In this document: positions 1 to 38,079 of the stretch, piece by piece
Layout of the letters: each line of letters starts with the position of its first letter
Position numbering within the stretch: the stretch's first letter is position 1
Virus record (IMG/VR): IMGVR_UViG_3300006565_000001
Span: 1 to 38,079 of that record
DNA: 38,079 bases
Direction: 5' to 3' (one strand)
Origin: a virus
Position numbers and translations under genes: made by a program
The notes under the pieces: model-generated
Told to the model about the DNA's origin: nothing
The model's database searches: none
Seen by the model: the letters and a program-made list of their open reading frames with translations, nothing else

Positions 1-335
1 ATATACTGAAGCAGGTAGCAATAATAGATTATTAGCATCAATGTTTCCTGAGTCAAAAGTAGCTGGAAACATTATAGATAAAGTTTATCAACCTTTATAT
101 TCTTTTGTTAAAAGAAAAATAACAGGTAGTGAAAATCAAAGAATATCAAAAGCATTTATTGATGATGATGTAAAACCTAAGATACCAGGCACACATAAAA
201 CAGATTTAGAAAATGTAAACGATATGTTGTTTTGGGAAGCTGAACTAACAAAACAACTTGAGTCTGCTATAAATTTAAGAGATAAATTAATAAATTCACC
301 ACCACCAACAAATAAAGAACAACAACAAGTAAACG
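1..335. repeat. Terminal direct repeat, left copy
   Basis: These bases are identical to 37745-38079 at the other end of the window; the right copy is cut at the same base as position 335. The repeat lies inside a coding frame that continues across the join, so the window is one 37,744-bp genome unit written with a 335-bp overlap. This could be a circular contig left untrimmed or a real terminal redundancy. The sequence alone cannot tell which. Confidence 0.97.
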
Positions 336-568
336 CTTCAGAACTTCAAGCATATAACGCCAGAATTGCTGAATTACCAAATGTTATTATGGCAAATAGA
401 GCCATGTTGGCAAAAGCGTATGAAACTGGTAACCCAACAATTCAAGATAAAATAGATGTAGTTCAATCAGATGGAAATACTCAAGAGTTATTAAATAGCT
501 TAGACACCTCTAACTTAAATAAAAATAAAAATAAGTTTAATCTTAAAAAAAGAAAGAAAAGAAACTAG
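1..568 (+). CDS. Virion-associated hypothetical protein, C-terminal part (continues from 37002)
   Basis: The frame is open from base 2 and is the same frame as the gene starting at 37002. Joining the two across the repeated ends gives about 436 residues, and the ATG at 41 is internal rather than a start. I do not recognise the family. This half is hydrophilic, with a Lys/Asn-rich end finishing in KKRKKRN. It contains a likely helical stretch around FWEAELTKQLESA. It sits between two large genes of the probable internal-virion (ejection) block and ends 2 bases before the next start, so it is probably a co-translated virion component. The function is inferred from position only. Confidence 0.75.
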   Translation, partial: YTEAGSNNRLLASMFPESKVAGNIIDKVYQPLYSFVKRKITGSENQRISKAFIDDDVKPKIPGTHKTDLENVNDMLFWEAELTKQLESAINLRDKLINSPPPTNKEQQQVNASELQAYNARIAELPNVIMANRAMLAKAYETGNPTIQDKIDVVQSDGNTQELLNSLDTSNLNKNKNKFNLKKRKKRN

Positions 569-570
569 AA

Positions 571-3500
571 ATGGCAATAAGCGACATTGAAAGAAAGAAA
601 AAACTTGGTCAAATTTATAAATATCTTCAATTAGAACCAGAGGGAAGTTATAATGTTTTTAATCAAGATGAAAAAACGACTTTAAATGATTACAATAATT
701 TAGTTGGTATATTAGATGATGCAGATGAACTTGGTCTTGATGAAGGTATGCAAGAAGCGTTATATGGTATGGGAGAAACGCTTAATCAAAGAATAGATAA
801 TCAAGAATTAAATCTCAAAGGACTTAGAAGTTTTAATCAAAGACTTTTAGACCAAGCTGGTGGTGTTTTAGATTTTGTTGCAGATGTGCCTTATAAAATA
901 GGTAGAGATTTAAACTCATTAGGTGCAGATTTTAATGTGCCAGAGCAAGGCCCAAATGTAAGTGGTAAAATAAAAGATTTTGTTTTTGATAAAACAGGAA
1001 TTGGTTATGGTGATGTTGATGAAAGAACATTACCTACTAACTTTGCTTCAAGAGTTGGTGAGTATAGTGCAGATGTTGTTCCTTATGCTTTTGCTTTTAA
1101 TAGATTAATTATGAACCCAGCCAATCCTTTTGGCAAACCATTACCAACAACAGCACCTTTAATGAACCCTAAATTTGGACCAACTATCCCAGGTAGTGGG
1201 CCTGTTAGCGGTATGCAAACTTATAAAGCAACACCAAATAATCTTGATACTATTTTAGCAAGTATGAGAAGATACCCTGCAACAAGACCTATCGCCGCAC
1301 CTCTTATGGAAGCTGGTGGGGCTACAGGCTATGCAACTGGTATGGCTTTGAGAGATGATATAATTGAAGATGAAGATGCTGGTTTTGTAAAAAGAGCTTT
1401 TGCTGAAACTTTACCTCTAACTTTTTCTCTTGGTGGTGGTGTAATTCCAGAAACAGCTAGAGCAGTCGGTGGTGGTATTAGTAGAGCATTACAAAGAAGT
1501 TTAGGAACTGGTGATACTGGTCTTATAGGTAGAGTAGTTAGAGGTGTTACTAACGCTATGCAAGCCGAAGATGGATTCTGGAAAGCATTTGGTCAAGGTT
1601 TCAAAGGTAAGTCAATGGAAAGTGGTTTTGCTGAACCTGATATAGTAGGTGCAAAACAAAAATTTGTTGGTGGTGTTATGGGTTATTTAAAAAACACTTC
1701 GCAAAATATAGCTTTGCATTTAAGAAGTAACTCTAAGTTAAAAGGTATAAGCAATAAAACAGATGAAGAAATACAAGCGTTAGCTGAAGAATACGCTTAT
1801 AAACAATTAGAAAGAGCATTGTTAGTTGCTAAAGAAAATCCCAAAGAAGTATTGAAAAACATAAAAGCTAATAACGAAAGACTTGCAAAATTATCAGCTG
1901 GTGAAATAGATGATGAAATTGGTCAATTAGCCTTTATTGCAAGCCAAAGAGGTGATGAAGCTGGAAAACAAAGCCCTACTTTAATGGCTCTTACAAATTA
2001 CGAAGCTAAAAATAATGAAGCGTTTTTAAAAAGATTTGCAGAAATGCAGGCTCAAAGAGAAGCAAATATGAACGCTAGAATAGAAAATATTTTAGGTGGT
2101 CAAGATGTTGAGTTTGCTGGCATGACATACTCTGAAGCAGTAAGAACAGCATTAAATGAGGAAAGCAATAACATAACAAAAACAATAGATGACTTTGTAT
2201 CTTCAAGTTATAACACTTTAAAAAATGAATTTAATTTAACAGATGCAGAAGCGTCAACGAGAACTACACAGATTGTTAGGGAAATATTTAAAGATGTAAA
2301 AGCGAATGAAAAAAAATTATGGAAAGAAACAGAAAGTAATTTTGAACAAACAACAAAAATACCTTTTAAAAATTTAGAAAAAGCTAAGAATGATGCGATA
2401 GTATCTAATCCTGCTGATACATTATACAACGACACATTAAAAAGGCCTATCAATACAGTTATTAACAAACTTAATGACGGCGAATCTATTACTTATAAAG
2501 AAGCATATAATTTAAAAAAATCTATAGATTTAGAAATAAACAAAGAAACTTCTAAAGGCCCAGAAATTAATCAAGCTAAACTAGAAGAACTTTATAATTT
2601 AAGAACTGCATTAAATAGCGATATTGGTGAAGGTTATGCTTTTGCTAAAGAGGCCTCAGCTATTACAAAAGGTAAACATGATGCGTTTACAAGAAACAAT
2701 ACTGTTTTTAATATAGTAAACAAAACAAGTAGAAATACATTTCAACAAGAAGAATCACAATTAGCTGAAATTCTATTAGAACAAGGTGTAGCTAAATATG
2801 AAAAAACACCTTTTGGCTTAAATCAAATACAAGAAGCAATTAAAGATGCTGTTCCTTTAACAGGTAAAGAAGTTGCTGAACAAACTAAAATCATAAAAGA
2901 AAGTGAAAATAGCATACAAGGAATGTTAGCTTTAATGGTTGATGATGTTTTTGAACCAGGCACAGGAACTTTTAACCCAAACAGCATAACACAATGGATA
3001 AATCAAAATCAAAAGATAATTAATCAATATCCAAAATTTAAAGAATTAATAAACAAATATAAAAACAATGTTGGTGAATTAACAAAATTATTAAATGACA
3101 ATGCTTTTGAATTAAACACAGTAAGTAGAGACCCTTTTACTGGTGAAATTAAAATAACTTCAAGACCACAAACACAAGAAGTAAACTATTTTGCACAAAT
3201 AATTAATAGTGAGAATCCTAGTGTTGTTTTAGAAAGAGTGCTGTTAGACCAAAAGAATGGTGCAAGTCAACTTATGAATATTATTAACAACACAAAAAAG
3301 TTTCCTAATAAAGAACAAGCATTAAAAGGTTTAAAAAGTTCTATTGTTGAAGCTATTTCAAGAATGGGTTTTGCAACTTCTGATGAAACACCAGGCGTTT
3401 TAGTTTCTTCTAAATTCTCAACCTTAATGAACAAACCTCATGGTGCAAATAAAACGCTAAGAGAAACTTTGCAAAAATCAGGTTTATTTACAAAACAAGA

Positions 3501-4008
3501 ATTAGATAATCTTGATACTGCTTTAAAAATTTATGACCAAGACTTAGGCGCTTTAAACAACCCTGATTTGTTTAGAGCGTTAAAAGAAATAGACCCGACA
3601 AATGGTATGATTGATACTTTTGTAAGAGTTGCGGCCGCTAATTTCTCAACAAACTTTTCAACTGGAGCTGGTGCTGGTCTTGTTATTGCTGGTAGATTTA
3701 CTAAGTTAGCTACTGCTATGTTGCAAAATTTAAAGAACGAACAAATAAAAAGAATTATTGAAGATGCTTTGTTAGATAGTAAAAAAATGGAAAGACTTTT
3801 AACAATAGGTCAAAACTTAAACAAAGATGTAGGTGATTTATCTACACCTAAAAATAAAGCTGAAGCATACACTAAATTTAGAAGTTATTTATTAACTTAT
3901 GGTGTAGAACTTACATATCCTGAGTTTGAAACAGCATGGGAAGATATGACTTTTGAAGAAAAAATAAATCAAGGTAGATTAGACGCTTTAAAATATGGCG
4001 TTCAATAA
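571..4008 (+). CDS. Very large probable internal virion / DNA-ejection protein (1145 aa)
   Basis: This is the longest gene in the genome. No catalytic domain is obvious to me. The middle part, roughly residues 390-860, is long, charged and predicted helical or coiled-coil. Near residues 1030-1060 there is a Gly/Ala-rich hydrophobic stretch (FSTGAGAGLVIAGRF), and a second Gly/Ala-rich segment lies around 290-330. Size, helix content and position at the end of the late block resemble the large ejection proteins of short-tailed phages such as T7 gp15/gp16, which enter the cell envelope with the DNA. That role is inference. No lysozyme-like ExxxxD/transglycosylase motif could be assigned. The start has only a weak A/G-rich ribosome site and follows the previous stop by 2 bases. 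Confidence 0.72.
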   Translation: MAISDIERKKKLGQIYKYLQLEPEGSYNVFNQDEKTTLNDYNNLVGILDDADELGLDEGMQEALYGMGETLNQRIDNQELNLKGLRSFNQRLLDQAGGVLDFVADVPYKIGRDLNSLGADFNVPEQGPNVSGKIKDFVFDKTGIGYGDVDERTLPTNFASRVGEYSADVVPYAFAFNRLIMNPANPFGKPLPTTAPLMNPKFGPTIPGSGPVSGMQTYKATPNNLDTILASMRRYPATRPIAAPLMEAGGATGYATGMALRDDIIEDEDAGFVKRAFAETLPLTFSLGGGVIPETARAVGGGISRALQRSLGTGDTGLIGRVVRGVTNAMQAEDGFWKAFGQGFKGKSMESGFAEPDIVGAKQKFVGGVMGYLKNTSQNIALHLRSNSKLKGISNKTDEEIQALAEEYAYKQLERALLVAKENPKEVLKNIKANNERLAKLSAGEIDDEIGQLAFIASQRGDEAGKQSPTLMALTNYEAKNNEAFLKRFAEMQAQREANMNARIENILGGQDVEFAGMTYSEAVRTALNEESNNITKTIDDFVSSSYNTLKNEFNLTDAEASTRTTQIVREIFKDVKANEKKLWKETESNFEQTTKIPFKNLEKAKNDAIVSNPADTLYNDTLKRPINTVINKLNDGESITYKEAYNLKKSIDLEINKETSKGPEINQAKLEELYNLRTALNSDIGEGYAFAKEASAITKGKHDAFTRNNTVFNIVNKTSRNTFQQEESQLAEILLEQGVAKYEKTPFGLNQIQEAIKDAVPLTGKEVAEQTKIIKESENSIQGMLALMVDDVFEPGTGTFNPNSITQWINQNQKIINQYPKFKELINKYKNNVGELTKLLNDNAFELNTVSRDPFTGEIKITSRPQTQEVNYFAQIINSENPSVVLERVLLDQKNGASQLMNIINNTKKFPNKEQALKGLKSSIVEAISRMGFATSDETPGVLVSSKFSTLMNKPHGANKTLRETLQKSGLFTKQELDNLDTALKIYDQDLGALNNPDLFRALKEIDPTNGMIDTFVRVAAANFSTNFSTGAGAGLVIAGRFTKLATAMLQNLKNEQIKRIIEDALLDSKKMERLLTIGQNLNKDVGDLSTPKNKAEAYTKFRSYLLTYGVELTYPEFETAWEDMTFEEKINQGRLDALKYGVQ

Positions 4009-4025
4009 ATATAAAGGAGATTAAA

Positions 4026-4160
4026 ATGAAAAAATTATTAACACTATTACCGGTTGTATTGGTTATAGGTTGTGCGTCTGGCCATGTCAGCGTATCAACT
4101 CAAACACCTGCTGATACTGATTTAGAAATAGTAATTAAATCTAAACCAAACGGAGAATAA
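4026..4160 (+). CDS. Tiny predicted lipoprotein (44 aa)
   Basis: The frame reads MKKLLTLLPVVLVIGC followed by a short polar tail ending KSKPNGE. This is a textbook lipoprotein signal: N-terminal KK, a hydrophobic core, and the lipobox V-I-G-C with Cys at residue 16. A good ribosome site (AAAGGAG) precedes the start, and the next gene begins 2 bases after the stop. The mature peptide would be about 29 residues, anchored by lipid at the inner or outer membrane. Size and type fit an Rz1-like outer-membrane spanin or a superinfection-exclusion lipoprotein (T5 Llp-like). The mature part is not proline-rich, which argues mildly against a classic Rz1. Confidence 0.8.
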   Translation: MKKLLTLLPVVLVIGCASGHVSVSTQTPADTDLEIVIKSKPNGE

Positions 4161-4162
4161 TT

Positions 4163-4723
4163 ATGGCAAAAGCCGCAGGAACTGCCTCTGCCGCAGGAAG
4201 CATGAATAGTATAATGAAAGCGGCCGTTCAAAAAAGAATGGCTGAAAAATTTGGTGGCGATGGCAGTTTAAAAAAAGCTGGTGAAAATGTTATAAACGCA
4301 CCTGAGATTATTAGGAAAGGTATATCTGATAGTATTAATAGTGTAACAGACCCTAATACCTATACAGATAAAATTAATGTTTCTTTAGAACCAGTCAGGT
4401 TAACTAAAAATTTATTCAATACAAACGATAGAACTTTTGGGGAAAGAGGTTACGACCTGTATAGAAATAGAATAGAAAATAAATTCGGTTCTAAACCAAG
4501 TGCTTTTGCCAGCATGGCAGATAATCAAGAATTAAATAAAAACAATGAGATGATAATGCAATCCTTGTTAGAACAATACGGACCTAATAAAGATTTTTTA
4601 AATACACCAATAAAAACTATTGATGCTTTAAAATTAAATCAATCACAAACTAGACTTGCAAATGATGAAATTAATAAATCTGATAGAAAATACAAATTAA
4701 AAAAGCGTGGTATATTTGGTTAA
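4163..4723 (+). CDS. Hypothetical protein at the end of the late operon (186 aa)
   Basis: I do not recognise the family. The N-terminus is small-residue rich (MAKAAGTASAAGSMNS), the body is helical and polar, and the end is basic (KYKLKKRGIFG). It is the last rightward gene of the late block, before convergent leftward genes that end at 4766. An N-terminus of this kind and a position beside large structural genes suggest a minor virion protein. Its two Ala-Ala pairs near the start are written GCC-GCA, and a third is GCG-GCC, the genome-wide pattern described in the findings. Confidence 0.7.
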   Translation: MAKAAGTASAAGSMNSIMKAAVQKRMAEKFGGDGSLKKAGENVINAPEIIRKGISDSINSVTDPNTYTDKINVSLEPVRLTKNLFNTNDRTFGERGYDLYRNRIENKFGSKPSAFASMADNQELNKNNEMIMQSLLEQYGPNKDFLNTPIKTIDALKLNQSQTRLANDEINKSDRKYKLKKRGIFG

Positions 4724-4765
4724 TTTTCACCAAACAAAAACAAAACTACACAAGTAATAATAAAC

Positions 4766-4987
4766 TCAAGAACGCTTTTCATATCCCTTTTCCAATAAAA
4801 AATTATAATGCTCTAATTGATTATTAATGTAATGCAAACCATGCCTTAATTCATCATACTCTTTTTTAACTGCATCATTAAATGGTGTTGTTACTGATAA
4901 ATCTTCTAAGCGTTCTAAACCTTGTCTATGTAAAATCCCAAGAGCGAAAGTTATATTTGTGTAAACAATTTTATCTTCGATATTCAT
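4766..4987 (-). CDS. Small hypothetical protein (73 aa; longer start possible)
   Basis: No family is recognised. I chose the ATG at 4987 because AAGGAAAGG lies about 9 bases upstream. The in-frame ATG at 5053, which would give 95 residues, has no visible ribosome site and lies in an A/T-rich leader. The product is mostly helical and charged (EYDELRHGLHYINNQLEHYNF) and could be a small coiled-coil or DNA/protein-binding factor. It is the last gene of a leftward group of three and faces the late genes tail to tail. Confidence 0.6.
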   Translation of the reverse strand: MNIEDKIVYTNITFALGILHRQGLERLEDLSVTTPFNDAVKKEYDELRHGLHYINNQLEHYNFLLEKGYEKRS

Positions 4988-5060
4988 AATATTAATCCTT
5001 TCCTTAATTGAGATAATATTATCTTGATTCGATTTTAATTCTAGTGTTTGCATTTTGATT

Positions 5061-5092
5061 GTTGTTGATAACTATAAATTAGTTGTTGATAA
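5061..5092. repeat. Two copies of GTTGTTGATAA, 21 bp apart
   Basis: GTTGTTGATAA occurs at 5061-5071 and 5082-5092, two helical turns apart. The reverse complement of its last nine bases, TTATCAACA, differs by one base from the E. coli DnaA box TTATCCACA. The same TGTTGATAA word is paired again at 20877-20897. It could be a weak DnaA site or a phage operator; either is inference. Confidence 0.4.
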
Positions 5093-5269
5093 ATTGTTAG
5101 TAAGTTCAATATCAATGTGCTTAACATTTCTCATTGTCTTTTTAATCTTGTTAAGTTCATTAACTTCGTCTTGTGTTTCACAAACGATAACTAAAGGCAT
5201 TTTACCTTTGTGTTTCGTTGTTAGTTCTCTAGCGTCTAATAATCTTTTCTTTAATTCTGATTTATTCAT
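5072..5269 (-). CDS. Small basic hypothetical protein (65 aa)
   Basis: The frame starts MNKSELKKRLLDARELTTKHKGKMPLVIV, followed by alternating charged residues and a short beta-like segment (KHIDIELTNN). No family is recognised. It lies downstream of a strong minus-strand terminator (5275-5301), so it needs read-through or its own promoter. The ribosome site is poor (ATAAG just before the ATG). A competing open frame on the opposite strand covers the same bases. I prefer this strand because its neighbours run this way and its composition looks protein-like. Confidence 0.5.
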   Translation of the reverse strand: MNKSELKKRLLDARELTTKHKGKMPLVIVCETQDEVNELNKIKKTMRNVKHIDIELTNNLSTTNL

Positions 5270-5274
5270 CTTAT

Positions 5275-5301
5275 AAAAAATGAGGGGCTATTAACCCCTC
5301 A
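5275..5301 (-). terminator. Rho-independent terminator for the GHKL/HEXXH gene
   Basis: A perfect 7-bp stem, TGAGGGG (5281-5287) with CCCCTCA (5295-5301), encloses a 7-base loop. On the minus strand it is followed by six or more T residues (5275-5280). It sits 14 bases past the stop of the leftward gene ending at 5316. Confidence 0.85.
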
Positions 5302-5315
5302 CTATTTCCTTTCTA

Positions 5316-6803
5316 TTACACTTTAAGCATTATTAACTTTGCACCTATTTTGCATAAGCCGTCATAGTAATTGCTACTAAGGTGGTCAGAAGAATAGTAA
5401 TGACCAAACTCATGTATTAATAGTTCAAGTATTTTTTGTTTGTTATTCTCTAAGTCAAACCAATTACGACCAAGAACATTAAAGAACAACTGCAAGTTAG
5501 AGTTACCATAAGAAGCGTAAGCACCTCTGCCGTCGTGAACTATTACAGACAAAGTTCCAAAACCTAATTGCTCATGTAAGAACTTTGCATAGTCAACTAC
5601 TTCTTGCATCTTATCATCAATAGGAACTTCTTTTGCATCAGAACTAAACTCAGGTTTTGCATAATAACCAATTTGACCAGAAGGTAAGGCAAAGTCAGAA
5701 TATTGCTCTCTTACTTCTTTCACTTTTGACCATGCTTCTTTAGAAAGTTGGCTGCCTGATATAACTTGCTTACCGTCTGCAAACGCTTTCTTATTTGCTT
5801 CAATATCAGACATATCATATACAACTGCATCATCGCCAAACTTAGCATCAATAACAGACTTAACTGCTTCAGCAGTAGCTTCTTTTTGCTCTAAGGCCTC
5901 TTGTGCAAAAGTTGTTTGCAATTCTTCTTCAGATAAATCAGTATGAGTTTGATTTAAAACAAATGCTTTTAACTTTTTAAGATAAGCTGGTTTAACATTG
6001 TCTCTATCTTTAGAAAGAGGAACTTTTTGATTAACATTTATTGTGAAAGGTATATCAGTTTCAACAACTGGTATTCCTAATTCACAAATATAGTTTTTAT
6101 CTAAAGACTTAAACAATTCAATTTCAGTCAGTCTTGAAGTGGGTGTAAAATTACCTTCTTCATCAACAGTTACAGTTGGTAAAGTTTCTGTAAAGACTGA
6201 GTGATTGTTTGCTCTTTTTAATAAAACATTGTTAATCAAAAACTCAACATTTTTTGGTGGTATTATAGTTTTAGATAAGTTTAATATTTCTTCATATTCA
6301 CTTTTCTTTAACTTAATTACACCTTCAAAAATTGAACCTTTTTCAGTTTTAGTTGAGGTCTTAGTTCTAGTGCCATCAGATTTAAAAAGTATAGTTCCTT
6401 TAGTGCTAACTATCTTTGCTTCTTTAAACATAGCTAAAGAAGATTTAGTGCCGTAGGAAAATCTACCTCTCTTTGAAGTATCATTAGCTTTGTAGCTTTC
6501 ATTAAATAATGTATAAGCATCAGCTAATTTTTTAAATCCCTCAGAACTATCATCAACAACTTTAATTGTTGAACCATTACTATCCCAAGAAACAGTAACT
6601 TCGCATTTAGAAATATCTTCATCAAAAGCATTAGAAACTAATTCTTTAATAATAAAGATTTTGTTTTTATCAGATTGATTCTTTTTAAGACCAATATGAT
6701 TTACACTAAACCATTTATTATTTGAACGAAAAGGTTTTGTCTGCATATCGCTAGAGTTCACCTTACCAACTTGAGTTGGATTTTTTTCCTTGTTAATAAA
6801 CAT
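5316..6803 (-). CDS. GHKL-type ATPase fused to a C-terminal HEXXH metalloprotease-like segment (495 aa)
   Basis: The N-terminal third carries GHKL (Hsp90/MutL/histidine-kinase) ATP-binding motifs. These are an N-box IIKELVSNAFDE (E54, N58, D61), a G1-like VVDDSSEGF (D84/D85, G89) and a G2-like GRFSYGTKSS (about 113-122). Residues about 300-460 are a charged linker. The C-terminus has LLIHEFGHYYSSDH: HEXXH at 464-468 plus a third His at 474. That is the HEXXHxxxxxH spacing of metzincin-like zinc sites, but without the usual Gly. Phage rIIA-like proteins have GHKL domains, but the joined metalloprotease-like end is unusual. The role is unknown; host takeover or defence sensing is plausible. It is transcribed alone from its own promoter and ends at a clear terminator. 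A start at residue 20 (MQTKPF) is possible. Confidence 0.75.
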   Translation of the reverse strand: MFINKEKNPTQVGKVNSSDMQTKPFRSNNKWFSVNHIGLKKNQSDKNKIFIIKELVSNAFDEDISKCEVTVSWDSNGSTIKVVDDSSEGFKKLADAYTLFNESYKANDTSKRGRFSYGTKSSLAMFKEAKIVSTKGTILFKSDGTRTKTSTKTEKGSIFEGVIKLKKSEYEEILNLSKTIIPPKNVEFLINNVLLKRANNHSVFTETLPTVTVDEEGNFTPTSRLTEIELFKSLDKNYICELGIPVVETDIPFTINVNQKVPLSKDRDNVKPAYLKKLKAFVLNQTHTDLSEEELQTTFAQEALEQKEATAEAVKSVIDAKFGDDAVVYDMSDIEANKKAFADGKQVISGSQLSKEAWSKVKEVREQYSDFALPSGQIGYYAKPEFSSDAKEVPIDDKMQEVVDYAKFLHEQLGFGTLSVIVHDGRGAYASYGNSNLQLFFNVLGRNWFDLENNKQKILELLIHEFGHYYSSDHLSSNYYDGLCKIGAKLIMLKV

Positions 6804-6812
6804 GATGTAACC

Positions 6813-6841
6813 ATACTAGATGATGCGAACCTTACTGTCAA
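6813..6841 (-). promoter_or_regulatory. Sigma70-like promoter, nearly leaderless, for the gene at 6803
   Basis: On the minus strand TTGACA (6841-6836) is a perfect -35 box. After 17 bp comes TAGTAT (6818-6813) as a -10 box. Transcription would begin only a few bases before the ATG at 6803. No ribosome site is visible there, so the message may be leaderless, or translation may begin at the internal Met20, which has an AAGGTG upstream. Confidence 0.6.
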
Positions 6842-6994
6842 GTTGAAAATTAAAACGCTTACATTCTGCGATTTTTGAAAAGCAACTTTTTTGAATCTGA
6901 AAAAAAAATTTACATTCTGAATCAAAATCAAAATAAATTTGATTCAAAAACGAATCATAATATTTTGACTTAGAACTTTTTGGAAGGAAGTATC
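6842..6994. promoter_or_regulatory. Divergent control region with a 9-bp inverted repeat and paired TTACATTCTG words
   Basis: This A/T-rich gap separates the leftward GHKL gene from the rightward replication genes. TGAATCAAA (6918-6926) and TTTGATTCA (6938-6946) form a perfect inverted repeat with an 11-bp spacer. A third GAATCA lies just after it. TTACATTCTG occurs twice (near 6860 and 6910). These look like operator half-sites. I cannot assign a confident rightward promoter; CATAAT at about 6955-6960 is a candidate -10 box without a clear -35. Confidence 0.45.
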
Positions 6995-7879
6995 ATGCAA
7001 GAAATAAAATATCCATCGGTTGTTCCTCATTTATCACATGACGGCTACCATATTATAAAAGAAGCAATAGGTTCTTCTGGTATTAAGACAATATATAATA
7101 AGAGTGTTGCTCATTATAAATTCCACGAACCAAAACATTCAGTTCATTTTGATATAGGAACAGCAGTTCATATCGCAATACTTGAACCTGAGAAGTTTGA
7201 TGAATCTGTTTTAAAATGTGGTAAATCAAGAACGACCTCTTTATATAGAGAACTAAAGAAAACAAAAAAAGAAAATCAAATCATTATTACTGATAAAGAA
7301 TATGACATTTGTTTACGAAGTAGAGATAGTGTTCATAGTAAGAGTGAGTGCAATAAAGTAATTGCTTCTGATTTTGGTCAGTCTGAGATGTCAGCTTTTG
7401 CAAAAGACCCTGTTACAGGTGTTAAAATGAAAACAAGACCTGATAGAGTTATTATTGGTGAAAAGTCTGACATATTAGTTGATTTAAAAACGACACAATC
7501 AGCAGATGAAGATAGCGTTATTCGTTCAATATCAAGATATGGTTATCATATACAAGAAGCATTTTATCGCCATGTTTGGTCACTAGCGACAAAGAAAAGT
7601 ATTACAAGATTTTTATTTTTGTTTGTTGAAAAAGAACCACCTTTTGCGTGTTGTTTATATGAAATACCAAAACCTTTTGTAGATGAAGGTGTTGCTTGTA
7701 TGAAAAAAGCATTACGAGAATATAAAGACGCTGAAATAAATGGTGTTTATAAAGATTATCCAAATGAAATTATTACTTTAGATGTTCCTCATTGGGCATA
7801 TAAAGAAACATTACCACCTTTAGAAGCAGAACAAACAATTTTAATTAACAAACCAATCAATTTAGAAGGAGATTTATAA
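6995..7879 (+). CDS. RecE/exonuclease VIII-like PD-(D/E)xK nuclease (294 aa)
   Basis: The protein matches the phage RecE-like exonuclease pattern: GTAVHIAILEPEKF near residue 60, then TRPDRV, ILVDLKTT (the D and xK of the PD-(D/E)xK site) and a later YGYHIQEAFYRHV (the Q/Y motif of RecB-type nucleases). Such enzymes degrade one strand of duplex ends to leave ssDNA for recombination or replication. The start is the ATG at 6995 with a strong GGAAGGAAG site; the longer TTG-started frame at 6980 would lie over that site and is rejected. The stop overlaps the start of the SSB gene by one base, so the two are co-translated. Confidence 0.85.
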   Translation: MQEIKYPSVVPHLSHDGYHIIKEAIGSSGIKTIYNKSVAHYKFHEPKHSVHFDIGTAVHIAILEPEKFDESVLKCGKSRTTSLYRELKKTKKENQIIITDKEYDICLRSRDSVHSKSECNKVIASDFGQSEMSAFAKDPVTGVKMKTRPDRVIIGEKSDILVDLKTTQSADEDSVIRSISRYGYHIQEAFYRHVWSLATKKSITRFLFLFVEKEPPFACCLYEIPKPFVDEGVACMKKALREYKDAEINGVYKDYPNEIITLDVPHWAYKETLPPLEAEQTILINKPINLEGDL

Positions 7880-8517
7880 TGGCATTAGGTTTAACAACAG
7901 AAAGTAGTTCAACAAATAAAATTTATGATAGATTAGGATATAACGCAAAAGACGGCGTTTATACCCATAGTTATTATGATAGAGAAAATGAAATTAGAGA
8001 GAACGAAGAATATAAAAAAGACTTTAAAGTTCTTTTTGATTTTGAATCTATGGAAGTAGGTTGGGCAGATTTTCAAGAATCACCACCTAGTATAGTTACT
8101 GTTCCATTAGGAACGAATCAACCACCAAATAAACCTAGTGATGACCATAAAGAATATTTTGTTGTCAAGATTTACAATAAGAATCTAGGTGTTGTAACAT
8201 TTGGCTCCAGTGCAGGTAGTATTATTCAAGCAGTTGATAAGCTACATGATAGTTACTTAGAAGCAAAAGAAAAGGAGTTAATACCAGTAGTTCACTTTGA
8301 CGGGTTAGAAGGTCCAATCAAATGGGGTAAAGCTAAAGTATTTATACCTAATATGAAGATTGTTGATTGGAAAGAAAGACCAGACGAACTGAAAACAGCA
8401 GAAAGTAACTCAGAATCGAAGCAAGTTATAGACCTTGAGTCTAAGTCAGAAGAATTAAAGTCGCCTAAAAAAGACGAAGTAGATGCTCTTACTGAAGAAT
8501 TTGATGACGATTTTTAA
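7879..8517 (+). CDS. ssb: Single-stranded DNA-binding protein-like (212 aa)
   Basis: The body has mixed beta character, as expected of an OB-fold. It ends in a long acidic tail terminating EEFDDDF. This tail is the hallmark of phage and bacterial SSBs (T7 gp2.5, E. coli SSB) and recruits replication partners. It overlaps the RecE-like gene (TAATG), the usual arrangement of an exonuclease with its ssDNA-binding partner. No separate RecT/Beta-type annealing protein is visible nearby, so this protein may coat or anneal the strand the nuclease leaves. The family call rests on the tail, size and neighbour rather than on a clear sequence match. Confidence 0.65.
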   Translation: MALGLTTESSSTNKIYDRLGYNAKDGVYTHSYYDRENEIRENEEYKKDFKVLFDFESMEVGWADFQESPPSIVTVPLGTNQPPNKPSDDHKEYFVVKIYNKNLGVVTFGSSAGSIIQAVDKLHDSYLEAKEKELIPVVHFDGLEGPIKWGKAKVFIPNMKIVDWKERPDELKTAESNSESKQVIDLESKSEELKSPKKDEVDALTEEFDDDF

Positions 8518-8551
8518 GAATTAACAGGCATACTATTGGGTGCTTGTTATA

Positions 8552-8619
8552 GGAAAGAGTAGAAACAATTAACAATATATAGTTAGTTTAATTCTCCCCT
8601 CTCTAGTTCTACTCTTTCC
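8552..8619. repeat. Long perfect 13-bp inverted repeat in a 232-bp gap
   Basis: GGAAAGAGTAGAA (8552-8564) pairs perfectly with TTCTACTCTTTCC (8607-8619) around a 42-base loop that ends in a pyrimidine run. No U-tract follows, so it is not a standard terminator. The gap 8518-8749 has no convincing gene. The structure may be an RNA processing or attenuation element, a replication structure, or a binding site. I find no hammerhead core in it. Confidence 0.7.
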
Positions 8620-8749
8620 ACCCCCTTTAATATGCTGAAACATGAGAAGTCTGAAATAATGATTAATTTGTTTTTTGTTTTATATATCTCTTTTGGAAAT
8701 TTTTTCTTAAACGGAGATAACGAAATAGTTATGTGTAGAAGGAACTTAA

Positions 8750-9343
8750 ATGCCGAAATTACAATCCAAATCTAATACAACTTTAAAAACAGGTAACAGA
8801 GCAGAGTATGATTTATACCCAACACCAAGAAAATGCGTAAAACAATTACTTGATAGAGAGCAGTTTCATGGTGAAGTTTGGGAACCAGCTTGTGGTAGAG
8901 GTGATATAAGTGAAGTTTTATTAGACGCTGGTTATTCTGTTTTATCAACTGATATTGTTGACCATGGTTACGAAAATCTAAATGCTATTGCTGATTTTTT
9001 ACAATGCACATATCAAGAAAATATGCCTAGAAATATAGTAACTAATCCACCTTTTAAATATGCTACTGAATTTATGAAACTAGGATATGAACTTACTGCT
9101 CAATCAGGTGGTAAGTTAGCTTTGTTTTTAAGATTAAATTTTTTAGAAGGTCAAAAAAGATTTCATTGGTTTAAAGAGCATAAACCAAGCAACATATATG
9201 TTTTTGCAAAAAGACAAACTTTATGGAGAAATGGCGAAGCTATACCAAAAGGTCGTAGTGGAACAACAGCTTACGCATGGATTGTTTGGCGAGGTAAAAG
9301 TTGGAAAAGTGATGACACAACATTTGATTGGATAGAGCCATGA
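8750..9343 (+). CDS. DNA (probably adenine-N6) methyltransferase-like protein (197 aa)
   Basis: A Rossmann-type methyltransferase with motif I WEPACGRG (residues 44-51), a following acidic strand end (STDIVD) and motif IV NPPF (99-102). The NPPF form is typical of N6-adenine enzymes. The short length and lack of a visible target-recognition domain resemble small phage-encoded methyltransferases. It would transfer a methyl group from S-adenosylmethionine to phage DNA, which may protect against host restriction. GATC is absent from the genome, so the target is unlikely to be GATC. A start at the ATG after AGAAGGAAC is well placed. Confidence 0.75.
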   Translation: MPKLQSKSNTTLKTGNRAEYDLYPTPRKCVKQLLDREQFHGEVWEPACGRGDISEVLLDAGYSVLSTDIVDHGYENLNAIADFLQCTYQENMPRNIVTNPPFKYATEFMKLGYELTAQSGGKLALFLRLNFLEGQKRFHWFKEHKPSNIYVFAKRQTLWRNGEAIPKGRSGTTAYAWIVWRGKSWKSDDTTFDWIEP

Positions 9344-9420
9344 GTTTTGAAAATTTTTTATTTTTAATAATGACAAGCCTTTTAGTTGTAGCGTTTTTTA
9401 TAGGAGCTTTTCTTGGATAA
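9340..9420 (+). CDS. 26-residue single-pass membrane peptide
   Basis: The ATG at 9340 overlaps the methyltransferase stop (ATGA). The frame reads MSFENFLFLIMTSLLVVAF then FIGAFLG and stops at 9420, past the TTG start of the next gene. Almost the whole peptide is one hydrophobic helix. Linked overlaps on both sides argue for a translated frame, perhaps to couple ribosomes onto the TTG start. No function is known. Confidence 0.55.
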   Translation: MSFENFLFLIMTSLLVVAFFIGAFLG

Positions 9421-11242
9421 GAAATATATAGAAGCCATTAAATTTGTATCTCAAGAGTGTTGGGGCGAACCAACTCTTAAAAATGAAAATGAGTGGCGAT
9501 TTGGTAAAAGATTAAGTAAAGCTATTGATTTAGAAAATGCAACTTACTTTGATTTTGAAGAAAACGAAGGTGGTGGTTTAATAGATTTAATAATGAAAAG
9601 CAAAGGTTTATCAGGTAAAGACCTATCAGAATATCTTTATAATGAATTTAATATAGGCGATAAGATTACAGAAAAACACACATTAAAAAGCAAAGAAAGA
9701 AAAGTTGTCGCTAAGTATGATTATAGAAATGAATTAGGGGAAGTTAGATACCAAGTTATTCGTTATCAACCTAAAGACTTTAGACAAAGACATTATAAAG
9801 ATGATAAGTGGCATTGGGGTTTAAATGGTATTGAGCCATTACCTTATAATTTACCTGAGATATTAGAACAAAAAGATAAAACAATATTTATTGTTGAGGG
9901 TGAGAAAGACGCAGATAGATTAATGTCTTTAGGTTTTCTTGCTACAACAAATAGTGGTGGCAGTAAGAACTGGCACAATTCTTTAAGTAAATGGTTTAAA
10001 GATAGACGAGTTATTTTAATTCCAGATAACGATTCTGTGGGTTACTTACATATAGACAAGGTCGCAAATTCCATTCTAACCGCTTCTGAGAGCGTTCATA
10101 TTGTGAAATTAGAGGGTAAAGTTGCTGAAAAGCAAGATATAACAGATTTCTTAGAACAAGGTGGTGACTTAGAACAGCTTATATTAAGTGCTGAAACTTA
10201 TGAAAAATCAGATATTAATATTTTTCCTACAATGGCTATTGGTGATATTTTAAGTTTAAAAAATCAAAAGTTTCTAATTGAAAATTTAATACCAGAAAAT
10301 GGTCTTGCAGTTATCTATGGGCAACCAGCTAGTTATAAAACATTCTGTGCCTTAGATATGAGTCTATCAATAGCTTCAAGCAGAGATTGGCAAGGTCTAT
10401 CAGCAGTAGAGGGCAAAACTTTATATGTAGCAAGTGAGGGTGTAGGTGGTTTAAAGAAAAGAATTAAAGCATGGTTGATGAAAAACAAACCTGAAACAAC
10501 ACCAAACTTTCATTTACTTGCACAAACAATTAACTTTTTAGACCAAGATGAACTTGATAAATTAGTTAAAACAATCAATCACATAGGGAAAGATTTTAAA
10601 CTTGTAGTTGTAGATACGGTTGCAAGGGCATTATCTAATGCAGGTTCAGATGAGAATAGTGCAAGTGATATGGGTGCTTTTATAAGTTCATGCGACTACA
10701 TAAGAGAAAATATTAACTGTGCTGTATTAGTTATTCATCATTCAGGCAAAAGTGAAACTGCTGGACTAAGAGGTTCTAGTGCATTATTAGGTGGTGTTGA
10801 TACCTCTATCTTCTGTAAGTATTCAAAACCTAATGTTCATCTTGAAGTTCAGAAACAAAAAGACGCTGAATCTTTAGAAGATATTGCTCTTGAAGTTGAA
10901 TCAAGAGCGTTGATTGGAGAAACTTCTGTTACTTTAGAGAGAGTAAAAGAAGATACAAACACTATTCATACACCATTTATACCTAAATTGGGTGCGAATC
11001 AAAAACTTGTTTATGATACTATTGTTAATGTTATGGATTCAGATGTTGCAAAAGAAGATTGGATTAATGCAGATGTTGGTGAAAAGAAATATATTACATT
11101 AAGTCATATAGAGTTTTCTGTTTTACCTCAACTGACTGATAAAAGTAATAGTCAAAAGAATCAGATATTAAAGAGAAGTATATTAGGTTTACAAAACAAA
11201 GACATAATAGGTGTTTGGAACGAAAAGATATGGCTAAGTTAG
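9413..11242 (+). CDS. TOPRIM primase / RepA-type replicative helicase (609 aa)
   Basis: The TOPRIM domain is at about 155-215: FIVEGEKDADRL with the catalytic Glu, then ILIPDNDSVG with D205/D207. A RecA-like ATPase follows, with Walker A GQPASYKT (303-310), Walker B KLVVVD (D401) and an IHHSGK sensor at about 435-440. This order is that of phage primase-helicases with an AAA_25/RepA-type motor, which unwind the fork and prime synthesis. There is no obvious N-terminal zinc ribbon. The start is TTG at 9413, with AGGAG 6 bases upstream and no better ATG. It is the main replication gene here; no DNA polymerase is visible, so the host enzyme is probably recruited. Confidence 0.85.
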   Translation: MDKKYIEAIKFVSQECWGEPTLKNENEWRFGKRLSKAIDLENATYFDFEENEGGGLIDLIMKSKGLSGKDLSEYLYNEFNIGDKITEKHTLKSKERKVVAKYDYRNELGEVRYQVIRYQPKDFRQRHYKDDKWHWGLNGIEPLPYNLPEILEQKDKTIFIVEGEKDADRLMSLGFLATTNSGGSKNWHNSLSKWFKDRRVILIPDNDSVGYLHIDKVANSILTASESVHIVKLEGKVAEKQDITDFLEQGGDLEQLILSAETYEKSDINIFPTMAIGDILSLKNQKFLIENLIPENGLAVIYGQPASYKTFCALDMSLSIASSRDWQGLSAVEGKTLYVASEGVGGLKKRIKAWLMKNKPETTPNFHLLAQTINFLDQDELDKLVKTINHIGKDFKLVVVDTVARALSNAGSDENSASDMGAFISSCDYIRENINCAVLVIHHSGKSETAGLRGSSALLGGVDTSIFCKYSKPNVHLEVQKQKDAESLEDIALEVESRALIGETSVTLERVKEDTNTIHTPFIPKLGANQKLVYDTIVNVMDSDVAKEDWINADVGEKKYITLSHIEFSVLPQLTDKSNSQKNQILKRSILGLQNKDIIGVWNEKIWLS

Positions 11243-11829
11243 ATAAAAATACAAAATGGAATAACAAAGTTAAAGATACTTATATAAAACAAGTTGATGA
11301 AATAGCTATTGAAATGGAAAAGATATGGGGTGCTGGAACTCTTGAACAATTAGCTGACAACGAAATGAAAAAAAAATTTCAGAACGCTAAAACTAAATTT
11401 AATAAAGCTATTAGTAATGATTTAGACGCTGAACTTGTTGTTAAAGTTTGTAATAATATGAAGAAAGGTTGGTTAGCAATAGATAAAGCTGTTCGTTTAG
11501 CTGGTCATCAACCACCAACAGGCGAATATTGGACAGCTATTTCAGAAAATAAAAAAGAATTTTTAATAGTTAAAAGTGAAGCTGAAAAAGATTCTTTATT
11601 TGAAAAAGTAGGGGGTGCTATTGTTTATTCAACAGGAGAAATAGCTGAAATTCTTGAAACTTTACATGAAGTTAATAAGTGCAAAGAGATATTTAGAAAA
11701 GCAAAAGTAGAGAAGTTTGATTGCGTAGAAATTGATGGTCGTAATGTTAAAGTTACAGGGCATGACAAAGATAAAAAATATTACGAACCTTATGACGATA
11801 AAATTCCATGGTTTGAAGATGAATTGTAG
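11230..11829 (+). CDS. Hypothetical helical protein (199 aa)
   Basis: No family is recognised. I start it at the ATG at 11230, inside the end of the primase-helicase gene, with GGAACGAAAAG just upstream. The first half is basic and helical ([21 protein letters not shown]); the end is acidic ([13 protein letters not shown]). Similar proteins between a phage helicase and recombination genes are often replication accessories. Here that is inference only. Its stop overlaps the start of the zinc-ribbon gene that follows. Confidence 0.7.
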
Positions 11830-12109
11830 TAAATGTAATCATAAAAAAAGTAAGGTGCTAGAAAGTAGAAAAGCAGATGATTCTATCAGGCGCAGACGAG
11901 AGTGTTTAAATTGTGGTTTTCGGTTTACAACACAAGAAAGTGTAGTTTTACAAAAAAACGAAGCCGAAAGAAGCCCTCTGGTGAAGATTCGCAGACGAGG
12001 GCATAGTAAAGTATCACCGAAATCCACAAGAACTGATAGTTATGTAGTTCAAAGTGATGATACAGATGAAAGAGAATTTATAGATAATTTCTTAAAAGGA
12101 AAACTATAA
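11819..12109 (+). CDS. NrdR-like zinc-ribbon protein lacking the ATP-cone (96 aa)
   Basis: The first 42 residues closely follow the DNA-binding zinc ribbon of the ribonucleotide-reductase repressor NrdR: C-x2-C (CSKC), then [17 protein letters not shown] with the second C-x2-C and the basic RRRR run. The nucleotide-sensing ATP-cone that normally follows is missing; instead there is a basic, then acidic tail ([17 protein letters not shown]). This may be a stripped-down phage regulator that competes with host NrdR to raise dNTP supply, or a general DNA-binding adaptor. The start is the ATG at 11819, overlapping the previous stop; an upstream in-frame start at 11732 would lie over the previous gene. 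Confidence 0.75.
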
Positions 12110-12372
12110 TGGTTACGAAACTTATAATGAACTCTAAGATAAATGCTGAAAGAAGAAAAAGAGTTAGATTAGAATATGAACGAGAGTCATTGATAAAACA
12201 AATAATGATACTTGAAAAATTTAATTATCAAATAATTAATTTAGAAAGCCCAGAAGGTCATTTTGGTAGATTAAGGTCGCCAATAATACTTGAACGATTA
12301 ATAAAAGAAGCAAAACAAAACGAAAGGAAACTTGAAGATGTCCGACTCCAAGAAAAAGCCAAGCAGTTATGA
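12109..12372 (+). CDS. Small coiled-coil hypothetical protein (87 aa)
   Basis: A highly charged protein rich in Arg, Lys and Glu (INAERRKRVRLEYERESLIKQ), likely one or two long helices. No family is recognised. It overlaps the previous stop by one base (TAATG) with AAAAGGA upstream, and its end overlaps the next gene. It belongs to a chain of small genes between replication and packaging functions. Confidence 0.65.
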   Translation: MVTKLIMNSKINAERRKRVRLEYERESLIKQIMILEKFNYQIINLESPEGHFGRLRSPIILERLIKEAKQNERKLEDVRLQEKAKQL

Positions 12373-12565
12373 AATTGACGCAGATGATACTGTTGATGAA
12401 GAATTTGAAATAGTTGATGTAAATGGTGAAAAAGGTATATTAACTCTTGAATTTGATGATTTAGTTAAAGAACAAAACAAAGATTTATCTGAAGAAGAAT
12501 TACAAGAAATAGCTGATAAGTTAGTTATTAGTTTATTTGGTGTTAGTAAAGATGAACAAAACTAA
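12338..12565 (+). CDS. Small acidic hypothetical protein (75 aa)
   Basis: The start is the ATG at 12338 (MSDSKKKPSSYEID) with GAAAGGA about 10 bases upstream. The body is strongly acidic (DADDTVDEEFEIVDV; LSEEELQEIADKL). Small acidic phage proteins sometimes mimic DNA or bind host polymerase, but no specific evidence is visible here. It overlaps neighbours at both ends, which suggests translational coupling. Confidence 0.65.
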   Translation: MSDSKKKPSSYEIDADDTVDEEFEIVDVNGEKGILTLEFDDLVKEQNKDLSEEELQEIADKLVISLFGVSKDEQN

Positions 12566-12830
12566 TAAAGAACTATTAGAGTCTATTGGTATTACAGCAG
12601 ATGAAGAAGAAGTCTTTAGAAATTATAATTACAATAAACAAGAAAGAAGAAAATATATTTTAAATTTAATAGAAAAAAATCAATATAATTGTGTAAGCGT
12701 TAATAAAGATTATTTAATTATTAGTAATAATAAAAGAGAACATATTAAAGTTAAACTAACTAACAATCAATTAATCAGATTAAACAAAGAAATAAGTAAT
12801 GTTATATGGGAAAGAAATAATGATGTATAA
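12552..12830 (+). CDS. Small Asn/Lys-rich hypothetical protein (92 aa)
   Basis: The start is the ATG at 12552, inside the end of the previous gene. Segments such as EVFRNYNYNKQERRKYILNLIEK suggest a helical N-terminal half followed by short strands. No family is recognised. The base composition is even more A/T-rich than its neighbours. Confidence 0.6.
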   Translation: MNKTNKELLESIGITADEEEVFRNYNYNKQERRKYILNLIEKNQYNCVSVNKDYLIISNNKREHIKVKLTNNQLIRLNKEISNVIWERNNDV

Positions 12831-13086
12831 TATAAACACTATGTCTGATTTTAAAAAAGATGACTTTATTAAGATAACTGAAAGCGATTATTTAGATTTA
12901 ATGATAGATACTTGCTCTCAAGTAATCTGCTTTGAATATGAATCTAAATGCTGTAGCTGTGAAACACCTAAAGATTGTCATGGTTATAAAGAATTTACTG
13001 AGTCAGCGAAGTCTTGCATGGGAGTTATAGGTGCATTTGGTGATAGTATTTTTCATGTTGAATACGATAAAACAAAATTGAATTAA
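12820..13086 (+). CDS. Small cysteine-containing hypothetical protein (88 aa)
   Basis: The start is probably the ATG pair at 12820/12823; ATG 12841 is also possible. It holds five or more cysteines, including ESKCCSCETPKDC in the middle, which could hold a metal ion. No family is recognised. It overlaps the previous gene by 11 bases. Confidence 0.6.
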   Translation: MMYNINTMSDFKKDDFIKITESDYLDLMIDTCSQVICFEYESKCCSCETPKDCHGYKEFTESAKSCMGVIGAFGDSIFHVEYDKTKLN

Positions 13087-13089
13087 AAA

Positions 13090-13248
13090 ATGTTTGACAA
13101 GAAACTCCAAAAAAAAAGATTAAAAATCTGCATGGAATGTGAAGCTAAATCTGAAACGAAATATGGTTATATTTGCAATCATTGTAGATGTTTTTTAAAA
13201 GCAAAAACCTTATTAAAAGGTAGTTATTGTCCGAGAGATAAGTGGTAA
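13090..13248 (+). CDS. 52-residue zinc-ribbon protein
   Basis: The frame has two cysteine pairs, CMEC near residue 14 and CNHC near residue 31. It then reads CRCFLKAKTLLKGSYCPRDKW. The ending CFxxxKxxL...CPxxKW is a pattern I associate with small phage zinc-ribbon proteins (DUF6171-like). The stop abuts the ATG of the oxygenase. The function is unknown; nucleic-acid or protein binding is likely. Confidence 0.7.
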   Translation: MFDKKLQKKRLKICMECEAKSETKYGYICNHCRCFLKAKTLLKGSYCPRDKW

Positions 13249-13797
13249 ATGCGACCTGATTATTACATACTTCAAGATATTTTAGATAAAAATGAAATAG
13301 ATTTTATAACTAAAGAAGGTATGAAAAATTTAGAAAAAGCTACAACTATGTCTGCAAAAGTTTTTTCAAGAAGAAATAAAGTTTCATGGTTTCATAAAGA
13401 CGAAAACAAAGATTTAGATAAAATATTAAATAGAATTGTAGATGTGTTATTTAATGTTAGTAAAGATTTTTATAATCAAAAATTAAATAATGTTGAGCCA
13501 ATTCAATTTACTCATTATAAATTTTTAAATTACTATACTTATCATATAGATTCTAACCCATTACCAGACACACCTAATAGAGTAATATCAGCAACTATTG
13601 AACTTACTAATCCTAAAGATTATATTGGTGGCGGATTGCAATTTAAAAATCATTCTTTTCCAAGACCTAAATTAAAGTCAGGAACTATGATTGCTTTTCC
13701 CTCATTAATGCTTCATAAAGCGTTGCCTGTTTATTATGGGACTAGAAATTCTTTAGTATTATGGGCTGGTTTAGAGGATAAAAATGAATCAACCTAA
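13249..13797 (+). CDS. 2-oxoglutarate/Fe(II)-dependent oxygenase (182 aa)
   Basis: A prolyl-4-hydroxylase-type double-stranded beta-helix enzyme. The iron ligands are YHID (H99, D101) and a distal His in MLHKALP (H156), and the 2-oxoglutarate-binding Arg follows in GTRNSLVLW (R166). Such enzymes oxidise C-H bonds on protein, nucleic acid or small molecules using O2 and 2-oxoglutarate. Phages carry them near DNA modification or structural genes, but the substrate cannot be read from sequence. Its end overlaps the start of the large terminase gene by 14 bases, so it is expressed with packaging. It could modify phage DNA, a virion protein, or a host target. Confidence 0.85.
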   Translation: MRPDYYILQDILDKNEIDFITKEGMKNLEKATTMSAKVFSRRNKVSWFHKDENKDLDKILNRIVDVLFNVSKDFYNQKLNNVEPIQFTHYKFLNYYTYHIDSNPLPDTPNRVISATIELTNPKDYIGGGLQFKNHSFPRPKLKSGTMIAFPSLMLHKALPVYYGTRNSLVLWAGLEDKNEST

Positions 13798-15196
13798 TCC
13801 ATTTGTAGATTTTATTAAAACTTATAAGAAAGAGCCAACTCTTTTTTGTGAAAATGTTTTAGGTATTTCACCAGATAAATGGCAATCCGAACTAATGGAA
13901 GCTATTGTTTCTGGTGAAAGAAAAGTATCTGTTCGTTCTGCTCACGGTGTTGGTAAATCTTCTGTTGCAAGTTGGATATTAATACATACTTTACTTACAC
14001 ACCTTGATTGTAAACTTATTGTAACTGCTCCAACAAGTGGTCAGTTGTTTGATGCTTTGTTTGCCGAACTAAAGAAATGGATTGGTGAAATGCCACAACC
14101 ATTACAAGACTTAGTTGATGTAAAAAGTGATAGAATAGTTTTAAAATCAAGAAGTGCTGAAGCATTTATATCTGCTAGAACCTCAAGAAAAGAACAACCT
14201 GAAGCGTTAGCTGGTGTTCATAGTCAAGGTAAAGTTATCTTGCTTTGTGATGAAGCATCAGGAATTCCTGAAGAAGTGTTTGAATCAGCGGCCGGTTCTA
14301 TGTCAGGACATAATGTTCACACAATTTTATTAGGAAACCCAACAAGAAATTCTGGTCTATTTTATGATACGCACCATAAATTAAAAGGTGCATGGAAAAC
14401 TTTTCATATATCTGCTTTTGATAGTGATAGAGTGTCAGAAGAATTTGTTGAAGAAATGGCTATGCGTTATGGCGAAGAAAGTTCAGCATATAAAGTTAGA
14501 GTATTAGGCGAATTTGCAGAAGAAACAGATGACACTATTATACCTTTAGAGTTAGTTGACTCAGCTATACAAAGAGAAATACCTAATGACCATGGTATAT
14601 CTGATACAATATGGGCGTTAGATGTAGCAAGACATGGTGCAGATAGTTCAGTTCTTGTTAAAAAACAAGGCAATATTGTAACTGAAATCAAAACATGGAA
14701 GCGTTTAGATTTTATGGAGTTAAGCGGTAGAGTTCAAGCTGAATTTGATACTACAGAGCCAGAAAATAGACCTATGGAAGTCTATATAGATGTTATAGGA
14801 ATGGGTTATGGTGTTTTAGATAGTCTTAATGCTATTGGTAGATTAAACGCTGTAGGAATCAATGTGGCAGAAAGCCCTAGTCAGAAAGAAACATATATGA
14901 ATTTGCGAAGTGAATTATGGTTTAAATTTAGGTCATTTTTAGAGGGTAAAATGTGCAAATTACCTGCTAATGAATACATGATTGCTGATTTAATTAGTGT
15001 TAAATATAAATTTACTGCTGGTGGTAAAATACAAGTCGAGTCAAAAGACCAAATCAAAAAAAGAATTGGTCGTTCACCAGATGTTGCCGATGCTTTAGTT
15101 TTATTAATGGCAGGTGATGCTATAGCTTCTCGGTCAGGTTCATACGCAAGAGATTGGAAACAACCTTTAGTTAGAGATATTAAGGGTGTTGTTTAA
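13784..15196 (+). CDS. terL: Terminase large subunit (470 aa)
   Basis: The ATPase motor shows Walker A RSAHGVGKSS (51-60), Walker B VILLCDE (D156, E157) and a coupling motif LLGNPT (183-188). The RNase H-like nuclease has WALDVARHG (D280), a YIDVIGMG strand (D336) and SPDVADAL (D433/D436). It pumps DNA into the prohead and cuts the concatemer. GAGGA precedes the ATG, and the gene overlaps the oxygenase gene. Unusually, the small subunit (21203-21691) is not adjacent: a leftward operon of about 5.5 kb lies between them. Confidence 0.95.
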   Translation: MNQPNPFVDFIKTYKKEPTLFCENVLGISPDKWQSELMEAIVSGERKVSVRSAHGVGKSSVASWILIHTLLTHLDCKLIVTAPTSGQLFDALFAELKKWIGEMPQPLQDLVDVKSDRIVLKSRSAEAFISARTSRKEQPEALAGVHSQGKVILLCDEASGIPEEVFESAAGSMSGHNVHTILLGNPTRNSGLFYDTHHKLKGAWKTFHISAFDSDRVSEEFVEEMAMRYGEESSAYKVRVLGEFAEETDDTIIPLELVDSAIQREIPNDHGISDTIWALDVARHGADSSVLVKKQGNIVTEIKTWKRLDFMELSGRVQAEFDTTEPENRPMEVYIDVIGMGYGVLDSLNAIGRLNAVGINVAESPSQKETYMNLRSELWFKFRSFLEGKMCKLPANEYMIADLISVKYKFTAGGKIQVESKDQIKKRIGRSPDVADALVLLMAGDAIASRSGSYARDWKQPLVRDIKGVV

Positions 15197-15247
15197 TTGT
15201 TTCTTAGTTTACAATAATCACTACATATAGAAAAAACTTTTATTTTC

Positions 15248-15313
15248 CTTAGCCAAGCAGATAGTTATTTCAACTTTCCTTTCCTTCCACTCGTAAGACT
15301 TGGCTAAGTTTTT
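15248..15313 (+). terminator. Probable terminator after terL
   Basis: CTTAGCCAAG (15248-15257) pairs perfectly with CTTGGCTAAG (15299-15308), followed on the plus strand by a T-rich run. The 41-base loop is long for a terminator, but the position, 50 bases past the terL stop and facing a convergent operon, supports the call. Confidence 0.65.
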
Positions 15314-15322
15314 CTTACCCAT

Positions 15323-15358
15323 AAAAAAAACAAGAGCAGTAATTAAACTGCCCTTGTT
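15323..15358 (-). terminator. Rho-independent terminator for the leftward operon
   Basis: AACAAGAGCAGT (15329-15340) and ACTGCCCTTGTT (15347-15358) form a 12-bp stem with a 6-base loop. The single mismatch becomes a G-U pair on the minus-strand RNA, and eight U residues follow (15330-15323). This is the end of the operon that starts at 20754. Confidence 0.88.
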
Positions 15359-15408
15359 CGTCAACATTTATTAAAAAGGTGTAAATATTATGAATTTACT
15401 CTAACAAT

Positions 15409-15639
15409 CTACTTGTTTGGAACATAAGTGTCAACTAAGTTGGTTAATATATTCTTTAGTATATTAACAAAAATAATTAGCGATTGAGAAGCTGGAACAT
15501 TCTTAATCATACTTACTAAAAATGTTTCAGAAGTGTAAGCCATAAAAAACAATTCTTGTTCATCTCCCATGGCTCTATACTTAGTTCCTATCTTCGCTAA
15601 ATCTTTTTCAATTTGCTTTTGTAGTTCTTTTTGTTTCAT
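15409..15639 (-). CDS. Small hypothetical protein (76 aa)
   Basis: The N-terminus is charged and helical (MKQKELQKQIEKDLAKIG); the C-terminus has an amphipathic or weakly hydrophobic stretch (SLIIFVNILKNILTNLV). No family is recognised. It is the last gene of the leftward operon, and its ATG overlaps the recombinase stop (TAATG), so it is co-translated with it. Confidence 0.65.
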   Translation of the reverse strand: MKQKELQKQIEKDLAKIGTKYRAMGDEQELFFMAYTSETFLVSMIKNVPASQSLIIFVNILKNILTNLVDTYVPNK

Positions 15640-16394
15640 TACATTACCTCTTGATTGATTGCTAAACTTTTTTCATATTCTGCTGAGTCAGTTAATATTT
15701 TATTAACTGTTTGATGCGTAATTTCTGCTTCTTCATACATAGAATAAGCAGCCGTAACTGATTGTGCTATAACTCTTAAAGATTTACCCTCACTAGCTAA
15801 TTTTTTTATTAAAGCAACTGCATCATCTAACCATACGCATTTTATAAAATCTGCGTCTTTGCCTTTGCCCTCTTTTCTATAACCATAAGGAACTTTACCG
15901 CCCATACCATTCTTTACTGCTGGAAAGTCGTGATAAGCAAATTGCCTTTTTCTTTTTGTTCCAGTTCTGCAATTCTCTTTGACTCGTCTAGCATATTCTT
16001 TAGCAAAAACGGCGTGTAGTGATGCTTCAAGACCAACTTTGCTTTTAGCTATGTTGCCTGTGTTTGGCACAATAACATTAACGCCTTTAACCTTGCAGTC
16101 ATAAATAAAGTTTTCAAAGATTCTATTATCCCTTGCGAGTCTATCAATGTTAGATGCAAAAATATAATCCCCTTCTTTTAGCTGTAATAATTCTTTGCCA
16201 AACTTTCTATCTTTAAACTCTAATAGACCTGATATACCTGAATCATCAATGACTTCTGGTTGTGTATGTGGACTAATATCTTTTGACTCTTTCAACTTGT
16301 TAATTTCAAGAGTGTTTACTTCTTTCTGATTGTTTGCTGATTGATTATCTATCTGTGTTTCAGATGATAGTCTTATATAACTAATTACTCTCAT
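15639..16394 (-). CDS. Small serine recombinase (resolvase/invertase family, 251 aa)
   Basis: The N-terminus has the catalytic signature YIRLSSE (S10 probable nucleophile, R8). The later resolvase motif FASNIDRLARDNR also fits, with its conserved Arg residues and DDSGISG before it. A GGKVPYGYR stretch, as in the recombinase domain of larger serine recombinases, follows at about 165-175. Length is between invertases (about 190) and large integrases (over 450). It could resolve genome multimers, invert a segment, or act as a minimal integrase; no inverted crossover sites or att core could be recognised. AAGGAG precedes the start. Unlike most genes here it contains a GCWGC site in an Ala-Ala pair, perhaps a sign of later arrival. 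Confidence 0.85.
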   Translation of the reverse strand: MRVISYIRLSSETQIDNQSANNQKEVNTLEINKLKESKDISPHTQPEVIDDSGISGLLEFKDRKFGKELLQLKEGDYIFASNIDRLARDNRIFENFIYDCKVKGVNVIVPNTGNIAKSKVGLEASLHAVFAKEYARRVKENCRTGTKRKRQFAYHDFPAVKNGMGGKVPYGYRKEGKGKDADFIKCVWLDDAVALIKKLASEGKSLRVIAQSVTAAYSMYEEAEITHQTVNKILTDSAEYEKSLAINQEVM

Positions 16395-16406
16395 TGTTAT
16401 CTCCTT

Positions 16407-17054
16407 CTACATTAATAATAATTGCGTTTCTATATCGGTATCATTTTCATAATACTTACTTTCTTCCTTTGGATAATCTAATGCTTCATATCTCATTTTA
16501 GATTTTATTAATTTTTTATCTCTTTTATTTGCTGTTATATATACATAACGGTGTTTTTTACTTACCTCTACATACTTATATTTTTCAGGTTCTGCATCTA
16601 CATCGGCTTTAGATATTCCTCTTGAGTGTTTAAAGCCGTCTTTTAAAGCCCATTCTTTTCTTTTTTTTGATTCACCTGTGTAAATAAAATTAGTTGCTTG
16701 ATATACATAACCATTATGATTTTGCCCTGTATCAGCATAGCTTACAACAATTTTTGGTTTAGGAAGTAATCTTAAAGATTGTCCAACTAAAAACGATGCT
16801 TCATTTTTTTTGTTATTTATTAAAACTAATCTATTAAGTTCAAGAACTATTAATCTATATTCTTTACCAGCAATAGCATCACATAAATCAGGTGTTCCTG
16901 GCATACCATAAGTAACAACTCCTACTAATTCGTTATCTTGATATAAGCCATAAGCATATTGAATCATTCCAGGAAGTCTTTTGGCATAATGTATGTTAAG
17001 TATAAAAGACTTTGTTTCTTCTTTTTTAATTCTCATTACTTTATAATTTTTCAT
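16407..17054 (-). CDS. Mom-like DNA-modification protein, GNAT fold (215 aa)
   Basis: The central region matches the phage Mu Mom family as I know it: ILNIHYAKR (H22), GVVTYGMP, then LELNRLVL followed by FLVGQSLRLL. It continues with VVSYADTGQNHNGYVYQATNF and IYTG. Mom is a GNAT-fold protein that converts adenine in DNA to an N6-modified form and blocks many restriction enzymes. In Mu it is made late and tightly controlled. Here it sits in a probable early leftward operon with ArdC, consistent with anti-restriction use. The C-terminal 60 residues are basic and Mu-unlike. Alternatively it may be another GNAT of the same pattern with a different substrate. Confidence 0.72.
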   Translation of the reverse strand: MKNYKVMRIKKEETKSFILNIHYAKRLPGMIQYAYGLYQDNELVGVVTYGMPGTPDLCDAIAGKEYRLIVLELNRLVLINNKKNEASFLVGQSLRLLPKPKIVVSYADTGQNHNGYVYQATNFIYTGESKKRKEWALKDGFKHSRGISKADVDAEPEKYKYVEVSKKHRYVYITANKRDKKLIKSKMRYEALDYPKEESKYYENDTDIETQLLLM

Positions 17055-17056
17055 AT

Positions 17057-17209
17057 TTATTTTCTTTGCTCTACATTAATACATTCAACTTGCTCATGCT
17101 TTGCAAATGGCTTTGGTGCTATTGCATTAATTAACACTAGCATCAACACTACAAAGACCAACTGCAATTTAACTTTCCAATTAAACAGTTTTTCTTTTTT
17201 TTCTTTCAT
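17057..17209 (-). CDS. 50-residue single-pass membrane protein
   Basis: A basic N-terminus (MKEKKEKLFNWKVK) is followed by about 18 hydrophobic residues (LVFVVLMLVLINAIA) and a short polar tail (HEQVECINVEQRK). It likely lies in the inner membrane with its N-terminus inside. AAGGAAGG lies about 12 bases upstream of the ATG. Its start overlaps the previous small gene and its stop is 2 bases before the Mom-like ATG, so the three are probably translated in series. No family is recognised. Confidence 0.6.
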   Translation of the reverse strand: MKEKKEKLFNWKVKLQLVFVVLMLVLINAIAPKPFAKHEQVECINVEQRK

Positions 17210-17309
17210 CTTTTTTTATATCCTTCCTTAATCTCTTTTCAGTTTTACTTCCTTTTATACTTCTAAAAAATTTATCAATATCTATAGTTGTTGGTCCATA
17301 AGCACCCAT
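17181..17309 (-). CDS. 42-residue basic protein
   Basis: The frame starts MGAYGPTTIDIDKFFRSIKGS and ends in a Lys/Arg-rich tail (RKDIKKDERKKRKTV). GGAG lies 9 bases before the ATG. It resembles small conserved phage proteins that begin MGAYGP, but I cannot name a function. It overlaps the membrane protein gene by 29 bases. Confidence 0.55.
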   Translation of the reverse strand: MGAYGPTTIDIDKFFRSIKGSKTEKRLRKDIKKDERKKRKTV

Positions 17310-17373
17310 TACTTTTTTCTCCACATAAAACGAAAGCATAAAAAATTGCGTATTGCGTATTTAATTATCTTAA

Positions 17374-17601
17374 TCATTTAATAGTTCTTTTAAGTTCTTC
17401 GGCTCTAGCTTTAGTTATATTGCCCATTTTAACCATTCTATCCAGTAATTCATTTGGACTAATAATGGCGTCATTAACTTTAATAAAACTAGAGTTTTCT
17501 TTAGCGAACTCCTGTTCCTTATATTCTTCAGCTTCAGCTTTTATTTGTGCTGTAACTTCCGACAATTTACCTTTGTATGTTTTAATTAATTTTCTTGTCA
17601 T
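17374..17601 (-). CDS. Small charged helical protein (75 aa)
   Basis: A Lys/Glu-rich sequence with a probable coiled coil (VTAQIKAEAEEYKEQEFAKEN). The end, NITKARAEELKRTIK, resembles a short helical binding segment. No family is recognised. The ATG follows AAGGAG at normal distance and overlaps the stop of the ADP-ribosyltransferase-like gene by four bases. Confidence 0.68.
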   Translation of the reverse strand: MTRKLIKTYKGKLSEVTAQIKAEAEEYKEQEFAKENSSFIKVNDAIISPNELLDRMVKMGNITKARAEELKRTIK

Positions 17602-18197
17602 GCTATCTCCTTTTTGTTTGTTGACATTGTAAATTTAGAATATGGTTTTTGCCATATTTTATGACTGCAAATATTCTTGTATGAATCACCGCAGTAATAT
17701 TTATTTTCTAAAGTTATGGTTGGGTCTGAATAGTTAATAATTAATTCAGCATCTAAAACAGTATAGCGTTTTATGTTCTTTGGTTTTATAACGCCTTTAT
17801 AACAAGCGTTACCTAAAAACTTTATACTATCTTCAGCAAAGTTTTTATAGTTTAACAATTCATCTCTAAAAAACTTAGTTCTTTCTTGAATGGTTGTTTT
17901 TTCAACAGACGCTTTCCATTCAGGGTCAATTCTTGCCTTTTGTTCAAGATAATCCTCATCAGGATATAATCTATCTAACTTTACATTAACCTCAATGACA
18001 ACTGGGTCAAACTTTCTTTCTGCTACATCATAGGCACATAAAGCAAAGTGAGGTGCATAGCTATCGGTTAAATAAATCATATCTTTACGGCTTGGAAATT
18101 CTTGCCAATTAGATTGATTGTCATGCCTTGGCTTCAACCCATTAGTTAAAATATCATCAAGGTTTTTAGTTGTTGTTCCGTGATATAATGTTTTCAT
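17598..18197 (-). CDS. ADP-ribosyltransferase-fold protein (199 aa)
   Basis: The N-terminus reads LYHGTTTKNLDDILTNGLKP, then IYLTDSYAPHFAL. This is the H...Y arrangement (H6, Y42) of the ART superfamily, as in KptA-type RNA 2'-phosphotransferases, DarT/DUF4433 enzymes and related NAD-binding folds. The third catalytic residue could not be placed with certainty; the segment IKPKNIKRYTVLD near 136-149 resembles the usual closing strand. Phage ARTs can modify host RNA polymerase, ribosomes or nucleic acid early in infection, or reverse a host tag. Position in the early anti-defence operon fits such a role. The ATG overlaps the preceding stop (TAATG). Confidence 0.68.
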   Translation of the reverse strand: MKTLYHGTTTKNLDDILTNGLKPRHDNQSNWQEFPSRKDMIYLTDSYAPHFALCAYDVAERKFDPVVIEVNVKLDRLYPDEDYLEQKARIDPEWKASVEKTTIQERTKFFRDELLNYKNFAEDSIKFLGNACYKGVIKPKNIKRYTVLDAELIINYSDPTITLENKYYCGDSYKNICSHKIWQKPYSKFTMSTNKKEIA

Positions 18198-18319
18198 TAT
18201 CTCACACCTTTATTGGCTTTTCTTTTTAATTTTTTGGTATTAACTTTTGCCCAAGAGCCACTAAATCTTTTACCTAATTTCTTAATGACTCTTGAATTAT
18301 TTTCTAACTTAAATCTCAT
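18197..18319 (-). CDS. 40-residue very basic protein
   Basis: The frame reads MRFKLENNSRVIKKLGKRFS and ends KRKANKGVR; about a third of residues are Lys or Arg. It is linked by overlaps to both neighbours (11 bases before, TAATG after), which supports translation. It could bind nucleic acid. No family is recognised. Confidence 0.55.
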   Translation of the reverse strand: MRFKLENNSRVIKKLGKRFSGSWAKVNTKKLKRKANKGVR

Positions 18320-18506
18320 GGTGTCCCCTCACTATTTTTAATTCAGATAAATTAGGCCTTGCTTCACCTCTTGGTGTTACTTTGAGATATAATTTTCTGT
18401 GCATAGAATTGTGGTATTTGTTAGCATCATTAATATTGGTAAAATTCTTTACAGTAATATTACCAAGCCCGTCATTTACTAAGACTTTTAATCGGTTATT
18501 TTTCAT
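18309..18506 (-). CDS. Small basic hypothetical protein (65 aa)
   Basis: Short beta-like segments (RLKVLVNDGLGNITVKNF) are followed by a helical NDANKYHNSMHRKLY. GGAAAGGA precedes the ATG. No family is recognised. It is the first gene after a 63-bp gap that lacks any ribozyme core; this gap is otherwise unremarkable. Confidence 0.62.
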   Translation of the reverse strand: MKNNRLKVLVNDGLGNITVKNFTNINDANKYHNSMHRKLYLKVTPRGEARPNLSELKIVRGHHEI

Positions 18507-18569
18507 AATAATTTTCCTTTCCTGTATGTAAATTATTCTTGATTCGTGTAATTGTCAACTTCAGTTTGG

Positions 18570-18836
18570 TTATCTTGAATAAATAGCCCAAATTTGATTT
18601 CCACCATCAATAAACTTTCTTAAATATTCAAGCATATAATCGTTGGGGTAAAGGTTATGATACTCAAAACCATATTCTTCCGTTACTTTATTAATAAATT
18701 TCACAACAGCTTCTTCTGATTTGCTTCTAAAAAAATCAATTTCATTAGAACTGTTGCCTTCCTCGGTTAATGTAGCTTCAAAATACTTTGAACTTTCATC
18801 TCTTTCACCTTTGGTTATTGTTAATATATATTCCAT
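18570..18836 (-). CDS. Hypothetical protein downstream of hammerhead copy A (88 aa)
   Basis: The frame starts MEYILTITKGERDESSKYFEA, with a mixed alpha/beta pattern and an aromatic end (GGNQIWAIYSR). No family is recognised. Its message would begin, after cleavage by the ribozyme at 18868-18926, with a 37-base leader that starts in a 5-bp hairpin and carries AAAGGAG before the ATG. Translation would therefore be on an RNA with a 5'-hydroxyl end. Its level may depend on whether cleavage occurs. Confidence 0.68.
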   Translation of the reverse strand: MEYILTITKGERDESSKYFEATLTEEGNSSNEIDFFRSKSEEAVVKFINKVTEEYGFEYHNLYPNDYMLEYLRKFIDGGNQIWAIYSR

Positions 18837-18867
18837 AATATTCTCCTTTATGTTGTTAGACTTAATT

Positions 18868-18926
18868 GTCTAGGACTAGGGTAAATAATACCCTAGTTTC
18901 GGTTACTTAAACCTCATCAGCTAGAC
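18868..18926 (-). ncRNA. Type I hammerhead ribozyme, copy A
   Basis: Reading the minus strand from 18926: stem I strand GUCUAG, core CUGAUGA (18920-18914), stem II GGUU/AACC with loop UAAGU, then GAAA (18900-18897). Stem III runs from A18897 (AC UAGGGUA) to UACCCUAGU with a 5-base loop, nine pairs counting the A15.1-U16.1 pair. The GUC triplet is at 18876-18874, then stem I closes with CUAGAC. The predicted cut lies between 18874 and 18873. All conserved core positions are present. After cutting, CUAGAC can refold with the following GUCUA into a hairpin. The 5' part overlaps the last codons and stop of the upstream gene (stop at 18907, in the stem II loop). Confidence 0.95.
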
Positions 18927-19344
18927 TGTAAATTTTATAATCTCCTTCTCCGTGTGGGTCGTATTCAAACTTATCTAAAAGTTCATTCCATTCAGAAGCA
19001 TAGGGACCTGTTTGATAACTATCATCAAGATAATCCCAAAGCATACCATTAACCGATAGCCCTATATTTTCTTCTTCGGTATCAAGCCATACTGAAAATA
19101 AATTAATAGATTCTTTCCCCGGTTCTCTTTTGTTGATATGCACCATATTCTTTCTAAGACTTTGGTCTTGGTTAGCTTCAATCTCTGGTAAAGCATCGGA
19201 CAAAGGTTTTTCTAATAACTTATTCAGTTCGTTATCTTCCTTAATCTCCCACCTTGTAAAGTCTTCCAAGCTATTTAGAACCGCTTTAAAAACTGGCGCT
19301 AATTGATGATTGGTATTTATATTAAATAATTTTAAATATTCCAT
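18907..19344 (-). CDS. Acidic hypothetical protein whose 3' end encodes a ribozyme (145 aa)
   Basis: An acidic protein (ENIGLSVNGMLWDYLDDSYQ; DKFEYDPHGEGDYK) of unknown family. It could be a small DNA mimic, but this is only a guess from charge. TTAGGAG precedes the ATG, which overlaps the previous stop (TAATG). The last six codons (SLADEV) and the stop codon form stem I, the CUGAUGA core and part of stem II of hammerhead copy A, so protein and ribozyme share sequence. A ribosome reaching the stop would cover the ribozyme core. Confidence 0.72.
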   Translation of the reverse strand: MEYLKLFNINTNHQLAPVFKAVLNSLEDFTRWEIKEDNELNKLLEKPLSDALPEIEANQDQSLRKNMVHINKREPGKESINLFSVWLDTEEENIGLSVNGMLWDYLDDSYQTGPYASEWNELLDKFEYDPHGEGDYKIYSLADEV

Positions 19345-19520
19345 TATTTTTCTCCTAAATTTATATAATTACTAAAATCACCAAGTTCATAACTAACCCA
19401 TTCGCTTTCATGGTCATCATTCTTAGCTTTTTCGATAGCTTCTTCTTTTGATTTAGCTGGTATATCAATTTCAACATAATCCTTGCGAACGGCTATTATT
19501 TTATATGTTTTTTCAATCAT
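19344..19520 (-). CDS. Small hypothetical protein, DpnD/PcfM-like helix (58 aa)
   Basis: The frame reads MIEKTYKIIAVRKDYVEIDI, then PAKSKEEAIEKAKN and a polar end. The beta-beta-helix pattern with A-x-S-x-EEAIEKA is common in short phage and plasmid proteins of the DpnD/PcfM-like type. TAATG overlaps link it to both neighbours. It is the middle gene of the three carried on the RNA segment between the two hammerheads. Confidence 0.68.
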   Translation of the reverse strand: MIEKTYKIIAVRKDYVEIDIPAKSKEEAIEKAKNDDHESEWVSYELGDFSNYINLGEK

Positions 19521-19696
19521 TAGTCTTCCTCCCCTATTTTAATCATAGCATCAACCCAAGCGTCTATTCTGGCTTGGTCTGATTTATCACTTGGTAAGTC
19601 AAGGCATGATTGTATGCCTAGAACTATCAAAGCTATAAAACAAGAGGCGAAGAAAACACCCCAAGTTATTAAAAATGTTGTTATAAAAGTTTCCAT
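19520..19696 (-). CDS. 58-residue single-pass membrane protein downstream of hammerhead copy B
   Basis: An N-terminal hydrophobic segment (FLITWGVFFASCFIALIVLG) spans residues about 8-27. It is followed by a polar tail (DKSDQARIDAWVDAMIKIGEED). A likely inner-membrane protein with no recognised family. The ATG follows AAAAAAGGA; the leader would begin at the ribozyme B cut site, 37 bases upstream, the same length as for copy A. A role in membrane-level exclusion is conceivable but unsupported. Confidence 0.62.
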   Translation of the reverse strand: METFITTFLITWGVFFASCFIALIVLGIQSCLDLPSDKSDQARIDAWVDAMIKIGEED

Positions 19697-19727
19697 AATA
19701 TTTTCCTTTTTTGTTGTTGGCTTTATT

Positions 19728-19785
19728 GCCTAAGACTAGGTCAGTTAAGACCTAGTTTCGGATATATAATCCTCGTCAGTTAGGC
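19728..19785 (-). ncRNA. Type I hammerhead ribozyme, copy B
   Basis: On the minus strand from 19785: stem I strand GCCUAA, core CUGACGA (19779-19773; position 7 is naturally variable), stem II GGAU/AUCC with loop UAUAU, then GAAA (19759-19756). Stem III is ACUAGGUC/GACCUAGU with a 6-base loop, followed by GUC at 19736-19734 and UUAGGC closing stem I. The predicted cut is between 19734 and 19733. Compared with copy A, paired changes occur in stems I (GUCUAG/CUAGAC to GCCUAA/UUAGGC), II and III. This is strong evidence for a conserved RNA fold. The ArdC stop codon lies in stem I. Confidence 0.95.
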
Positions 19786-20754
19786 TGACTTTGATACCTC
19801 CTTTTCCTGTTGTTCTGCTAGGCATGAATTATCAATAATGAACTGACTGGCTTTAGATGCTTTGGAGATAGCTTTCACAATGTATCGGCTATCTTCTCTG
19901 TATCTTCTGTTCCAGCTTTTAAGATAACTAGCATGGTTCATTGGTGGACTTACTGTAAGACCAGTATGACCTGACATAAATACCGCTGTAAATTCCGCTA
20001 TCAGTTCCTCAAAGGCATATTCGTCATCGCCGAACATATTGTTGAAAGGTCTTTTGAGTCTTGATTCGTGACCTGTGCTATGTCCAATCTCGTGTAATAA
20101 TGTTGATTTATAACTATGGTCTGCCGTTACGCCATTATCAAAAAAGGATGACCTTTCTGGCATTCCGATAAAGTCACCGCTAGGACTGTAAAACGCTCGG
20201 TTGCCACCTTCTTTTAGTTCGATATTCTGACTAGCTAAGTATGAGTCTATAACCTTTTGGGTTAAGTCCATATTAACCGTCATATCGGTTGGTCTTTTTC
20301 TACAGTAAGGTTCGCAAGTATCACCAAGTTCTCCTGATTTCATATTAACAACCTGACTTGCATTAAAAACGCTATAAACCTTATAAACAAAGTATTTGAC
20401 TCTTTGCTTCATAACGCCGTCAACCTCTACATCTTCAATAATTGGTGAAGAAAAGATAATTGCGGTGGATTTTTCACCCTTCTGAACTTTAAATCCTTTG
20501 GATTGCCAGTTCTTGAAAGTCCCCCAATAATCTGACTTAAAATTATTTTGATGCTTAACCCAAGGTAATACTAAAGCGTTATAACCTTTATACGGCGTGC
20601 CGTCTTGGTTCATAGCTTGACCATCTGACCAATTCTTTGACCAGTGATTAGAACCTGGCTGGTTCATCATCTCAATAATATTTTCGGACATAAAACGCTC
20701 AACCTCTTTTTTAACTGCTGAACCTTTAAGACCTTTGATTTGTAATTTATTCAT
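19780..20754 (-). CDS. ardC: ArdC-type antirestriction protein (324 aa)
   Basis: The N-terminal half matches the ArdC ssDNA-binding domain (NQPGSNHWSKNW; GTPYKGYNALVL; DYWGTFKNWQSKGFKVQKGEK). The C-terminal half is the zinc peptidase-like domain with HEIGHSTGH (H221, E222, H225, H229) and the downstream acidic AFEELIAEF. ArdC proteins protect incoming DNA from type I restriction and bind ssDNA. Here it is the first gene of the leftward operon, with a perfect AGGAGG site and a good promoter upstream, so it is probably made at the onset of infection. Its stop codon lies inside hammerhead copy B. Length is typical for the family. Confidence 0.92.
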   Translation of the reverse strand: MNKLQIKGLKGSAVKKEVERFMSENIIEMMNQPGSNHWSKNWSDGQAMNQDGTPYKGYNALVLPWVKHQNNFKSDYWGTFKNWQSKGFKVQKGEKSTAIIFSSPIIEDVEVDGVMKQRVKYFVYKVYSVFNASQVVNMKSGELGDTCEPYCRKRPTDMTVNMDLTQKVIDSYLASQNIELKEGGNRAFYSPSGDFIGMPERSSFFDNGVTADHSYKSTLLHEIGHSTGHESRLKRPFNNMFGDDEYAFEELIAEFTAVFMSGHTGLTVSPPMNHASYLKSWNRRYREDSRYIVKAISKASKASQFIIDNSCLAEQQEKEVSKSA

Positions 20755-20796
20755 AATAACCTCCTATAAAATGTAAAAATAAATAAATGTTGATTA

Positions 20797-20827
20797 ACTA
20801 TATCCCACAGCTTGTTTTTAATGTCAA
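20797..20827 (-). promoter_or_regulatory. Leftward early promoter upstream of ardC
   Basis: On the minus strand TTGACA (20827-20822) is a perfect -35 box. TATAGT (20802-20797) follows after 19 bp as a five-of-six -10 box. Spacing is slightly long. The RNA would start about 35 bases before the ardC ATG, leaving a short leader with AGGAGG. Confidence 0.6.
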
Positions 20828-20876
20828 CATAAACTGAAAGAAATTTACATAATAATTTTAAATAAATAAAAATAAC

Positions 20877-21121
20877 TGTTGATAACTTTGTTGATAACTT
20901 TTGAGATTGCATTGGTTTTTAGCGTTTGCAATCTATTATGTATAAACTTTTGACTGATTGCATTATTGCAAATGATTGCATTGGTTTCTATTTATTTAAT
21001 TAAATCAATAGTTTAGAAGATTGCAAGATTGCATTTAATAACTTTTATACTTTTAAACGCTCATAAAGATTGCATGATTGCATTGTTTCAATAGCGTATA
21101 TATACGCTATGAAATGCAATT
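20877..21121. repeat. Iteron-like cluster of GATTGCA words; candidate origin or operator array
   Basis: GATTGCA occurs at 20905, 20956, 20974, 21019, 21027, 21068 and 21076. It is inverted (TGCAATC) at 20927, with partial copies at about 20965 and 21115. Two pairs are spaced exactly 8 bp apart. At the left end TGTTGATAA (one base from a DnaA box) occurs twice at 20877 and 20889 within a tandem TTGATAACTTTG. The region is very A/T-rich, holds no gene, and separates the divergent early and late operons. Such arrays are typical of replication initiator sites or multi-site repressor operators; which one is undecided. Confidence 0.7.
21091..21110. promoter_or_regulatory. Perfect 20-bp palindrome with near-symmetric flanks
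   Basis: ATAGCGTATATATACGCTAT is a perfect palindrome. The flanks continue the symmetry with one- or two-base slips: TTGCATTGTTTCA on the left, TGAAATGCAA on the right. This makes an imperfect dyad of over 40 bp next to the iterons and 30 bp upstream of the late promoter. It is a likely operator or an initiator-binding core. Confidence 0.75.
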
Positions 21122-21139
21122 TGCTATTTGAGTCAGTAA

Positions 21140-21168
21140 TTGAATCTTTTATTAAATAAGATTATATT
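21140..21168 (+). promoter_or_regulatory. Rightward promoter upstream of terS
   Basis: TTGAAT (21140-21145), a 17-bp spacer and TATATT (21163-21168) form a good sigma70-type promoter just after the palindrome. An AAGGA ribosome site and the terS ATG follow within 40 bases. Confidence 0.6.
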
Positions 21169-21202
21169 ATGAATCTAATTAATTATATAAGGACGAATCA
21201 CA

Positions 21203-21691
21203 ATGGCAGGACAACCGATAACAAAAAAGGCATTAAATCATTTACAAGAAATAGGTCTTGAGTCTTTAGACGCTCGGCTATTAGAGGCTTTAGCCGAAGG
21301 TTATTCATTTAATCAAATTATAAAAGGTAAATGTCCTTTACTACCTGACTTCACTAGACCAAATAAGGATAGTTTAACTTGGTCAGTATTTTATAAATAT
21401 CTGGACTTACCTCGTGATTCTTTTAAAGGGGACTTTAAAGGAGAGGTTATGCGTGTGAGAGAGGTGGCACAAAAGGAAATGGCACATAAAACAATGGAAG
21501 AGGCTATAGAGATAGCCGACGGCGTGGACTTAGATAGCGACTCAATTAATAAAGCGAAATTACAGATTGATACTAGGAAATGGAAAGCTGGTTCTTATAA
21601 TTCTCAGTTCAAAGCTGGTGGCGGAACAGATGTTAAGGTTAATATATCAACTCAGGACTTACATTTAGAGGCATTAAAGATAGATAAATAA
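21203..21691 (+). CDS. terS: Terminase small subunit, Sf6/P22-like (162 aa)
   Basis: The diagnostic segment is near the C-terminus: DSDSINKAKLQIDTRKWKAG, followed by a polar tail. The K(A)xLQxDxRKW pattern is typical of phage TerS proteins of the Sf6 kind. The N-terminal helix-rich part (EGYSFNQIIKG; SWSVFYKYL-like) suits a DNA-binding helix-turn-helix, and residues 85-110 form the oligomerisation helices. It recognises the packaging site and hands DNA to TerL. It heads the late operon and is separated from terL by the leftward early operon. AAGGA lies 9 bases before the ATG. Confidence 0.82.
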   Translation: MAGQPITKKALNHLQEIGLESLDARLLEALAEGYSFNQIIKGKCPLLPDFTRPNKDSLTWSVFYKYLDLPRDSFKGDFKGEVMRVREVAQKEMAHKTMEEAIEIADGVDLDSDSINKAKLQIDTRKWKAGSYNSQFKAGGGTDVKVNISTQDLHLEALKIDK

Positions 21692-21971
21692 ATTGTCTAT
21701 TTGCTACAGCACATTGACACAAATAATAAAAGTCAATTAATTCAATAACTTAACCATTATTGAAAATCAGCGAAAAAGCCCCCCCTTCGTTTAAGTGATA
21801 GTGCATGATATAGCTTAGATACCCACACACTAACTTGAATATATCGCTAATATTAGACAGACCCCCCTCTTACTTTGTTTGTTTCTATAACTACTTTGCG
21901 AAAAATTTTTAGAATCATTATAATAGATAGCAGAAACACTAGATATATAGTGTCAAAATAAGGAATCCTAT
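21692..21971 (+). promoter_or_regulatory. 280-bp gap with a strong promoter for the virion genes (boxes at 21896-21924)
   Basis: TTGCGA (21896-21901), a 17-bp spacer and a perfect TATAAT (21919-21924) form the best promoter in the genome. RNA would start about 40 bases before the small gene at 21972. The rest of the gap contains C-runs (about 21779 and 21865) and no gene. Because packaging sites often lie beside terS, the C-rich part is a candidate pac/cos region, but nothing in the sequence proves it. Confidence 0.65.
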
Positions 21972-22100
21972 ATGGTTACGAGATATGACGCTCAACATGA
22001 TGTTCAAGAATTGTTGAATAAAAATAACGCCACCAAAAAAGAAACCAAAAAGACTAATACTAAAGTTTCAGAAAAAAAGAAGAAAACAAATGCAGTCTGA
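21972..22100 (+). CDS. 42-residue basic protein before the portal
   Basis: The frame reads MVTRYDAQHDVQELLNKNNA, then a Lys/Thr-rich tail (KKETKKTNTKVSEKKKKTNAV). AAGGA lies 7 bases upstream. Its end overlaps the portal start by 11 bases, so it probably feeds ribosomes to the portal frame. Position immediately before the portal suggests a small head or packaging accessory, but no family is recognised. Confidence 0.62.
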   Translation: MVTRYDAQHDVQELLNKNNATKKETKKTNTKVSEKKKKTNAV

Positions 22101-24300
22101 CGATATATACGAAGCACAAGATGTAGATGATATGTCAGGCGAAGCAACTGGAGAGTTTGATAATGGAACACCGTCTGAAGAAGAACTACAATCTATTGTG
22201 GGTTCTGCTCTTGATGACGCTGTTGATTTTATTGACAACACAATATCGCCCCTCAGGGCTACGAGCATTGACTACTATCAGGGTAAGCCATTCGGAAACG
22301 AAGAAGATGGGCGAAGCCAAGTTATCTCACTTGATGTTCACGACACTATCGCAGACATACTACCCAGTCTTATGCGAATATTCTTCTCAAGCGAAAATGT
22401 AGTTGAGTTTGTTCCTTTTGGAAAAGAAGATGTCAAACTAGCTGAACAAGCCACAGATTACATAAACAGAATAGTGTTGCAACAAGACAACGACGGCTTT
22501 CCAATTTTTTACAATGCGTTCAAAGATGCGTTGTTATGTAAGAACGGAATTTTAAAATATTACTGGGACACAACTTATCATGCTGAGTATTACGAATATT
22601 CACGATTAAGTGATAACGAACTTACAGTATTAGAAGCAGATGACGAAGTAGAAATAACAGAAGTTGTTTCATATCCTGACCCTGCTTTTCCACAACCTGA
22701 AGCAGTTGTTGAAACAGAAGAACAAATAGAAGAAGTTGTTCCTGAGTTAATGCAACAAAGCATGATGACACCACAACTGCATGATGTGAAAGTTACAAGA
22801 AAGAAAGAACATGGTTGCGTAAGAGTTGAATCAGTTCCACCAGAAGAATTTTTGATTGATAGAGATGCGACTTCAATGAATGACGCATATTGTATTGCTC
22901 ATAGACGATATTTAACTGTTTCTGATTTAGTGGAAATGGGCTACGATTATGATGATGTTCAGAAGTTTGCTTCACCTTATGAAACACAATTAGACGATAA
23001 CGCAGAATATCAAGCAAGAAACACTTATCAGAATGAGGGAATCAATCCTGTAGAAGATGATGCGAATTTAAAAGTTCAGTATGTCGAAGCATATATGAAG
23101 ATTGATATGACAGGCGATGGCATAGCTGAACTTCGCAGATTGTGTTGTGTAGGTGATAACTTTGAAATTAAGAAGAATTTAAAATGTGAACAGATACCTT
23201 TCGTTTCTTTCTGTCCTGACCCAGAGCCACACACTTTCTTTGGACTTAGTATTGCAGACATAACTGAAGATATACAAAAAGTAAAATCAATGGTTATGCG
23301 TTCTATGTTAGATAGTCTTGCATTAAGTGTTCACCCAAGAGTTGCAGTTGTTGAAGGACAAGCAAACATAGAAGATGTTATGAATACAGAAGTTGGTGGT
23401 ATTATTCGTCAACGAAATGCAGGTGCAGTTCAACCTTTTAATATGCCATTTGTTGGTAAAGATTGTTTCCCTATGTTGAGTTACTTAGATGAAGTAAAAG
23501 AAAACAGAACTGGAATTTCTAAAGCGTCAATGGGCTTAGACCCTGATGCGTTACAATCTGCTACAGCTTCAGCCGTTCAAGCAACTGTTCAAGGTGGGCA
23601 ACAACATATAGAATTGATAGCGAGAATATTTGCTGAAACAGGAATGAAACCTTTGTTCAAAGGTATTTACGAATTACTTGCTAGACACCAAGATAAAGAA
23701 CGCACAGTTCGATTGCGTAATGAGTGGATTCCTATTGACCCTAGAGTTTGGCAAACAGGAATGGATTGCGTAGTTAATGTAGGTCTAGGAAATGGAACTG
23801 CACAAGAGCGTATGCAATATCTAGGACAAATAGCATCAAAACAAGAACAGATATTACAAACATTAGGCGCTTCTAATCCTTTAGTTGAGATGACACAATA
23901 TAGAAATACTATGGCAAAAATGGTTGAATTAGCTGGATTTAAAGACCCATCTATGTTCTTTAAAGAAGTTCCTGAAATGACACCTGAACAACGACAAGCT
24001 ATGCAACAGAAAAAACCTGATATTTCAGAACAGTTAATTCAAGTGCAAATTAAAGAAATTGAAGCGAATATGCAGAAAGCTAACGCTAGATTACAGCTTG
24101 ATAATGAAGAAATGAAGCGTAAAGATGATTTAGATAGAGATAAATTAGATGCTGAAATCATGCTAAAAGCCGCAGAAATTGAAGCAAAATATGGAACTCA
24201 AGTAGAAACTACTGTTATTCGAGCATTAGTTGAAAGAGATAGAGAACAAATGAAAGCACAATCAAAATTGGTTAGTGATATAGCAAGGGTTAGACAATGA
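22090..24300 (+). CDS. Portal protein, P22/SU10 type (736 aa)
   Basis: A large acidic protein with the features of the P22-like portal family. It has an N-terminal acidic extension, the stretch YYQGKPFGNEEDGRSQVIS and then DVHDTIADILPSLMRIFFSS. It also has a stem/wing region with SVPPEEFLIDRDATS, a later TGISKASMGLDPDALQSATASA segment, and a long helical barrel-like C-terminus rich in Gln/Lys/Glu. Twelve copies form the DNA channel at one vertex; TerL docks on it and the tail adaptor is fixed to it. The gene is preceded by a tiny overlapping gene rather than a strong ribosome site, and overlaps the next gene by ATGA. Confidence 0.93.
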   Translation: MQSDDIYEAQDVDDMSGEATGEFDNGTPSEEELQSIVGSALDDAVDFIDNTISPLRATSIDYYQGKPFGNEEDGRSQVISLDVHDTIADILPSLMRIFFSSENVVEFVPFGKEDVKLAEQATDYINRIVLQQDNDGFPIFYNAFKDALLCKNGILKYYWDTTYHAEYYEYSRLSDNELTVLEADDEVEITEVVSYPDPAFPQPEAVVETEEQIEEVVPELMQQSMMTPQLHDVKVTRKKEHGCVRVESVPPEEFLIDRDATSMNDAYCIAHRRYLTVSDLVEMGYDYDDVQKFASPYETQLDDNAEYQARNTYQNEGINPVEDDANLKVQYVEAYMKIDMTGDGIAELRRLCCVGDNFEIKKNLKCEQIPFVSFCPDPEPHTFFGLSIADITEDIQKVKSMVMRSMLDSLALSVHPRVAVVEGQANIEDVMNTEVGGIIRQRNAGAVQPFNMPFVGKDCFPMLSYLDEVKENRTGISKASMGLDPDALQSATASAVQATVQGGQQHIELIARIFAETGMKPLFKGIYELLARHQDKERTVRLRNEWIPIDPRVWQTGMDCVVNVGLGNGTAQERMQYLGQIASKQEQILQTLGASNPLVEMTQYRNTMAKMVELAGFKDPSMFFKEVPEMTPEQRQAMQQKKPDISEQLIQVQIKEIEANMQKANARLQLDNEEMKRKDDLDRDKLDAEIMLKAAEIEAKYGTQVETTVIRALVERDREQMKAQSKLVSDIARVRQ

Positions 24301-24578
24301 GTGGTAATGACCATATAGACGATTTAATAATTTTCGGAAAAAATGCAAAACGCATTTTAGACGACACTACTTTTCAAGCAGTCATGCAAAGCGTGAGGGA
24401 AGATGTCCATACTTCATGGTCTGAAACTTCACCTCATGCGACTCAAGAGAGAGAACAATATTTTCATCTTTTGAAAGCAGTTGACTTGTTGGAAGAAAAA
24501 TTATGGGCTGTTGCAGATAACGCCCATATTTTAAAACTTAAGGCAGAAAATATTACAAAAAACAAAAAAGGAGTTTAA
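24297..24578 (+). CDS. Small conserved protein between portal and scaffold (93 aa)
   Basis: A helical protein with SWSETSPHATQEREQYFHLL and then KAVDLLEEKLWAVAD. This resembles small proteins commonly found between portal and scaffold genes of podoviruses. It starts in the portal stop (ATGA). The function is unknown; a capsid-assembly accessory is plausible. Confidence 0.72.
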   Translation: MSGNDHIDDLIIFGKNAKRILDDTTFQAVMQSVREDVHTSWSETSPHATQEREQYFHLLKAVDLLEEKLWAVADNAHILKLKAENITKNKKGV

Positions 24579-24579
24579 T

Positions 24580-25623
24580 ATGAACCAAGCGACAAACCCA
24601 GTTGAGGAATCGCCTGAATTAAAATCTAGCGTTGAACAAGTTACTGATATTCTGACTCGCCCTGGCGATAAAGCAGAAGTAAGTAATCAAACAGAGTCAG
24701 AACAACCGCCTATTGAAGATGTTGAATCTGGCGAGGAATATATAGACGAACCTACTGAGGAAATTTCTGAAGAATATGAAGAAGTCCTAGAAGGTGAGGA
24801 AGATTCCGAACTGTATGCAGATGAACAAACCGACATTGATGAAGATGAAGGCTTGCAACAAGAACTAATTGAAGTGAAGATTGACGGAAAATTAGAGCAA
24901 GTATCTTTAGATGAATTAAGAAATGGATATTCAAGGCAACAGCATTTTACTAGACAAAGCCAAAAACTTGCTGAAGAAAAGAAGCAGTTTGAAGTTGAAT
25001 CTAGACAAGTTCAAGAGGAGCGAAATCAATATGCTCAACTCTTAGGGAACTTAGAAAATCAAATAGTAGAGTTAGGTAAAGAACCTGAACCAGATTGGAA
25101 CTTAATGTATGAACAAGACCCAATCGAAGCTAGTAAAAAACAACATGAATGGAACGCTTATAAACAGGAACAATCTGAAAAGTTAAATGCTGTTAAAGCC
25201 GAACAACAAAGAGTAGCAGAGCAGAATCATCAAGCAAATATGATGCAATATCAAACAATGCTTAGTGAAGAAGCACAAAGGCTACCTGAAGTTATTCCAG
25301 CATGGAAAGATGAAAAAATTGCTACAAAAGAAAAAGCTGAATTAAAAGATTTTCTTTTAAAGAAAGGCGTTACTGAAGAAGAAGTTTCTGCTTTAGTAAA
25401 AGCTAATCATGTTAGCGTTTTAAGAGATGCTATGCTTTACAATAAAGGTAAACGCAAAGTAGTTAAAAGAGCAAACAAAACTAACGGAACGAAAGTTCTG
25501 AAAAGTGGTAGCAAAAAATCCCCTAAGAAAACTGACGCATATAAGAAAACGACCTCAAGATTAAAAAAAGGTGGACAATGGCAAGATGCACAATCAGCCA
25601 TTTCCATGTTGTTAAACGATTAA
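24580..25623 (+). CDS. Capsid scaffolding protein (347 aa)
   Basis: The pattern is classic for scaffolds: an acidic N-terminal region (EEYEEVLEGEEDSELYADEQ), a long Gln/Glu/Lys coiled coil at about 120-250 and a strongly basic C-terminus (KRKVVKRANKTNGTKVLKS) that would bind the capsid protein. It lies between portal and major capsid genes as expected. It guides procapsid assembly and then leaves or is degraded. GGAG lies upstream of the ATG. Confidence 0.85.
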   Translation: MNQATNPVEESPELKSSVEQVTDILTRPGDKAEVSNQTESEQPPIEDVESGEEYIDEPTEEISEEYEEVLEGEEDSELYADEQTDIDEDEGLQQELIEVKIDGKLEQVSLDELRNGYSRQQHFTRQSQKLAEEKKQFEVESRQVQEERNQYAQLLGNLENQIVELGKEPEPDWNLMYEQDPIEASKKQHEWNAYKQEQSEKLNAVKAEQQRVAEQNHQANMMQYQTMLSEEAQRLPEVIPAWKDEKIATKEKAELKDFLLKKGVTEEEVSALVKANHVSVLRDAMLYNKGKRKVVKRANKTNGTKVLKSGSKKSPKKTDAYKKTTSRLKKGGQWQDAQSAISMLLND

Positions 25624-25640
25624 TTTAAGAGGATATTACA

Positions 25641-26612
25641 ATGGCAATTATTGCAAATACTTTTACTAGGTATTCAGCAGTTGGTATTCGCGAAGAATTA
25701 AGCAATATTATTTACAACATTTCTCCTGAAGAAACACCATTTATGTCAAACGGTGGCAGAGAAACAGTTAGAAACACTTTCTTTGAGTGGCAAACTGATT
25801 CCCTTGCGGCCGCTGGAACAAACTATCAAATTGATGGTGATGATATTGCTACTTTCCCAGCAACCAATCCGACTACTAGAATAGGAAATTATACAAACAT
25901 TTCAAGAAAACTTGTTATCTTAGCTGATAACTTGGAAGTTATTAACGAGGCAGGTAGAACTTCTGAACTTGCTTATCAAATAACTAAACTTGGACAAGAG
26001 CTAAAAAGAGACCAAGAAACTACATTGATGGCAAATAGCGCCGCTGTAGGTGGAGCCGCAGGTACGGCTAGACAAACAGCAGGTCTTCCAGCATGGCTAA
26101 AAACAAACTCAGACAGAGGCACAGGCGGGACTGACCCGACAGTTTCTGGTGGGGTTGTTAATGCGGCCGCTGGTGATGCCACAGCTGGTAACAGAAGGGC
26201 GTTTACTCTTTCAATTCTTGATGCAGTCATAGAATCAGTTTGGACTCAAGGTGGAACACCAAAAATGCTTATGGTTGGACCACACAATAAGACAGTCGTT
26301 TCTGGATTCTCAGGTATCGCCGCTAACAGGTATGAAGTTAAAAAACCTGAAGCTGGTGTTATCATTGGAGCCGCTGATATTTATGTATCAGACTTTGGAG
26401 CAGTTAATATTGTTCCTAATAGATTCCAAAGAGAAAGAGATGCTTATGTCTTAGACCCTGAGTTCTACGCAACTTGTTTCTTACGACCACTAGAAGTTAT
26501 TGATTTAGCTAAAACTGGTGACGCTGAGAAGCGAATGTTACTTGTAGAATACGGACTTAAAGTTAAAAATGAAGCCGCTCTTGGAGTGTGTGCTGATTTA
26601 ACAGCTTCGTAA
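25641..26612 (+). CDS. Major capsid protein, SU10-type HK97 fold (323 aa)
   Basis: The sequence matches the SU10-like major capsid family (formerly DUF5309). Markers are RYSAVGIREELSNIIYNISP, EETPFMSNGG and NTFFEWQTDSLAAAG, then GNYTNISRKLVILADNLEV and the later ETTLMANSAAVGGAAGTARQ. The C-terminal part has MLMVGPHNKTVVSGF and DFGAVNIVPNRFQ, as in HK97-fold P-domains. It forms the icosahedral shell. AGAGGA precedes the ATG. Its many Ala pairs are written GCC/GCG-GCN, and two NotI-type octamers GCGGCCGC fall inside the gene. Confidence 0.95.
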   Translation: MAIIANTFTRYSAVGIREELSNIIYNISPEETPFMSNGGRETVRNTFFEWQTDSLAAAGTNYQIDGDDIATFPATNPTTRIGNYTNISRKLVILADNLEVINEAGRTSELAYQITKLGQELKRDQETTLMANSAAVGGAAGTARQTAGLPAWLKTNSDRGTGGTDPTVSGGVVNAAAGDATAGNRRAFTLSILDAVIESVWTQGGTPKMLMVGPHNKTVVSGFSGIAANRYEVKKPEAGVIIGAADIYVSDFGAVNIVPNRFQRERDAYVLDPEFYATCFLRPLEVIDLAKTGDAEKRMLLVEYGLKVKNEAALGVCADLTAS

Positions 26613-26627
26613 ATCACATAGGAAAAT

Positions 26628-26654
26628 GGGGTAGTTAGCGATTGCGACTACCCC
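26628..26654 (+). terminator. Hairpin after the capsid gene (attenuator or RNA stabiliser)
   Basis: GGGGTAGT (26628-26635) pairs perfectly with ACTACCCC (26647-26654) around an 11-base loop, 15 bases after the capsid stop. No U-run follows, so full termination is unlikely. Such hairpins often stabilise the abundant capsid message or lower downstream expression. Confidence 0.6.
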
Positions 26655-26667
26655 TAAACTAAAAAAA

Positions 26668-26997
26668 ATGAGTAGAAAAAGATTAATAAGTTTCGATAAC
26701 GAAACAAAAATTTCAAATAACTTTACTTTTGAAGAAGATACTTCAGGTAAAGGAGACCATAAATTTGTTTTAAGTAGAGAACAAGATGTAACTGAAATAC
26801 TTAAAGAAAACAGAGATTTATATAATGATAGCGATAAAAGAGACCCCTATGGTCATTGGAACAAAGTCGCTTCAATCCCTATGGTTTTGTATTATGATTT
26901 AAAAGAAAAGGGCATTTTAGATGACCCTAAAGCATTAAAAAAATGGCTTAATGACGCTGACAACAAAGCGTTTAGAACAAGAGAAGGAACTGTATAA
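26668..26997 (+). CDS. Conserved hypothetical virion-region protein (109 aa)
   Basis: The segment DKRDPYGHWNKVASIPMVLYYDL and the following KGILDDPKALKKWLNDADNKAFRTREG look like a small protein commonly seen between capsid and adaptor genes in marine podoviruses. I do not know its function. It has no ribosome site beyond an A-run, and its stop overlaps the adaptor start (TAATG), so it may be weakly translated. Position suggests a head completion role. Confidence 0.7.
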   Translation: MSRKRLISFDNETKISNNFTFEEDTSGKGDHKFVLSREQDVTEILKENRDLYNDSDKRDPYGHWNKVASIPMVLYYDLKEKGILDDPKALKKWLNDADNKAFRTREGTV

Positions 26998-27620
26998 TGG
27001 CATTAGTTAATTATTCAGATTTAAAAACAAGCATAGCAGATTGGTTAAATAGGTCTGACTTAACAGCAACAATACCAGATTTTATTACTTTAGCTGAATC
27101 TGGCTTTAATAAAGAAATACGCAACAGAAAAATGATTAAAAGAGCAACAGCAACGATTGATTCTCAATATAGTGCTGTTCCAGCCGATTGGTTACAAACA
27201 GTTGATTTTGTTGTTGAGGCAAATCCTGTGGTAACTTTAGAATTTATTACAAATGAAAAACTTGATAAATTAAGAGAAACTTATACTTCAAGTGGCACAC
27301 CAAAATTTTACACAATAGTAGGTCAAGAACTAGAGGTTTTACCTGTTCCTGATTCAGCAACGCTGACAGGAGAAATTACTTACTATAGTAAAATTCCTAA
27401 CTTAACTGATGTAAGCCCAACTAATTGGTTAATGAATAGTAGTCCTGATATATATTTATATGGAAGTCTGCTACAATCAGCCCCATATCTAGTTGATGAC
27501 TCTAGAATACCTGTATGGGCTAGTATGTATCAGAAGCTAGTTAAGGATTTAGAAATCGCAGACCAAAAGGCAAGAGTAGGCGATTCAACATTAAAAATGA
27601 AAGCAACCGCATTACAATAA
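26997..27620 (+). CDS. Head-tail adaptor, SU10/P22 gp4-like (207 aa)
   Basis: The N-terminal half, LVNYSDLKTSIADWLNRSDL and then IPDFITLAESGFNKEIRNR, matches the SU10 adaptor family. A later beta-rich part follows (YTIVGQELEVLPVPDSATL) and then a helical C-terminus. Twelve copies attach beneath the portal and receive the tail nozzle. The order capsid-small protein-adaptor is normal for this phage class. Confidence 0.85.
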   Translation: MALVNYSDLKTSIADWLNRSDLTATIPDFITLAESGFNKEIRNRKMIKRATATIDSQYSAVPADWLQTVDFVVEANPVVTLEFITNEKLDKLRETYTSSGTPKFYTIVGQELEVLPVPDSATLTGEITYYSKIPNLTDVSPTNWLMNSSPDIYLYGSLLQSAPYLVDDSRIPVWASMYQKLVKDLEIADQKARVGDSTLKMKATALQ

Positions 27621-27632
27621 GGAGATTAAAAA

Positions 27633-28022
27633 ATGAGTTTTAGCGATTATTTAGAAAACAAAATTCTTGCCCACACTTTTTCAGGGACAACTTTTACACC
27701 CGCTGGAACATTATATTTGGCTCTATATACTGTAGCACCAAGTGATGACGGAACAGGTGGTACTGAAGTTTCAACTTCTGGAACAGGGTATGCAAGACAA
27801 ACAGTTACTTTTACCACAACAGCAAGTCAATCTAGTAACACGGCCGCTGTAGAATATTCAACAGCAACAGCAAGTTACGGAACAGTCGTAGCGGTTGGTG
27901 TATTAGATGCTTCAACAAGTGGTAACTTATATGCAGTAGGAACTTTAGCTACACAAAAACCAATATCAACTGGTGATGTGTTTAGAGTACCTGCTGGTGA
28001 TTTAGATATTGATTTAACATAA
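27633..28022 (+). CDS. Tail fibre/decoration-type beta protein, Gp80-like (129 aa)
   Basis: A Thr/Ser-rich beta protein: LENKILAHTFSGTTFTPAG, then LYLALYTVAPSDDG and GTGYARQTVTFTT. The LYLALYT...GYARQ pattern is common in small phage tail-fibre (Gp80-type) and decoration proteins. It is a virion surface component by inference. AAGGAG lies upstream; it starts a run of fibre genes with similar spacing and strong ribosome sites. Confidence 0.68.
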   Translation: MSFSDYLENKILAHTFSGTTFTPAGTLYLALYTVAPSDDGTGGTEVSTSGTGYARQTVTFTTTASQSSNTAAVEYSTATASYGTVVAVGVLDASTSGNLYAVGTLATQKPISTGDVFRVPAGDLDIDLT

Positions 28023-28030
28023 GGAATTAA

Positions 28031-28690
28031 ATGTCTGGAACTAGAGATTATGGACGAGGTGGATATTCTTCCAATGTGTATGGAGAGTGGGGTTACTCAG
28101 ATGCTTCATGCACAATAACAGCTTCATCTAGCTTTACAAATAGAGCATGGAGAGGTTATGGTAAAGGTGGCTACAGTTCTAATCTTTATGGAGTTTGGGG
28201 ATATACCGATAGTGGTCAAATATCTTCAACTTCATCATCAAGTTTAAGTTTATCTGCGGCTCACCCTGTAGATACTTATTCTTCTGGTGAATATGGTTAT
28301 GGTAATTATTCCGCTGGAACAATTAGAGATGCAAGTGTTACAGTTAATGCTGTCGCAACTATCTCTTGTATTGGCGGATATGTAGCACAACCACAAATAA
28401 CAGTTAATGCTGTCGCAACTGTTTCGTTATTAGGGCAAGTAATAAGTGGTGGTATAATACCCGCACAAGCTACTTCATCATTAAGTGCAAACGCAAATGT
28501 TACATTTAGTGGTAATCCATATCCTATTAACGGAGTTTCTACAGTTACGGCTGTATGTAATAGAATAGTGTTTATAGATGTTTCAAATATATCAGCCCAA
28601 TCATCTACAAACTTTAGTGCAAGATTAAAATGGGTTGATGAACCAAACGCTTCTACAACATGGACTGAAGTCTATAAGGTAGCGGCATAA
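28031..28690 (+). CDS. Repetitive tail-fibre-associated protein (219 aa)
   Basis: The protein contains two copies of a Gly/Tyr/Ser/Trp module (GRGGYSSNVYGEWGYSD and GKGGYSSNLYGVWGYTD) followed by Ser/Thr-rich beta repeats. A 21-base unit (28340-28360) recurs exactly at 28400-28420 and encodes TVNAVAT. Low-complexity beta repeats of this sort are typical of phage fibres and surface proteins. The function is inferred from position and composition only. Confidence 0.65.
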   Translation: MSGTRDYGRGGYSSNVYGEWGYSDASCTITASSSFTNRAWRGYGKGGYSSNLYGVWGYTDSGQISSTSSSSLSLSAAHPVDTYSSGEYGYGNYSAGTIRDASVTVNAVATISCIGGYVAQPQITVNAVATVSLLGQVISGGIIPAQATSSLSANANVTFSGNPYPINGVSTVTAVCNRIVFIDVSNISAQSSTNFSARLKWVDEPNASTTWTEVYKVAA

Positions 28691-28710
28691 CTTTTAAGGA
28701 GTAAATGCAA

Positions 28711-29535
28711 ATGGCAGATACAACAACAACAAATCTGAATCTGACTAAGCCAGAAGTCGGTGCTTCTACGGACACATGGGGAACTAAATTAAATACTGAT
28801 TTAGATACTCTTGATGCTCTTTTCGCCGCCGCTGGTTCAGGAACTTCAGTTGGACTGCAAGTCGGTTCAGGAAAAACTTTAAGTGTAGGCGGAACGCTAG
28901 TAGGTAGCGGAACTGTTACACTTGATTCTGCGGCCATATCAGCCGCTAGTGCAACGATTTCTGATTTAGGCACAGTAACTACTGTTGACCTGAACGGAGG
29001 GACGATTGACGGGGTAACTATTGGTGGAACTACAGCAGGGGCTATCACAGCCACAGATTTAACAAGCACAGGAACAATTAACTTTACTGGTGCTACTATA
29101 TCAAATGCTGGAACAATAACGACTGTGGATATAAACGGCGGGAGTATTGACGGGACAACAATAGGTGGTTCTGTAGCTGGTGCAGTTACAGCCACAACTA
29201 TAAAAGCAACTTCACTTAGAGAAACAAGTAACAATGTTACGCAATCAACAGGAACATTAACTTTAGATTGCTCTACAGGAAATGCTTTTTCTTTCACACC
29301 TTCGCAAAATATAACAACACTAACAATTACAAATGTTCCAGCTTCAGGAGATGCTTACAGCATGGTTCTTAAAATAGGTGGTTCAGCATATACTATTGCA
29401 TGGGGTGCCGCTGTTAAGTGGGCCGGTGGTCAAGCACCAGCTTTATCAAGTTCTAACCATGATGTAATTGTTTTAATGACAGTTGACGGCGGAACTACTT
29501 GGTATGGATTTATTTCTGCTCAAGATATGTCATAA
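28711..29535 (+). CDS. Tail fibre with hexapeptide-like repeats (274 aa)
   Basis: The N-terminus [20 protein letters not shown] then [18 protein letters not shown] is a widespread phage fibre opening. The middle has repeated [19 protein letters not shown]-like units expected to form a triangular beta-helix. The end is a compact beta domain ([15 protein letters not shown]-like, [13 protein letters not shown]). I use the ATG at 28711, 9 bases from AAGGAG, rather than 28705, which is only 3 bases away. It likely binds the host surface, or joins the nozzle to the tip protein. Confidence 0.82.
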
Positions 29536-29549
29536 TTAGGAGATAAAAA

Positions 29550-30737
29550 ATGAGTTTAGGTAACAACATGATTTTGGCTTCAGGCGCAGTTATTGAACCT
29601 GAAAATGTAAGTGTTCCAGTAGTTACAGGAACAGTCGAAACTGGTCAAACATTAACTGGAACTGACGGTGCTTGGAATACATCTGGAGATTTTACTAGAC
29701 AATGGCAAAGAGGTTCAGACACTACTTCTTGGTCAAACATAAGTGGAGCAACAAACTCTACTTATGTATTAACTTCAAATGATGCTGGTTATAAATTTAG
29801 ATTTGCTGTTACCTTAACAAATGATGCTGGAACAGCCACAGCAAATAGTGTTCAAACAAATACACAAGCTGGTCAATGGTATTCTACTGGCACAGGCGGT
29901 AACACAACTTGGACAGCAGGCCCAGGTGTTGACACGGTTTCAATATTTGGAATTGGTCAAGGTGGTCATGGTTCTTCATACTGTAATCAGGTAACTTCAG
30001 GTGTAGGTGGTGGTGGTGGAGCCGCTGGTTACTCTAATAGTGTAAGTGTTACTCCAGGACAAACTTATTATGTTAATTTCCAAAGTTATCAACAAAGCAG
30101 TCAATATGGTTGGTCTTTTTATGGATATGTAAATGGTATAACATCATCTTCGGCTGGTCAAAATTCCCCTGAATCATCTTATTTATTTTATATGAATAGT
30201 GCTGATAATGGAAGCAATACTGCTGGTTCTACATCTAAATCAAAAGCAGATACTAAAAATAATGGTGGTAATGGTTCACCAAACAATTCTTCTGCTGGTG
30301 GTGGCGCTGGTGGATATTCTGGAGCGGGTGGCGCTGGTGGTAGTGGTAACCAAACTTCAGGTAGTTCTGGTTCTGGTGGAGGCGGTGGCGGTGGTTGTGG
30401 TATGGCCGCTTACGCAAATGGCGGTGGCGGTGGCGGCCCTGGTGGCGGTGGCGTTGGTATTAACGGAGAAGGTCCAAGTGGCGCTGGTGGCACATGGAAT
30501 AACCCTACTTTTGAAGGCGGTAAAGGTGGTTCTAGCGGTAGCGATGGCGGAGATGCTACATATCAAAACACAACTTCAGGTAAAGCTGGTGGTAACTACG
30601 GCTCTGGCGGCGGTGGTGGTGGCGCTTGGTATGGTTGGGGACCATGTTCAGGTGCAGGACAATATGCACCAGCGGCTATAAGAATTATTTGGGGTTCAGG
30701 CAGAGCATATCCTTCAACTAATACAGCAGATGTGTAA
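29550..30737 (+). CDS. Ig-like plus glycine-rich fibre tip / adhesin (395 aa)
   Basis: Residues about 20-105 form an Ig-like/Big domain (GTVETGQTLTGTDGAWNTS; RQWQRGSDTTSWSNISGATN). From about 120 onward the protein becomes a glycine-rich domain with long GG/GGG runs at 230-380. These are like the polyglycine-II sandwich adhesins of T-even gp38 proteins and glycine-rich marine phage fibres. It would contact the receptor. A long alternative frame rich in Val/Leu within the same DNA is a shadow of the GGT/GGC repeats. The repeats are GC-richer than the rest of the genome. Confidence 0.8.
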   Translation: MSLGNNMILASGAVIEPENVSVPVVTGTVETGQTLTGTDGAWNTSGDFTRQWQRGSDTTSWSNISGATNSTYVLTSNDAGYKFRFAVTLTNDAGTATANSVQTNTQAGQWYSTGTGGNTTWTAGPGVDTVSIFGIGQGGHGSSYCNQVTSGVGGGGGAAGYSNSVSVTPGQTYYVNFQSYQQSSQYGWSFYGYVNGITSSSAGQNSPESSYLFYMNSADNGSNTAGSTSKSKADTKNNGGNGSPNNSSAGGGAGGYSGAGGAGGSGNQTSGSSGSGGGGGGGCGMAAYANGGGGGGPGGGGVGINGEGPSGAGGTWNNPTFEGGKGGSSGSDGGDATYQNTTSGKAGGNYGSGGGGGGAWYGWGPCSGAGQYAPAAIRIIWGSGRAYPSTNTADV

Positions 30738-30749
30738 AGGAGATAAAAA

Positions 30750-31268
30750 ATGACTTTAAAAAACGCAACACCACCTGAAGATAGAAAATATTATACTAAG
30801 ATTATAGACGGGCAACCTATTAATAATATAGTCGAAGATGAGTTTGACTTAATGAATTATAGAAATATTGATGTGCATGACTCTTCTCTAAATTATCATT
30901 TAGTGGATTGTTCTGCTATGTTTAATCACGATTTTGAAAATTCTCTTTTACCTTATGAAAGACTGGCAGAAACTACAATAGAGTTAGTTGATGAAACATG
31001 GACTCTTGTTGAAAATAAGACTGAATTAACAGGAGAACCATTAGCTGAAAAACAACAATTTGTTGAACAGCAAATGACTTTTGAAAGAGATGCACAAGTT
31101 GAATTGGCAGAAGATTACGAGTCTAAAGAAACAGACCCCACGAAGAAAGCAACTTGGCAACAATTTATAACAGATTTGGAAGATTGGACTTTTGACCCAG
31201 ATGACAAAAATCCTGTATTACCTCCAATACCTGAAAGCATTAGACCTGGCCCGCCAGACGCGAATTAA
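30750..31268 (+). CDS. Hypothetical acidic protein after the fibres (172 aa)
   Basis: An acidic protein with a helical centre (EKQQFVEQQMTFERDAQVEL) and a Pro-rich end (NPVLPPIPESIRPGPPDAN). Position directly after fibre genes and compact acidic nature suggest a fibre assembly chaperone or minor fibre part. No family is recognised. AAAGGAG is well spaced upstream. Confidence 0.65.
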   Translation: MTLKNATPPEDRKYYTKIIDGQPINNIVEDEFDLMNYRNIDVHDSSLNYHLVDCSAMFNHDFENSLLPYERLAETTIELVDETWTLVENKTELTGEPLAEKQQFVEQQMTFERDAQVELAEDYESKETDPTKKATWQQFITDLEDWTFDPDDKNPVLPPIPESIRPGPPDAN

Positions 31269-31283
31269 TTAAAAGGAGTTTTT

Positions 31284-31445
31284 ATGACCATATTATTATT
31301 AATTTTAACAAGCATTGTTACATTATCATCTTTAGTATGTAGCTTTGTTCCTACAAGTCTTTTACCAGATGACGCTAAAAAAGTATTAAAGATTTTAGCT
31401 TTAAACTTTAACAATGTTCATTACGACTGCGACCATGACGAGTAA
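31284..31445 (+). CDS. 53-residue membrane protein
   Basis: The N-terminus MTILLLILTSIVTLSSLVC forms one membrane helix; the tail ends HYDCDHDE. AAAAGGAG precedes the ATG. It sits at the head of a run of small membrane proteins likely involved in lysis or envelope contact. A Cys at residue 19 is not in a proper lipobox. Confidence 0.62.
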   Translation: MTILLLILTSIVTLSSLVCSFVPTSLLPDDAKKVLKILALNFNNVHYDCDHDE

Positions 31446-31450
31446 TTGTT

Positions 31451-31657
31451 ATGAGTGGTCTATCTGAACTTGAACAAGGCAAATTAATAGAAGCAGTCGA
31501 AAGTCTTGAAAAGCAAGTAACAAGATTAAACACAAGACTTGATTCTCTTGAAGGGCAAATGAAGTCAGGTAAAGGCATTGTTATAGGTATCTTTTTAACG
31601 GCTAGTGGTATATCGGCTGCCGCCGCCACAATGTTTGGAAAAATGCTTGGGGAATAA
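31451..31657 (+). CDS. Holin-like protein, XhlA type (68 aa)
   Basis: An N-terminal coiled coil (LEQGKLIEAVESLEKQVTRL, then NTRLDSLEG) is followed by one hydrophobic segment (GIVIGIFLTASGISAAAATM). This is the shape of XhlA/haemolysin-type phage holins. It could form membrane lesions at lysis, or act as a membrane anchor. It is one of three membrane proteins in this block. It holds one of only three GCWGC sites in the genome. Confidence 0.68.
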   Translation: MSGLSELEQGKLIEAVESLEKQVTRLNTRLDSLEGQMKSGKGIVIGIFLTASGISAAAATMFGKMLGE

Positions 31658-32063
31658 CAATAGACAAAAAGGAAGAATAGGAGAATTGTTTGTGTGCTAT
31701 ATTCTTGAAAAATTTGGTTATCAAACAGCTTTTGTTGATACGCAAGGTTATGATGTAATTGTTAATTACAAAAGCAGACCTATTCGTATTCAAGTAAAAT
31801 CTGCTCTCTCAAAAGATTACAATAGAAAAAAAGGTGGTAAACCTAGATATAATTTTGCTACTAACATTGGTGGTGAAAAAAGAAAATACACAAAAGAAGA
31901 TGCAGATATTATCGCTTTATTTGGTTCAGACCATGAAACAGTAATCTTTAAGCTAGTTGATGAAATAAAAACAAAAACACATAAATTATCTGAAGCACAT
32001 TTTTACGATAAGTCTATAATGAAACAAAGTTTTGAGAGGTGTTTAGAATCGTGTTCGGTTTAA
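31647..32063 (+). CDS. PD-(D/E)xK nuclease-like protein (about 138 aa; start uncertain)
   Basis: RQKGRIGELFVCYILEKFGY, then GYDVIVNYKSRPIRIQVKSA, gives the E...D...(Q)xK order of the PD-(D/E)xK endonuclease fold, as in Holliday-junction resolvase-like and homing-type nucleases. The start is unclear. The frame is open from an ATG at 31605, inside the previous gene, but conserved sequence begins after the TTG at 31647. It may debranch DNA before packaging or act as a free-standing nuclease. Its place among membrane protein genes is odd. Confidence 0.65.
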   Translation: MGNNNRQKGRIGELFVCYILEKFGYQTAFVDTQGYDVIVNYKSRPIRIQVKSALSKDYNRKKGGKPRYNFATNIGGEKRKYTKEDADIIALFGSDHETVIFKLVDEIKTKTHKLSEAHFYDKSIMKQSFERCLESCSV

Positions 32064-32488
32064 TTGGCTCTTTATTAGGTTTTGCTAGTTCAGGTTTACC
32101 AGCCGTGCTTGACCATTTTAAACAAAAAAGTTCGCAAAAACATGAGTTAGCTTTAATGGAAATGGCCGCTAAACATAAAATAACAGTAGCTAAAGCAAGG
32201 GCAGATGAAGCCGAAGTAGCAGGTGTGTATCAACACAGTCAAACAATTCAAAACAATGCCAGTAAATGGATAGTTAATTTAAGTGGTCTTGTAAGACCTA
32301 CAGTTACTTTTGCAATATTAGGATTGTATCTAACTGCAAAGACTTTAGCTGTTGTGCAAGTGTATCAAAATGGTGGTGATTTACATGAGTTTTTACCAGA
32401 AATATATTCAGAAACAGATGTTGGTATTTTAAGTTCAGTTGTATGTTTTTGGTTCTCAAGTAGAGCAATAGAGAAAATGAGAAAGTAA
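32051..32488 (+). CDS. Three-helix holin-like protein, GTA holin type (145 aa)
   Basis: The pattern fits phage/gene-transfer-agent holins. It has an N-terminal hydrophobic Gly-rich helix (FGLIGSLLGFASSG) and a long charged helix (QKHELALMEMAAKHKITVAK). Then come RPTVTFAILGLYLTA and a final helix with VVCFWFSSRAIEKMRK. I start it at GTG 32051, with GAGAGGTG 9 bases upstream; GTG 32039 is an alternative. It probably permeabilises the inner membrane at lysis. It overlaps the nuclease gene by 13 bases. Confidence 0.75.
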   Translation: MFGLIGSLLGFASSGLPAVLDHFKQKSSQKHELALMEMAAKHKITVAKARADEAEVAGVYQHSQTIQNNASKWIVNLSGLVRPTVTFAILGLYLTAKTLAVVQVYQNGGDLHEFLPEIYSETDVGILSSVVCFWFSSRAIEKMRK

Positions 32489-32492
32489 TATA

Positions 32493-33056
32493 ATGGATAA
32501 AATTATTGATGCAATAAAAGGAATAATATCACCAGAACAATCTTGGTCAGCTTTTGTTATGAAGATTACAAGTCTTATAATTGTAGCTGTAATTGGATAT
32601 ATAGGTTTTCAACAATATCTTAATCTTGGTGTTGAAGAAGATAACGAAATTCCAATAGTAGAAGTGTATGAAAAAGACCCTGAGAAAAAAGTTAAAGTAG
32701 AAGATTTAATTACTAAACTTCTAAGGTCAAATAGAGATATTGAATCAGTATGGTTATATGATTGGATAGATGCACGAAATATAGTGCCTTTGTATAATGA
32801 ACCTAGAAATAGCGAAGATTTATTACCAACAGGATATTTTATGGAAGGTGATGAATATGTGATTGGTCATTTTGTTTTAAGTCAATGCACCTCTTTAGAT
32901 AGAGATGTAGTCAATACAGCGTGTCCTATTATGTCCTCAGAAGATGCTTGGGGTGTTTTGTTAGTTACCTATCAAAACGATACAGCACCAGACTTAAAAA
33001 CGACTAAAGCAACAGCTATGAAAATATCTGAAATATTATATTTGATTGAGAGATAA
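32493..33056 (+). CDS. Membrane-anchored hypothetical protein (187 aa)
   Basis: One N-terminal membrane helix (ITSLIIVAVIGYIGFQQYL) is followed by a soluble domain of about 145 residues with two cysteines (SQCTSLDRDVVNTACP) that could form a disulfide outside the cytoplasm. The soluble part has an alpha/beta pattern reminiscent of sensor (GAF/PAS-like) folds, not a sure call. The gene lies in the lysis/membrane block and could be involved in lysis timing. Confidence 0.6.
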   Translation: MDKIIDAIKGIISPEQSWSAFVMKITSLIIVAVIGYIGFQQYLNLGVEEDNEIPIVEVYEKDPEKKVKVEDLITKLLRSNRDIESVWLYDWIDARNIVPLYNEPRNSEDLLPTGYFMEGDEYVIGHFVLSQCTSLDRDVVNTACPIMSSEDAWGVLLVTYQNDTAPDLKTTKATAMKISEILYLIER

Positions 33057-33058
33057 TA

Positions 33059-33364
33059 ATGGTAGAAAAAAGTTTAAAAGTTTCAGATAATTCAGTTATA
33101 GCGATACCACTAAGAAATTTAATTGCTATAATTGGAACAGTAGCAGTAGCAGTTTGGGGTTATTTTGGTGTTTCTGAAAGACTAAACTTCATAGAACATG
33201 AACTTGATTTACAAATGAAAGACATAGAGTTAAATAGTGAATTTAGAATTAAATGGCCAAGAGGTGAGATGGGTAGCCTACCAGATGACGCTAGACAAGA
33301 TATGAAAATAGAAATGTTAGAACAAGAAGTAACTAAATTAAAAGATAACAGAGATGAAGAATAA
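33059..33364 (+). CDS. Membrane plus coiled-coil protein, spanin-like candidate (101 aa)
   Basis: The membrane helix (LIAIIGTVAVAVWGYFGV) comes early and is followed by a helical, charged region ending IEMLEQEVTKLKDNRDEE. This topology is like an inner-membrane spanin (Rz), but the class is not certain. The tiny lipoprotein at 4026 would be a possible partner, although far away in the map. It begins in TAATAATGG after the previous stop, with no strong ribosome site. Confidence 0.6.
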   Translation: MVEKSLKVSDNSVIAIPLRNLIAIIGTVAVAVWGYFGVSERLNFIEHELDLQMKDIELNSEFRIKWPRGEMGSLPDDARQDMKIEMLEQEVTKLKDNRDEE

Positions 33365-34860
33365 TGCCTTATGTTGAATTAAAAATACCAAGTGGAGTTT
33401 ATAAAAATGGAACTGAATTACAAGCTAAAGGTCGTTGGCACGACTGTAACTTAGTTCGTTGGGATAATAATGCTATGCAACCAGTAAAAGGTTGGACTCA
33501 ATTAGGTGCTAATACAACAACAGGCAAAGCAAGAAAAATGGTTAGCTGGACTGACAACAATAGAAACAGAAGATTAGCTGTAGGAACACCAAACAAACTT
33601 TATTACTATACTATTGAAGGGCAACAATACGACATAACACCAGTTGGTTTTACCACAGGAAATGATGACGCTGTTGAAAATGTTTCTTATGGTAATTATG
33701 TTTACGGAACAGGAAACTATGGCACACAAAGACCTGACCATGGTATATGGACACCTTGCACAACTTGGTCTTTAGATAATTGGGGACAATATCTAGTTGG
33801 TTGTAGCACAACAGACGGAAAAGTTTATGAGTGGCAGTTAGGCAACGGAACTGTTGCTCAACAAATAGCTAATTGCCCAACAAGTAATCAAGGTATAATT
33901 GTTACGGAAGAAAGAGCGTTAATGCTCTTAGGTGCTGGTGGCGACCCAAAAAAAATACAATGGTCTGATTTAGAAGATAATACAGATTGGACACCAGGTG
34001 GCACGAATCAAGCTGGTAGTTTTAATCTTAATGGTCATGGTAAAGTAATAACAGCAATAAGAACTAAAGGACAAATACTTATACTTTCAACTATTGATGC
34101 CTATACCTCAACTTATGTTGGTTTACCTTTTGTATATTCTTTTGAAAGAGTTGGTTCTAATTGTGGAGTTATTTCAGCAAACTCAATAGTAGCTACTGAT
34201 ACTTTTGCAGTTTGGATGGGTAATGGTCAGTTCTTTATGTATGACGGACTTGTTAAATCATTACCTAGTGATGTTAGCGATTATGTCTTTAGCGACATGA
34301 ATGTTAGTCAAAAAAGTAAAGTATATGCCTTTAACAATTCTCAATTCTCAGAAATATGGTGGTTTTATCCTAGTTCTGATAGCACAGAAAACAATAGATA
34401 TGTTGCTTGGAACTACAAAGAGAATCATTGGTCGATAGGTAACTTAGCTAGAACTTGTGCAGAAGATGAAGGTATATTTTTAAATCCTGTTATGATTGGT
34501 GCTGACTATAAACTTTACGAACACGAAACTGGATATTCATATTCAGGCGAATCAACAAGTGTTTTTGCTGAATCTGGTCCTTATCAACTTGACCAACCAA
34601 GTGGTAAATTGATGAATGTTTTACAAATAATACCAGATGAAAAAACATTAGGTGATGTTTCTGCTAAATTTAAAGTTAGAAATTATCCTACAGGAACAGA
34701 AACAACATATCCTAGTAGCGGTTCTTTTACTTTAGCCAATCCTACAGATGTAAGATTTACTGCTAGAGAAGTTAAATTTAGAGTTGAAACTGCAAGAAAC
34801 GCCGATTGGAGAGTAGGTAATATGCAAATGTTTATAAGGTCAGGTGGGGGTAGAGGATAA
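33364..34860 (+). CDS. Tail nozzle / DNA-stabilisation protein, P22 gp10 or SU10 nozzle-like (498 aa)
   Basis: The protein begins MPYVELKIPSGVYKNGTELQ then AKGRWHDCNLVRW. It consists of beta-propeller-like repeats (RLAVGTPNKLYYYTIEGQQY; DEGIFLNPVMIGADYKLYEH). The opening GxYKNGTExxxKGRWxDxNLVRW is characteristic of phage nozzle proteins. Six copies would plug the tail below the adaptor and carry the fibres. It overlaps its neighbours by one base on each side, so the tail genes are co-translated. Confidence 0.75.
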   Translation: MPYVELKIPSGVYKNGTELQAKGRWHDCNLVRWDNNAMQPVKGWTQLGANTTTGKARKMVSWTDNNRNRRLAVGTPNKLYYYTIEGQQYDITPVGFTTGNDDAVENVSYGNYVYGTGNYGTQRPDHGIWTPCTTWSLDNWGQYLVGCSTTDGKVYEWQLGNGTVAQQIANCPTSNQGIIVTEERALMLLGAGGDPKKIQWSDLEDNTDWTPGGTNQAGSFNLNGHGKVITAIRTKGQILILSTIDAYTSTYVGLPFVYSFERVGSNCGVISANSIVATDTFAVWMGNGQFFMYDGLVKSLPSDVSDYVFSDMNVSQKSKVYAFNNSQFSEIWWFYPSSDSTENNRYVAWNYKENHWSIGNLARTCAEDEGIFLNPVMIGADYKLYEHETGYSYSGESTSVFAESGPYQLDQPSGKLMNVLQIIPDEKTLGDVSAKFKVRNYPTGTETTYPSSGSFTLANPTDVRFTAREVKFRVETARNADWRVGNMQMFIRSGGGRG

Positions 34861-35066
34861 TGAGATTACCATTACCAACTCCAGAATATAACTCAGGTAT
34901 TGCTCAACAAACAAACAATACTTTAGAGCAAGAAGATAAAAAAAATTTTAAGAAAGATACAGATATAAACATTAACGATGGGCGATTAATCCTGAAATCC
35001 CCTAACGGAACACGATATAATATAACAGTAGATAATTCAGGTAATATAACAGCGAGTGCGATATGA
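34860..35066 (+). CDS. Small virion-region hypothetical protein (68 aa)
   Basis: A Pro-rich start (MRLPLPTPEYNSG), an Asn/Gln/Asp-rich middle, and a short beta hairpin end (DGRLILKSPNGTRYNITVDN). No family is recognised. It overlaps the genes on both sides (TAATG and ATGA) and is probably a minor tail part. Confidence 0.62.
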   Translation: MRLPLPTPEYNSGIAQQTNNTLEQEDKKNFKKDTDININDGRLILKSPNGTRYNITVDNSGNITASAI

Positions 35067-35425
35067 ATATAGAAAATTTTGAAAAATGTTGCGAAAGCAT
35101 ACAGAAAGCGTTAGATTATGGAAAGAACAGTCATACTCTTGATGATGTAAGACAAAGTATAGCCAAAGGTGAAATGTTTTTTCATTCCCTTGGAAACTCC
35201 TTTATCATTACGGAAGTTCATGTATTTCCACAGTATTATAATTTACACGGCTTTTTAGCTGGTGGTCATACAGAAGAAATTAAAGAGTTAATGCCAATAT
35301 TAGAAGATAAAGCAAGAGAAGTAGGTTGCAAATATACAACTCTTACTGGTCGTAAAGGTTGGCAAAGACAGTTTAAAGATGTTGGTTATAATCCAACTTT
35401 CTTTACCTTAGACAAGGAGTTATAA
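35063..35425 (+). CDS. GNAT-like small virion-block protein (120 aa)
   Basis: The alpha/beta pattern resembles a compact acetyltransferase-like fold: SFIITEVHVFPQYYNLHGFL, then AGGHTEEIKELMPILEDKAR and YTTLTGRKGWQRQFKDVGYN. Short GNAT-like proteins occur beside ejection protein genes in T7-like phages (gp13 region). Whether it has catalytic activity is unknown; the acetyl-CoA loop is not clear. It overlaps the previous gene by ATGA. Confidence 0.6.
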   Translation: MNIENFEKCCESIQKALDYGKNSHTLDDVRQSIAKGEMFFHSLGNSFIITEVHVFPQYYNLHGFLAGGHTEEIKELMPILEDKAREVGCKYTTLTGRKGWQRQFKDVGYNPTFFTLDKEL

Positions 35426-35426
35426 A

Positions 35427-36992
35427 ATGGCTAAAACAAAAGGCAGTCAAAGTTCAGAGTTAGACCCCGCAATCAGACAGATGATGCAAGAAACCTTTGA
35501 CTTAGGTAAAGGCACCATAACGGAAACTAGACCTGTTTTAGATGCAGACGGAAACCAGATTATTGATTATGTAGCAGGCCCAGGTGGTTCACGAATACCT
35601 ATACCAAGAACAACAACAGGACTAAAAGAATATCAAGAATACGAAGATAAAAGATTCGCAAGTCCTAGTGCATCAACAGGATTCGGTGAAGCTGGTTTAA
35701 GTAATTATCTTTATAGTAACAACCAACCATTTACAGAAACACAAAGACTAGATGATTTATATGGTCGTATGTCAACGGCCGCAAACTATACACCTCAAGA
35801 TGTAACTTCAAGAGATGTAACTTCAAGAGATGTTGCCGCTGGAACTATTGATTTACCAGAGGTAATAGCTAGAACAATGGTCGATTCAAGAGATGTAACA
35901 GGTGAAAGAGTTGCAGACCCGAATGATATTTCAGCAAGAGAAGTTTTAGAAAGAGGTTTTAATATTGAAAGAATTGGTCAGCCAGGGTTATTAGACCCAG
36001 TAACACTAGCAGATACTTCTTTAGACCCTTATATGAACCCTTACAATCAATATGTTAGAGATTTTACTATAAATGACATATTAGAAGGTAGAGATAGGTC
36101 ATTATCACAATTACAAGATAGAGCCATTAAAGCGGGTGCTTTTGGCGGAAGTAGAGAAGGTGTAGAAGCTGGTCTTATTCAAAGCAAAGCATTATCAGAA
36201 ATAGCAAAACAAAGTGCTTTATTAGGTCAACAAGGTTTTAATACAGCTTCACAATTAGCTTCACAAGACATAGGTTTATTAAATCAAGCACAAAGAGATA
36301 ACATTACAAATCAAATGGAAGCACAAAGATTAAATCAAGCTACTGATTTAGCGGCCGAACAATCAATGTTAGATGCGGCCATGGAAGCACAAAGATTAAA
36401 TCAAGCTAGAGATTTATCATTAGGTCAATTTAATACAGAAATGATGCAACAATCTGCTTTAGCAAATCAAGCCAATCAAAGAGAAATTGAATTAGCAAAT
36501 GCGACTAGAGATTTACAAGCACAAGGCATGAATCAAGAAGATGCGTTTAGAGTCGCACAATCAAATGTTGACAACAAATATCGAGCCCAAGCACAGAATG
36601 TAGCTAATACACTTGAAGCAGATTTAGCCAATCAAGCATCATCATTACAAGCAGATTTAGCCAATCAATCATCATCATTACAGGCCGCTATGGCAAATCA
36701 AGGTGCTGGTCTTGAAGCTAACGCATTAAATCAACAAGGGTTATTATCAGCGGCCGATTTAGCTAGAGGAACAAATCAATCAACAATAGATAGATATAAT
36801 CAACTAAGAGAAGTTGGTGGCGTTCAAGACGCTAGAGAGCAACAAACATTAGACTTTGATTATCAGCAGTTCTTAGAAGGGCAAGAGTATCAAATGATGT
36901 TAGCACAATTCTTAGGTGGTTTATTACAAGGATTCCCAACACCTATGAAATCAAGAGGGAAAGAGAGCGGTTTCTCAACGCTATTTGGTTAG
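35427..36992 (+). CDS. Repeat-rich probable internal virion protein (521 aa)
   Basis: The second half is Ala/Gln/Asn-rich helical repeats (EAQRLNQATDLAAEQSMLDA; ADLANQASSLQADLANQ), and the first half has a DVTSRDVTSRDV tandem. The motif IKAGAFGGSREGVEAGL near residues 240-260 is common in podovirus internal/ejection proteins. It likely lies inside the capsid and is delivered into the host envelope. AAGGAG precedes the start. Exact DNA repeats inside the gene suggest growth by duplication. Confidence 0.75.
   Translation: MAKTKGSQSSELDPAIRQMMQETFDLGKGTITETRPVLDADGNQIIDYVAGPGGSRIPIPRTTTGLKEYQEYEDKRFASPSASTGFGEAGLSNYLYSNNQPFTETQRLDDLYGRMSTAANYTPQDVTSRDVTSRDVAAGTIDLPEVIARTMVDSRDVTGERVADPNDISAREVLERGFNIERIGQPGLLDPVTLADTSLDPYMNPYNQYVRDFTINDILEGRDRSLSQLQDRAIKAGAFGGSREGVEAGLIQSKALSEIAKQSALLGQQGFNTASQLASQDIGLLNQAQRDNITNQMEAQRLNQATDLAAEQSMLDAAMEAQRLNQARDLSLGQFNTEMMQQSALANQANQREIELANATRDLQAQGMNQEDAFRVAQSNVDNKYRAQAQNVANTLEADLANQASSLQADLANQSSSLQAAMANQGAGLEANALNQQGLLSAADLARGTNQSTIDRYNQLREVGGVQDAREQQTLDFDYQQFLEGQEYQMMLAQFLGGLLQGFPTPMKSRGKESGFSTLFG
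36315..36683. repeat. In-gene duplications in the 521-aa protein gene
   Basis: A 28-base unit at 36315-36342 recurs exactly at 36381-36408. A 33-base unit (ADLANQASSLQ) at 36618-36650 is tandemly repeated at 36651-36683 with very few changes. A 15-base tandem lies at 35799-35828. All keep the frame. They mark slippage-type or recombination growth of the helical repeats. Confidence 0.85.
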
Positions 36993-37001
36993 AGGTAAAA
37001 A

Positions 37002-38079
37002 ATGGTTATAGATAGAAGAAGAAGATTTTTAGAAGATTTAAACTTAATTAGAATGGCAGAACCTAGTAGCAATAATAACGCAGGAATGCCTAACCCTAAT
37101 ATTGGTTTTTCAACTACAACAACTCAAGGGGTTGACCCTTCTAAAGTTGAAGGGCCAAGTATTCTTGATTTTGGAGATATAATTAGAGGTGCAGTATCAC
37201 AAAAAGTAGGCACAGTAGGACCTGACGACATATTTGGTGCAGAAGTTAAAGCTGGACAAAAAGATACACTAGAACAGACAGTAAGTATTATTGATGAAAC
37301 AGGCAGAGTAGTCCATACAGGAGAAAGAAGTTCACAAGGTTTAAGCAATAAATTAACACAGCTACAAACTGATAATCCTAATGTAAGATATAGAGTAGTT
37401 TCTGATGTAGAAGTTCCTAACTTTCTTGATAGATTTAGAAGTTTAGACGCAAACCAAGAAAGAATAATACAACCATTAAATATGACAGATACTAAACCTG
37501 ATATTTTTAGAAGGGTTACTTCTGGTGTTGCTGAAGATGTTTTCAATCAATCTATTGTAGATACAGTTGCAGATGTAAGATTCGATAGTAATAATAAAAA
37601 TCAAAGTGGTAAACCAGTTATTAGAAATTTTGATTACTATAATGACACATATAAATTAGATTTACCTGATGTGCCTTTTAGTGCTTACGGACAAGGCGAA
37701 AAGTTACTTAGCTTTTTTGGCCCAACATATCAAGATGCAAGAAAATATACTGAAGCAGGTAGCAATAATAGATTATTAGCATCAATGTTTCCTGAGTCAA
37801 AAGTAGCTGGAAACATTATAGATAAAGTTTATCAACCTTTATATTCTTTTGTTAAAAGAAAAATAACAGGTAGTGAAAATCAAAGAATATCAAAAGCATT
37901 TATTGATGATGATGTAAAACCTAAGATACCAGGCACACATAAAACAGATTTAGAAAATGTAAACGATATGTTGTTTTGGGAAGCTGAACTAACAAAACAA
38001 CTTGAGTCTGCTATAAATTTAAGAGATAAATTAATAAATTCACCACCACCAACAAATAAAGAACAACAACAAGTAAACG
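37002..38079 (+). CDS. Virion-associated hypothetical protein, N-terminal part (continues at base 1)
   Basis: The ATG follows a purine-rich AGAGG and opens a frame (MVIDRRRRFLEDLNLIRMAE) that is unbroken to the window end. It continues through 1-568 after the repeated segment, giving about 436 residues in all. The N-terminus is Arg-rich and the middle mixes beta segments (VSIIDETGRVVHTGERSSQG) with helices. No family is recognised. It lies between two probable ejection proteins, so a virion role is likely. The minus-strand open frame at 37124-37546 is a shadow. Confidence 0.78.
   Translation, partial: MVIDRRRRFLEDLNLIRMAEPSSNNNAGMPNPNIGFSTTTTQGVDPSKVEGPSILDFGDIIRGAVSQKVGTVGPDDIFGAEVKAGQKDTLEQTVSIIDETGRVVHTGERSSQGLSNKLTQLQTDNPNVRYRVVSDVEVPNFLDRFRSLDANQERIIQPLNMTDTKPDIFRRVTSGVAEDVFNQSIVDTVADVRFDSNNKNQSGKPVIRNFDYYNDTYKLDLPDVPFSAYGQGEKLLSFFGPTYQDARKYTEAGSNNRLLASMFPESKVAGNIIDKVYQPLYSFVKRKITGSENQRISKAFIDDDVKPKIPGTHKTDLENVNDMLFWEAELTKQLESAINLRDKLINSPPPTNKEQQQVN
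37745..38079. repeat. Terminal direct repeat, right copy
   Basis: Identical to 1-335. See the left copy; it closes the genome into a 37,744-bp circle or marks a terminal redundancy. Confidence 0.97.

What the first reader, a model, noticed from the sequence alone, without database searches (positions are those of the whole stretch)
5316..6803. GHKL ATPase joined to an HEXXHxxxxxH metalloprotease-like end
One 495-aa protein carries N-box, G1 and G2 motifs of GHKL ATPases and, at its extreme C-terminus, a three-His zinc-site pattern. ATP-driven clamping plus a protease active site suggests a regulated cleaver or a switch acting on a host protein. It is transcribed alone with its own promoter and terminator, like a self-contained module.
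Basis: partly seen in the sequence, partly recalled or inferred. Interest (0 to 1): 0.66.

Follow-up and report, generated by a model that had tools for sequence, protein, structure and literature searches.

The report
Phage ATPase fused to zinc protease
A marine phage carries a protein that joins an Hsp90/gyrase-type ATP-driven clamp to a small zinc protease; the same two-part protein, with both active sites intact, recurs in dozens of unrelated phages, plasmids and bacterial genomes and looks like an undescribed kind of ATP-controlled protease.

Summary
The gene is on the minus strand (6803-5316, 495 aa). It carries GHKL motifs (E54..N58..D61, D84..G89, G113..G118-K120) and, at the C-terminus, HEFGHYYSSDH (464-474). 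It belongs to a wider family: 69 viral loci, 24 genome loci and plasmids. In 63 diverse members H464, E465, H468 and H474 are invariant together with the ATP-site residues, also in members not found through that motif. AlphaFold gives a confident model (pLDDT 88.8). Residues ~30-378 match Hsp90/TRAP1, topoisomerase II/GyrB and MORC (GHKL plus S5 transducer). The last 116 residues, folded alone (pLDDT 93.5), match zinc peptidases, Wss1 first (Z 8.8, 2.5 Å over 95 residues). A second GHKL family (PHROG 6077) keeps a C-terminal HExxH domain in some members and lacks it in most phages sampled. A host-type promoter just upstream of the start codon is conserved in relatives; a terminator follows the gene. 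Best reading: an ATP-gated client-clamp metalloprotease used in conflict between mobile elements and hosts. ATPase and protease activity, target and direction (attack or defence) are inferred. I found no description of such a fusion in the papers searched. New variant of a known kind: GHKL module plus C-terminal effector, here a protease.

The parts
5316..6803 (-). Whole gene, 495 aa, GHKL ATPase - S5 transducer - middle - zincin
   Evidence: translation; family alignment; model
6813..6841 (-). Sigma-70-type promoter TTGACA-17-TAGTAT; its -10 box ends 9 bases before the ATG, so mRNA is probably leaderless
   Evidence: conserved upstream of the gene in L003, L004, L005, L007, L009
6234..6725 (-). 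GHKL (Bergerat) ATP-binding domain, residues 27-190
   Evidence: Pfam HATPase_c_3 E 2.5e-5, just under cut-off; fold matches
6618..6644 (-). N-box ELVSNAFDE, residues 54-62 (E54, N58, D61 invariant)
6537..6554 (-). G1 box DDSSEG, residues 84-89 (D84, G89 invariant)
6444..6470 (-). G2/lid RGRFSYGTK, residues 112-120 (G113, G118, K120 invariant)
5934..6233 (-). S5-like transducer domain, residues 191-290
   Evidence: fold matches to Hsp90/TRAP1, topo II, GyrB, MORC reaching residue ~290-378
5994..6029 (-). Transducer loop Q259-V270, QKVPLSKDRDNV (Q259, P262, R267 invariant)
   Evidence: resembles HtpG PLNVSRE by eye only
5667..5933 (-). Middle alpha/beta segment, residues 291-379 (E335 invariant), shared with PHROG 6077 proteins
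5319..5666 (-). C-terminal zincin domain, residues 380-495: helix, three strands, active-site helix, C-terminal helix
   Evidence: model; VIA-align
5382..5414 (-). Zinc site HEFGHYYSSDH, residues 464-474; H464, E465, H468, H474 are the only invariant residues of the domain
5279..5303 (-). Intrinsic-terminator-like hairpin after the stop codon (an overlapping one reads on the other strand)

Best explanation
An ATP-gated metalloprotease. The GHKL plus S5 module works as an Hsp90/MutL-type dimeric clamp: ATP closes it on a protein client, with the transducer loop (Q259-K260, R267) sensing the nucleotide. The closure brings the client to, or unlocks, the C-terminal Wss1/selecase-like zincin, which cuts it once and irreversibly (E465 as general base, H464/H468/H474 holding Zn). 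The gene is an autonomous accessory module, expressed from a host-type promoter and carried by unrelated phages and plasmids, so the client is probably a protein of the opponent: a host defence or regulatory protein, or a competing element's protein. Shown: sequence, conservation, predicted fold of both ends, promoter conservation, sporadic distribution. Inferred: dimerisation, ATP hydrolysis, proteolysis, the coupling, the client.
For: ATP-site and Zn-site residues are invariant together in 63 members down to 28% identity. The four Zn-site residues are the only invariant ones of the C-terminal domain. Fold matches: Hsp90/TRAP1, topo II/GyrB and MORC for the N-terminal part; Wss1 5xbv Z 8.8/2.5 Å/95 residues, selecase Z 8.4, S. 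pombe Wss1 7.5, SPRTN 7.0 for the C-terminal part, with the top 17 rows almost all HExxH zinc peptidases or related zinc hydrolases. A related GHKL protein (P0002) has a SprT-like C-terminus, and its family has HExxH versions in a Moorella phage and a haloarchaeal plasmid. Purifying selection on the zincin. Virus and bacterial copies intermingle in the tree, at least 6 well-supported label changes. No shared neighbour gene in the bacterial loci. Precedent: in VcSduA a GHKL domain is followed by a nuclease and both active sites are needed for defence (PMC12137116).
Against: No biochemistry exists. The zincin Z-scores are only just above the range seen for unrelated small folds, and all Foldseek E-values for this domain are above 0.01. 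Sequence searches support GHKL only marginally (Pfam just under cut-off) and the zincin only weakly (WLM in 18 of 63 members, best E 0.002). Many relatives of the sister family lack the protease, so the clamp can do something without cutting. HtpG aligns only over the ATPase domain and weakly by profile.
Confidence: 0.55

Rival explanations
1. Single-gene anti-phage defence or superinfection-exclusion effector (a 'moron'): the GHKL part senses an invader's protein or DNA and switches on the protease, as GHKL-nuclease VcSduA (type I-D Shedu) is thought to do.
For: Solitary gene with own promoter and terminator opposite to both flanking operons; GHKL part weakly matches Tiamat TmtA; the Rhodovastum plasmid copy lies about 3 kb from a HerA/SIR2 anti-phage pair; VcSduA precedent (PMC12137116).
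Against: No consistent defence neighbourhood in the other bacterial loci; many copies lie in virus contigs, including jumbo phages; TmtA match covers only ~100 aa of 1300-1650.
Confidence: 0.25
2. DNA-clamp protease of the Wss1/SPRTN type: the GHKL-S5 clamp closes on DNA (as MutL, MORC, topo II do) and the zincin removes proteins bound or cross-linked to it, for example roadblocks on the phage genome or host DNA-bound proteins.
For: Closest peptidase fold is the DNA-protein-crosslink protease Wss1, with SPRTN also listed; topo II, GyrB and MORC2 are tied with Hsp90 among the N-terminal fold matches.
Against: No excess positive charge in transducer, middle or protease domains (family means -2.2, -4.4, -1.3); the DNA-binding basic region and Zn-binding subdomain described for SPRTN (PMC9240642) have no room in the 116-aa domain; selecase and BepA, which are not DNA proteases, score close.
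Confidence: 0.15
3. The C-terminal domain binds Zn but acts as a peptide-binding or structural module; the protein is a chaperone-like clamp.
For: Most sampled members of the sister family do without the protease domain.
Against: The general base E465 is invariant, which Zn binding alone would not require.
Confidence: 0.05
4. Virion maturation protease.
For: Phage-encoded protease next to the end of the structural operon.
Against: Opposite strand, own host-type promoter, sporadic across unrelated phages and present in bacteria and plasmids, not linked to capsid genes.
Confidence: 0.03

Closest known systems
PHROG 6077 phage GHKL proteins (unknown function; one annotated 'RIIA lysis inhibitor')
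   Same: GHKL, S5 loop and middle segment align with residues 51-377 (hhalign prob 98.7, E 1.7e-16)
   Different: The PHROG profile (366 aa) and five of the six cultured-phage members read lack the zincin; P0002, Moorella phage and Natrinema members have an HExxH end with other third-ligand spacing
VcSduA (type I-D Shedu): GHKL ATPase + PD-(D/E)XK nuclease
   Same: N-terminal GHKL clamp controlling a C-terminal hydrolase effector (PMC12137116)
   Different: Effector is a nuclease, not a protease
Wss1 / SPRTN (SprT, WLM) DNA-protein-crosslink proteases
   Same: Minimal zincin fold and, in Wss1, an HExxHx5H-type site (own knowledge); best structural match
   Different: No GHKL domain; they use Cdc48/VCP-binding and DNA-binding regions (PMC9240642), absent here
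T4 rIIA
   Same: Phage protein with N-terminal GHKL domain
   Different: hhalign finds only the ATPase region (prob 29%); no zincin reported
AAA+ ATP-dependent proteases (Lon, FtsH, ClpXP)
   Same: ATPase coupled to a protease in one machine
   Different: P-loop AAA+ ring unfoldases; here the ATPase is a GHKL clamp with no known unfolding activity
ArdC / polyvalent-protein MPTases (PF18818)
   Same: Phage/plasmid zincin fused to another domain; one is in this same genome
   Different: Third Zn ligand is a Glu in the last helix (PMC5512222); partner is ArdC-N, not GHKL

Membership tests
GHKL ATPase superfamily | N-box E..N..D, G1 DxxxG, G2 GxxxGxK on a Bergerat fold | tested here: met
   Invariant in 63 members; fold matches to TRAP1, topo II, GyrB, MORC
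GHKL ATPase superfamily | Score above Pfam gathering cut-off | tested here: inconclusive
   HATPase_c_3 24.8 bits against 25 for this protein; relative L070 reaches 28.5
Zincin-type Zn peptidases | HExxH in an active-site helix following a three-stranded sheet, with a third ligand | tested here: met
   Model m6d9844c025aa and VIA-align matches; invariance
Zincin-type Zn peptidases | Zn bound and peptide bond cleaved | not testable with these tools
   Needs protein
Wss1 / WLM | Match to the WLM profile above cut-off | tested here: not met
   18 of 63 members match but best E is 0.0021, so it is Wss1-like, not a WLM member
SprT/SPRTN | Match to PF10263 | tested here: not met
   PF10263 is not among the 25 listed Pfam families of A4; only the sister protein P0002 matches, E 5e-4, below cut-off
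Metzincins | HExxHxxGxxH with Gly at +7 and a Met-turn | tested here: not met
   Position 471 is Ser in this protein and not a conserved Gly in the family, and only ~21 residues follow the third His, without a conserved Met
Hsp90 | Hsp90 C-terminal dimerisation domain | tested here: not met
   C-terminal end is a zincin; HtpG aligns weakly (prob 9.9) over the ATPase domain only
T4 rIIA | Homology beyond the GHKL domain | tested here: inconclusive
   Single-sequence hhalign covers only residues 49-193
Tiamat (TmtA) | 1300-1650-aa protein matching along its length | tested here: not met
   Match restricted to ~100 aa of the ATPase domain
PHROG 6077 | Profile match over most of the profile | tested here: inconclusive
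   E 2.4e-5 over profile 22-297 of 366: homologous, but a separate family with a zincin
Polyvalent MPTase / ArdC | PF18818 match, Glu third ligand | tested here: not met
   PF18818 not among the matches of this protein or family; third ligand is His at +10
AAA+ ATP-dependent proteases | P-loop AAA+ domain | tested here: not met
   No AAA match for the family as whole proteins; ATP site is GHKL

The most novel reading that the evidence does not exclude
A mobile-element family of true ATP-dependent proteases powered by a GHKL (Hsp90/MutL-type) clamp instead of an AAA+ ring, in which clamp closure on a chosen client licenses a single cut by a Wss1-like zincin.
Probability: 0.45. Interest if true: 0.85.

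Novelty: new variant of a known kind. Interest (0 to 1): 0.62.

Why it matters
To my knowledge, cellular ATP-dependent proteases are built on AAA+ rings. A GHKL clamp joined to a zincin would be a different way to spend ATP on selective proteolysis, and a possible bench tool: a clamp that picks a client and cuts it. It also gives a direct handle on a large unknown phage protein group, PHROG 6077, whose members appear to be this clamp with or without the blade. The design predicts simple separation-of-function mutants (ATP site against zinc site).

Tried and rejected
Pfam, NCBIfam, PHROG and PADLOC scans name only the ATPase half, weakly. Phmmer against PDB gave myroilysin, an astacin, through the HEFGH stretch (E 0.13 alone, 0.0005 with the domain profile); rejected as kinship because the metzincin Gly and Met-turn are absent. 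Whole-model fold searches do not test the C-terminal domain, so it was refolded alone. Shared operon partners: none found in the bacterial loci; a Gp37/Gp68-type gene lies near three copies (L081, L106, L115), too few to count. Ancestry from T4 rIIA and Tiamat: only the ATPase domain matches. DNA-clamp charge signature: not seen. E. coli MutL aligned only over ~42 columns, GyrB not over its ATPase domain, HtpG only weakly. Papers: no paper in the held library describes a GHKL-zincin fusion under the terms tried; the library lacks most subscription journals.

Full report
What is there. The finding gives 5316-6803 without a strand. The plus-strand frame has many stops; the minus strand reads a single 495-aa ORF. 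The window is a virus record of 38,079 bases, 33% GC. Its first 300 bases repeat exactly at 37745-38044, so it is probably a complete phage genome. Its portal is closest to those of uncultured phages, with Pelagibacter phage HTVC106P and Sulfitobacter phages among the more distant matches.

Family. Searches with the protein and then with an alignment found 69 loci in viral contigs, 24 in bacterial genomes, among them Planctomycetota, Verrucomicrobiota, Pseudomonadota, Actinomycetota and Chloroflexota, a 485-kb uncultured phage and plasmids of Methylibium, Rhodovastum and Bosea, plus a distant copy in Picosynechococcus. It is rare in bacteria: apart from the bait genome, 1 of 398 sampled Pseudomonadota genomes at E 1e-20, and in 199 Planctomycetota one diverged full-length copy (L115). 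In 63 aligned members, 23 columns are invariant. They include the ATP site (E54, N58, D61, D84, G89, G113, G118, K120), the transducer (E241, G243, P245, Q259, P262, R267), one middle residue (E335) and the zinc site (H464, E465, H468, H474). Within the last 116 residues the zinc-site residues are the only invariant ones. Some searches were seeded on HEFGH; the 14 rows without the seed pattern, four plasmid copies and L115 keep HExxH plus a third His as well. Apart from fragments cut by a contig end, L058 keeps HEFGH with a longer gap to the third His, and L099 is a truncated copy between two identical transposase genes; no other complete member lacks the site.

Structure. AlphaFold2 on the family alignment: mean pLDDT 88.8, pTM 0.75, with residues 1-26 disordered. 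Foldseek and VIA-align put residues ~30-378 with Hsp90/TRAP1, topo II/GyrB and MORC, i.e. a GHKL domain followed by an S5-type transducer. The C-terminal 116 residues folded alone (pLDDT 93.5) have the zincin order: helix, three strands, active-site helix, last helix. VIA-align ranks Wss1 first (5xbv Z 8.8, rmsd 2.5, 95 residues; 5xbn 8.5), then selecase 8.4, jannalysin 7.8, S. pombe Wss1 7.5, BepA 7.2, abylysin 7.1, SPRTN 7.0. Such Z values are modest, but nearly every row near the top is a zinc peptidase or related zinc hydrolase. By sequence, WLM is the Pfam family that most members touch, 18 of 63, all weakly. I could not measure His-His distances, since the tool returns no coordinates.

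A second family with the same plan. Next to the copy in L090 lies another GHKL gene, P0002, whose C-terminus matches SprT-like (E 5e-4, below cut-off). P0002 belongs to PHROG 6077 and has relatives in 103 phage records. Five sampled phage members (Ab19, QdP_Psa3, K354, Pluto, ABPH49) have no HExxH end, while Moorella phage MTATph1 and a Natrinema plasmid have one. hhalign joins the two families over residues 51-377 of P0001 (prob 98.7, E 1.7e-16); the zincin ends did not align by profile. So the clamp is shared, and the blade is kept in one family and is variable in the other.

Expression. A TTGACA-17-TAGTAT promoter ends nine bases before the ATG. The relatives L003, L004, L005, L007 and L009 have the same arrangement (TTGACA, about 17 bases, a TATAAT-like box, and a start codon within about ten bases), so leaderless transcription by host RNA polymerase is likely. 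A hairpin terminator follows the stop codon. The gene lies on the strand opposite to the large ORFs on either side.

Evolution. The zincin domain has dN/dS 0.20-0.33 against L004, L007 and L009, in the range of the other folded domains; the disordered N-terminus is near or above 0.8. In the tree, virus and bacterial copies are mixed, with at least six well-supported changes of label. The gene is an accessory element that moves between replicons. No neighbour gene family recurs across the bacterial loci.

How it most likely works. ATP binding closes the clamp on a protein client, and the zincin at the end of each arm cuts it. The transducer loop QKVPLSKDRDNV resembles Hsp90's catalytic loop by eye (HtpG PLNVSRE); in Hsp90 the loop arginine R380 interacts with the gamma-phosphate and stabilises the closed clamp (PMC12280139). 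This resemblance is a lead, not a test. In VcSduA a GHKL clamp is proposed to control a C-terminal nuclease, and variants in either active site were tested (PMC12137116); it is the best functional precedent. Client and direction (counter-defence, defence, or cleavage of DNA-bound proteins) cannot be told from sequence. The absence of extra positive charge in the transducer, middle and protease domains speaks mildly against a DNA clamp.

What is known. A survey of 224 jumbo phages mentions rIIA-like proteins with GHKL plus a variable C-terminal domain, and separate SprT- and ArdC-like peptidases, but the passages found do not describe a GHKL-zincin fusion (PMC7824862). The other searches found none. 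The library is incomplete, so priority is not claimed.

Verdict. It is a new variant of a known kind (GHKL clamp plus C-terminal hydrolase), with a protease as the effector.

Noticed in passing
window 19780-20754 (-): ArdC-type antirestriction protein: ArdcN plus MPTase-PolyVal zincin (E 2.7e-35), a second zinc peptidase in the same phage.
   Followed up: partly
window 16407-17054 (-): Mom DNA-modification protein (E 4e-36) next to a serine resolvase at 15639-16394.
   Followed up: no
window 1-300 and 37745-38044: Exact terminal direct repeat: probably a complete phage genome.
   Followed up: no
window 17598-18197 (-): Protein with weak PARP / RNA 2'-phosphotransferase resemblance (E 0.005, below cut-off).
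   Followed up: no
L090:5020-6357 (-): Second GHKL protein (P0002, PHROG 6077 group) with a SprT-like end, close to a member of the present family.
   Followed up: partly
L132:1486-2880 and 3907-4341: In a Natrinema plasmid a GHKL protein with an HELAH end lies two genes before a Piwi-domain protein.
   Followed up: no
L109:7390-7899: In a Picosynechococcus plasmid a DisA-type DAC nucleotide-cyclase gene (E 1e-30) directly precedes the distant GHKL-zincin gene.
   Followed up: no
L133:889-3645: Aneurinibacillus plasmid protein that appears to hold several GHKL-S5 units in tandem in one chain.
   Followed up: no
L099:8010-9341: Truncated copy lacking the zincin, between two identical transposase genes in Candidatus Desulfobacillus.
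   Followed up: no
L107:1773-4804: HerA/SIR2 anti-phage pair about 3 kb from the Rhodovastum plasmid copy.
   Followed up: no
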